This document shows, in pieces, positions 1-64,000 of a stretch of 64,000 nt of DNA. Position numbers and translations under genes: made by a program. Numbering within the stretch: the stretch's first letter is position 1; each line of letters opens with the position of its first letter. Origin of the DNA: Siphonodentalium dalli (Eukaryota > Mollusca > Scaphopoda > Gadilida > Siphonodentaliidae); the NCBI GenBank assembly GCA_032622095.1, contig CP136064.1:191629794-191693793 (forward strand), given 5' to 3'. Under the pieces are notes generated by a model. The model saw nothing but the letters and a program-made list of their open reading frames with translations, was not told where the DNA came from and searched no databases.

Positions 1-284
1 TATACATGTAGCTATATATTCGTATATTGACAAATGTACCTTTAAATAGACAAGGTAATCACTCGACGACATAAAACACGCTATTTTTCTTTCGGAGATA
101 GGTCGGTGTCCTAGTGAATGTTGTCAGTAGCTGTTTGCAAAAGAGGTGAAGATTAAATAATATAACTTTTCAATAGTTCAACGCCTGAACTAGAATTCGA
201 CACAATTTATGTTTGCGAAGATAAATCAGAAGAATTTCTTTGTAATGCATTATTGTTACCGAAGAATTAATATATATTTTTCAG

Positions 285-3200
285 ATATCAATAACATAGT
301 TAGCAACAGACACATTGCTCCTTCTCAGCCAACAATCCATCCTGTTAGCTCTCCACCATCCACAACCACAGAACCATCGGAAGATGACCACGTGACAATA
401 ACTTTAGACAACAAAGATTTATGGGATAGATTCAACACGATAGGGACGGAGATGATCGTGACCAAACCTGGAAGGTTCGCATTTAATTTCACATATTTTC
501 CATCACCGCAAAATAACGTATAATGGTGATAGTTTTAGCCTTTATCTTTTCGTCAATACGATGTGCTTCTGGTTCACGAATGGCTGGATACTAACAATTA
601 ACGTCGCTATTAGAAGGATCTCGTCTCCACCCATGGCATGAAACCTTTATCGAAGTTGGACTATTCCTGACCATACCTCACCTAGATCATGAATCCCGCC
701 GAACGCATGTGCTTATCCCACACACAATATTTCTGCCGAATTGTATATGTATATGTACCTATTATATTGTATATAATTTGCACCTGTAAATATCAAACAC
801 ACTGTCATGCTCTACGTGTACACTCTCTCCCACACGATGAGGCAATACAGAATATATATGTAGTACTGACACATGGTTGGCAAGAGAACGACTGGCAGAA
901 TTGATAATTGGGATGGAAAGCACACAGCTAACCCACCTAATACGCACATATTTGAATATTGCAAGCTACTTAATCGGGTATCACGATTAGATCACGATTG
1001 ATGTTCAATCGGGATGACCCCCCTACCGATTATATTATAATAATAAGCTATAATATGATATTTAATATCGATCATCGCGTGGCACGTCTTATTCAGATTG
1101 AATCCCATTATAATTTACTCAAATTTGTGTATTAATTGTGTCTAAATTATGTCTTTATATTTGACGACTTGAGTGAAATTAAGTCTATCTATCTATCTAT
1201 CTAACCATTTACCTAATCGTAAACCTCGATTAGATATTGTTTTATATACAATCCTTGGAGTATTGCCTTGCTAACTGTATGTCAAATTCTCCATTGACAT
1301 CCTTGGAATTTCTCTCTGTTAGAACAGATTAAACTTATGATCAGATGCCAGAATAGGGTATATCTACCGACAAGTATCATTGCTGAATAGCAACATAATT
1401 GATGATGAGATGGTATCCTAACATTTTGTAATTTTATAATTTCAGACGAATGTTCCCATTTATGAAAGTGAAATGCCAAAAGCTATCGCCGACCGCCAAA
1501 TATGTCGTCTTAGCTGACGTCATCCCATCTGACAACTGCAGATATAAATATCAGAACACCAGCTGGACTGTGACCGGAAAGGGCGAGCCACATACATCAA
1601 CCAGAATGTACGTTCACCCGGACTCCCCGGCTCCAGGGTCATTCTGGATGAAGAAACCTATATCATTCAACAAGATGAAGATAACCAACAACCCAAACGA
1701 CAAAAACGGCCATGTATGTTTACGGGAGCACTTCCCTTATATATTTCAGTTCTATTGTAATCAAAACAGAACATTGTAGATCATGATATCACGAAAAGGG
1801 AGTCATTTCTTGTATTTTTGTTTACGTTGTATATTGTGAGACAATACGACCAACAATAATTTTTGGAACAGGCAATACAAAATAACAGCATTGATCAGAG
1901 ACCCACTTAGTTATGTGAACTTGGAGAATGTTTCCAGTTCCTTGTCCGTCAGATCAGCCTACATATAGTATAGGCTCCAAGCGTAAATATATAAGTTTGT
2001 ATATCGATAACAAAGCCACCCGCTATGTCCATACGGAAGAACCTATACAGCTTATACTAACTGTAGTTTCTCGGAATGGTTTATTTGCAATATTGATTTG
2101 ATATGTCTCTGCATTATTATATCGTTCACATATCGACATGCACGTCATTCCGAAAACATGAAGTGTCTCAAAGACACTTCCAATCCTGCCAGTAATCGCA
2201 GTAGATATTTAGGTAATATACGTTTTTAAGATATGTCATAGATAATGTACCCTAATCACCATTCTTCTCATGCACAGATAATCCTGAACACCATGCAGAA
2301 ATACCAGCTGCGCGTCCACATCGTTAGAGCCAATGATACAAGTTCACTCAACTGGGGAAAGTTCAAGACGTCAAACTTTGAAGAAACAGACTTCATAGCG
2401 GTCACTGCTTACCAAAGCGAGGAGGTAAGCTTTCTTTAAATGACACAAACTCATTTGACACGACTGCAACTAGTTTTGCACTTATATTTTGCATCTCATA
2501 ATTTATAACAACGCCTCGACCAATTTCAACCGAAGTATTCATCGAGTGGTAAGCTCCATATACACATTCAGTATCCAAACACTTATAACACATGGATATT
2601 AACATTATGACCATGGTATGTTGCACACCAATGCACGCATAGCAATAACTTTTTGTCGATGGTTAGAATGGCTAGCATCATCTCAATAAGGTATGAATGA
2701 CTAGCATCATCTCAATAAGGTATAACATTGTAGCATGTTTAAACTCCAAATTGAATATTTCCAATCGTATTTATTGATCAGAGTTACTTCAGATATCTGA
2801 ACATAATATTGTCGATGCATAATAGTATGTAATGAAATGTATGAATTTATTTGTTTGTTTCCAGGTAACAAAGCTGAAAGTTGATACAAATCCATTCGCG
2901 AAGGGATTCAGGGACAATAGGAGGTAAGCTATAGTGTTCTATCTCACCTATACTATCATGCCTATAACATCTGATATATGGGTATATTATAACTCTTACA
3001 GAGTTTTGCAATACATAACTGAATCACAATCTGTGTGTGAATGTTTAATCAAAATGGACCAACTATTGATCGAATATTTGGATTTGGCCATACCATATAT
3101 ACGTAATATAAGTAACGCAATGATGAAACTGTTCGGTCGTAGAATTTTATTTTATTTTTTTAACCCCACACAAACACATGATTCCTTGTTGAGACTGGCG

Positions 3201-4644
3201 CTATCTATATTCAGGTTATTTTCTCTTCACAGGACCTGCTTTGGAGGAAAGCGACCTTCACTTGACACAGAAACCCAGTTCCTTCCAGGTAAGTTGACAA
3301 GTTGTAACCTAATGTCCATCTGCATATACATGCATTGAGTACCCCAGTATATGTGGTTAGTTTATAGTCTTTTCACTGAATATTTTATCGCCAACTTTAC
3401 CTATGTTTAAAAAATTTCCACTCGACATTTAGATCACTCTACATAGTTCAGCATGATTGCCAGTGGTTGCGGATGTCCTTGAATATTGAATATATCTTAT
3501 AAAATAGATTCAACCTATCCATAAAATTGATTATCGAAAATGGGAAAATAGACTAAAAACATGTTCCCAATGAACCTGTACAATTATAGTAAGATATTTG
3601 TTGTAGCAACCGATACCGATCATCAATTTAAAATGCATGGTGATTCACTCATAACATCAATTTCGATTTATTCTCATAGGAGTTTATCCCGAAGCGAAAC
3701 GTCAGAGAACCGAACCACGCGCAAAGATCTCATCTCCCGAACTGCATATTCTGACGGAACAAGACGAGATGTGCCCCAAATATGTCACCGACCACACCCA
3801 CAGTTTCAATACAGAGTCTCGCGCCGATGCTGTTGCCGGCTCTCCAGACTTGAGCGATCGCGCCATCAACCGTTCTCCCCCGTCGGTTGAAACCTACATC
3901 AATGAATACGCAGACAACACACCATCTCATCACAACCTTTCATCGTCTACAAACCCATCGCCATATACCAACTACGACTACAACAATGCAAATGATACGC
4001 CGTCGCCAGACAACGAATTCATCAACGCTCCAACAACCTCGTCGAATTGCAACCAGAACAGGACACCAGAAGTTTCCACGCCACATCAAAACCAACTGTA
4101 CGAACAACTTGTGGCTGGGTTCGGTATTCCAGCAACCAGCGTTTCATCAACCTCGACTTCAGACTTTTCAACCGCCAGTTATTCATCAAACTCAAAACTT
4201 GCGATTCCGATAAACACTCATACACCAATCTCAGTATCAACGACAACAGATGGCGAATATTCTTTCGACATGAAACCGACGATATTCAACTGCAGCGGGT
4301 ATCCATCAATGCCAAACGAGCACTTGTTTAGGGACCCACCAGCTTTGACAAGAAACGATTCGACCGACCACCATTTGGGTCTACCTTCACTCCCAACTCG
4401 CATTTCTAAGCTGACATCTACAGCTGAAATGCCACGACGACCCATCAACGGGAGACTCCTACCGACATCAACACCAACTGCTATTGACTTTCTGCAGAAC
4501 CAAGATTTCAACGGTAGCATGGGGCCATTCTATGCTGATTGCAAAGATTCGTATCTTCGTCCGACTTCTAGTGGTATGCTCGATCAGCTGCCTATATTCG
4601 CCCCATCATTCTACAGCCCCGATCCGAAAGTGAAGTCTAATTGA
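285..4644 (+). CDS. T-box transcription factor gene A (Tbx6/16-like), 5' end incomplete
   Basis: This is a DNA-binding transcription factor expected to act in the nucleus. Six exons join in frame by GT-AG introns: 285-474, 1446-1713, 2278-2424, 2865-2923, 3233-3288 and 3680-4644. Together they give about 560 residues. The T-box runs from LWDRFNTIGTEMIVTKPGR in the first of these exons, through RRMFPFMKV, the HPDSPAPGSFWMKKP block and [11 protein letters not shown], to NPFAKGFRDNRR. The last exon encodes a Ser/Thr/Pro/Asn-rich tail of about 320 residues with blocks shared with gene C (YEQLVAGFGI, AIDFLQNQD, LPIFAP). The first exon starts two bases into a codon, so an upstream exon is missing. 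A 28-bp ATG-led exon at 118-145 has the right phase but is weakly supported. The PAPG-FWM block and tail suggest the Tbx6/16 group rather than Brachyury or Tbx2/4/5; that subfamily call is inference. Confidence 0.9.
1184..1202. repeat. (CTAT)n microsatellite in the first visible intron of gene A
   Basis: About five tandem TATC/CTAT units lie within the 971-bp intron 475-1445. The rest of that intron shows nothing recognisable. The other gene A introns (1714-2277, 2425-2864, 2924-3232, 3289-3679) are AT-rich and partly alignable to pseudogene B. Confidence 0.85.
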
Positions 4645-5071
4645 ACTCTCGTCGTCATTTCATTCCTTTTTGTGCTATTTTCAGAATGATTTGGCAAGGA
4701 TATTATTCATATAACTGCTACGCTAAGCCTACATAATCACAACAGTAATTGTTTCCTAGTGATCAACTGATATATGGATATATGTGTTGCAAACTGCTTT
4801 TGTTTCATGTCTGATAGGTGTTATAGAGATGAACACTGTGCTATCGTGATACTCAATTGTGCTTCCGAGTAATATTCTGTATTTCTGAGACCTTGTATAC
4901 TTACACATTGTTCCTCACTTATATCAGACAACTGGTCTGTTATCTGAAAACGCATTGATATGCAGGTCACATTCATGAGTTTTATAACTAGTCTGGTGTG
5001 CTGTTAATCCGTTATCTTTGTTTCAAATTTGATATTTATGTGCTAATGTAAATAAGAATATATATATTTTT

Positions 5072-5081
5072 AATAAATAAA
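5072..5081 (+). terminator. Polyadenylation signals of T-box gene A
   Basis: Two overlapping AATAAA hexamers lie about 430 bp after the stop codon. The matching stretch occurs in the opposite orientation downstream of pseudogene B, supporting a shared 3'UTR end. Confidence 0.6.
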
Positions 5082-5446
5082 GCATTCAATAATACAATCT
5101 CTCGTTCAATAATACAACATCTCTCATCCCAAATGTTTGTGTGAGAATCGCCATTTCAACCTATACTAGGTATTTGAAATTCAAACGTTCGACTGTACCA
5201 TATACTATCTATACGGGAACAAACACGTATATTGAATTGTTAACAAACTTGTTACTTTTTCTCAGGAATATTGTTGTGAAGACTGGGTTGAATGTATCTC
5301 ATATTGAAACGTTTCTGTTTCTACTAAATTTGTATTACTGCTGATACAGGTACATATATGACCACATTGAGTCTTATTATGAATGTTTATTTAACTCGAC
5401 GCCACAATTTAGTGGCGAGTACATTGATTATTCTGAGAATACCTAC

Positions 5447-5580
5447 TGGTTTTGTTTGAATACCGAAATATTTCAGTGTCTGGAAAGAAATATCGAATTT
5501 TCACGAGCGGCTGCAAGCAGTAAGTGAAAATATTATATTTATTTCCAGACGCGAATGAGATGTTTCAGGTATTCAAACAA
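5447..5580. repeat. Imperfect inverted repeat (small hairpin element)
   Basis: The left arm reads TTTGTTTGAATACC...TTTCAGTGTCTGGAAA. The reverse complement of the right arm reads TTTGTTTGAATACCTGAAAC...GTCTGGAAA. Its size suits a short foldback element. No clear target duplication was seen. Confidence 0.5.
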
Positions 5581-6724
5581 AAAATGTAAGTAATCTTTTT
5601 ATTATATGCGCCTAATCTATGTTCAAAGTTGCCAAGTTAACTCTTAATTAATTAAATTATTAACGTTACTTAATGAAAGTGCGCACGTGTCAGTGTTTGC
5701 AAACAGGAAGAGCCTATAGGCCTAACGTTTAAATTGACACACTGTGACTCAAACATAGAATTATCGCGTGCCGTAATGAATTATTAGCTTTTGATTGGCT
5801 GGTGGACAGTGTGCACGCAATGATCACTCGATCGACCTTGGCAGCTCGTGTTTGTTTCAAGTCATAGACTGAAATAACGGAACCTACAATGAAATAACGA
5901 AACGCGATGTCACTGTATAGCTCCGAAGAGATATATATGACGGTCTATGTTTCGGTAATTTTCCGCTATTTTACATGATAAAGAGTAATACGTAACCTGT
6001 CAGAACATATATGCATTAATTTACAAAAAGGGACCACTATTTTATGGATTTTAATCTTCTTTTGGCGGGGAGGTGTTTATCGTCATCATCATCTTCTGCG
6101 TCAGCATGTATCGGTGTCTCCGTCTTCATCATCATCAGTCATCTTCATCGTCACCATCCGCATCATTCTCATCATACACTGTACATATGGAATACAAACT
6201 ACTTTAATATATACTGGGGCACACAAACTAGGATATATATATGTCAGAGTTGTGGAGGCTCGGACCGACACGGAGCGCGAAGATGTGGTACTAACGTACG
6301 TGCCCCGTTAATTTTTTTTATATCAGCGCTCTTCAATCAGAATGCATAAAGCAGCTTACGATTAACTCTCAAAATGTAGCTAAAGTCTGAATTCGAATTG
6401 GTCGTCAACATGGCGACCATGGTTTAACTTGGCAGACATGGTTGTCAAACACAGAGTTGTAGAAAGTAGAAATACCACTAAAACACGTACACTGCATCGT
6501 GTTGTAAATTAGAATAACAATTGGTATAATATTCCACCATCGGAACATACGTTCACAGGCAAGGAATTTGCAAAAAAACTGTATAAAAAGTATCATTTAG
6601 TCATTTTCATGACACGAATCGAGACTTTCATTTTCGCTGTTGTCACCGTGCACAAATCGTAGGTTTGTTCATTGCGCTACTCAGAACAATGCTCCGTAAC
6701 CATTTCCTGTGGGGCGGGTTGTCT

Positions 6725-6915
6725 CGTTTCGCTACTCCGTTCTGCGCCGATAAAATTGTACCGTGCGACATTCAGATTTGATGCACGCTGAAACGGCCGA
6801 TGAACTGTATCTATAGACAACAACGCGCGGGTGTGTTCGTTTCGTTACTCGTTCTGCGCCGATGCAATTTGACGGTGCTACATTCAGATTTGATGCACGC
6901 TGAAGCGGCCGATGT
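6725..6915 (+). repeat. Two-copy direct repeat
   Basis: About 75 bp is repeated at roughly 6725-6800 and 6838-6915. Both copies carry TTCTGCGCCGAT followed by ACATTCAGATTTGATGCACG and CTGAA(A/G)CGGCCGATG. They are separated by about 40 bp. No coding potential was recognised. Confidence 0.7.
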
Positions 6916-7007
6916 CGGTGAATCGAAAACGAAAGTTAGCCGCTCTCGGCCAATCAGAATGCTTGTTTTTAGTTACAAATACTCAATTGAATTACAATAT
7001 TGAATAA

Positions 7008-7017
7008 TTTATTTATT
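7008..7017 (-). terminator. Relic polyadenylation signal of T-box pseudogene B
   Basis: TTTATTTATT on the plus strand is AATAAATAAA on the minus strand. It lies about 440 bp past the ancestral stop codon and mirrors the signal of gene A. Confidence 0.5.
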
Positions 7018-8917
7018 AGCAATATCTATATTCTTATTTACATTAGCACATAAATATCACAAATGTGATGCATTAATAACCAATTAACAACACATCAAAC
7101 TAATGAATATGACCTACATATCAACGTGTCCAGTTAACAAACTAGTTGCCTGCTATAAGTGACGAACAGTATATTATTCAAGTTTACGAGGTATCAGAAA
7201 AACAAAATATTATTCAAAAGCACAAAATCAAGATGTTAAAGGACAATGCAACAAGTGTAAGTGTTAACTTCTATAACACGTATTAGATAATTATGTGAAA
7301 CAAAGGGAAGAGTTTACAACGAATATTAGTTGATCACGAGAAAACAATTACTGCTGTAAGTATGAAGGCATAGCACAAAAATGATATGAATATGAATAAA
7401 ATCCTTGCAAAAATAATTGTAACAATAGCACACAAAAATATGACGATGATAAGAGTTCAATTCACTTCAGACTTCACTTTCGGATCGGGGTTGTATAATG
7501 ATGGAGCGAATATCGGCAGATGATCGAGCATACCACTGGAAGTCGGACGATGATACGAATCTTTGTAATCGGTATAGAAGGGTCCCATGCAGCCGCTAGA
7601 ATCTTGGTTCTGCAGAAAGTCAATAGCGGTTGATGCTGTTGACGGTAGGAGTCTCCCGTTGAAGGAACGTCGAGTCATTTCAGTTGTAGACGTCAGCGAA
7701 GAAATGCGAGTTGGGAGTGAAGGTAGACCTAAATGGTGGTTAGTTGAATCATTTATTGTCAAAACTGGTGGGTCCCGAAACAAGGGCTAGTTTGGCATTG
7801 ATGGATACCCGGTGAAGTTGAACACCGTCGGTTTCACGTCAAAAGAATAGCCGCCATCTGGCGTCGTTGAAACTGAGGTTGGCGTATGAGTGGTTATCGG
7901 AAGAGCAAGGTTTGTGTTTGATGAATAACAGTTACTAGCTGTTGAAAAGTCGGGAGTCGAGGTTGTTTGAATGCCGAATCCAGCCACAAGTTGTTCGTAC
8001 AGTTTGTGTGGATGTGGGGTGGAAACTTCTGGCGTCCTGGTTTGGTTGCAATTCGACGAGGTTGTTGTGGTTGTAGCGTTGGTGAGTTCATTGTTAGGCA
8101 ACGGTGTGACAGCTGCATTGTTGTTGTCGTAGTTGCTGTATGGCGATGGGCTTTTAGACGATGATAGGTTGTGAGGAGATGGTGTGGTGCTGACGTATTC
8201 AGTAATGTAGGTTTCAACTGACTGAGGACACTGTGTAGGAACGGAAGTGAACGATGTATCGCGGTAATCGAACATAAATAAAAGTCGCTCGCATCAGCTT
8301 GACTACGGTACGTATATTTTCGTCTATCCCTCCAATTGTGTCAAAATCCCAGCCCGGATGCCAACCTGCCTCGATGAGGCGTATGTTTCGCTACATTTTC
8401 GTACTAATTTCGTTTCAGAACCGTGTCTAGTTCTCTCGTAAATCAAGTTTAAACCTCCTATTTTCGTGCTAAAAACACGTCACGTTTGCGATCAAAAGCA
8501 CATTTTTCAAACTATACCACGTCTTATTTTATAACAAAGACATGTTTTGGATGCCTTAATATCCCATTGAAAGCCACGCTTAGCGTTTCTCCCCCGTTTC
8601 ATGTGTTTTCCCGAAATACGAGCCCGATTTCAAAGCGTGGTGCTCCAACAGAATTGAACGCACGGTAATATTTGACAAAAAAACATTGAACGCACGGTAT
8701 TTTTTTTATTATTTGTATTGAACGCACGGTAAACATTCGATTACACCATGTAAAATGCCTTACACTTAAACATTTTTGTATATTGGAGTGAAAACTGAGT
8801 CGCTAGTATTAAAATAGATTATAGACCACCAATAACAAACACATATGGACATAATTGAACTCATATTACGGTCGTAATCTACAATCTTTGTTTCAACATA
8901 TAAAACTTTTAATTTAT

Positions 8918-9330
8918 CCCTCAAGCTGGTGCCAAAAATATGCTATAATAGGGTTTTATATGGAGTGGCAAGGTGTTTTGAACCGAAATACATATAATGT
9001 CCATGCATTAACATGGATGTGGTTGTACCCCCCCCCCCCCCAATTGATCAAATAATTTAGCCCTCAAGCTGGTACCAAAATATGCTATATTAGGGTTTTA
9101 TGTGGAGTGGCATGGGGTTCTGAACCGATATAAATAAAATGTCCATGCATGAACATGGATGTGGTTGTACCCCCCCCCCCCCCAATTGATAAAATAATTT
9201 AGCCCTCAAGCTGGTACCAAAATATGCTATATTAGGGTTTTATGTGGAGTGGCATGGGGTTCTGCACCGAAATAAATATAATGTCCATGTATGAACATGG
9301 ATGTGGTTGTACCCCCTCCCCCCATTGATC
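8918..9330 (+). repeat. ~142-bp tandem repeats in the left arm of the 3.6-kb element
   Basis: Three units begin CCCTCAAGCTGGT at 8918, 9061 and 9203. Each contains a small palindrome (CCATG...CATGG), the word ATGTGGTTGTAC and a poly(C) run of up to 14. Between 8640 and 8730 there are also three copies of TTGAACGCACGGTA. Confidence 0.8.
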
Positions 9331-9889
9331 AAATACTACTAATAGTTGGAAAATTTAACCCTCCAATTTAACAGCATGCAGTTGGAAAATTCAGACTTTA
9401 ACCAGGTAGAATCTTGATCTTTCTGGCTTGATTTTAGTCTAAATTTGCATTTTTTATTTAGCCTAGTTGAGAAATTCCAACTCAATGGTGAAACGGTAGT
9501 CGGGTATTTTAAAACTATAGATTAACTATATTTTATAATGTGTTAGAATTTGTCCAAAATACGACACAATGTATCTTGTTTTCGTGGAAATGCGTCACAT
9601 GATATGATGTTCTCGAAATAACACAATATAACACAGTATAAACTATATACTAGTATAGTTTTATGAAAGTAAAATATTACCATCGACCAAATATGGTGGG
9701 GTTCCAAGGTTACACTCGAGATAGCGAAACCGTCTATGTGCACACGCTGGTGGGTATACAATAATATCGACACATAATACGGGTCATCCTAAGTCCCACA
9801 TATGGGCGTATATTTAAAGAGCATTTTATGATTATAACAGTTCCATATACCGGTACTAGTATCATATAAATTATACTGCCTGGACTATT

Positions 9890-10138
9890 TTATGGAACAA
9901 TATTTTGAATCTTCCGCTGACATAAACCGGATCTGGTTTTGAATTGTTTTCCGCAATGGGAGCACATATGTATACATGTGGCAGCTTCATGGTGTGCCAC
10001 ACTGACATTTTCGTGTATTTTTGAATGTCTATGTAGGCTCGTTTTGTGTTTTGTTGTGAAGGAGCAGTTCGGTGACCGACACCAGAACTCCGGTGTCGCT
10101 GGGGCATCCGATCCAGATATGTCAAATGATTCGTCCAT
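9890..10138 (-). CDS. C2H2 zinc-finger exon inside the 3.6-kb transposon
   Basis: The ATG is immediately preceded by a strong splice acceptor (CTATATTTCAG). The 82-residue reading frame carries one classic C2H2 finger: C20-x4-C25-x12-H38-x3-H42. A second finger starts C59-x2-C62-GKQFKTRSGL but lacks its histidines before the frame ends. This suggests a finger interrupted by a splice donor, possibly the GTTTATG after the codons for KTRSG. It lies in the single-copy core between the inverted arms. It could be a host exon captured by the element or part of the element's own gene. The product is unknown and a complete gene is not visible. Confidence 0.55.
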   Translation of the reverse strand: MDESFDISGSDAPATPEFWCRSPNCSFTTKHKTSLHRHSKIHENVSVAHHEAATCIHMCSHCGKQFKTRSGLCQRKIQNIVP

Positions 10139-10744
10139 CTGAAATATAGAAATGGGCCGTATATAGAATCAGCGATATGTCGAAATGGGGTTCACGGTTC
10201 ACCAGAAGCACCGGAAAGCAAGGGGAAGGGCTACATCAAAGGGCACTTTACATGTATGTTATGGGCTACAGCCAATGTAATACACACGCGTCAGTTTAAT
10301 ATAAACGTATAACTTAACAACTCCCTGCAAATTCCTTCAATTGCACATGGATTTCATGCAGAATGGCGACAAAAAGGCAATCCGTGGTACCTCTCGCTCC
10401 CCTATAGACAGGGGTCACATCATGTTCCCTCTGCATACTCGCACCCGGTGTCGCTGGTCCTGTTTGATGGTATGACCCTCCTCATGAAATATAGGGAATA
10501 TCTTATTTTGGTGTATGTATTTGTGCTTTTTGGGTTCCATTTGCTCGACTATACTCAGCCCCAAAATACCCGACTACCGTTTCACCATTGAGTTGGAATT
10601 TTTCAACTAGGCTAAATAAAAAATGCAAATTTAGACTAAAATCAAGCCAGAAAGATCAAGATTCTAACTGGTTAAAGTATGAATTTTCCAACTGCATGCT
10701 GTTAAATTGGAGGGTTAAATTTTCCAACTATTAGTAGTATTTGA

Positions 10745-11157
10745 TCAATGGGGGGAGGGTACAACCACATCCATGTTCATACATGGACATTATATTTATT
10801 TCGGTGCAGAACCCCGTGCCACTCCACATAAAACCCTAATGTAGCATATTTGGTACCAGCTTGGGGGCTAAATTATTTGATCAATTGGGGGGGTGGGGGG
10901 TACAACCACATCCATGTTCATGCATGGACAGTATATTTATATCGGTTCAGAACCCCATGCCACTCCACATACAACCCTAATATAGCATATTTTGGTACCA
11001 GCTTGAGGGCTAAATTATTTGATCAATTGGGGGGGGGGGGGGGGGGGTACAACCACATCCATGTTAATGCATGGACATTATATGTATTTCGGTTAAAAAC
11101 ACTTTGCCACTCCATATAAAACCCTATTATAGCATATTTTTGGCACCAGCTTGAGGG
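10745..11157 (-). repeat. ~142-bp tandem repeats in the right arm of the 3.6-kb element
   Basis: This is the mirror image of the left-arm array. It has three units with poly(G) runs of up to 17 at 11031-11047 and the GTACAACCACATCCATGTT word. The G-run lengths differ from the left arm, as expected for slippage. Confidence 0.8.
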
Positions 11158-12003
11158 ATAAATTAAAAGTTTTATATGTTGAAACAAAGATTGTAGATTA
11201 CGACCGTAATATGAGTTCAATTATGTCCATATGTGTTTGTTATTGGTGGTCTATAATCTATTTTAATACTAGCGACTCAGTTTTCACTCCAATTTACAAA
11301 AATGTTTAAGTGTAAGGCATTTTACATGGTTTAATCGAATGTTTACCGTGCGTTCAATACAAATAATAAAAAAAATACCGTGCGTTCAATGTTTTTTTGT
11401 CAAATATTACCGTGCGTTCAATTCTGTTGGAGCACCACGCTTTGAAATCGGGCTCGTATTTCGGGAAAACACATGAAACGGGGGAGAAACGCTAAGCGTG
11501 GCTTTCAATGGGATATTAAGGCATCCAAAACATGTCTTTGTTATAAAATAAGACGTGGTATAGTTTGAAAAATGTGCTTTTGATCGCAAACGTGACGTGT
11601 TTTTAGCACGAAAATAGGAGGTTTAAACTTGATTTACGAGAGAACTAGACACGGTACTGAAACGAAATTAGTACGAAAATGTAGCGAAACATACCCCTCA
11701 TCGAGGCAGGTTGGCATCCGGGCTGGGATTTTGACACAATTGGAGGGAAAGACGAAAATATACGTACCGTAGTCAAGCTGAGGCGAGCGACTTTTATTTA
11801 TGTTCGATTACCGCGATACATCGTTCACTTCCGTTCCTACACAGTGGAGGAGAACGGTTGATGGCGAAATCGGTCAAGTCTGGGGAGCTGACAACAGCAT
11901 CGTCGCGAGAGTCTATACTGAAGCTGTGGGTATGGTCGCCGACGTATTTGGGGCACATCTCGCCTTCGTTCAGAATGTGCAGCTCGGGAGATGAGATCTG
12001 TGC

Positions 12004-12094
12004 AGGAGCGGAGGTCCATCTAAGTTTTAAGAACTTGTCCTCCAATCCCCTAGTATATGTATATGAATATACTATTAAAATATGTTTGAACCAA
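12004..12094. mobile_element. ~91-bp insertion with 8-bp flanking duplication in pseudogene B
   Basis: ATCTGTGC occurs at 11996-12003 and again at 12095-12102, bracketing 91 bp absent from the aligned exon of gene A. An 8-bp duplication would suit a hAT-type insertion. No terminal inverted repeats are evident, so a filler or duplication event is also possible. Confidence 0.5.
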
Positions 12095-14284
12095 ATCTGT
12101 GCACGTGGTTCGGTTCGCTGACGTTTCGATTCGGGGTAAACGCCTGTGTGAATAAATCGAATTTGATGTTATTACTATGTGAATTACCATGCATTCTAAT
12201 AATTATGATGATCAGTATCGGTTGCTACAACAAATATCTTTATACTTATGTTTGAGTCCATTTGCCCATTTACGTTCATCAATTTTAAAGATTTAAATCT
12301 ATTTTATAGGATATATTCAATGTAGTATTAAGGACAACCCCAAACATTATAGAATTACATGGAAATCAAGCTGAGCCATACGCCTGCAGCATGATCCATC
12401 TACATGTCAAGGGAATTTTTTTTAAATACAGATAAAGTTGGCGATAAAATATTCGGTAAAACGGCTATCACCTATACTATGGCACTTAATGCATGTAATA
12501 TGCAGACATATATGCGGTTACTAAGTCCCAACTTACCTGGAAGGGACTGGTTTTCTTTTTGAAGTGAAGGTCGCTTTCCCCAAAGTAGGTTCTGTGAAGA
12601 GAAAACAAAACCTTAATAGAGATGGGGCTAGTCTCAAGAACGAATCATTTGTTTGTGTGTGGTTAGAAATGCACTGAGAAATGCCACAACAAAAGAGTGT
12701 CATTATTGGGTTATTTCTCATGTGTACAATGTTTGGCCAAATCCAAATATTCCATCATAAGTCGGTCGATTTTGATTACACTCGCAAGCTTGTGCGTCGA
12801 ATTATGTTACTAGTAATTTTGTATAACTGCAGTTATGCTACCCAGATATAAAACGTTATAGGAGTGATTGTCGGCGAGATAATTCAGTGGCTTACCTCCT
12901 ATTTTCTTTGAATCCCTTCGCAAACTGATTGTTATCAACCTTCAGCTTGGTTACCTGAAACAAATTCATACAATGCATTACAAAATATTATACATCGAGA
13001 GTATTATGTTCAGATATATAAAGTAACTATGATACATAAATTCGATTGGAAAGTTGAAGTTTAAAACATGCTAGAAGTTATGTCCCATTGAGAAGATGCT
13101 ATATAGTTAAACCGTCGATAGTTATTTCCATGCACTCAGTGATGTGTTTCATATTGTTAATTCGCATTTGTTCTCGGTGTTTGGATACTGAATTTGCACA
13201 GCTTAGCACTTGAGACATACTTCGGCTGAACTTCGTCGACGTGATATTATGAAAATCTAAGATCTCGGTGCAAAACTATTTGTAGTCGTGTTAAATTCTA
13301 TTTTATTATTTAAATAAAACTTACTTTCTCGCTTTGGTAGGCAGTGACTGCTATGAAGTCTGTTTCTTCAAAGTTAGACGTCTTGAACTTTCCCCAGTTG
13401 AGTGAATTTGTGTCGTTGGCTCTAACGATGTGGACGAGCAGCTGGTATTTCTGCATTGTGTTCAGGATTATCTAAACAAGAGAAAAATGATTATTAAGAT
13501 ACGTTATCTATAACAATTATTACAAGCGTATATTACCTGGAAATCTACTACCGCCATTAGATTGTGTACATGTATATTTCATTACAACGCGAACAGACTC
13601 ATTTCTGGAACAATATTGAAACTAAACCTAGTCGGGTGGGCGGTTAGTGGAAGTGTCTTTGAGAAACATCATTTTACGGAATAACTTTCGTGTCTATATA
13701 TAGACGGACAAGGCAAAGAGATATTGGAAATAAACCATTCTGGGAAACTTTAGAGTTATTATGAGCCGTATAGGGTCTGTCGTACGGCAATAGTTGATGC
13801 CTTTGTGATCGATACAATGCTGCCAGTTAGCCTAATAGAATAATAGATCTACCCTTTGTACCAATATGTATAGATTGTCTCTGATATATGTTATTATTTT
13901 GGATTACGTGTTGAAACAATTATGCATGGTCGTATTGTCTCACATATGCCATATCAATTTACAAGTATTACGCCCTTTTCATGATATCACGACAGGCAAT
14001 GTTCCGCGAAAACATACATGGCCGTTTCTGTCGTTTGGTTGTTGGTTATCTTCATCTTGTTGAAGGTGATCGGTTTCTTCATCCAGAATGACCCCGGAGC
14101 CGGGGAGTCCGGGTGAACGTACATTCTGGCTGATGTATGTGGCTCGCCCTTTCCCGTCACAGTCCAGCTGGTGTTCTGATATTTATATCTGCAATTGTCG
14201 GCTGGTATGACGTCAGCTAAGACGAAATATTTGGCGGTCGGCGATAGCTTTTGGCTTTTCACTTTCATAAATGGGAACATTCGT

Positions 14285-15264
14285 CTGAAATAATAAACAT
14301 AAAATGTCACAATACCATCTCATCAGCAATTATGTGGATAATCAGCAATGATAATTATCGGTAGAATACCATTTCCGACATCGAATTTAAAGCAATGTCT
14401 TCAATCTCAATTGTCAACGACTGTCAGTCGTCTCACTTGACCACAACATGCGTCAGCACTACAACCGCCCATATGCGAATATCCATATGGGTGATTCTTG
14501 CATGCACGTGAAACAGACGTTCATCGTATTGAAACAGATGAAGGAACAAGTATCTCATCATTATGCATCACTTCGCGATGATGGCAACAATTATTGCAAA
14601 TATTTTAAACAAGAGATTGCATCGGTGGTGTTGTCATTCCACCACTGTGGCAAATTCGAACGGACAAAGTATCGGTGAGATATCTTCTCGGCGGGAAAAG
14701 CACCCCAACATTTTAAAATAAACAAAGATAGATAACTGTACAATGGAAAACATGTACAAAACGATTGAACACTCAACTGATTGCCGTCCCTCTGGAATTG
14801 TGACACTATGTATATACAAATATAATTTATATCGATTGTGTTTATCTGGACCTATTGATATCAATTGAAGACCAATAACTATATTTAAACTTGATCCCAG
14901 GATGAACTGAATCAGTATTCTCCGTACACACACGAGAGAGGGGCTTCTGATTTAAACACCATTGGCCCCAATTAAGATCATAATTATCTTGAACAACGTT
15001 TTGATGATGACAACATGAGTAGAATAGAAACGGGGGGTAAAGCAGCACGCAGAGGAGCTTCTATAATCCCTATAACTTGTGATCCGATTCATTTATCTCC
15101 GATCATCTGTATCATAGTTTTTCTATATTTATAATAAACTATGATTAAATCATTTTATGCGATTACTCATTCTCATGGTATTTTTATTTTTAGATATTGC
15201 AAGGTTTCTGTATACGGAATCATGATAATCCATTGCCATGAACAGAATGTATACTACTATATAG
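14285..15264. other. Region upstream of pseudogene B: nothing recognised
   Basis: The T-box exon that should lie 0.4-1 kb upstream of the 14284 acceptor is absent. No other coding exon, repeat or RNA gene was recognised. Confidence 0.5.
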
Positions 15265-15422
15265 AGAGTAATCGGTTGATTGAACTGGTTACGTAAAATA
15301 ATTCATGAGAGGTAGGGACGTTGTACAAACACGAGAGCGCGAATGCGCTCGAGTGTTTTACAAAATAGTCCCTGCCTCGAATGAATTATTTTACGTAACC
15401 AGTTCAATCAACCGATTACTCT
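15265..15422. repeat. 158-bp near-perfect hairpin
   Basis: The left arm AGAGTAATCGGTTGATTGAA... is matched by the right arm ending ...CAATCAACCGATTACTCT. Complementarity continues inward over ACGTAAAATAATTCAT to a GC-rich centre (GAGAGCGCGAATGCGCTC). It lies about 480 bp beyond the 3' end of the Crypton gene. A relation to that element is possible but not shown. Confidence 0.85.
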
Positions 15423-15900
15423 GTTTATTACATTCCACTATAAACAGCAAATTAACCAGAAACCAGAATAATACCGCTATTATACTAATAACACATCAAT
15501 TTCGATAGCGCGTATGAATACAAGTTTAAATCGAGTGATTTATTGATTTTTTTTGTGTTGTGTTGCGAGGTCACGCGAGGTGAAGGATTTCGTGCACAAT
15601 TTGAATCGAGTGATTTCGGATGTTTTCTAGCTAGTAAACTGTTTTATAAGTAAATATTGCGAAAGTTACAGTCGTACAAATCTGGAGAAACTATTATCTG
15701 CGACGATTTACTATAACCGGGGCAGGTTGTACATAGAGAATAATGGTTATAACATGTTTTCTTCGTGGTTTATTTATGGATCGGTTCAAAATAATTAGAA
15801 ATTCTAAAGAGGAAATTCAGCACTGTTCTGTTCAAATCATGTTAATATTGGAAAAATGGAACTGTCCAATATTGTGGATCTGACACTGGATGTTAGTTAT

Positions 15901-17730
15901 TCATTGTTCATTCCCACTCAGGCTGAACTCATCATCTGATGAATCTATTAAAGGTAAGATTCTTCTTCTTTTTATAGTAGGAATACTATTAACTTCTGAT
16001 TGTGAAGATGCATTTGAATCATTTCCATGGTAAAAGTTGAAGGTGCAGCTTGTGATGTGAGTTGTTCCAGTGAAAACGGCTTCCATTTTATTCTTGGATT
16101 TGGCTACATTAGTTGTGCTCGTTGAGGCTGTTTGTTGACTTGGCATAACATTAACAGTCGGTTGACTCGGCATAAGAGTCGGTTGACTCAGAATAACAGT
16201 CGGTTGACTCGGCATAAGAGTCGGTTGACTCAGAATAACAGTCGGTTGACACGGAATAACACTTAGTTGGTTGTCAACATAACTGCTACTCGCTGGAAGT
16301 TGCGGAACACATCGTGCAGAATTTGGAACAACCGTGTTCCCTGTGGGAGCTCTTTTCATTAAAGAACCAGATATCACTTTCTGCTGTTGATCATTAAGCC
16401 GGCTGTAATTATTCGCACTACCCACATTTTTATGTCCGCTAATCTGTATCGTACAATTCGCTGGAAGTCCCATGTCATTGCATTTTTGCATTAAATGCTT
16501 TCGGACGCTGTGATTGGTGAGCCGTCTCGAACTGTCGATTTGATTGCAGTTTAGCCTCATTTTTTTCACTAAACCATAGATATGGTTGACACCCATCGGA
16601 CAATTCTTGAACCACAGAGCGTTCGGTTCCCCATCCCGAAGGTGGTTGATTCCCAAGAAAAATGGGGCGTCATTGTGATTCATTGTGTATGGGCGACGTT
16701 GCTTATATATCTTATAGGCTGCAACTGGACATTGAGATGCATCATCGTGATTGTTCCATGCACGTGGTTTAAACTTTCTGACATTAGTGGGATCAGCGCC
16801 TGTTCTTGTTTTTGTTTGTCTCTCTTTTTTGTGTTCCAGGTACTCATCTCCATCTTCGTCTCTGCTCAGAATAATATCACCCCATTTAAGCAACCACTGC
16901 TCCTTTCCGCCTCTCATTCCCAAAACCAGAGAAAATGTTAAATGTAAAAAATTAATAATTTGTCGCCCATTCTCGGTGCCAAGTTGACCACAATCAAATA
17001 GTTTCTGAATATCATCATCTGTCATCTCGTCGCTTTCCTGTGGCTTGTTACCATGTCCCAGTGACTTTAGTTGCTTCATTTTTGCTGAAACAGCTTTATT
17101 TGAATGTCCAAAGAGAGGATTTCTGTTCACACTGTGTTGGTATCCTTTGGATCTCAAATACCTTTCAAGGCTAGATAAAAATCCCCTAATGGTACCTGGC
17201 TCATAATCTTCCCCATTTGCTTTCTTAACAACAGCCAAAAAATTTCCAAACAGAAGATTCAGCTGGCCTGGTTCCATCTTTTCAGGGACATCAGTCACCC
17301 CCTGTTCTGAGCAGAATATCAGGAACAATCTCATGTCACTTTCTGTTTTTTTTCTTGTATTTGCATTTTCCTGATCATTAATAAAAGTGTCCACATAATT
17401 CTGGGAAATGTGTCCAAATCTACTGCCAGCTGCAGTCGCAGGTAATGGTATTGTGTCATTGTAATCAGTACTTTCAACTTGTGTTGGCTCTGACGGTAGG
17501 CTAGTAGACGTAGTATTCGTTGTAGAATTTGACGGCAGCGCTTGGATGTTTTCGAAACCCGATGCGTCCGTAAATATCAAATTCTGCATGATCTGGTCGC
17601 TCCGTGAAGAACTGCTTGATGCGATAGGTGAATCGGGTGGAGGTAGGTCGTCAAACTCCGATAAGATCATATATCTCGCTAATTCATCGCTGTCAGACAT
17701 TTTGTTTTGTTTATGAAACGCAGATGACAT
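15901..17730 (-). CDS. Crypton-type tyrosine recombinase (uninterrupted ORF)
   Basis: This intronless protein of up to 609 residues would cut and rejoin DNA to mobilise a Crypton element. The N-terminal 110 residues are low-complexity and acidic/Ser-rich. A SAM-like N-terminal DNA-binding region follows (about 112-230; FINDQENANTRKKT...). The catalytic domain (about 240-455) shows Arg273 in LGMRGG, candidate Lys301/302, His407-x2-Arg410 (NHSVRKH), His433 (SGHKN) and nucleophile candidate Tyr442 (NNYSRL), so the full tyrosine-recombinase set is present. The family resembles DUF3504/KIAA1958- and ZMYM-like proteins, which derive from Cryptons. The C-terminus has SQPT repeats. The start may be Met1 (17730) or Met11 (17700, MSDSDEL); the latter fits a typical acidic start better. 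No stop or frameshift interrupts it. It could be an active element or a domesticated gene. Confidence 0.85.
   Translation of the reverse strand: MSSAFHKQNKMSDSDELARYMILSEFDDLPPPDSPIASSSSSRSDQIMQNLIFTDASGFENIQALPSNSTTNTTSTSLPSEPTQVESTDYNDTIPLPATAAGSRFGHISQNYVDTFINDQENANTRKKTESDMRLFLIFCSEQGVTDVPEKMEPGQLNLLFGNFLAVVKKANGEDYEPGTIRGFLSSLERYLRSKGYQHSVNRNPLFGHSNKAVSAKMKQLKSLGHGNKPQESDEMTDDDIQKLFDCGQLGTENGRQIINFLHLTFSLVLGMRGGKEQWLLKWGDIILSRDEDGDEYLEHKKERQTKTRTGADPTNVRKFKPRAWNNHDDASQCPVAAYKIYKQRRPYTMNHNDAPFFLGINHLRDGEPNALWFKNCPMGVNHIYGLVKKMRLNCNQIDSSRRLTNHSVRKHLMQKCNDMGLPANCTIQISGHKNVGSANNYSRLNDQQQKVISGSLMKRAPTGNTVVPNSARCVPQLPASSSYVDNQLSVIPCQPTVILSQPTLMPSQPTVILSQPTLMPSQPTVNVMPSQQTASTSTTNVAKSKNKMEAVFTGTTHITSCTFNFYHGNDSNASSQSEVNSIPTIKRRRILPLIDSSDDEFSLSGNEQ
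16155..16250 (-). repeat. Minisatellite in the recombinase C-terminus
   Basis: Tandem units of CGGTTGACTC(A/G)G(A/C)ATAA(C/G)AGT encode alternating LMPSQPT/ILSQPT repeats, in frame and outside the catalytic domain. Confidence 0.8.
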
Positions 17731-18960
17731 TTCAAAACACGAGCGCGATCTAAAAATAGATGTAAATAGTTCCGGACAGGGCGGCGCTTATAGACCTGTC
17801 AGTCATCTGCACGCGCTAGTTAAAGTGACATAACTCACTAGTGAATTATCGTTTATAATTCATCGATAAATTAAGGTAAATCACAATTAGGAATGTAATA
17901 AAACGAAATTAATATTAACAGAAAATTAACCAGTATGATGAAATTCGAATAAATGTACGTTAATGCAAAGTAGCATTGATAATTTTAATCACAATGCATA
18001 TAAACCTATTTTAGGGAAATTAGGACATTAAATTCTTCTACACTAGAATTAACACAAAGTTGTCCTACTATATTTGTATGGACATAATTGTTAGATATGT
18101 TGAAGTTTATTTTAATTATAATCAGAATATCTCGACAGATATGGAAAAAGAGGTGGTCAGAAAAAGCGCATCAGCTCTGCGGTGCCGCGGAGTGATGCCT
18201 TGGCCCGCTCTACAGTGCATTTGTCTCGTGTGGAGCGGGGTGTGCTCCGCCAAGGCGCCTGGTGATGTGGTATGGCAGGGATGGTGGGAATGAGGGCGTT
18301 ACCACAGTGGTTGATAGTCGTGGGTAGATTGGAGCTGCATGCATTTTTTGGATTTCCAAGTAATGTGTGCAGCTGTAGTTTTCTCGCGGCTGCCTGCTGC
18401 TGTGGGTAAATATATTGCAACGCACGCGTGTAATCTGTAAATTATATGTACATATGTTAATTAATGTTGTCTAAATGTCATTAATTGATTTAATAGACAA
18501 TAAACTTGATTGATTGACCACATCAATGTTACCCAAAGAAGGCCCTGGATGACAGTCATTTGGCGAGACACGTCGAGTACCGTAATCGCCCATCCATGAT
18601 TATACAAACAATAATAGATGACAATGACTCTTATCAACAACACTCGCGGATGACAGAGTGATTATACGCGCACCAACAATACCACTGGGTATAGGAACTG
18701 TTCCACAAAACATGACAGACCACCCCTAAAAGTGATAACTTAATTTTGAAAAATATCTTTCAGAAACAAGGCCATTGACACTTGTCCAAACACAGATCAC
18801 CCAGATAAACCACCAACACGCGATTGAAAATGACAACTTTTCCAATCCAGCGATCGTTATCCAGAAGGCGGTTATCAATTCGTTACAAATAGCAATAGGA
18901 TCGGATGAATAAAATGGCAGATACAAAAACTTATATAGGTTGAAAGCATCCCTACAAATA
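17731..18960. other. Flank of the Crypton gene: nothing recognised
   Basis: AT-rich sequence with one GC-rich patch at 18160-18290 (GCCGCGGAGTGATGCC...CTCCGCCAAGGC). No gene was recognised. Cryptons usually lack inverted repeats, so the element's 5' boundary cannot be seen here. Confidence 0.4.
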
Positions 18961-18964
18961 TTAA

Positions 18965-19912
18965 GGGCCAGACGCACGTTTTGTCAAAATATCCTTGTAT
19001 TTCAAAATGGATTTTCTCAAATCTATTGGAAATATCTTTGTGGAATTTGGTACAAGCGATTATTGTGACACAGTATTTAAGAACCATCGACCAATTGGAT
19101 ATTATAACCTCATTTACTTCACTTTGATGTCTTGAAAAATATCTGAAATTTCAGTTTTCAGGTACCAAGAACTTCTGTAAAATATATTTTTTCAAAACTG
19201 CAGTTCATATATCCGTGATATCATATCTCAAGCCCATGAGAGGAGACTTAATCGTTCTTTATTTGTGAAATTTAATGATTATTTCATTAAGAAAGCAACT
19301 ACCCATAATTAAATTTCAATATTTGACGATTTTCATGCCATTCCTGTTGATAAATGAACAATTGGGCTGAGTTGAGTTGTGGGTCATGGTTCATAACCAA
19401 GTTAAAGCGTATCACCATATATCTCACAACTGTGGCCTAATTCCTGTGGATTGCTCCCTACTTGAGTGGACCACACTGCATATCAAATTTGTTTGTTTTC
19501 ATTGGACTGGATTATTTGTGACTGCTTTATTCTTCATTATAATATATGGGGATATGATGCTATATTATGCAATTAAAAATCTAATTCAACATTAGGATAC
19601 AAATGAAGCCTCCTCTCCTAGAGCAAAGACGATAAGCCATTTGGTTATTGGAGTTTTATGTGAAATTATTGATTATCCTAGCAGTTCTTGGTACCGAAAG
19701 GAGACGAAAAATAAAATGAAATTTTCAACCTCTCAAATGTATTAAAATCCATTGTTTTTGTGGTCTCGTAATAATTGTTCAGATTTTACATACAGTGAAG
19801 ATGAAGATATGTGAAATTAAAGATTTTTTGCCAGAAAGATCCAGATAGAAATTCTTTGTTGAAAATCTCTTGCCATTTTTTGGCTGGATTTGTGCAAAAC
19901 GTGCGCCCCCCT
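18965..19912. mobile_element. 948-bp TTAA-flanked non-autonomous transposon
   Basis: TTAA at 18961-18964 and 19913-19916 brackets ends that are imperfect inverted repeats: GGGCCAGACGCACGTTTTG on the left, and the reverse complement of the right end AGGGGGGCGCACGTTTTG. No transposase was seen. TTAA duplications are typical of piggyBac and Kolobok. A diverged relative lies at about 33275-34045 in the opposite orientation. Confidence 0.7.
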
Positions 19913-20369
19913 TTAATTGGCAGAGAGAGGACACAACACGCGTGGTTCTAAATGTTGCTGCCACTTCACCAACCGCCATTTCCAGACGCTAGTTTGTATG
20001 GAAACTTTGAATCATATGAAATAGATATAATGGAGATGACAAGTCGCATTTTTTGGAGACAAACCATTGCTCCCCACAGCATTAAGATTATACACCGCCA
20101 TGGAGATGAATATATACTTTGCTATAAATCGTGGACTCCCCCCCCCCCCCGCTTCCTCGCCACATTATAGGAATCGAACATCACCACCAGCGTCCGTGTC
20201 ATGAGAAGAATCCATCAGTTTGGTGTTAACGGGAGTCCAAAAAAAATATTTCTACAAGAACAAATCTGCATTTTGGGTCATGAAGCCAAACGTTATGAAT
20301 TCGACTATTTCTATCGATTTGTGCCCCCCCCCCCTACATTTTTTCTATCCCAGACTCCTGACAGTCTAA

Positions 20370-20600
20370 AACGGATGGACCTTCTGAACTGAATATTTAT
20401 ACATATGGGTAATTTGATGCGTGATCTTATTAGATGGGTCCCGTTTACATCAAATGTCTTAAAGAGGCGCTAATAATGAATTAAATAAAATAATTATATA
20501 CCCAAAATGGATGCAATCTGGTCGGTGAAAATTGAAACACGTGGATAAATTGACTCGCATGTTATAATGCGACAGATTACTTTTACTTTAAACATATTTT
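20370..20600 (-). repeat. Dispersed repeat, left member of an inverted pair bracketing the LINE
   Basis: The reverse complement contains CCGACCAGATTGCA(T/A)C, ...GGGTATATAATTA, and TTTAAGACATTTGATGTAAAC. These match 24790-25010 read on the plus strand. The flanking stretch 19920-20370 holds poly(C) runs at about 20140 and 20325 and nothing else recognised. Confidence 0.7.
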
Positions 20601-20838
20601 AATGTATTTAGAAAAAATATACATAGGGATCAGGGCACAAGTTACAAAACTTACAAACCTGCCCCTCTCCTAATACAATCATGGAACATACACAAAAATA
20701 CATAGCAGATATAGCAAACTGTTTATAAAGAAGAGTGCAGTGTGTGTGTGCTGTGGATGCCGGGATTCCATCTGTATTCCAATCTCGGTTATGAAGAAAA
20801 CGCTAGAACTCAGTGAGTTGAAAGATGAATAGCGAAAT

Positions 20839-22935
20839 TTACCATACATGGGTTTGTTCAAAACGCTCTGTTTTAGCTATAAAAGATTGAGTAATGCGGA
20901 AAAGAGTAGTGTTCTTTTGATTTGATATACCTTTTACCCCACATAAGAAATGATTTGCTTCTAATGATTGAAAGCCATTAATACATAAATTTCGGTAAAA
21001 GTAAATTCTCTGATCTACAAATAAAGGGCAAACATGAAAATAGTGATTGGCGTCTTCAATGTCTAAGTTACAGGGGCATATAGGCGAATCTGATATGTGA
21101 TTAACAAACATATCCGAACGGAGATCACTACACTGATTCCGAATTTTACAGTGTATTGTATTAATTTTCCTTTTTCCTGTATAAAAATAAGAGGGTGGTT
21201 TTATTATTGGGTCTATAATCCCTAAATTGGCTTTGAAATCGGAAATGGAGGTTGCATTGATTACATACACAGGTAATTTGTTCCATTCCAGAACAACAGA
21301 TGGGAGAAATGACTGTTTAAAATGCTCAGTATTAGTGAAATAGGAATAAAATTTATTTGGAAATCTAAGATTATAATCCGATCGTTCTCTGGAGCGTGCC
21401 GGTAGGAGATATGTCAGATACAAAGGGGCGTCTTCGTTGATAATTCTGTAAATTGCTTGCAAATGGCGATGTTGCCTACGCCTGTGTAGTGTCCGCCAAC
21501 CTACCTCAAGCCATAACTTGTTAAGTGATACTGAACGATTTAGGCCGGTTACGATTCTAGCGGCGTCTTTATGTATTCGGTCGAGTTTTTCCAGTAAGTA
21601 ATCGGGTGCTGAATCCCATACGACGTCAGCATAATCCAAAATAGGAAGGATATACGCATTGTAAAATATTTCGAGTGTCTTTCTATCGAGATCGTTTTTT
21701 AATTTCCTCAATTGTGATAGTCTAGAAGCAGCTTTGTTTGCTGTGTATTCTATTTGTTTGTTCCATTTTAAATTTGATTGAAATTCAAAGCCAAGGTGCT
21801 TATGCGATTCGTTAAATGAAATAGTTTCGTCCTGGAATAATAAATCTGGGGAATTATCTTGAGGCACGAATGAGAAGGATATTGCCTTGGTTTTCTTGGG
21901 ATTGAACGAAACTAACCAGTTGTCTGCCCATAGACTGACCCTTTTGAGGTCCTCGTTTAGTTCCGATTGTAGGATGTTAAGATTGAAGTGAGAAGCTGTG
22001 AGACATGTGCCATCAGCATACATTCTAAAAGTTGATGTGAGGTTATCTGGTATGTCATTAAGGTATATTAAAAATAGGAAAGGCCCAAGGATCTATCCAA
22101 GAGGCCCAAGGATCTATCCTTGGGGAACACCCGCTGTGATGGTTTCAAAATCAGAATAAGTGTTATTGATTCGGACCCTTTGCTTCCTGTTAGTGAGATA
22201 GTCCTCCAGCCATTTAGAAAGCGACCCTGTTATCCCATACGCGTTAGTTTTGGCAATCAACCCTCTGTGCCAGAATCTCTAAAAGGCTTTAGAGATATCA
22301 CAAAATACTGAACAAGTGTATAAGCCTTTGTCGAGTGTCTGACACAGCTGGTGATAAAGATCAATCAATTGGAATGTAGTGCTGCGTTTCGGAACGAAAC
22401 CCGACTCATTTTCAAATAGGAGTTTATTCTCATCAAAGGACGAGATTCTCTTTAGAACCAACTTTTCAAGAATTTTACCCAGGCATGGTCGAAGGGAAAT
22501 TGGTCGGTAATTAGCGCTATCTGCGGAATCTCCATTTTTAAAGATAGGAATCACATTGGCTTTCTTCCACTGTGATGGGAACTTTCCCGTTTGTAGAGAT
22601 TTTTTAAAAATTAAGAAAAGAGGGTGGGCGTTAGCCGTGCCGTGGAGCATTTTTTGACTAACTCCGTCATAGCCATAGGCTTTGTTGGTTTTAAGTGATC
22701 TGATCGCAGATATGACATGGACTGAAAATTTAAGTTCTGATAATTCTTTATTGCATCGTGAACTGAAATCAGGTAGTTTGTGATCTTTCTGGTCAATCGT
22801 GGAATTTGAGAGGATTTTTTTATTCAGGCACTCGGCTTTTCCCAAATCGTTTGAGACAAAAAGTACATCATTGACTTTAATATCTCCATCCGTAGAATAA
22901 ATAGGTGGTATTGTTGTTATCTTCTTTTTGTTCAA
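20839..22935 (-). pseudogene. Reverse transcriptase ORF, catalytically dead
   Basis: This is the RT domain of the LINE. Recognisable blocks in order are KANVIPIFKNGDS, NYRPISLRPCLGKILEKL, GFVPKRST, SVFCDISKAF, GVPQG, ILGP, FLIYLNDIP and MYADGT. The catalytic YADD is YADG, and the Asp expected after CDISKAF is replaced by a TAG stop (about 22280). A second lesion at about 22085-22115 is a ~21-bp tandem duplication of the QG-ILGPL region that creates two TAG stops. Downstream, a C-terminal C-x-C...H...C segment (SPICPCNLDIEDANHYFHVC) is present. It ends at 20839. Confidence 0.88.
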
Positions 22936-22992
22936 AAGAAAGTTTATGAGATGCCAGAATTCACAGGGCGAAGAACTGTCATTTACCTATGA

Positions 22993-23603
22993 AATCCTAT
23001 TAGGGCCACTTGCTAATGGCGCTTTCGGCGCGCGCCGAAACATACCCTATAATGGCGCACTTTTTGTCGCTTCCGGCGCGCGCCATTAGGTAGTGGATCC
23101 AATAGTATGCCTAATGGCGCTTTCGGCGCGGGCCGAAAGCGACAAAAAGTGCGCCATTAGTAACGCGCCGACAGAGACAAAAAGTGCGCCGTTACGGCGC
23201 ACTTTGTCGCTTTCGGCGCGCGCCGAAACATACCCTATAATGGCGCACTTTTCGTCGCGCGCCATTAGGGAGTGGACCCAATAGTATGCCTAATGGCGCG
23301 GGCCGAAAGCGACAAAAAGTGCGCCATTAGTAACGCGCCGAAATATGCGCCGTTACGGCTCACTATATATTTGTCGCTTTCGGCGCACTTTGTCGCTTTC
23401 GGCGCGCGCGCGACAAAATGTGCGATATTGGCGCATGTTTCGGCGCGCCGAAACATGCGACAAAATGTGCGCCGAAAGCGACAAATATATAGTGAGCCGT
23501 AACGGCGCATATTTTGTCGCTTTCGGCGCGTTACTAATGGCGCACTTTTTGTCGCTTTCGGCGCGCGCCGAAAGCGCCATTAGGAAGTGGCCCTAATAGG
23601 ATT
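22993..23603. mobile_element. 611-bp GC-rich palindromic insertion inside the LINE
   Basis: The ends AATCCTATTAGGGCCACTT and AAGTGGCCCTAATAGGATT are inverted. The whole element is built from shuffled, inverted copies of short modules: CTTTCGGCGCG, GCGCGCCGAAA, GGCGCACTTTTTGTCGC, CATTAGG(T/G)AGTGGA. It is far more GC-rich than its surroundings and open in several frames on both strands, which reflects the repeats rather than coding. No target duplication could be resolved. Confidence 0.8.
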
Positions 23604-24299
23604 CCATACTTAGCCTATCTTTGATATTGTTTTCAAATTTGGCTTTCGCATACTTTTTCATGTTGTTGACTTTGTTCTTGGTTCGTGGATTTTTTGTATT
23701 TTGTCCAAGTATTTTCAGTGCCAGACTCGATGGCGACCGATCGCAATCTATCTCTACGTCGAATCTCACTTCTGATGTCGCTATTGAACCAAATGTTGTC
23801 TTTCGGTCTTATCGTAACTGTAGTTTGTGGTGTAGCGATTCGCATTATTTCAAAGAATTTATCATAGAAAATTTGCACTACCCTATCAATGTCGTTTTCA
23901 GGCTGGAGGAGATCGTCCCAATTTATATAATTTATTAAAATTGCCGCCTTTTGGAAGTCGCCGCGATTATAGTTTCATCCCCTTCCTTCCAAAGGAAAAT
24001 ATGGCAGTTGATCAAATGAGATGGTCGCATAAACACCTAAGTGGTCCAAAATTTCTAAGTCAAGGATGTCGGCATCCCTCACTTGAATGTCAGGGCTTAT
24101 AATGATGGGGTCCAGAAGCGTCGCGGATGTAGCAGCGATTCTGGTCGGGGGTGTAATCACATTTCTGAGTGAAAAATAGTCAGTGATATTTTAAGTTTGG
24201 ACGAGGGATCTACATGATTTGAATTAAAATCCCCAAGTAGTATTACTTTATGGGAAATATCTAACGGTTCAAAAATGGATTCCTCGAAGAGGGTCCAAT

Positions 24300-24785
24300 G
24301 GATTCCTCGAAGATGCCGTTGACCCAAGATTACCTAAAGGGGCAAATATAAGCAACGAAGAGCGTACTTATGTAGAACAATTGTTACAAATGGGTCACCT
24401 CACTAGGTGAATGTCCTGGGCGCACACTTGCCCGAGAATAAAGCGCTACTTACTTACCTTTGACTTCCGATGAGTTAATGGGGAGGGGGGCAATACATTA
24501 TAGTATCAATAAAGAGCATTTATTATCGTCTAGAAAATGTGTGGGGAAATTGGTGTACAAATTTTAAAATAGGAAGAGTGTTTATCAGAGGTTAGACTCA
24601 TTTCGCGTCGTGTTTATAAGGCCGTAAATGAAATCAGGATAGACTGTTATTTAAAATCGGCCACCAATTTTACCCACATATCTTCTGGAATGATGATGAT
24701 CGCATTTTATATTATCATATAATCTGTTAGTCCCACTTGAAGTTATATGCATTTTAAGTAGTACGAGTAAACGGCATCCATCTCA
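24300..24785. other. Spacer between LINE and repeat: little recognised
   Basis: A short local duplication (ATGGATTCCTCGAAGA at about 24280-24315) lies at the LINE's broken 5' edge. The rest shows nothing recognisable. Confidence 0.4.
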
Positions 24786-24789
24786 TGAT

Positions 24790-25010
24790 AATATAAGTGT
24801 CAATTTCAATTTTCGCCGACCAGATTGCAACAATTTTGTGTATATAATTAATTATTTAATGCCATCAAATATCGGTGCCCTTTTAAGATATTTGATGTCA
24901 ACGGGACCAATAAAATTAGATTCATCGGGTCAAATTACTGATATGTGCAAATGTTCAGCTCCGATGGTCCAGCCGTTTCTGTTTAAACAATCAGTAGATG
25001 AAAGCCAATT
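24790..25010 (+). repeat. Dispersed repeat, right member of the inverted pair
   Basis: This copy reads TTCGCCGACCAGATTGCAAC, TTTTAAGATATTTGATGTCA and CGATGGTCCAGCCGTTTCTG. It is the inverted counterpart of 20370-20600. The 4.2-kb space between the two holds the LINE. Confidence 0.7.
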
Positions 25011-25439
25011 GCGACAGCCTCATGTTTGACACCGTGTCGCTAGTAGTCCCTCATATGACGTCACACGAAGGAAGATGAACGATTCAGACGCATAATCCAT
25101 CATGTATAATTCAATGGCATGACTCGCCTTAACTTGAGTTACTGGCAGCCTACAAACCTAAATTTTTAAACAAGATACCGAAGAGCAATACTGTGCATTG
25201 CGTGGTACCACATTCCAGTAGTAAAGTGCCGACTGAATAATTTGAACAAAATTGTCTAAGAAACCGGTGGGTAGAGGCACGAACCAGAGTCTCATAAATT
25301 TCTCGGCATGTTAGGACCCATTTCTCGGCATTTTGAGTAGACTACCTTTCACTTTAAACTAGTGAACGTTAGTGACATATTTTTTAGTTGTCAATCTACG
25401 TAGCCAACAATAGTCGGCGTTTGAAATTGCTGATCGATT

Positions 25440-25870
25440 TAAAGGTACTCAATCCGATCAGAGGGTTCCCATCTCAACAGATTCCAACAACAACAATCCG
25501 ATCAGAGAGTCCTATATTACTATTTCTTTTGCGGTAAAAAATATTTGATTCGAGTCGAGGAACACATCAAACAAAGCTCAGTTATTAGATATTGATTTTT
25601 GAAATTTGTTATTTTCTCGAGATGAGTACTAATAATTGCATTCAACTGCGTAATCTGCTCGAGATGTGTACACCAACACACTATTCAAACAGACAAGGAT
25701 GGATAACTCTAAAATCAAGTGGTAATAATAACGCAATTTTGACTGTTCTGGGCCAGAAAGTATTCGATAATGAATAATTGATTTCTAAAATCGATATCTA
25801 AAAAATCTGAGCTTTGATGGGTGGCTTCCTCGACTCAAATATTTGTGACCCACGAAGCCATTGAAATTGT
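25440..25870 (+). mobile_element. Truncated TTAA-type repeat, family F copy 1
   Basis: It begins TTTAAAGGTACTCAATC. It shares GCAATTTTGAC, TTCTGGGCCA, AAAATCGATATCT and TTCCTCGACTC in order with 34400-34690, whose right end is the inverse GATTGAGTACCT followed by TTAA. The right end of this copy is not visible. Confidence 0.6.
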
Positions 25871-25879
25871 AATTGTTTA

Positions 25880-27610
25880 AAACTCCTCTCAATTACTGTC
25901 AGATAACAGGAACGCATACATCCCCGCACGTGAAAGATTCTGCCGGCGTCTGGAATAATTCTTGAAGACATCTCAAAGAATAAACGAAGTTTAATTAACA
26001 AAACATCAACAGACACTGGCTGTTTATAACAATAAAAAACATAAACTTAAAGCGTGAAGAAATGTAACGAGTGTTCTGTTCATCCGGCACCAGTTGTAAG
26101 AGACGTCTTTCTGAAATACAATGGAACATTTACTATATTTTTATTATAGAAATAGAAGCAAACCCCTGCAGACACTACACCCAGTCAGCAAACTAACTCC
26201 CATTTACAAATAATAATAAAAAGATCATAAGGGTATGCTCACAAGCTGGACAATTTGCAGCCATCCGTTGTAGTGTGCTGTATTGTGCAATATGATATGA
26301 ATTTAATATGTGCCCAACAGATAAATAGCGGAGCGAGATCCATTTTAATTTGTTAACTTGTTATTGGATCAGACTAATCCGCATGCCTCTATAAACATAA
26401 TCCAACAATATTTATACTATGTTATTATTACCATTCTTAAAACAGGATATTTTACAGTCTGTGGAGGATTGAAATCCGCGACAATTAACTTTGAATAAGA
26501 TTAATATCTGGACAAACCAACGAGTCATAAGACTCTTAAACGTTTTACTTCGATCGCAAAATAAGAGATGCATTTATACATAAGTGGTCCGAAATCTCCC
26601 GAAATCCAGCTAGTTTCATTTAATCGAATTATTAAGAAATAATTCTAATGGGAACTCGATCCATATTTGGACAACAGATTTCCAAAAGTTACAATTATTC
26701 AATTTCCGTAATTAAAAAACAGTCAGGATGCTGTCGATTTTCGTCGGAAAGGTATTTATACTTCAGAGTCTTCTTGAAGCTGAGCAATATTAATAAACCC
26801 CACTAACTTGACCATATATGGTAATAATAGTCCACGAAACAACAAGCAGAATCAATGTGTCAATGACACTGTAGCTCAACTTTGGAAGGAGTATTATGGT
26901 TGAGCAATTAATAGAATGATAAAGGAAAGTTAAAGTTAGTTCTTGTATTGTGTAGTTGAAATTATTTTAATTTCATACATTTCACCAATAAATGTGGGCT
27001 GCAGGGTGTGCCGATGGATTCAAATTTGAAATCCAATATGACTGCTGGCAGCCATGTTTTAACTAATAAAAAAAATTCGGAAATAATTAAAGGCTCCGAT
27101 CTAGAGGTCCCCCCCGCCAAAGATCCATATGAAAATTGGCGATGGGTGGTTGTAAAAAAAAATAGGGAGTAAAACAATATTTTGTTTTGCAGGTTTGATG
27201 GTGGCGGATCCCCGAAAAAGCCAGATGCAAAAAAAACGGCATACCTTCCTGCAAATTTTTTACTACCCCTCCCCTCAATGTTAACACGAAATAGTGACCG
27301 TGCAGACACCAGACAAGATTGTGTCAAACACTGCCGCCGTTTCAGAAGGGACACATTCAGTTAGATGCAAATTCTAGTGAGAAGATCTTGCATCAAAATG
27401 TATACTTATGTATATATATTTTTGTGAAGCCAAGATACAAAACCATCTTTAATGGCAAAATTGGAACTCCGCCCAAAGATGGCCACCAAAATGGCAGCCG
27501 GAAGTGAACAATTTGATGTATTGTTTTTACGAATATCTTCTAGATCAGTTTGTGCCTATTGGAACTGGTTGAAAATTTGGACTTATTTTGCATTTATCAT
27601 GTCAACTTAT
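25880..27610. other. Nothing recognised
   Basis: AT-rich DNA without recognisable exons, RNA genes or clear repeats. Around 27060-27300 a purine/pyrimidine-skewed stretch with A-runs and CCCCTCCCCTC may be transposon debris. Confidence 0.4.
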
Positions 27611-27616
27611 CACTGG

Positions 27617-27840
27617 GGCAATGAAATATGCCATTCATAGAGTCGCAGCGCCTTCCAATCTTGTCAAATTCGATATTGCAAAATGCGGTATAAAAGTTCA
27701 CCTAAAATTACCTTTGGGATTCTAGTCAAACAAGAAATGAGCAGAACTAGGCAAAGTAAGTTATCACTTAATGAATATTCCAACTCAATGGAACCAAAAT
27801 TGTCACTTTGGCTCAAAATCAAAATCTTTTCAAGTAAAAA
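27617..27840 (+). repeat. Dispersed repeat family E, copy 1
   Basis: It shares AATATGCCATTCAT, GCGGTATAAAA, GGGATTCT(A/G)G, AAACAAGAAATGAGCAGAA and CAATGGAACCAA in order with the reverse complement of 30500-30715. Confidence 0.75.
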
Positions 27841-28269
27841 AATTGAACCATGTTTGTTATCAAAGGGGTTGATTATTTTGATCGGTGATAAATGTGTCAC
27901 TGATTAGTTCTCACCGATGAGTTTTAAGACAAATTACTCAAGATGGGTAGCTATAAATGGTCAATGAGATGAGGGACCCTGTATGCAGACAAATAAAATT
28001 GAAAGTTAACTTATTTTATTTATTGCTAAAGACGGTTTGCAAAATGGCAACTAAAATTTGGTAAAAAAGTTGATGTGTGATACATGCCGAACTTTATTCT
28101 CTGCTGTTCCGAATAGGTTGCAAATTGCGATTCACTTCGTTATTATACATGTTACATAATCAACTGACAACTAAATGTTATATTGTTGTCCCAGACATAT
28201 CAAATGTATTATAAAGAATGCAGTATGGAATTTTGCCGAAAAATTATTTTGGGATTGGCTGTAAAATAT

Positions 28270-29110
28270 AATTGTTGAGTGCATATGTATACATTGAGTT
28301 GCTGCATGAGCATGTGTGCGAGTATACACGAGTGGATAATTGTCATGTTCCAGTTAAACCCCGTCAAGTTCAAGTTAAACCCTGTATATGGAAGTATGGA
28401 GTGTACTAATGACCCGTGTGTGGGGTATTGGTATATCTGGAAGCGTTGTATGGCCATTGGGGAGGTGTATATGTATATCTGGACTGACCCAATGGTCATT
28501 TGTGAGGTGTTCATGTACATTTCGAGTGGCAAGATGGCCACGAGTGTGGCCAATATGTATACAGACGTGAACGTATGGCTAATTTGTATACAAGTAGTGA
28601 CCCAACACGAATCTGGTGTACAGAGTTTACAGCGAGTTGCTGAATTGTCACGAGTGATGTGTATATATATATGGAGTGTATATATATGGAAGTATGGGAG
28701 TGTGTGAATACCCGCGTGCACCGTATGGACATTGGCGATTTGTATCTGTATATGGAGCGACTTTGGTCATGGGTTGGGTATATATGTATATTTTGAGTGG
28801 TTATATAGCCATGAAAGTGTCAAATGACAAACATACAGGGAGTGACTATGATCGATGGCGAGGCGAAAAGGTATACAAGAAGTGACTATGATCACGAATC
28901 TGGTGTTTAAGTATACGGGTAGTGACTATACGGCGATGGGCGAGATGCAGGATTGCACCTGGTGTGCGTGTATGCTGAATCATGGCTGCATGGTCATGTG
29001 TGTGGGTGGGTGGGTGTTCTGGTAAAGCCAAGTGCGGCTGTATGATCATGGCGAGGTGTATAAAGCGAGTGTCGCATGGTCGTTTGTGGTGTTTATGTAT
29101 ATACAAAATG
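28270..29110. other. GT/TATA-rich degenerate repeat region
   Basis: Recurrent words (GTGTATATATGGA, GTATGGAGTGT, CACGAATCTGGTGTA, AGTGACTATGATC) suggest a diverged tandem array. Long reading frames on both strands here are low-complexity by-products. No gene was recognised. Confidence 0.45.
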
Positions 29111-29114
29111 ACTG

Positions 29115-29926
29115 GGAATGGTGGGTTGTGCAGTGAACCTTAAGGCGACTATTGCTTTCCACAAACTCTATGATATGTTACTGGATACTGTTAATGTCAA
29201 GAGAGTTCATCTTTATGGCATTTTATATGCACAATGGAGTGAACAATTTTCCTTACAATAGCCGACAATTTGATCAATTTTGATGCCAATGGCCAGAAAT
29301 TCGAGGTGAATGGATCAGATGAGCCACATAAGGTCCTGCTCAGTTCCGTTTCAAAGTTATGCCCATTTCGATAAAAAAAAAATCGCCAGAATGCCAAAAG
29401 AACTAGTCGGCAAAATTCCCTACTGCATACTTTTAAATCGATTTTCCATGACTATAAGGTAATGTGACAACCAGAATAGAACACTTAGTTGTCCTTTGAT
29501 TAACTAAAATCAAAAATAACCAAGTGACTCATTATTTTCTGCCTTTTTCTTAACGGCAGAGAATAATGTTCGGGAGGTCTGAAAAAAATAATTGTTTACC
29601 ATATTTGGTTGCCAATTTGCCCACCATCTAGGATTAATTGTGTATAAAGGCACCTCAGTGAGACACCTTAAGACAGATAAAATTAATATACACCTTTGAT
29701 ATCAAAGGTAGTTCAATTTACTTGAAACAAAAAAATGGTCCAAACCTGAAGAGTAATATTTTGCCGATTTTTGAAGTCATGTTTGGGATAGAAAAATCGC
29801 ATATTTCTGAGAATGTTCGTGGTTACAATAGTAATAATTAACCATGATACATCAGAAATGTTAGTATTCAATGTACATAAGAGTCTTTAATTAAGACATA
29901 TGTCGATTTTATTCCATCAACATATT
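29115..29926. other. Nothing recognised
   Basis: AT-rich sequence without supported exons or repeats. It ends at the TTAA that flanks the next element. Confidence 0.4.
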
Positions 29927-29930
29927 TTAA

Positions 29931-30440
29931 CGATACGGGCGGCGTTGGCGGTGGGTATGCTGTTAAAATATTCAACTCCGTCAAAAACCGCCATAAACAG
30001 AACGAATAGTAAAATATAGACACTTTGTTCTTATACAATCAGAAATATGTCATAAACAGTATGTTATTGCCAAATGTTTTTCCATTGTTATGTAAAGGAA
30101 AGCAAAAAATGTTACGAAACCTGGCATTTGTTTAGATCCGGATATGGTACACATAAAGAGCGTTATTTGTTACTGTTTTCCAGATATGGAAATAATAAAG
30201 AGCGTTTATATCATTTGTGTGTGATTAACCAATAGAATTGCTGTGTTATGTAAACAGAAGCCAAACTTCTGCAACACGAGAAGGTTCTTGTTTACGTACA
30301 CCATCGTACGTATTGATGACAATATACTATTTTTAAGCGCCGATTATGTTATGAACAAAACTATATATTTTTAATATTCCTTCAGTTGATGGCGATTTGA
30401 ACAAATATGAATATTTCTGCAACGAATGCCGCCCGTGCCT
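29931..30440 (+). mobile_element. TTAA-flanked 510-bp MITE, family A copy 1
   Basis: TTAA at 29927-29930 and 30441-30444 flanks inverted ends CGATACGGGCGGCG and GCCGCCCGTGCCT. The inside contains TAAAGAGCGTT and AACACGAGAAGGTTCTTGTT, shared with the inverted copy at 54973-55492. There is no coding capacity, so it would be mobilised in trans. Confidence 0.88.
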
Positions 30441-30499
30441 TTAAGCGATTTCAGTGAACGTTGGGGCAATATCTAGGATTTTCCATAGTTTGTCCGCCA

Positions 30500-30715
30500 T
30501 TTCGTCAGGCATTATGAGCCAACGACAATGTTGGTTCCATTGAATTGGAATATCCCAAAGAGATGCCTCAATACGCACAATTCTGCTCATTTCTTGTTTA
30601 AATAGTCCAGAATCCCAACTGCCTTTTTGAGAAATTTTATACCGCGTTCTGCAAAATAGAATTTGAGGGACCGGAAGGGGCTGGGGGCCATGAATGGCAT
30701 ATTGCATTGCTCACA
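30500..30715 (-). repeat. Dispersed repeat family E, copy 2
   Basis: Inverted relative to copy 1. On the minus strand it reads AATATGCCATTCATGG, ACGCGGTATAAAA, AACAAGAAATGAGCAGAATT and CAATGGAACCAACATTGTCG. Confidence 0.75.
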
Positions 30716-30719
30716 AGGA

Positions 30720-32265
30720 TCAGTTAATATGAAACATTAAAAAATAAAGGTATAATTCTCAACCGAAACTGATCTAGAAGATATTAGTGAACAAGGGCGT
30801 GTCAAAATACGCCCTTTAGCCATTTTGAATTCTACAACCGCAAAATAATATAATTTGAGCCAACAAGGAATCTTATTACCACTAATTTGAATGCCAAAAG
30901 GCGGTCAAGGGTCCCTCGCAAGTCGACAAATGGTATAACTCATGTGAAAATAACTGGACAGAACCCAAATTCAAACACTGCCTGTAGTTTTAGCTGGGAA
31001 ATTAAGATACCAGCTTTGGTTCAAAACAATAATCCAAACAGGAATGGCCGGTCGGAAACCGAAATGTTTCGAAATCTTGTCAAATTCCAAGTTGGAAAAA
31101 GGGACGTAACTCATGGAAGAATAACTGGACGAATATTCGAACGGGCCTGTATCTTTAGATGGTGTCCCGAAAAATTGTGGGTGCATTTTTTTTTTTTATA
31201 TAAATAGTAGATTCTTTGAACAATTCTTTAATCACATTAGCTTTCAACTGTCTGTTAACACCTATATTTGTGTATGTTAACACAACTACTAGGTGTATAT
31301 AGAACATGCATACCTATTTTATAGGATTAGACGAATCAAATAAATCTGTAAATTCTAGTTGAAAATGGAAATCTCTTCCACATAATAGATTGAACGGACC
31401 AAAACATGCATTTGCATGCGATTATTCCACCTATATACCAAACATGAAAGCAATACGATAACCATAACTTTATCGGAACATCAAAAATAAACAAATACTG
31501 AGTCAAATAGGGGCATAACGAGGAAAAATTTCATCGAAGCCAACTTATGCGAACTTAAAGCTGTATTTTCATGTTCTTGACGCACATACAGGCACGAAGT
31601 TGAAAGCTATCGGATAAGTCACGGTATAACTTTAGTCATCATACGGACAACAAAAAATAACCAGCAAATTCCCAGTCGAAAAAAGGCACACATCAGTCAG
31701 AAATGGTCGAACTGGACCTAAATTCGAAGATGGCAGAACTATCTCATGAATAAGACCACATAGCAAATTTCCTAACATTGTCAAATATTTTTAAAGTTAT
31801 CATCCGGACAAGAACCGTTCGGCACGGAAACTACTAATTTCTACATAAATATATGCTACTAGCCGATATGCGAGACTTCGTCCGGGCTTTTATGCATTAC
31901 TTTGTGATCGGCTCCGTCTGGGCAGAATATAGAGAGACTGGGCTTGTTGAAGAAAAGTATTGGGAGAAAGAAAAAACTATTGAGAAAACGATCTACTTCT
32001 TCAAAGTGACAACGTTGAACCTTCACTGAGCGAACATTGAAGAAAAGTATTGGGAGAAATAACAAAAAAACTATTTTTCGATCGGTCCAGAAACATGCCT
32101 ACACGAGAAGAGAGGTCAAGGTCGCACGTGAAATTGGACCCGCCCATATTGTTCGCTGGATCAAAATAGGGCTACATACCAAATTTGAGTCGGATGGGTC
32201 GGGCAGTTTTCGAGTCTAGAAAACGCATACATAGAGAAGTTCAATATATGATGGATTAATATTTA
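30720..32265. other. Degenerate interspersed repeats
   Basis: Phrases recur: ATAACTCATG...AATAACTGGAC at about 30934 and 31107, and AGAAAAGTATTGGGAGAAA at about 31950 and 32040. At 31857 GCTACTAGCCGAT...GTCCGGGCT resembles the start of the 41525 repeat. No gene was seen. Confidence 0.45.
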
Positions 32266-32267
32266 CC

Positions 32268-32273
32268 TTTTAT
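32268..32273 (-). terminator. Polyadenylation hexamer overlapping the stop codon of the secreted-peptide gene
   Basis: The minus strand reads CAATAAAAGG, so the TAA stop sits inside AATAAA. If used, the 3'UTR would be only about 15-30 nt. Confidence 0.35.
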
Positions 32274-35240
32274 TGTGTCGTTGATTCAATACCGCCTTCC
32301 GGTTGGGCCTCCTCCGCTTTTATCAATTCCAGCACTTCTTTGAGGAAATCCTTCACGCTAGCACACATGTCGTGAACGAGGACGTCAAAGATTTCACCTC
32401 CTTCCGGGTTGTCTATATCTGGTACATTTTGATGTTGTCTATGTCGCCGTCTGAGTTTGTGTAGGGCAGCCTACAGTAACAAAATGCGAGTTCATGGTGA
32501 AACCTAATTATTGAGCGAGGTGCGTTATTTCAAAAGTCTGAAATTTTGTCAAATTTGCTGGCTGTAAAGGTATACTTTCGAACCAAAACAATCTAGACTA
32601 AACACTTGAAGCTAATAAGAAAACAGTATTTTAGACTCTTAAAGTGATGCGAAACATTCCGGTAGGGTGAACAAATATAAATGGAGAATAATCTTGTTCA
32701 AAGTAGTAATTTTTACAAATATTATATCCAAATTGACAACAGTCATTCTTATTATTTATTAAATGTAGCCACTCTATGGCGAAATCGTTTTCGTTACTTG
32801 ATCGCCGATATATGTGTCCCGAATCCAGTAGGAAATATTTACATTTGAGCGTAGTTCAGTCGGTCGATTTGGTTCAGATTTTCGGCGATGTTAGTAGAAT
32901 GGTACATTCCTCCAGTTGGCATAGTGCCTGGATACCAACTGATCCGTTTCGCTCACCCGACCCGAACAAGTACATAATATGTACTTCCAAATGTTAATAG
33001 TTTCATACCAATACGCTGCTGGACTAGCCCATCATGTCCGTTTGGCCTAGGATTGCTCTTATGTGGAATTTCAACAGTATTTGTACATACTTTGAAACTA
33101 AATGCGTCTCGCGTTTATAAATTTGAAATTAAAACTTGGGACTGCGTGCATTTTAAAATAATCTGCCGATATGCGTTACACGAAGGACGCTGCATGTATA
33201 GATCAATTGATGACCAGACGCGTTTTCTGCATACATCCAGGTAATATATAAAGATATATTTAATATAATTTCTCTGCATCTATCCGGCGACTTGGAATTT
33301 CACATATCTTCATTGTATATAGAAACTGAACAATTGAGAAAAGACAAAAACAATGGATTTTAATAAATTTGAGGTTGAAAATATTTTCTACACCCACACC
33401 CCCCCCCCCCCCTTTGGGTACCAATTTTAGAACTGCTAAAAATAATAATTTCACACAACAATCCATTACCAAATAGCTTACTCCCATGGCTCTATGAGGT
33501 GGAGCTTCATTTAGTGCCATATCTTTTTAAAAAAAATTTAATTGTACGACACAGCCCCCAGACCCTATAATACAATGGAGAATAAAGCAGCCACAAATAT
33601 TTCAGCCTAATGAAAAACAAATTTGGTATTCAGGCTAGTCCAATCAAAACGGTGGCAGTGAACTGTTAATATGCCACGGTATTAAGAGATCTGATCAGCT
33701 GGTGATTTGGCTATGGGCACATGACCTACAACTTAACCCAATGTTTTATGATCAGGAGACATAAAACAAATTCTTAAATATAAAATTTGATGGGGTGGTT
33801 GTCTATCCAATGAAATTAATAAATTTCTTTAAATAACTTTTCTCTCGTGATCTTCAGATATGATATCATGATCATAACAGCAATTGTGAAAAACTTCTTT
33901 AAATAAATATCTTTCATGCCATTGGAAGTATATTGTAAATTAGGTTATATTTTCCATTAATTTTATGTTCTTATATTGTGTCGCAATTTAACATTTGTAC
34001 CAAATTTCAAAAAAGGATTCTAGAAATGCATGTATTTTAAAGCAAGATATATAATAAACATACCATGTACTGCGACGATTCTGAACGCCCGTACGGCTCT
34101 AGGTAAGAAATAACGTTAGCGTCCGAAATAGGGTGCAGTGCACTAAAAGACTAAAAGTGTTCAACTTGTTGCAGTGGCACGTTTCGTACGTTTGAAGAGC
34201 ACACATTCTCGGCCTTATTGTTTGGTTACATTGCGTGACTTGTGCGGTATTAAAATTCACAACACAAATTTCAAGTCTCATCACAAATATAGCAACAACA
34301 TTTCTTCAAAATACGCTTTAGTCAACAGAATCCATTAATTGCAACAAAATAATGCTAACCACTGTCAATTATAGTAACAAATTTCCCAAAACGTGTTATT
34401 TATCAACATTTTGTTCAACGAAATACGACCGTATTATCACTCTAGTATTCTCGAAATTTTGCCGTATTACCACTTGTTTTTTAAAGTTATCCATCATACG
34501 CAATTTTGACCGAGACCGTCCATTTGACGGAGTGTTTCTGGGCCACAAATAATTGAAATAAACAAACTTCAAAAATCGATATCTGACAGAGCTTTGATGT
34601 GTCGGTTCCTCGACTCTATCAAATATGTTTTACCCCCGAAGCCAAATAAATAGTAATTTAGGAGCGTTAATTTTGATTGAGTACCTTTAATGATAGATCA
34701 TGGAGCCAGCCGAAGACTACATGTGGCCGAGTTCACCACGACGAGAGGTAAAGCATAGATTGGCCGGATTGGTGTTTAACGGAATTACAGTTAAAGACAT
34801 ACCCGCAATGGACTTAATGCACGTTTTCCAACACCTTCATCTCCTGCACCTCCTGCACCTGCACCTCCTGCACCTTCGCCTCCTGCACCTCCATTTCCTC
34901 CATCTCCTGCACCTCCTGCACCTCCATCTCCTTCACCTCCTGCACCTCCATCTCCTTCACCTCCTGCACCTCCATCTCCTTCACCTCCTGCACCTTCATC
35001 TATTCTGATGCACGCTTGAATTAAAGGCATCAATGGTATCATCATGCTCGGCATACGACGTGTTGCTGGAGTTGTGTATTGCTGGTCTGTGCCGACCGGT
35101 TCTTGGGTTGAACCTGCTACATTAGTTGGACTATCACTTGCCATTCTTCTTGCAACCATCCTTCTCGATGGGTTATAAAGACTATACGCATCGGCGAGAG
35201 CCACAGCGGAGATCAGGAGAAACAAACTTAGAGGCGACAT
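32270..35240 (-). CDS. Secreted glycine/acid-repeat precursor with a cationic segment (candidate host-defence peptide)
   Basis: Two exons join in phase 0 (35240-34803 and 32470-32270) to give 212 residues. The ATG follows directly on a splice acceptor (TTTCTTCCAG), so a 5'UTR exon lies upstream. Residues 1-18 form a signal peptide (MSPLSLFLLISAVALADA). Next come dibasic/RR sites (SRR, ARR, TRR), a repeat region rich in GEGDGGAG (about 82-135), and GVGKR at 136-140. A strongly cationic, Leu/Ala-containing stretch follows (about 141-160, six Arg/Lys and three His). An acidic, probably helical tail ends IESTTQ. There are only two Cys (one each side of the repeat). The layout resembles antimicrobial or neuropeptide precursors, in which acidic spacers balance a basic peptide. 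No homologue is recognised and function is inferred. Extra exons within the 2.3-kb intron cannot be excluded. Confidence 0.65.
33275..34045 (-). repeat. Diverged relative of the 948-bp TTAA element, within the peptide-gene intron
   Basis: AATTTCACATATCTTCAT, ACAAAAACAATGGATTTTAA, GGTACCAA...GAACTGCTA and TAATTTCACA occur in the same order as in the reverse complement of 19620-19890. GGTACAAATG and GATATCATATC match the other half. A poly(C) run lies at about 33401. The ends are not preserved. Confidence 0.6.
34400..34690 (+). mobile_element. TTAA-type repeat, family F copy 2 (in the peptide-gene intron)
   Basis: It shares an ordered set of words with 25440-25870 and ends GATTGAGTACCT followed by TTAA (about 34686-34689). 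The left end is unclear. Confidence 0.6.
34830..34999 (-). repeat. Coding minisatellite of the secreted-peptide gene
   Basis: 24-bp units (CCTCCATCTCCTTCACCTCC TGCA on the plus strand) repeat about three times at 34918-34999, then decay into 6- to 15-bp variants. They encode GEGDGGAG-type repeats. The Leu/His-rich frame on the plus strand is an artefact of this repeat. Confidence 0.85.
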
Positions 35241-35255
35241 CTGGAAGAAAAGCAA

Positions 35256-38200
35256 TTTGGTTTATTGTACATCGGTGGTCCAATGGTTTGACCATTCGGT
35301 TTATAAACATGTCAAAAAAAGAAAGTCCCCCTAATGTAATCGGTAATATTTTATGAGACATTAAATGGATTTTGACGAAACTTTACGCACATGTTTAGTG
35401 ATAACCGAGATACAACAGTCCTATGAGTAATGTTATGGCCGACTATGCACGAATTGAATGGAGAAGGGGTGCTTTTAAAACGTTGTAAAACACTGGCGAA
35501 GAGTGGACAGTCACTCCAGTGTTCATTGTTCACACAAGTTGTTACCGGCTGTAAATGTGGTCCAAAAGTGACACCGAGTCCGCATTAATATGGCTGTCAT
35601 CTTTGGGACACAATGTGACCGCTGCATGCCAGGCCATTCAGTATAATCACATTCCTTTCGAACGACACTTTGAAGTTTCATGCCGTGAGTAACCAGAGTT
35701 ATTGAAATAAGTCTCTTTGAAGCCATTTTTCAGTAAACCATATTTGCCATCAATGGCCCATCATGTAGGTCATTGAATAGAACAGATGATCTGAGCACGT
35801 GCGAGTAGTGGGAGACATGACTGATCACTACCCGTGTTTTTTCAACTTTTCAATAGTGCCCCTCCTCCATTCAATTAGTGCTCACTCTGCCATATGTCAT
35901 CGCACAGCAGAGTTCTCAGCAAACAATGTATCTGGCACCAGAAATTATTTGTGGAAAGTTTCATTAAAATGCATCCAATAGCTCATAAAATATTACCGAG
36001 TATATTATGGAGGTACATTTTTTTTTTTAGGCGTTTAGTAAAGCGTCGATATGAGTTCCGGTTCCACAGCGGAATGCCAACGAGTTCCATAGCAATTGAT
36101 GTAGGTAGGTTTCTAGTCGATAGGAGAATGTCGAGTTATACTTTGTTTCAATTCCAAGATTAGGCGTTTTGCCACCTCGTATATTGCATGCTTTCGTCAC
36201 ACCTATATATTTGAAAATAGGAACCCGTATGGTATTGCAAATTTTGCACCATGAATTTGTCTGGTCTTACTTAATATTTCATTCGGTCAATTTATCAGAC
36301 AAGGTCATGCAGTAACCATTTGTCATATTACGTATATTATTTCATCGTTTCGATATTGAATACCTATACGGTTATTTTCTATGCTACAATTATGTTCAAT
36401 AACTTATTATTTGTCGATATTATCATGCATTTGTGGCCAAGAACAGTATGACATCACTATTATACATGCTGTCGGCGGTCGAAAACACGGTCGGTTATGC
36501 TTACATTGCTAATTATACAACTATATATGCAATCAACGTAGTTTTCGATGCATCTGTCTGCGTATAGATGTGTCCGATGACTAATTACATACTGTTTTTA
36601 TTTGTGTAGCTCTGTTCCCTGGTGGCTTCGGCTGCCAGGCTGTGAAATTCGTTATGTGAAATTGTTATTATAGTATGGTCGTGGTACGGGAAATGATGGG
36701 GTTAATTTGAATAAATTGATAAAGCGATTTTGCTGTCAACAGATGCAGAAGAGCCTTCAGTCTAGTATAAAACCATCTAAAAATCCGCTTCGTCGAAACT
36801 GTTCTCCAAGATTGCGTCCAACGTGGTTATATATATAAGACGCATATCGAAATAAGCCATTCTACGATACATAGGAATTGCGCAGTTATGCCACTGTGCA
36901 TGAAATTAGAATACGAAAGCGAACAGTGACACGTACATAATATAATAAAATCGAGGACATTAAATGGCCGCAACTCTTAAAGCATGCCATGACGAAAGAA
37001 CATGTTGGATAACCACACAGGCGCGACAATACGTATTGGTAATATACAAATATGGTGGTAAATATCATTAAAGATACACATCATTAAAACATATCCTTCT
37101 TAATGATTTATCAGCACTGCAACGCAAGTCAATCCCAATTATTCATGTCTTTAAAGTTCGGGGTTCTTCTTAGAATACATCCAATAGTCACACCAAACAT
37201 AAAAATATCGGACATGCAACAAACGAAGAAATGTTCTCCCACACAGTATGTGGTAGTTTCATTGGGATGACGATCGATCATTATGGAATGTAACGCAGAA
37301 ACTGAAGTTCATACCCTTGTGGTATACATACTAGTTACATTTCCGAATGTTTTAACACTCTCCATGATAATAACCGATACACGCATGTCGCAATGCTTAT
37401 TATACTGTAAAGAAACACTCGTCTCTTAAATAGATAAGATAAGATAACCACCCCATCTCACAAGGTCAAAGAGACGGTACATCGTACACATTTTATTAAG
37501 ACTAAATTTCATGCCGACACAAACCCGGTTTCTCAGAAGACAATTTTGTTCAAATTACGTCAGTTGGCACTTTACAACTGGACTATGATAGCACGCATAT
37601 GGCACTGGTGAATACATTTACCATGCATGTGGCACTGTTTAATATAACTATATTTCCAGGTGTAACCCCAGTTTCAGCTATGCCACAGTATGTAGTTAAT
37701 TTTGGTAAAGTTATGAATTTATTGAACATACTACAAGTACTCGTTTGTGTTTTGATAAACATGCGTTCATAGTACATGTATAGAAACATGCATACTTGAG
37801 ATTCAAGCGAAATATTCGTGTCATCGCTATAGATCTGAGGCAACAATGACTACTATTTTCAGATAAGAACAGGATTTACATATTTTACCCATTACCCTGA
37901 ATATCTGTCAAACTGTACTATAGCAGTGGATTTTGAAAGGTTTGCTCTTTTAGATATCAAAATAAATTATGATTGGTCACACGTGTGAGACTGCTCAGCT
38001 CAGATTACATATATCTGCTTCCAGAAAAGGCCTCTGAAGCCACACATCCATACTAAATCCCATTTAACTGTTTACTTATACATATATGTACGCTTTTTCT
38101 TTAATCGGTTTAAAGACTGCATTATTGTTACGTTTACAGGCGGCCAAAAGTCCAGATTTAACCCTTGTATGAGAGCCTGCTTTCGGTTGCTCTCTCGTGA

Positions 38201-39064
38201 GATACATTAGAGAGAATTAGGTACATATGACTAAACACTGCTAGTGTACGTTTCAATTTATTACAATTTTTGCATTAATTTGTGCACCCATCACAGAAAT
38301 TCAGCATTTCCATACACCAATTGCCATTTTGGACGTCATGTTGCATTAAGAATTTCCACCCAAGCGGAGTTTAGCGGATTTTGTATACGTTTCTCATCTA
38401 ACCAGTCCGCGCATTTTGAGACCAAAACTGCTTCTTTACCAATTTATTCCGGGATCTAACCGCCTAACGAGCATATTATACTGGACGTGCGTTACCGTAT
38501 GTATATACACAAATGTATTGTTGCGGACTTCGCAGATAAAATAGGCGAATGTAATATTAAATAGGTCGCAAACACAATCCAACCGAATACGGTGGGTTTT
38601 TGGGACGTTGTTTTTTTTATTTTAAGAACAAAGAATTCAAACTGAATTATGGCAAATTCTGACAACTTTTACGATAAGCTGCTTGTTCTCAAAGGCGATT
38701 CCCCACACCAATATAAAGAGATTTAGATGATTGTTTCAATTTATCATTTAAACGCATATTTTTAAGTCAAATAAAATCGTACGTCGCGTGCTTCTTAAGT
38801 GTTAACCACGTACAAATATCAATAAATGCCGATTGCTGTTCAACATTGCTCAAGTTAACATCGAGGAAACCCGAAAAAGTGTTTTGCGTGTTATATCCAT
38901 CATGCGTTATATAAATTGGACAAATAAATATGTTTAAACTAAGTTATCCGGACAAACCGGGTTGACCAACGGACGCCACCATACACGGATGGACAGACAA
39001 GCCGATTATATTAGTCCATAAATTAATCTGGTGGGGACAATAAACCCAGATACTTATAAAAGTC
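35256..39064. other. Gene-poor region, nothing recognised
   Basis: AT-rich sequence. It may hold the 5'UTR exon and promoter of the minus-strand peptide gene, but neither can be placed. A TCACACCT T-box half-site-like word occurs at about 36198. No exon, RNA gene or repeat array is supported. Confidence 0.4.
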
Positions 39065-39067
39065 TAA

Positions 39068-40020
39068 GGGTGCAATTACATTGCTATAGAAATGTATACA
39101 GATCTGTATGAAGTCACGTGTCGTGCATTACTGTGATCACAACATGATTACTAATAGTGAACGCGCGCTCATCAGTACTCGGGTAATTGACAATTCACTG
39201 CGAGTCGTACATAAAAATGTATCAACTATCAACAGATAACAGCGATTTGGCATGTGCCGCAGGTATTTAAAGTATCCTTATACCACTTGATGGTTCGAAG
39301 AAAGAATGAAAATCATGCAGTTACCTTACAACACCCTTTATTTGACGAAATGTAGTAAACTTTTCAACTGATGACAATTCCAATTCCAATGTAGGACAAT
39401 ATTGTTTTCTTAAATTGCATGCAGTTTTTATAAATAGCTGTTAGACAATAAATATGATGATAATGACTGGCCACGGGGAGGGACCAGGTCACTATCTTTC
39501 CAAGTGTTGGACATTTCCAACATTACACCCGCCCCTATGATAAGGTTGGAAAATTTCCAGCTGATGGCCATTCCAGCTCAAAATTTTGATAAAAAGTAGG
39601 AAATTATGCAAATATTGGTCCGAAAACAATACCCCCCCCCCCCCCCAAAAAAATAAAATGTTTGAAAATCAAACTATTTTCAATCTATTGCTGGTTTGGA
39701 AATTACAACTAATGTTGTGTCAGGTATGAAATGTCCAACAGTTGAACAAGTTGCCACTTCCCTATCCGTGTTCAATATTCGAAATACACGGGTTGAAATG
39801 ACAACGAAAACTAAAACACATTCGCCAAGCCCGAGTAACAATTAATCAAAACTGATTTGCCTGTCGCAATGCTTCGGCGTTGACCGTGACGTATAGCGGA
39901 CACGATTTTTGCTCACACGAACTAATACTGTTTTCTTTCTGTGTGCATTTCTATATCAATCCGTTTACACTAGTCTGCGTGTAGATCTATGTACATTTCT
40001 ATAGCAATGTAAATGCACCC
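39068..40020. mobile_element. 953-bp Harbinger-like non-autonomous element
   Basis: The TAA target duplication (39065-39067 and 40021-40023) flanks ends that match at 28 of 29 positions: GGGTGCAATTACATTGCTAT... and the inverse of ...ATAGCAATGTAAATGCACCC. A 3-bp TWA duplication with G-rich ends is typical of PIF/Harbinger. There is no transposase. The interior (about 39360-39780) holds the TTTCCAAC-rich repeat family G and a 16-bp poly(C) run at about 39632. Confidence 0.8.
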
Positions 40021-40024
40021 TAAT

Positions 40025-40928
40025 TGATAGGGCCAAATTTTTCAAATACCATACCAGTCTTGTTTTGATAATCGGAAGCCGGCGTTATGACTGCGCTGCA
40101 AAAATTACAGCAGGCATTAGACTTGTCGTTTGTCCAGTGGTGGTGCAATGTAAATACGCATGTTCTAAGGGGGCGCTATATATATAACATATGTCGTTTT
40201 TTTCTATTGATCCATGGGCGTATTTATGAATCATGCAGTACAGACAAACTACATACTGTGCAATGTGGAATTAAATTATAGGCCTATATATGTAGTAGCG
40301 TTCAGTCGAGCATTACAAAAACATGAACATGACTGAAATGCGATGCCAGAAGTAAAGTACAGTATCGGCAAGGAACAGAAACGCGCAATATAATTATTAA
40401 CTAATTTGTCAAAGGTTTCTTGCATTGTCTTTAATGGTTGTTTATTGCTCAAAATTCAAGCGGAATTCTCGTTGTGCGTCATGTGTGAAGTCATGGGGAG
40501 GCTTTCTCTTTGAGGCAATACTACGCACGTATCGACTCTTCCGCTGCAACATCCAATATATAGGCAGCGATATACAAGGTCGCTCAACTTTTAAATGAAA
40601 TTGCTAAACTGTGCGAAAAATATAATAGGGGCTGTTAATTAATTTGGCATTCTCCACGAAAGCTTGAATTATTATACTTTGGGAAATGGTAGGGACTGCA
40701 AATTACTTCAGATTATGGACTTCGGCGTATGTTAAGGATTACGTAGTTAAACGACAGCTCCACCATAATTGTTATCATTTCATACGAGTTCTAACTTGCC
40801 AAGTCCTTTCAAATTTAGTGTGCATATATGCTTCATGCAACGCCCATGCTTCGAGAGTATAGTGTCTCGTCAATAAGCGAAAGAGATCAGTAGTTCACTT
40901 TTCGTTGGCTAGCTAATTAACGTTTCAG
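40025..40928. other. Nothing recognised
   Basis: AT-rich DNA between two transposons. No supported gene or repeat. Confidence 0.4.
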
Positions 40929-40933
40929 TTTAA

Positions 40934-41130
40934 AGATACGGGCGGAATTTACGGTGGGTATTCCCGTTAAAATGTCACATCCGCTAAAACCGCCATAAAC
41001 AGAAATATTATATAAACCAATAAAACATCGCGTGCATTGCATATTATAATCACGTTTGTAAGCTGGGTTATGTAAACATCAAAAACGTTACAGAACCATT
41101 TGTTTATAGACAAACACTTTGAACTACCGG
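40934..41130 (+). mobile_element. TTAA MITE family A, truncated copy 2
   Basis: TTAA followed by AGATACGGGCGG, then GGTGGGTAT, GTTAAAAT and AACCGCCATAAACAGAA, as at 29931. The right half and right end are absent or unrecognisable. Confidence 0.7.
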
Positions 41131-41524
41131 ATGAAAATGTTCCGTTGCGCTGTGGAAAGCGGAGATTAAATTATTGTCGCCACCAACAATCTCATTGAAA
41201 ACACAAATTGTATTAAAAATCTACCCATTCTACCAGCAGTCAGTTCAAAACGAGCTAACACACACTACTTCAAGATTGTGTAAATGATCAGACAGAAAAG
41301 GTACATAATATAATTGTTCTTGCAAAGAGATGAGTATTATTCAATCCAGTTAGTATTTTCTCATATCCTCTGGGTAATTGCGCCACATGCAAAACAAGGA
41401 ATTTTACTATAATAGTATTGCGAATTTTAGACTAACCAAATTAGTGGTTTTACAACCGACGTATAATGCGCGGAAATCTATATAAGGAAATGACGTAATA
41501 TCGTGACTGCTTTATAAACAACTA

Positions 41525-41890
41525 GCCGATGAGCCCGACGTTGTCCGGGCTATTCAAAAACCAAATTTCAAGTCGATATAGCTCCACCCGTTTCCGAGAT
41601 CTGGTCTGCGCATGCGCGAAGCTGGCGTCGCACGGGCTTGGCGACCCGATAAAATTCGTATCCGGGGCAAGATACATTCAAATACCAAATTTCAAGTCGA
41701 TAGCTCCACCCGTTTCCGAGATCTCGTCTGCGCATGCGCGAAGCGGGCGCCACACAGGCTCGCCAATACGACAAGGTCGACCGCCTGGTCAAACTACACA
41801 CACGTACCAAGTTTCGTCCCGATCGGCCGAGAATCGTAGATTTGTATCAATGACAGACAAACATACAAACATACAAACAGACAGAGGTCT
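41525..41890 (+). repeat. SINE/LINE-tail-like repeat with internal duplication
   Basis: It begins CTAGCCGATGAGCCCGACGT. An ~85-bp unit is repeated (ACCAAATTTCAAGTCGATA...CTCCACCCGTTTCCGAGATCT...CTGCGCATGCGCGAAG) at about 41560 and 41683. It ends in GACAGACAAACATACAAACA-type sequence, common at tails of non-LTR elements. It is GC-richer than the surroundings. Confidence 0.6.
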
Positions 41891-41899
41891 TCAAAATAT

Positions 41900-44800
41900 A
41901 TATGAGATCGACACTCGTCCTTCATTTCTCCGACACAAAGCGCGTCTTGTGAATAATATCGCATCAATGTCATCATAATCATAAATGTCATTTCTAAATT
42001 ATAACATGCGAAGGCCGCCAGTCCCTTGAAAAATTTGTCGTCATTTAGTAATCTTGTCACAATCGCACACGACTTTGTCATGTGAAATTGGTCTAACCAT
42101 CCAGGTTATTTGGGTCCATAAATGGAATTGGTGAACATGTTAAATAGCAATGTTTGTGGCACGAGTAGAGCGTTTTGATAACATGGTAAGCGACATTTCG
42201 CCCCTTCACGAAGGCACCTTTGTGTTGCGCAAAACAGTTCTCATTGCCATTACACGTTTCCATAGAAACAGGCACCCATAACATACACCTACATCGGTGG
42301 TGGAAACTGACACGGTGCCATAGGTCGAGACAAACAAGTCTAGGATTAGTGAATGGTTTTTATTTTTCTAGGAATTCACTTATGTAGTATTATAGTCATA
42401 TTTAGCCGTTATTGACCGTTGAATGCAGATATTGGCCAAATCAAATAGTTCATAAAAGAACTTGACCACAATTTTGAAAAAAATAAACAATTTCCATGCG
42501 GTCGCCATGGTAAAGATTGGAGTCTGCCGATTCTTGATAAGGTTTAACAAAAACCACTCCAATATGGACTCATGAGCACAATTTGGGCAATAAAAAAAAT
42601 GGTATAAACTTTACAGGAGTGGCTAAAACACAACTATATGCACATATACATGTATTGGACAATCCAGGAGACCGCGGTATAGATGCATACACAATTGTGT
42701 AATAAATTTTCAACAATTCAAGCGATACCTTTTTTAATTTGCAAACCATGCATTATATATAGTAAATGCGTTACATGTGACAAATGGGAACATGCGGTAC
42801 TTTCCCAACTTTTATCAGAATGCGCACGCACAATGTTTTCAATAGATAAACTTCCATAAATTAAACTAAATCTTGTTGTGGATAAGTAAACGCTTTTATT
42901 TTTTTTCTTCATAAACTCATACTTCTGATCAAAGACAGGTTTATTCCTATGTTTTTGAAGTGAATTTGAATGTTCACAACTAGGGGTCAATCCTATGCAG
43001 AGGTTTTTTTTTTGCAAGATTCTACAATCTTAAATAATATACACCACTTTACACTTGTAAAATGCTGATGAAATAGGACATGCATGGGTAAAACCCATGT
43101 AAATCGGAACATACTGTAGTAAATCACTTCTGAAAAAGCGCTCTTTAAAAAGGCTTCTTTAAATGTTTGTATTAAAATTTCTCATTTCCGAATGGATTCG
43201 TTATTTAAGTAAATATAGATTTCTTAAAGAAAAAAGTATTAAATACGCTTTACTTACAAAAGTAAGCAGTTACTGTAAAGTTGGCGCTTTTTATACGGGT
43301 TAGTTCATTTTATACGGGATGGTTCCAGTCGGTGATTGATTTTGTGAATAACAGTTGTACATTATCTAGTATTAATGTTGTGACAGCTAATAAGAATGAG
43401 GTGAGGTAATGCCAAATATAAATAATATACAAGTGACACAGGTGGAATGATGGTACGAATCTTATTCCACGACTTAAAAGTCTGGTAGATTGTCCTTTCA
43501 GCAGTCCAAACATACAATACCGATCCTACAAAACGTATTTCAACCAGGGACAATAATTTAGGTGGGTTGTGTTTTTGTATATTCGAGTTCAAAATGGGAA
43601 CAAAACACTTCGATGTGGAGTCCATCCAAACTCAAAATTGCTGGTTCATATGCTCCCATGTTGGTTATGTTTTGTATGTAATGGTAATACAGAAGTATTC
43701 AGTAATTCACCAGAGTAAAATGTAAGTGGGGTTCATTATGCCTTACTAGGGTGTAAACCATGGCTTACATGGCATCACCAGAGTAATTTTATACGGATAT
43801 GAGCGATTAACTATTTTGACAATAGCACATTTCTCTGCCGATGGCTTTCTTTTTGCGAGAAAAAAATCCTATTTTGTTCGTTAATCAGTGGAAAACAATT
43901 GTACCCGACTCATTAACAGAATGGGACAAAAATATTCTTATAAATAAGGCTAAATCCAGAAGGGTTTAACACTGTAATCACATGTGCGATTCATATAGCC
44001 TCCAAATCTGTTCTCAAATGTTAAAGCTTCTGAAAATGAACGTCGGTACCGTGGTAACTGTACAATAATGTCGATGTAAATTACTCTGGTATAATTTACA
44101 CCAGTAGAATCCCACATGCATACAGGTAACAAAAAATGTATGAAATACATGGGTGGGAGCATTTACTAGAGTAGAAATACTTGGGTGGATCTACATGTGT
44201 GCGTTTAATATGGCGACCATTCACTTTATTAGTTTTTCCAGAGCAACATTACCTGGTTCCGATCACCCTGGTACAATACCACATACTACCGGATTGATTT
44301 ATCATGGTTTACCAAAGTATTTTTATAAAGGTATAGCCAACAGTAGCATGTTACATGATTTAATTCGCACAAACAATTGTATGGGAAACAAAGCGAAAAC
44401 TGATTTTAATTAGATGTTATGTTGTTGCAACATGAGGTATCGAACACTGAATACATCTAAATACTTGGTCTAAATTTAAGTTGTCCACAGTGACTAAGGA
44501 AATTCCTCCGCAGACAACAAACAAACTATAGTCAGAAATGGTAACGCCCTCAAGGCATATATAAAATATATTGGAGCTTGTGACCTTCACCTACAGTGAA
44601 ATACATTAAGGAAACGATATTAACTAAGAAATATATTACCGGCACCGTTTTTACAATGTTATAAGCTTATAAAATTCCCCGTCACAACATACGCAAACTG
44701 ACTTTTAGTTTGTGGTTGTGATAAAATATGGTATAGTAATGACATATCGTGTGTTCTCATAAAATGGGTCTTGTTTCGTGGCTCAAGACGACAGATTATC

Positions 44801-45425
44801 CCGTTGAGTTTCGACCACCGACGTGAACGCATGCATGTGTTCACGATTAAGGATAATATGAAGATTCAAACATGATCTGATGGAAATTTTGTAAATTCAA
44901 ATTCAAGTTTAACTGAAAGAATAAACTATACTCATGGATATACGCATTCGGGTTTGGGTTCAAGGGGTGCAATTAGAAATTATACGATGGATACCCAAAT
45001 CATGCAGGGCCATCACCATACTGAGTCAATATAGCCGCGTCACTACCTCGATATGTTATAAGAGGGCGGAGCGGTTTGAAATTATAGAATGACCATCCAC
45101 TCTGACCGAGAGCCTATATCACGTCCCTGCTTTATATTATGGTAGAAAGCCCCTCACAAAACTGAGCCCCCAAAGCAGCGTCCATGTCTCGGATATGTTA
45201 TGATAAGAGGCAGACAAGTTGGAAATAATATATAAATATCCCCCAACACTCGTATCAGATTAGATGTACTTGCTATGTACATAAAAACCACACCGCTCCC
45301 CTAATGAAACATTCGGACACTCGTGGCTACAGGGTCTCTATTCTGAGACGGGGTTACCTTTGAATTTCCAAATGAACCACCATCCTTGAACCAGACTAAG
45401 TAAACAGTGTGCGTAACTCTATTTG
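41900..45425. other. Gene-poor region with one weak inverted repeat
   Basis: ACCAGAGTAATTT at about 43778 and AAATTACTCTGGT at about 44078 could bound a ~310-bp foldback element. Otherwise nothing is recognised. Confidence 0.35.
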
Positions 45426-45429
45426 CCCC

Positions 45430-45910
45430 CCCCCCCAGGTTGGGCTCTTTATTTCCCAACTGGTACCTCAGACCTGGGTGGTATATATGTGGGCTACTGG
45501 CCCATAGCTAGAACATTGTGAGATTTGCAATGAACCTGAAAATTGCAAAATTCTAAGAACTGCAGGGAAATTACGACCGATGTGTTCTTAAATTGATTGA
45601 AATTGTTTTGACTGGCCACGGGAATGAACCACGAGAATCGCCGGTATATGACCATGGTTTGGCCAGGTATGAGAACATTTGGGATTGGAAAATAACCATC
45701 CACCCTCAACGCCGACCAATCCCGCCCGGCCCAAATACAGTCTGGACAGAGCGACATGAATGAAAAGTGTCCATGGGCCGTCCACCTTTACATTCCCAAC
45801 TCTACCACTTTAACAAGACCAAACTCGCAGTTTTGCGAATTTCTAACTACACCCACATCACCTTGGGTTGGAAGTTTCCATCTGGTATCTCAAGCTTTCA
45901 ACCCGTTAGA
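45430..45910. repeat. Dispersed repeat family G (TCCAAC-rich) relative
   Basis: It shares ACCTGAAAATTGC, TTTTGACTGGCCAC, CATGG and GTATGAGAAC-TTT in order with 50770-51000. A poly(C) run lies at about 45427. It is a degenerate copy without clear ends. Confidence 0.5.
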
Positions 45911-45914
45911 AATG

Positions 45915-46918
45915 TCTAACAAGATACCACCACCCACCAAGCCAACCCTCAGGTCACTGCTCCAGTCGCAGTGGCCATATTCGGACGAATGGCTATGGTG
46001 GAGACTATCAACTATTAATAATATGCTTGTATATTCACAATTTAACGTACAAATAATCAGGCCAAATTTTCGCTCTACTATGAAAACACTTAACAAAAAT
46101 ATTTAACAAATTGATTTTTAGAAATTAATAAATATTATTCGCATTTACCTGTATAAACTTATTAATAGTGCACGTATTGACCCCAGGTGTTTCACAGCTG
46201 TATTTGGTTATTTGACTATCCATTTTATAGAAGCCAGTGGCTATTCATTGAATAATCTGATTAAATCAGATTGGGATTTGGACCATGTAGGCTGTCTATC
46301 GAACAGTGTGCGTGAGTGGGCACGACCCACATTAATACAATACCACTACAGTCAGTACATAACCCAGCTGTTTACTTTCTGGCAATGTTTACTAACAATA
46401 ATTCACACCCTCAATTGGCAAAATTTGAATTCATCCTATAAAACCCGGATCAGTTGTATTCTTACCAATCATACACGAAAATTATCATAGCTGGTAATTT
46501 TGATAGTCAAAAATATCTAATTGTCAAAATTATGACTCAAATTTCATGTTTACATATAATTTCCACCAAGTCATATAATTTCCACCAAGTCATGGCCAAT
46601 ACATCGCCACGAAATTGCCCACAGCAAATCCCAACTCCTCCGTGTCGAGGAATACAGGCGGCTACTTTGAGATTACTTACAAGATTACTCTCAGTCGTGG
46701 GGAAATAGCCCACACCACTCAATGGGATAAGCTGCTACTGACATTTCCCAGTCATCCAAGCAATCGTGCTTCATCATTATTGACTATCCGAGTCTCTTGT
46801 TTGGCCGACCTGCCACCAGCAAGGGAAGATTTTTCGCAATCTTACGTACCCTTATCAATTACGTTTTTGTACTATCAAATGTGGATTACTCAAAACGCGT
46901 CCATGTCGAAAAGACAAC
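45915..46918. other. Nothing recognised
   Basis: A local 20-bp duplication (TCATATAATTTCCACCAAG) occurs at about 46550-46590. No exon or RNA gene. Confidence 0.4.
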
Positions 46919-46922
46919 TTAA

Positions 46923-47320
46923 GGGGGAGGTCAAGTGATCAATTTTTAATGGGGATTTCCATGTAAATCTGCGGAGCAAAGGTACAGAGTTGCACATACT
47001 TCTAAGTGTGACTTGATGTGGTATTGGAAACAGGTACTTATCTGGCGGGTCCGCTTGGTAAACTATAAAATTTTGAAATAACTATTTTTGAGAATTTGTT
47101 TATGGTATTACATCACTTGACCTACATTTGAAAAATAAATAAAAAATTCAAATATAAATACACCAACATTATAATGGAACAAGTTCCAAGCGGACCCGCC
47201 AGATAAATGCCTGTTTTCAATACCATATCAAGTCACACTCCGAAGTATGTGCAACTCTAACTTTTGATCCGCAGATTTGCATGGAAATCCCCATTCAAAA
47301 TTGGTCACTTGACCTCCCTC
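46923..47320. mobile_element. TTAA-flanked palindromic 398-bp MITE, family B copy 1
   Basis: TTAA at 46919-46922 and 47321-47324 flanks GGGGGAGGTCAAGTGA and TCACTTGACCTCCCTC. Complementarity continues through most of the element (AATGGGGATTTCCATG, GGCGGGTCCGCTTGG and their inverses), so it folds into one long hairpin. Confidence 0.9.
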
Positions 47321-47324
47321 TTAA

Positions 47325-49801
47325 TTGCAGTATCTGCTCACTCAATTTAGAGATAAAAGACAGATCCCGTGTATACGTGCGGGGCAAGTCCAATACATGA
47401 ACAACCAGAACATGCTCAAATATCCACATCATGCATCTCGTTCATTTAATGTCGGGATTTAGACATAATGGGTGGTTTTGGTACGGGCATAGTAATAGTG
47501 GTCGTGTGATATTGTCGTGTTCTTGACAAATTGAAGACTTGAGTTTCCCCATACAAAGACAACTTACAAACGCAGCAATTCAAAATTGTGCGCAGATACG
47601 TGGAGACTTTAGCCCAACTTCGGTAAAAAAAACAAATTGGAAATTTCATGCCGGACGCAACATTAGTTATAAATTTTACACCACATATATAAGGGTTCCA
47701 ATAGTTCTCATCGTTTGATTTCAAACAAGTAATTAGTGGAGAATTTGTTGTTTTTTAGACCAATAGCAGCATATTCTATTTTTGATAACAAAAAAATTGG
47801 TCCGATATGGCCGTCAGTTGGAAATTGTCCAACCTTAGTGGGTGTTAGATTAGTCGGACCTGACTTGATAAACTTAATGTTCGGATCAAGTCAGAACGAT
47901 ACCGGACTTCAGCATGGGAGAAAAGCTAAACAAAATTAATAAACGTAATTTTGAGAATCAAGTAACGGTCATTAAAGTTATGAAAATAGCAATTTATATT
48001 AACTGTAATATATACCAGAAAGCGTGTATTATACAAGATCCAAAGTTTAATCATGAGGAAGACATGTGCAGAAAGACATGATTGTCATTATGGGATACAA
48101 TATGGCCAAGTTGGCGGAGTTCAGCCGCACATTCACACATTAGTCGAAGCCAAATGGTCAAAATAACAAGTTTTTGGAATCCCCCAAACAACTATATTTC
48201 ATTTCAGGAAAACTACGCATGGGTTACAGAAAATGTTATCGATATTTTATACCGTTTGTGTAAGTAAACCAAATGAATTTATGAATTCATGTCAAGAAAA
48301 TGACGCAGTCTTCAAATGGTGTTTAATTTCTGCCTTTGCAAGCCGTATCAGCCAGTTGACGTACGAGAGTTACGGTTCCTGTTACTTGACTTTCGGGATA
48401 ACGACTATACTTACAAGACCCGGTTCATACACGAGCTCGTGAATGGAAAATACAGTCTTCAATAATGCATCGGCCATGCTGCGTGGTGGTTTACGCTTTA
48501 TAAAATTGTCATTTTAGGACTAATGATATAAGTAAGTGAGTCAAATGTTTCACATTCTTATTGGTTTAAACATATTTTATTGCCATATAATATATTCATG
48601 TATATATACACACATACAACAATTGGGATTGAGACACAAGTGCCGACACTTAGATTTGTCCCGTTCCCAGATAAACAAACAGGGGTTAGAGGGGCACCGA
48701 CCGAATCGACAAGGCAAATATACATATATTGTTAATGTACTTATAATGTGTATAATATATTAGAGCGGGTTGAACAACGGCGGGGCGTTGTATGCAGGCC
48801 AATAATCTGCAATGTCATATAGTATATCTTTGGTATATAAATTCAGCGAGATCTTGGTTACTGGTTACTGAGGGGGCGGGCGTGATAAGTACTGGATTAA
48901 TGGTCTGATGCGTGGTGGGAGTTGTGGCCAGGTCGGGCGGTGCCTCACTAAACAAAGTATAAAGCGGCAAACAAACAAACAAAAATATATTTTTTTTCAG
49001 TTAGTGCAACAAAGAAAATGGTATATTGGGCAACTCCCATACATGTATGTAATTTTGTTTTGTATTATGTTTTATAATAAGTAAGAAGTTTTGTAGTAAG
49101 ACTGATCCAATTATTCTTATTCGTATTATGGTTGATAAATATATTTGCGTTGGTCATAATTATTACTTTTATAGGAATCATATTCGCCCATAGCGTTCAG
49201 GACCATCGATGGAACTTAGATGGCGTAAGCCACGATACTAAGTTCCATTGGATCTAGTGTTAGATTGGACATTTCCAACAGTTGGAAACCTTGATGTACC
49301 AGTTGGAAAGTCCCAATAGAAGGGAATGGATGCAAACATAATTATTCTACAAACCGCGGGTTCAAGTAGGGGTGGAGGCTGGAGATTACATGGGGGCTCT
49401 AGCTACGCACCTGACAAAGAGAGTTCTCGCCATACATTAGAAAGCCGAAAATATAACTACTAACCTTTCGACTTGATAATATATATCCCTTGCAAGTAGT
49501 GCTGACTGTATTCCAAAACGAAAGGACGACCTTACCCTCTGCCTAGCATTTATACAACAGTCGCTGAAAACTCATTGGCTGACAAGTCGCGACCTAATTA
49601 GCTTAATCGAGAATCGAGAACGAGAATCCCGTGGCACGCCCCGGTGGTCACAGTGACTATCCCATTCTTTGCAAGGACCTGAGTGATTGTTATCGCGGGC
49701 AAAACGGAAACGTCATCGGGGTTGATTAGTCAAACAAAATATATCCGTCCGTGCATCTAGAAATCCTCACAGATGCTTCTTCACACCACGAATGAGCCAC
49801 A
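47325..49801. other. Nothing recognised
   Basis: AT-rich DNA. A fragment of family G (ACATTTCCAACAGTTGGAAA) lies at about 49270. No supported gene. Confidence 0.4.
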
Positions 49802-49805
49802 TTAA

Positions 49806-50198
49806 GGGGGAGGTCAAGTGATCAATTTTGAATGGGGATTTCCATGCAAATCTCCCCAGCAAAAGTTATATATGAAGCAGTTGTCTATGAACTAAAGCAA
49901 CAATATCATTAAACAGACATAACATTTAACTGGCGGCTGGGCTTGGTAAATAGGCAATTTTGCTATAAATTTATTTTTTAGAATTGTTTTCTTGAATTAC
50001 AACACTGGACCTAGTTTTGAAAAATGAATAAAATAAATCAAAAATAAATACATCAACATTCTAATGGAACAAATTCCAAGCCGATCCGCCAGATAAATGT
50101 GTATTGTTTTCTATACCGCACAATGTCACACACAGAAATATTTGCAACTCTGTAACTATTGCTGCTGAGATTTGCATGCAAATGCCCATTCAAAATTA
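49806..50198. mobile_element. TTAA palindromic MITE, family B copy 2
   Basis: TTAA at 49802-49805 is followed by GGGGGAGGTCAAGTGATCAA and a diverged version of the same hairpin. The right end stops after CCCATTCAAAATTAA, missing the terminal GGTCACTTGACCTCC. Confidence 0.8.
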
Positions 50199-50519
50199 AA
50201 CAGAGAAATTATTTTAATACATATTTGTTACAAAAGCGAGTTTGCGATACCCGTCCGACGGGTACGGGTACCGGTAAATCGGTGAAATTCGTCACGGTCA
50301 TTTGCGTACTTTCAATGCAGCACATAAAGCGATAGGGATTTGGAACGGGTAGATGTATCCCATTGACTGGTAATCTTTCACTGATTTCATGGCCAAATCT
50401 CATTGCATGTTTTATGTTCAAAGTATCGAGGCGGCTTCTAGCACTTAGATAACAACGGAACGCCAATTTGTTTACTGACAACTGTCTTCACTCCAGTAAT
50501 GACATGTTATGATTAAGAG

Positions 50520-51300
50520 AGTGAGTTGATGGTGCTATACGCAGTCTCGACCCAGGGACGTGGTTATAGAGGGTCTCCGCGTTGGGAAGGGGTGTCCACC
50601 TTCAAATTCCCAACTATACACCCCCTTGAACCACACCAAACTCAGAGGTGTGTGCGTAATTCCAATTGTGCACCCCCGTTGGGCTCTGATTTCCCCCAAC
50701 TGTCCTTCACTGGCCTGAATATTATTGTAGTCTGTTCTAAATGGATCAGTAGTCTTGTTACATAAGTCCTGTGAGGGGTGGGTCCACTTGGCGGACCAGT
50801 ACGAGAAGATTTGTAGATCTGAACCTGGAAATTGCTAAATCATAACATCAAGTGGTCTAACGCCAGGCAAATTCACGCCCTGGATTGTTTTTCACAAATT
50901 AATTACCAGTTTTGACGGGCCACTGCATGGGGAGAGACCAGGACACACCGGGTCGACCATGGATCGGTCCGGTGTGAGAACGTTTTGAAATCTGAACATG
51001 AAAATTGATAAATCATAGACTTTCCTCAAACTTTACATTTGTTGGATATTTCCAACCTAACTGTTGGCCATTACAGTCCGAATTTGTTTACCAAAAGTAG
51101 GAACATTTGCAAATGTTGGTCTAAAACTATAAAAAATCCCCACTAATACATTTTTGGAAAATCAAACTGACAGAATAATTTCAACATATTTTTGGTGTGA
51201 AATTTCCAACTGGTGTGTTAGGTATATGAAATTTCCAACTGTTGAGCAATTTGACAAAAGTTGGGGTGAGACACCCCAACCCCCTCTCGCCATGTCCCTC
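50520..51300. repeat. Dispersed repeat family G
   Basis: 51045-51260 matches 39500-39745 in order: TGGCCATT, AAAAGTAGGAA, AAATGTTGGTC, GAAAATCAAACT and GAAATTTCCAACTGTTGA. No intact ends were seen. Confidence 0.6.
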
Positions 51301-51304
51301 ATCG

Positions 51305-52650
51305 ACCATTTGTACATGGGCATAAGTACACCGTGAATATGTTACACGTTTGAAAACAACCGTTCAATTATTGTATCGTATGTGGGTGGTGACTGATTTC
51401 TCATTTTAATATAGATATTTGCCATTTGAACGGACATGGCACATTTGAACCTCAAGACTGTTGTATATTGTAGTAGTGGTAATATATTGGTCGATAATGA
51501 CACGAAATACCGATATACATACCTTATACTCTGCACAATGTTGCCATCGTCAGAGTGACTTTTAGCTGTTTTCTTTGTTTCGCATAGAAGTGAAGCAACC
51601 GCTCTTTTTTCAAACCATATAACGAATAGTGTGCATTAACCACCATTCATCGTTAACAAGTTTAACTTTTCTACCTACATCCGTGGTTAGACCCAGACAA
51701 ATATCCCAATTCTTGGGATAAATATTCCCTTGCCCCGACCCTTCGATCTGTTGAAAGATTCCAACCCATTTTCAATTATATGACTAAATATTCCCCAACT
51801 AATATAAGGGGCAATTTCGGTCTTATATCTGACTAAAAGTACATGTAGGACATTCTTGGACACGAGTCTAAAAACAACACACTTTACACCGAATAATGGT
51901 AGGATTATTTAATTAGCGTAATTGTATATTTGTGCTATCATAACATATTTTCTCAGTCTGAAAATTCCAACTGTTCTAGTCAAAACTCGAACGGTCTGCA
52001 AAATTACTTCTGAAAGCCAATTGTTGAAAATGTTACCAAAATGAGTCAAAGAAAGACACCAACCCCTTCACACTGTCGCCTCGTCCCTGGTGAATAAAAA
52101 TCATTATCCACGCAGAAGTCCATCATATAACCATAACAGCAAGTATAACGTCGGCCAAGAAAGCGAATGCGACTAACAATTTATCCATGTCATATATCAA
52201 TTGTGTTGCAATTGGCTCACCATACATTACCCGTCGAGGTGCTTAATTCTACCCGTAAAACAGTTTGCGATTACAAAACGTGAAATCGCAAACTCGCTAT
52301 TATGTTTTTACATGTTGACACACATGAATCAAGAATTCCCAGAATAATTGATCAATTCGCTCTTGTATATATACTTCCGCCCGTCGTTCTTCAATATCTC
52401 CAATCGCTTTAGAATATAATGTCTTATCTAAAGGCTAGTGGACATCAGAAATATCAATCCCCCCCCCAAAAAAAACTCGACTTATGATAATTTTGATGAG
52501 AGTTGGTTGCGGGCGGGAGGCTGTTTGTTGATGGATTTTGCTACTTTTTGGTATATGTTTATAGCCGTGTGTGACAGCTGTACACAGAAAATCGGGTCCA
52601 TCCCAACTTTCTTACCAGAGTGATAGCTCGTAATCTATTTATAGCAATTG
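51305..52650. other. Nothing recognised apart from family G fragments
   Basis: Short TTCCAAC-containing pieces lie at about 51750-52030. No gene. Confidence 0.35.
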
Positions 52651-52654
52651 TATT

Positions 52655-53230
52655 GCCATCATATAGTGCGATTGAACAAATGTCAATCGATTCCATTCAT
52701 AATTCGTACATGGATCTTCCACAATAAAATCTTGATCGAATTCAAAAACCATGTTTGCCAAAACCTTTTGCTTGAGTTATGGCCCTTACATGTGATTTGT
52801 CTGTATTAACAATTTAAGGCCGTTATCACGATAACTTGAACAAACATCAGCTGATTCCATTTATAGTTTGTTATGTGGTTCTTTCACAACAATATCGCGA
52901 TCGAGTTTGAAAACTACGTTTGTCCGATTTTTCACCTGAGTTATGCAGACTCTTAGTTTCCCTATTTTCTTTAGCAATTTCGAGGTCATTAGCGTGATAA
53001 CTTGGACACAAACGTCAATCGAATCCATTTATATTAGGTGTACCTTACTCGTATTTAAATTCGCGCAGTGCTATTTTTCGCTCAGTTTTAAATTCGCGCA
53101 TCGACTGGTGCGCGAAAAATAGTACTGCGCGAATTTAAATACGAGTAAGGTATAAATGGATTTCTTTTACAATATCTCGATAGAGTTCGAGAACCAGGTT
53201 TGTCCGATTCTTATAAATCATAAGAACGAA
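52655..53230 (+). repeat. Three diverged ~170-bp tandem units, the third split by a palindrome
   Basis: The units start near 52670, 52835 and 53000. Each has TGAACAAA/TGGACACAAA-GTCA-TCGA-TCCATTTATA, TTTCACAACAATATC, GATCGAGTT and TTTGTCCGATT. The third unit is interrupted at CCATTTATA by the palindrome at 53041-53152 and then continues. Confidence 0.7.
53041..53152. mobile_element. 112-bp palindromic insertion
   Basis: The left arm TACCTTACTCGTATTTAAAT TCGCGCAGTG... is inverted at ...CACTGCGC-type sequence ending AATACGAGTAAGGTA. The loop is about 30 bp (CTCAGTTTTAAATTCGCGCA). It sits inside a tandem repeat unit, so it is younger than that array. Confidence 0.8.
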
Positions 53231-53234
53231 AACT

Positions 53235-54550
53235 TGAACATACATTTATCATATGCCTCAATCATTATTTACGTTGGAAAGTATGTCATAAATCAATTTC
53301 ATATGAACTACTAGTTCATATCACCTTCCGATAATTTGATTGGTTTGTTGACAAAAAGTGGGTTCTGATTGGCTGAATGGCAGCCGGGCCGAGCCGTATC
53401 TCTAACTAAATGCAGGTAAAATTCGTGCGCGTCAATCAACGCGATGCCGAAATTCTCGCAATTATAATCTTGAAATATATAGTTTTGGACATTGTTATAC
53501 GATAAATAGAATATGTAATTCGTATTTATCTAATAAGCATACGATATAATGTCGTAAACTGAGAACAGAATAACGCCGGAGGCTCGAGAAAACTGAAAAT
53601 TCTTAGACTCGTTTCATAAATATCATATGAGAGAAACACTCATTTCATATCCTCTATATATATGTCATTATCCTACATGTATGTTAACCAATTGTAAATT
53701 GTTTCTAACAGATCCCAAACACCTCGACCAGGCCTTCTTCGACAATCAACCCTTGTTTGCCCGTATAATATTGTCTCCGCCCCAAAATAGGAGTTCTCTC
53801 ACACCATGTAGAGTGCCACCCTCCCCATTTAATGTAGGGGCGAATACATAATGTCAGTTAACGGAGGGTGAATACTGAATACCAGTTTTTACTTTTAAAA
53901 TTGCGACACCTGTTGTAAAAGCACTTTCAACCATGAGCTTGCGTTTGTTCTTGACACGACCATACTACGTTGCCTGCAGTCAAATCATTTGTAAATCCCA
54001 CGTGAGTCAGAAACTGTTGTCTGATTGACAGTACTGGTAAAAGACACTGATCATATATATTTAATTTATTCTAATTAACTTGATACCATGTATACATATG
54101 TACAAAATTATTTAAATGCGAGGTGTCTGTAATCTAACATGAACGTATATATGCTCGTCGGGTGGCAGCAACGCATCGGATTTGATGGAGCGCATCATCA
54201 TTATTATATATTTACACACTAAGTGTTGTCATCACTAAATCCAGCATTCTGATTGGTCGGCGCCCACGTGGCTAGTTGCAGTTATTTCTCGGTGAATGCG
54301 CATCGCCTCATAACACCAAGCTAATAACACCATCGATACGTCATTAGGTTTGGAAAGACGAACGCGTAATGCTTTGGGCGCATTTTGAATCGCGCAGGAT
54401 TGACTTAATACATCATCGGGTTTCAACATGAAGAGAAATTGTTCCTATTAACTTTTGCCAAGGGTGCTATTGGGTATTTTGGGCTGATCTTGTCACGATA
54501 CACTTTTCGATTTAAATATATTTACAAAAGTGGCTTTTTCGCTAAATGTA
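53235..54550. other. Nothing recognised
   Basis: AT-rich DNA with two TTCTGATTGG words (about 53368 and 54247). No supported gene or repeat boundaries. Confidence 0.35.
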
Positions 54551-54555
54551 TATAA

Positions 54556-54720
54556 ATATAAGGATTAACTGTCATGTGGACTATTTTTATGGAGATGTAA
54601 CGGTGAGGTAAGTGGACATAACTTGTATGTAAAACCCTTCGGGTTTTACACAAGTTATGTCCACTTACCTCACCGTTACATCTCCATAAAAACAGTCCAC
54701 ATGACAGTTAATCCTTATAT
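54556..54720. repeat. ~165-bp near-perfect hairpin
   Basis: Arms ATATAAGGATTAACTGTCAT... and ...ATGACAGTTAATCCTTATAT are complementary almost to the centre (GTAAAACCCTTCGGGTTTTAC). Only one or two mismatches were noticed, implying a recent origin. Confidence 0.88.
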
Positions 54721-54972
54721 ATGTGCTACCACTGAGTTGTTAGACGACCCAACTGAAGCTCCTTGCTATGAAACAAACACCATCAATTTACATGAGCCCC
54801 TCTCATCATTCACAAATATATAGATATCCTTATACTCATCCACGATCACGATGTCAGCTTACCACGCAAGTAGAAGCAGGTGGATCAAGGGATCAAACAC
54901 AGCCAACTTTCTGCGATTTTCTCGAAGATGCACACGAAATAAACGACGCAAATTATAAATTTTTACCTTTCA

Positions 54973-55492
54973 AGGCACGGGCGGCGTTCGTTGCAGAAAT
55001 ATTAATATTTGTTCAAATCGCCATCAACGGAAGGAATATTAAAATATATATAGTTTTGTTCATATGCCAAAAATAATCAGCGCGTAAATAGTATATTGTC
55101 GTAAAGACATACGATGTTGTACGTAAACAAGAACCTTCTCGTGTTACAGAAATGTTGCTTCTGTTTACATAACACAGCGCAATTCTAGTGGTTAATCACA
55201 CACAAATGATATAAACGCTCTTTATTACTTCCATATCAGGAAAACAGTAACAAATAACGCTCTTTGTGTTTACCATATCCGGATCTAAACAAAAGCCAGG
55301 TTCTGTAACGTTTTTTGCTTTTGTTTACACAACAAAGGAAAAACATTTGACAATTACATACTGTTTATGGGATATTTCTGATAGGTATTAGAACAAGGTA
55401 TGTCTATACTTTACTATTCTTTCTGTTTATGGCGGTTTTTGACGCAGCTGAATATTTTAACAGTATACCCACCGCCAACGCCGCCCGTATCT
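54973..55492 (-). mobile_element. TTAA MITE family A, copy 3
   Basis: A full-length inverted copy of 29931-30440. The ends are AGGCACGGGCGGCG and CGCCGCCCGTATCT. TTAA is present at 55493-55496, and TTCA (one change) at 54969-54972. Confidence 0.85.
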
Positions 55493-55669
55493 TTAAGTTG
55501 CTTAAAGATGAAAAAAATTGTTGAAGAGCCTGAAGGAGCGTCGTTTTTCGTGCTGCATTTTCAAACATACCACTGCTTTTAAACATCTGCATTGTGTTTA
55601 ATACACATTTAGTTGGGGTCTGTTCAACTTTGAAAATTACTATGGCCTCCTGGGCCCACATGGGTACAA

Positions 55670-56215
55670 TTTGGAGTCACACATCTATGTCAGTTATAAA
55701 CTAAGGATAACGCTATTATGTACAATAAATAGAGTAAAACATGTTCTGCCCCGATCTGCTCTACGAAAAATAAATCTTGCACGCATAGAACGTCGCTTAA
55801 CTAACGGTATATACGTATGGGGGGGGGGGGGGCGCAGACGTACTCTGAAAGTACAGAAGAGAGCGATTGTAAATTATTGAAGGGGCCAAATACAATTCTC
55901 GCACTGATCCACTGTTCAGTGCAACAAGAACTCTCAATATACACGACGTACACGTGCTTCACACTGCCCCCTTCACGCATGATTGGAAACGTGAACTCTT
56001 ACAAGTTTCCATGTCTGACTTTCTTGACAAGGATATTCGTGTTGGTGATAGGAGGGCTCAGGATACAGGCCACAAGAAACCGCGCGTAGATTTTACTACC
56101 AAATACCAACTTCATCACTACCCGAACCTATATGGAACACTTTCCCCAAAGAAATACGCAGAGAATTCCATCGAAATGCTTTCAAACGTAGACTAATAAA
56201 CAATTTCCAAGCCAT
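55670..56215 (+). pseudogene. Non-LTR retrotransposon C-terminal tail, frameshifted
   Basis: The sequence drifts between frames. Recognisable pieces are RRLTNGIYVWGG, LKVQKRAIVN, a middle with PFTHDWKRELL, and IWNTFPKEIRREFHRNAFKR near 56130-56195. These follow the usual order of RT C-terminal regions in CR1-like elements. A 12-13 bp poly(G) run at about 55819-55831 breaks the frame. It belongs to a different lineage from the 20.6-24.3 kb LINE. Confidence 0.6.
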
Positions 56216-56359
56216 GTATTGTCTGAACCCTAAATGTGACATACCTTTTTGATGCGACTTAGAAATAACACATAAGGTCCCTTTTAGAAGGCATCAATCA
56301 ATCATTAGGCATTTGATCAATAAATTCATCACCCACTATTTTATGGTGTCAACCCTTTA

Positions 56360-56650
56360 TTCCGAAGGTCCGATACTCAGAATGTCCAATACTCCGAAGA
56401 TCCCATATTACGAACCTACAATACTCCGAAGGTCCCATATTACGAAAGTCCGATACACTGAAGATTCTATATTCCGAAGACACGATACTCCGAAGATACG
56501 ATACACCGAAGGTCCGATACTCCGAAGATCCAATACTCCGAAAGTCCGATACTCGAAGATATAATATTCCGAAGGTCTGACACTACGAAGACCTGTCCGC
56601 TACTCCGAATACCCGATACTCCGAAGGTCAGATACTCCGAAGGTCAGATT
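56360..56650 (+). repeat. ~18-bp minisatellite
   Basis: About 16 degenerate units of CGATACTCCGAAGGTC (variants ATTACGAA, GAAGATC). Boundaries are approximate. Confidence 0.85.
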
Positions 56651-56654
56651 ATTA

Positions 56655-58940
56655 TAAGGGCTGTCAATTGATATGCTTATGTAAATTTAATTATTTTAAA
56701 GCCTCTATACCATTATATTCAACGATGTAAGCATTCAGTGACGATGCGGCTGGAATTCGAAGAAGCCCCAGTCCCAACTATATTCACATTCAGGAAATAA
56801 TAGAAAACTAATAAATGTATATGCTCATTTGTGAAATATTTATATATTTAAAGAAGACTCCGACTCCCATGGCGCCTCACAACTATGTTGCTTCTCTCTC
56901 TTCTCCCATTCTCTATTTCTCTTCCTCGCCCTCTTTCCACATCTCATAGCCATCTCGGCCAAACATATAGGCGGAAAAAAAAAATTGTCGAGTTTGAAAA
57001 AGATGGTCGAAAAGTGGTCCAAACTCAGCTCGGATCGAAAAATATTGGGATTTGGAGGAAATAATTCCGGGATTATCCTCGGTGATGTGGGATGAAAAAT
57101 TTGGCCGAACAGTTTGCGAGTCTAAACAGGGGGGAGGGTCGAAAAAAGTGACATGACAGTAGGCTGAAAAACTTTTTTCCGGCTCTTGTGTACCCACCAC
57201 CACCCTATTTGAAGGAAAACATATTTTTTTCCAATTTCATCCGGGGTACCCACCCGCTTTTTACCTCCAAATATGTAGTCTCACACCATTTAATCTTGAT
57301 GGTCAGTATTACAGTTACCCTATTTCCGTTTCTGGTTCTTCTAAGTCATTCCAACTTTTGTAATAACACGAAACAGGAAGTGATCTAAAAAAAAACCTGG
57401 CAGTTAACTCTCCAACAATACAGGTATTCAGCTGAAATCCACCATGTATCACAAAACTAATTTTCATTTCCATGAGCTGAGTTCTTGTGCTAGGTACTGT
57501 GCTAAGGCCAGACCCAGGTCAAGCATTCAGACACATACATGTACGTGTAAATAGAAACTTGAAAATAAGACGGTCATATGCAGTCTGCGTATCATTTGGG
57601 CAGTCATTATAGAATAAAGTACACGAACCAAGCTTGCCCATACCAAATATTGGATATCGAGAAGAACCGCATGAAAAAATCAATGAAACAATAATTTCAG
57701 TCTGAGAACAGATAAGAATCGTATAAAGCTGCACCCAGTGTTGTGCAGTTTGTTTTTGTAGACTAATTGATTCATGACAGTATTGACTTGTAAACAAGTT
57801 ATATGAACATTTTACCAAATGTCCACTGATATTCAGTAATCACCTGAAAACTGTATCAAAATAATAAAATATCAATTTTGGCAAAACATTTATGCCAGAT
57901 GGTCAGCTTTTAACAGATTTATCAGCATCCATATGGCTTTGATGTGAAATTTAATTTTGTGTCCATAAACAAACAATAAATACAACTAAATAAAACAAAC
58001 AAAAATTAAACACTGGATGTTGCTTTAAATAGGATTCAATAATTTCTAGCATGATGAGATTTCCATGTTTTTGCCTCTAATTATGTCTGTCTGATCAGGT
58101 ATAATGAGTAAATATTAATGATATAAATCAATAGCTTTTTTCATTTTATTTACATTAAAGTTTATTCATGTGCTAAAAAACTGTCCATTTTCATCTGGAA
58201 CCAGTAGCATTGTTACATGGCAATGTGATCGGATGTAAAAGGCGAATTCCTGAGAGTTGGTTCGTAATCTGGATTTCTGAGAAGCATCGTGCCTATATGT
58301 ACACTAACTACCCACCTCAGCACTGCCCTAAGTGTCATATACATCTTAACAATGATGCTGAACACTTTGAGGCAATTATATAGCAGAAATGTTGTAAGAG
58401 GAAAAATTGTGACCACTTGGAAAAAAGTTACTTTTTTCGCGGCTGAACCACCCACCCACCCCGGCCTACTGTATGGAAACAAGTGAATGACCCCCCCCCC
58501 CCCCCCCCCCCGGTCTAAACGGAAAATACTGGTCGAAAATAGGGAAAGTCGGGAAATCGGCGGGAAATGACCATCATCATCAGAATAATTCATATCCATC
58601 TCGGCCCAATATTTTGTGCCTGAAAAACTTGGGTCGAGTGAAAAAACTTTCGTATCGGGAGTATATCGACAAACTAGAGATCGTTTCAGACACGAAAAAT
58701 GATTTTAAATATGGGCTTTTTAGCTCCATTCTAGCCATCAAAATAACAATTTATCGCCACCAAAGTCGCGTATCAGACTTTTAATTGAATACGGACTATC
58801 ATTAAAGAAGGGGTATGCGTCCTGGAAGATTGACAGTGGGGTATGAATCATGCGTACCGCCTGAAAATCACATGAATCCCGCGTATTAGGGGAGAAACCC
58901 TCAAAAGGATTGTGTTGATTAATGAAATTCTTGATCGAAA
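56655..58940. other. Gene-poor region 3' of gene C
   Basis: No supported exon. It contains a ~21-bp poly(C) run at about 58491-58511 and CT-rich sequence at 56890-56940. Confidence 0.4.
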
Positions 58941-58944
58941 TTTG

Positions 58945-58950
58945 TTTATT
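58945..58950 (-). terminator. Candidate polyadenylation signal of T-box gene C
   Basis: TTTATT on the plus strand gives AATAAA about 230 bp past the stop codon on the minus strand. Confidence 0.45.
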
Positions 58951-59181
58951 CATACATATTTAATACATATTGGATTCACGTAAAATACTATATATCTCAA
59001 CAAAATTAACAACTAATGTCATGACTAGTTCATATGCACATAAAAACGGAACAATAACTTAAATACTATGTATGGAGCGACAACTATAGATAATATTCAT
59101 TAAATGCCAGTAGCAACACATTGTAAGTTTGAGGTATAGCACAAGAAAAAAGCACAATGAGTGGTCATGAACTAGGTTGTC

Positions 59182-62100
59182 CTAGAAATCAATAGCAGGT
59201 TTCATTTTCAGATCAGTGCTGTAGAATGGAGGGGCAAAGATCGGTAGATGATCAAACAGTCCACTGGGATTCTGGCGGAGATAAGGATTTGTGTAGTCAA
59301 CAGAGAATGGTCCCAGGCTGCAGTTGGAGTCTTGATTCTGTAGAAAGTCGATAGCGCTGGGTGTTGGGAGCAAGTTTATGTCGAATGCGCCCGGTTTTGG
59401 CATCTTGGGTGGCGATAAGACATCACTCGAGGCAGCCTGCAGGTTTGTCGACTTGCTCTTTGTTGACAGATTCAGTGGATCGCATATGAAGGGCTGGTTT
59501 TGTGTTGGCGAAGACCCCATGAAGTTGAACACCGTTGGCTTAAAGTCAAAGGAATTCGTATTGTCTACTGCTCTCGGAATACCCTGGGGTGATGCTAATG
59601 AAGATATCGATGGAATGCCGAATCCAGCCACAAGTTGTTCATACAGTTGGTTCTGATGTGGTGTGGACACTTCTAGCTGCCTGATTTGGTTGCGATGCGA
59701 CACGGTTGTTGTTGGAGCGATGAGTAATTCTTTGCTAGGTGACGATCTTTCAGATACACTGTTGTAGTTGTAGTTGGTGTATGTCAATGAGTCAGTAGAC
59801 GGTGCTACGTTGCGAGGAGATGGTGTCTCTCCAGCGTATTCACTCGCGTATGTTTCAATGGACGAAGGCGAGTGGTTGGTGGAGAAATCGCTCGAATCTG
59901 GGGAGCAAACAGCAGCATCGGCACGAGACTCTGTCGTGAAGCTGTGAGTGTGGTTAGTGACGTATTTTGGGCACATCTCGTCTTGATCTTTCAGAATCCG
60001 CAGTTCTGGTGATGAGACCTGTGGTTCAATTCGCTGACGCTTTGCTTCCGGATAAACTCCTGCAAGTAGAAATGTTGTCATTTTATGTGTGTCAGTTAGA
60101 TTTACATGTTTGTATGTGGTGCACAAAATGGTTTCAATCACTGAGAAAGTTAAGAAACACACAGTGGATTTAAACAAAATAGAAATCAAAACATATTGCT
60201 CTCTTTCTAACAGACAAACCTTTCGAAATTGTTTCTAAGTTGTGCAGAATAATTTCATTTGGTGAGAGCAAATTGATACCGTGTTAATGCTGGAATGTTA
60301 CGTGATAAATATTGATTTCTTAAATTCTAATCAAGTTGAGAGCTATTAATACATTGGTATTTTTATATTGTATCCTCGAATTGATTTGGTATTTACATGT
60401 ATGTCTATTTTATAATGTTAAGCAAATCGTTGTGTTATTGAAACTGAAACACTTGTAATATGTTTGTAAAATTAACAAACATGGTGTAACGATATTGCGA
60501 ATCTATATAATTTGATAACATCTCAATTACCTGGAAGGAACTGGTTTTCTGTGTCATCAAGTGATGGTCGCTTTCCTCCGAAGCATGTCCTGTGAAGAAA
60601 GAGAAAACGATTAAATGTCATATTTGCCCGATATGGCGGTCTTGGACGAACTAATATATCCTGCCTCCATCTGCGTGCATATTATTATGATGTTATGGTT
60701 ACCAAGCAAGAGTCCAACTCTCTCGTCGTTTTCAAACTTACTCAACTCATCATAATTGGGAAACATATTAAACTTCATTTTTTTTTATTACATAAACATA
60801 CGATGCTTTCTATTACAGAGTTAATAAAAATACTTTGGTAAATCATACCCACTGTATCTCCTCCCATGGAGTTATTTCAGACTTACCTTCTGTTATCTCT
60901 GAAGCCCTTTGCGAACGGATTATTGTCAACCTTCAACTTGGTACACTGAAAAGAATAGATGAATAGCACGATTAACACAAAATCTGGTTAAGCAAAGCAC
61001 TGTATAACGTCAAATAGTTTCGGAGATACTGAAGCTTGGCTTGCTATTTACTTCAAATAAAGATTTTGTTTTAATTTAGATATAAACAAATACTGACAGT
61101 CTTTAACCTGTACTTGTGAAATACTTTCTAATTCAACTTTCAAGTGACTTTGTGTTTTAACCACCGATGATAAAATCTTCTGAAGTACCAGTTTTATAAC
61201 ACGTCAGTAGGTGAACATGACTTTATGTTAAAGGAAGCTGATAAAAGTTCTTACCTCTTCACTTTGATAGGCAGTAACCGCTATGAACTTTGTCTCGTCG
61301 AAGCTAGATGTCTTGAACTTTCCCCAGTTGAGTGAACTTGTGTCGTTGGCTCTGACGATGTGGACACGCAGCTGGTATTTCTGCATCGTGTTCAGAATGA
61401 TCTTTGAACACAAAAACAAAATAGTTAGAATATGATGGTAAGTTTAGGGAAACTAGTACATGGTTCATAATATGTATGCGCAACGGTGTATGTATGACAC
61501 ATTATGAGCACCCCCGTCTGTATATATTGAAATGGCCCGTATGTGTTAAAATTAAATCCTGTTTGGTGATTGGTCAACTGCCAATTGGGTCACCCGGTTT
61601 ACATTAATTCGAAGAGTGTACCACGAACATGAAGTTACAAACTGTTGATCTAGTCTGGACTAATCACTAAACGCGGTCGGCAGAATAATTGGGCGTGCCG
61701 AGTTGCAATTGATGCCAGTTATTTATATCGATCGATCACGTTATCGTAGCTAAGAGTGTGGAAATTTTACATTGGGTTGACTTAATGAACTGTATCGACA
61801 GATTTCGTAAAAATAAATAAGACTACATTCAGTTTTGTATGGGAATAAATCATCAAAAAGCGATATAAATATAAAAAATTATTGTAGTGGGTTTATGCGT
61901 TACTGGGGGATACGGCGGCTATGTGGTCATTAGGGCACATTAAGCTTCGCGGTTTATACAATTTTCCCAACGACCACAGCGCCGTATCCCACAATAACAC
62001 ACACACCCACCACATTAATTTCTTACGTATACTGCGCAACAACAAGATGTTAATGCAGCCACTTTAGAAACACCTCGCAAATCTTGATTTATACCACGAT

Positions 62101-63534
62101 CGCCTATCTTACTATATAAATAAAGCCATCTGTTTAAATTTTACAATTAATCAACAACTGTTGATTAAACGTACATACTGTTGATTAAACTTCGCAGAGT
62201 GGATTAAACTTTCTCCATACAATTTGAACAGAAAAGTGTTTATCCATCGCATTGTAAAGATCGTGGCATAAACAAAATATACGCATAGTGTTTCTGAATA
62301 ACAAATTTAATCTACTCGTGGGATTAGCGATTCCCACTCGTGGATTAAATTTGTCATTCAGAAACACTTTTCGTATATTCTATATATCTCATTGGAGGTA
62401 CTGTGATGTAGTATACGTCCACAGTTATTTCCAATGTATAATGACTATATAACACATATTGGATGAATTAGGATCCAACATATATCTACATGCGCATTTC
62501 ACAATATTGTGACGATCAGCTTTTGAAGATAACATAATAAAGCCGTAAAGAAATAAAAAAAAACGGATGTACGATAACATCTAATGGAGATGCATCGGTC
62601 ACTATTACGACATGTATGTACAGGCATAGCCGCTAGGAATCGAGATATAAGTGTCCTATCTGCTAACGAAATTATCTTACATTGCCCTTTTTGTCGTTTG
62701 GATTGTTAGTAATCTTCATCTTGTTGAAGGATATCGGTTTCTTCATCCAGAATGACCCCGGAGCCGGGGAGTCAGGGTGAACGTACATTCTGGCTGACGT
62801 TTGTGGTTCGCTCTTGCCGGTCACAGTCCAGTTGGTGTTCTGATATTTATATCTGCAGTTGTCGGCTGGGATTACGTCAGCTAAGACGACATACTTGGCG
62901 GTTGGTGATAGCCTCTGGCAGCTCACTTTCACGAACGGGAACATTCGTCTGAAAAATTAACACAAATTTTCAGTACAGGCCAAATCGACAGGTCGTTTTA
63001 AAATAAGGCGGAATTGTACAGTGTATATATCGATAAACCGACGCCAATACTTATATATTGATAACTGGTATCCAAGTATTAAAATCATTCATACACGTTA
63101 CAGAAAGTTAATGGCAACAAGACCAAGACATATATGGTTTGTACTTGATTTGATATATACATAATGGTAAACAGTTTCACACACACATACACACACACAC
63201 ATCGTCTTTGTGTTCTTACTAGATGGTAAAAAGTTGGAATTTCTACGAAATCAGATAAAAATTATTTTACAAAAAAAAAACATACAATATATACCCGCTG
63301 CAATAATATCGTGCTGAAAAATTACCCAACAAAAAGATACGAACCTTCCTGGTTTGGTCACAATCATCTCTGTGCCTATCGTGTTGAATCTATCCCATAG
63401 ATCCTTGTTGTCTAAAGTAATTGTCACGTGGTCATCGTCTGATGGTGCTGCGGTCGAGGGCGGTGGAGAGCTAACTGGAGGAAACGTTGTCTGAATATTT
63501 GGCATTTGTCCGTGATTAACTGTGTTCTTGATAT
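59182..63534 (-). CDS. T-box transcription factor gene C (Tbx6/16-like), 5' end incomplete
   Basis: A paralogue of gene A encoding a nuclear DNA-binding protein. Exons are 63534-63345, 62948-62681, 61401-61255, 60945-60887, 60589-60531 and 60059-59182. The first four have the same lengths as in gene A (190, 268, 147 and 59 bp), and all phases match. About 532 residues are readable. The T-box includes LWDRFNTIGTEMIVTKPGR, RRMFPFVKV, the PDSPAPGSFWMKKP block, [11 protein letters not shown] and NPFAKGFRDNRR. The tail keeps YEQLVAGFGIP, AIDFLQNQD and DHLPIFAPPFYS but has diverged more than A has from B. The first exon starts mid-codon, so an upstream exon lies outside the window or is unrecognised. 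No lesion was found. Confidence 0.9.
61886..62014. repeat. Imperfect hairpin in an intron of gene C
   Basis: GTGGGTTTATGCGTTACTGG GGGATACGGCGGC pairs with GCGCCGTATCCCACAATAAC...CCCACCAC. It could be a short foldback element within intron 61402-62680. Confidence 0.55.
62281..62378. repeat. ~98-bp hairpin in an intron of gene C
   Basis: AGTGTTTCTGAATAACAAAT TTAATC...CGTGGGA pairs with TCCCACTCGTGGATTAAATT TGTCATTCAGAAACACTTTT. The loop is a few bases. Confidence 0.8.
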
Positions 63535-64000
63535 CTTAAATTGAAACGTAAAGGCATAAAGTTTTAGCAAAAAACAGTGTTTTATTTGGAAGAGATAGAA
63601 TAGATTAAATGTAGGACCTCAAATTGCGCAATTCTATAGCACAGAAGGACTAACGACGGCGAAGGAAGCTCTTCATATCGAAATAAATTAATTTGGTTGA
63701 AAGAATGCGTTGCTAAGAACAGTTTTGGCGTTAAATTGTTTTAAACAAAAATCAATGGTTAATTTAAATCTAGCATTTCAAATAGATTTGTAATATCCAA
63801 ATATAATGATGTTATATTCTGGAAAGATCTTCCGATAGAAATATATCGCATCAAAAGCACAATTGGTATGTATAATTATCGTGAACCATCTTTGTATCGC
63901 GTGTTACAACTATTTTCGATATATATTGTGTAGCATTTCCTCGTATATAGCATTACATTAAATTTATCCGTTGCAGGTAAAATTCAAAGACGATTTTAGT
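63535..64000. other. Upstream of the visible part of gene C: nothing recognised
   Basis: AT-rich DNA. The missing 5' exon of gene C was not found here. Confidence 0.4.

Follow-up and report, generated by a model that had tools for sequence, protein, structure and literature searches.

A leading CAC and target-site duplications of 5 bp are reported as features that Transib, RAGL and RAG have in common when they transpose (PMC7204232, PMC8289069). The literature consulted supports a CAC start and, for ProtoRAG, CACTATG. Transib belongs with EnSpm, Mirage, Chapaev and their kin to the CMCT group, in which the ends are mostly CA..TG and the duplications are 2–5 bp (PMC12730594). Hztransib is described as having ‘long TIRs’ together with a 5-bp duplication (PMC1852546), and two papers describe Transib as being without the RAG1 N-terminal region (PMC7204232, PMC8355894). 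Non-autonomous RAGL elements are known, often with duplications (PMC7204232), and RAGL genes are given as not found in tunicates or jawless vertebrates (PMC8355894). Most foldback elements have been assigned to Mutator (PMC4079207). The element described below lies in a 64-kb window (the whole stretch of DNA that was analysed).

The window carries three copies of a T-box gene: copy 1 (plus strand, approximately 279–4641), copy 2 (minus strand, approximately 14320–7460) and copy 3 (minus strand, approximately 63540–59185). When the exons of copy 1 were joined by hand the product matched the Pfam T-box model with E 4.8e-75, and the best PDB match was TBX3 (a best match and not a phylogeny). The first T-box exon gave only short matches in the window outside copies 1 and 3 (best E 0.011). 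Two of the three copies form an inverted duplication with their tails facing each other, and one copy is damaged. It is the tail exon of copy 2 that the element interrupts, the paralogous tail exons being at 3655–4641 (plus strand) in copy 1 and approximately 59185–60100 (minus strand) in copy 3. Read directly from the sequence, the element is an insertion of 3,618 bp at 8229–11846 (Table 1), and both the CACTGTG...CACAGTG ends and the exact GAGGA duplication given in the initial annotation are present, so that the earlier observation of a transposon insertion with these ends is confirmed as real.

Table 1. Features of the element and of the T-box exon that it interrupts (window coordinates)
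Feature	Position	Strand	Basis
Interrupted tail exon, 3' part, stop at 7787–7789	7460–8228	−	Frame list and paralogue alignment
Target-site duplication GAGGA, left copy	8224–8228		Sequence read
Terminus CACTGTG, heptamer-like, reads inward	8229–8235	+	Sequence read and end comparison
Left inverted arm, approximately 1,281 bp, starts CACTGTGTAGGAACGG	8229–9509	+	Arm alignment, repeat search
Triplet of ATTGAACGCACGGTA units set 32 bp apart, candidate binding repeats	8653–8737	+	Repeat search; putative function
142-bp tandem array, approximately three copies, poly-C tracts	8910–9335	+	Tandem repeat search
Core between arms, approximately 1,054 bp	9510–10563		Arm alignment
82-aa frame, ATG right after splice-acceptor-like TTTCTATATTTCAG, two C2H2-like fingers, second incomplete	9890–10138	−	Frame search, Pfam, PDB; weak database scores
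Right inverted arm, approximately 1,283 bp, terminates in CCTACACAGTG	10564–11846	−	Arm alignment
141/142-bp tandem array, right arm	10750–11165	−	Tandem repeat search
Three TACCGTGCGTTCAAT units, 32-bp spacing	11338–11422	−	Repeat search
Terminus CACAGTG, heptamer-like, outward reading (CACTGTG inward)	11840–11846	+	Sequence read and end comparison
Target-site duplication GAGGA, right copy	11847–11851		Sequence read
Interrupted tail exon, 5' part, end approximate, holds 99-bp insert	11852–12143	−	Paralogue alignment, BLAST

The GAGGA match stops at five bases, as the 6-base flanks differ (TGAGGA versus GAGGAG), and, as the inverted repeat sets the boundary, the base composition gives a chance of about 0.0013 for a 5-base flank match. 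Three of the five positions in this single duplication are G or C, too small a sample for the GC bias that the initial annotation expects of Transib and RAG-like duplications. With the element and one GAGGA left out of copy 2, the tail exons of copies 1 and 3 align gap-free through the insertion site, at which they carry GGGGA and AAGGC respectively, each once. Since these two uninterrupted paralogous exons show no gap at the site, a duplication of 5 bp is directly supported. A scan of the 64-kb window for inverted pairs that could not be extended, lay no more than 8 kb from each other and were flanked by a repeat of 2–10 bp gave 62 pairs; among the best 40 of the 62, seen longest repeat first, the flanking repeat was at least 4 bp in three, these being the element itself and two pairs inside its arms around the palindrome GGTACC. 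A separate scan of the window for 5-bp repeats with CAC ends returned the element as its sole match. No further copies of the element were found in the 64-kb window with a 16-base end (up to three mismatches), in the inverted-pair scans or by BLAST at E 0.01. The absence of BLAST similarity between the element and the rest of the window, the fact that the flanking duplication abuts the inverted repeat exactly on both sides, and the uninterrupted paralogous exons all argue against there being no transposon here but an inverted segmental duplication or an assembly artefact, a reading that we consider very improbable even though other inverted duplications exist in the window and long inverted arms may be assembled wrongly.

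The main anatomy of this transposon, absent from the initial annotation, is its foldback form. The arms, of 1,281 and 1,283 bases, make up a long inverted repeat of about 1.28 kb; their alignment of 1,286 columns contains 19 mismatches and 8 gap columns, and the first 60 bp are identical between the two ends. Each arm contains a triplet of ATTGAACGCACGGTA units set 32 bp apart and a tandem array in which a 142-bp unit, itself containing poly-C tracts, is repeated about three times, so that the element has the foldback architecture of long inverted arms containing internal tandem repeats. Galileo and Tetris foldback elements likewise have long inverted arms, partly with tandem repeats, and occur as transposase-free copies (PMC3573991, PMC4079207), but their duplications are 7 bp and 8–10 bp as against 5 bp here; the TIRs of TransibSU-1_PM are 13 bp long, against the kilobase arms of this element. 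Enrichment of short k-mers in the outer 250, 420 and 520 bp of the arm was not significant, and the 161 nt that span the triple repeat folded no better than their shuffles (168 of 200 shuffles were at least as good). The 19-base end had no matches in a prokaryote genome collection and no DNA match was found in phages. Viral contigs gave one match to the 17-base end and 15 to the 15-base inner repeat; when these 16 loci were compared with the element by BLAST the matches were short (best E 0.012 among the matches listed), and in the three of the 16 loci that were inspected (L014, L002 and L016) the match lay inside listed frames, of which two are long (578 and 419 aa). We read all 16 as chance.

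The exon was said in the initial annotation to be restored when the element is removed. A frame is indeed open across the junction once the element and one GAGGA are taken out of copy 2, but this copy carries other disabling lesions: near 14037 its T-box exon is one base short of the length found in copies 1 and 3, which causes a frame shift; copies 1 and 3 read through the position of its stop at 7787–7789; and for copy 2 the first exon is represented by nothing beyond the short matches given above. As copy 2 is disabled elsewhere, the restoration is true locally only. The tail exon of copy 2 also holds a 99-bp insert, with the 8-bp sequence ATCTGTGC as a direct repeat on either side (11996–12003 and 12095–12102); inverted ends were not seen by eye in this stretch (11996–12102), which is perhaps a second, smaller insertion. 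Of 1,278 positions compared between the arms of the element, 19 differ (1.5%). Between copies 1 and 2 the divergence is 14% for the tail exon (123 of 871 positions) and 7% for each of two T-box exons (19 of 264 and 11 of 155). If the arms started identical and have stayed unconverted, the insertion would be younger than the gene duplication. The ends of the element (8229–8250 and 11825–11846) contain GT and AG when read on the strand of the T-box gene; two of nine GT/AG choices near the ends would keep the frame if the element were spliced out, and one choice would remove it without net change of length, a curious property although splicing of the element is hypothetical and copy 2 is damaged in other places.

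Several other features were seen in the window. On the minus strand a 609-aa uninterrupted frame (15901–17730) matches DUF3504 (E 2.8e-13) and, weakly, a phage integrase (E 0.0011, below cut-off); HSVR, GHKN and a later Tyr, picked out by eye, suggest a Crypton-type tyrosine recombinase that is possibly intact, and the comparison of this frame with PDB gave no weighty match. Also on the minus strand, two frames at 20839–22935 resemble a broken non-LTR retrotransposon, one of them matching RVT_1 (E 8.3e-10) and the other having no Pfam match. A dispersed repeat is present as two inverted copies 25 kb apart (29927–30332 and 55086–55496) that are approximately 90–94% alike in three blocks, and a tandem array of 16-bp period occupies 56332–56665.

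The initial annotation gives CACWRTG as the start of Transib and RAG-like transposons, and the CACTGTG of the element fits this motif at seven of seven positions; the annotation was also right that the inward-reading CACTGTG differs from the V(D)J heptamer CACAGTG at position 4 only. CACWRTG occurs 40 times on the two strands of the window (0.0003 per position per strand), the ends of the element included. Position 4 of the heptamer is described as the least discriminating, and CACTGTG with several spacers is among the heptamers most used by mammalian RAG, while with other spacers it also appears in low-efficiency lists (PMC9723617); the spacer at the ends of the element begins with TA, which was not among the spacers considered from PMC9723617. 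The proposed kinship with Transib/RAG held in part: the 5-bp target duplication (in one copy) and the heptamer-type terminal CAC at both ends agree with it, but a nonamer at RSS spacings, an A-rich block adjoining the heptamer and a transposase were not found. At the RSS spacings of 11–13 and 22–24 the best nonamer match was 3/9, equalled in 94% of 20,000 shuffles. The best match in the outer 100 bp was 6/9, at spacings of 36 and 42, and we know of no nonamer spacing that includes these. We take the A-rich or nonamer-like block to be variable in Transib and not strictly defining. At a spacing of 20–22 bp, cited for symmetric Transib ends (PMC8355894), there were 0–1 matches in nine; in this, and in having no transposase, the element is unlike Transib (e.g. 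Hztransib), with which it shares the 5-bp duplication and termini akin to the RSS heptamer (PMC1852546, PMC4411706). With RAGL/ProtoRAG and their non-autonomous derivatives it shares the first CAC and the 5-bp duplication (PMC7204232, PMC8289069), but positions 8–10 are TAG and not the AAA of protostome RAGL ends, RAG1L and RAG2L are absent from the element, and the protostome RAGL end consensus is matched at 8 of 17 positions. The ends are symmetric and do not show the 12/23 asymmetry of the RAG RSS pair; this distinguishes them from RAGL/ProtoRAG, though some RAGL are also symmetric and, according to PMC8355894, asymmetry is not required in all RAGL or Transib.

The main named rival to Transib/RAG is hAT5, the element then being a non-autonomous member of this group of hAT elements. 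The hAT end rule is YARNG, with which C at position 1, A at position 2 and G at position 5 agree, but CACTG has C as its third base, where this general hAT rule asks for A or G. Like this element hAT5 duplicates 5 bp (PMC12730594); on balance we regard membership of hAT5 as improbable.

No long transposase frame is present in the core, where the longest stop-to-stop frame is 106 aa, in agreement with the earlier claim that a transposase is absent. Pfam searches revealed no DDE transposase among 10 of the 91 window frames of at least 85 aa and a few other frames, and Rfam gave no match at gathering score in the whole 64-kb window. The finger frame of the core starts MDESFDISG... and contains C-x4-C-x12-H-x3-H followed by CSHCGKQFKTRSGL, where the second finger breaks off. 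Its matches to C2H2 models in Pfam (E 0.008–0.013) are below the curated cut-offs and were nearly equalled in the same scan by unrelated families (DUF3984, 0.025; RNA_pol_Rpb2_4, 0.028). PDB matches were also weak, the best among those listed (E 0.083) being a zinc-finger protein; the 25 listed were mostly zinc-finger proteins by name and RAG1 was absent from them. No relative of the frame was found in viral contigs, and a single-sequence AlphaFold model was poor (mean pLDDT 54.1). Among 3,000 sequences generated from a Markov model of the core, the first finger motif occurred in 1.5%, the second in none and both in none, the patterns having been chosen post hoc. The frame may be a remnant of a 5' coding exon, either from a parent element or transposase or from a captured host gene. 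As Transib is without the RAG1 N-terminal region the core fingers do not fit Transib, and to our knowledge they do not fit hAT either. These weak C2H2-like fingers favour a different origin for the foldback element, either in another lineage with CAC ends (EnSpm/CACTA, Chapaev) or in an undescribed superfamily making 5-bp duplications. EnSpm/CACTA elements also show CAC..GTG ends, but their duplications are 2 or 3 bp (PMC12730594, PMC6004678) rather than 5 bp, and we judge this explanation as a whole to be unlikely.

The established features of the locus (ends, arms, 5-bp duplication, uninterrupted paralogous sites and a core that has no long transposase frame) are, in our view, probably best explained by a non-autonomous foldback DNA transposon mobilised in trans by a Transib/RAG1-type DDE transposase. 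Such an enzyme, its superfamily being suggested by the ends and the duplication, would recognise the two identical ends through the CAC heptamer and perhaps also inner sites, for example the putative binding sites GAACG at 11 and 21 bp. It would cleave beside CAC, presumably leaving hairpins on the flanks, and the excised element would then be inserted across a 5-bp stagger, repair of which would give GAGGA on either side. The two-finger frame of the core could be left over from a 5' coding exon, belonging either to the parent element or to a captured host gene. A fuller version of this proposal, in which a RAG/Transib-type enzyme moves a foldback family with kilobase arms, matched heptamer ends, no nonamer and a zinc-finger remnant, possibly descended from a parent with an unusual C2H2-finger transposase, is put forward only tentatively and is doubtful; if it held, RAG-type transposases would be able to mobilise foldback elements whose ends are symmetric and carry no nonamer.

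In the open-licence PMC literature we found no paper that names Transib together with CACTGTG and none that names a C2H2 zinc finger together with the transposase families, and among the open-licence PMC matches listed none names both ‘foldback transposon’ and ‘Transib’; one review (PMC9659126) mentions both ‘foldback’ and ‘Transib’. As far as these limited searches go, the element differs from the described foldback and Transib systems, and the foldback form may arise from several lineages. If the enzyme is of Transib/RAG type, the superfamily from which V(D)J recombination arose would include a foldback branch, represented by this element, whose long symmetric ends would offer a natural way to test what the enzyme needs beyond the CAC and the heptamer. 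If it is not, this would be another unclassified animal foldback element, and a warning that seven terminal bases are a poor ground for assigning a superfamily.
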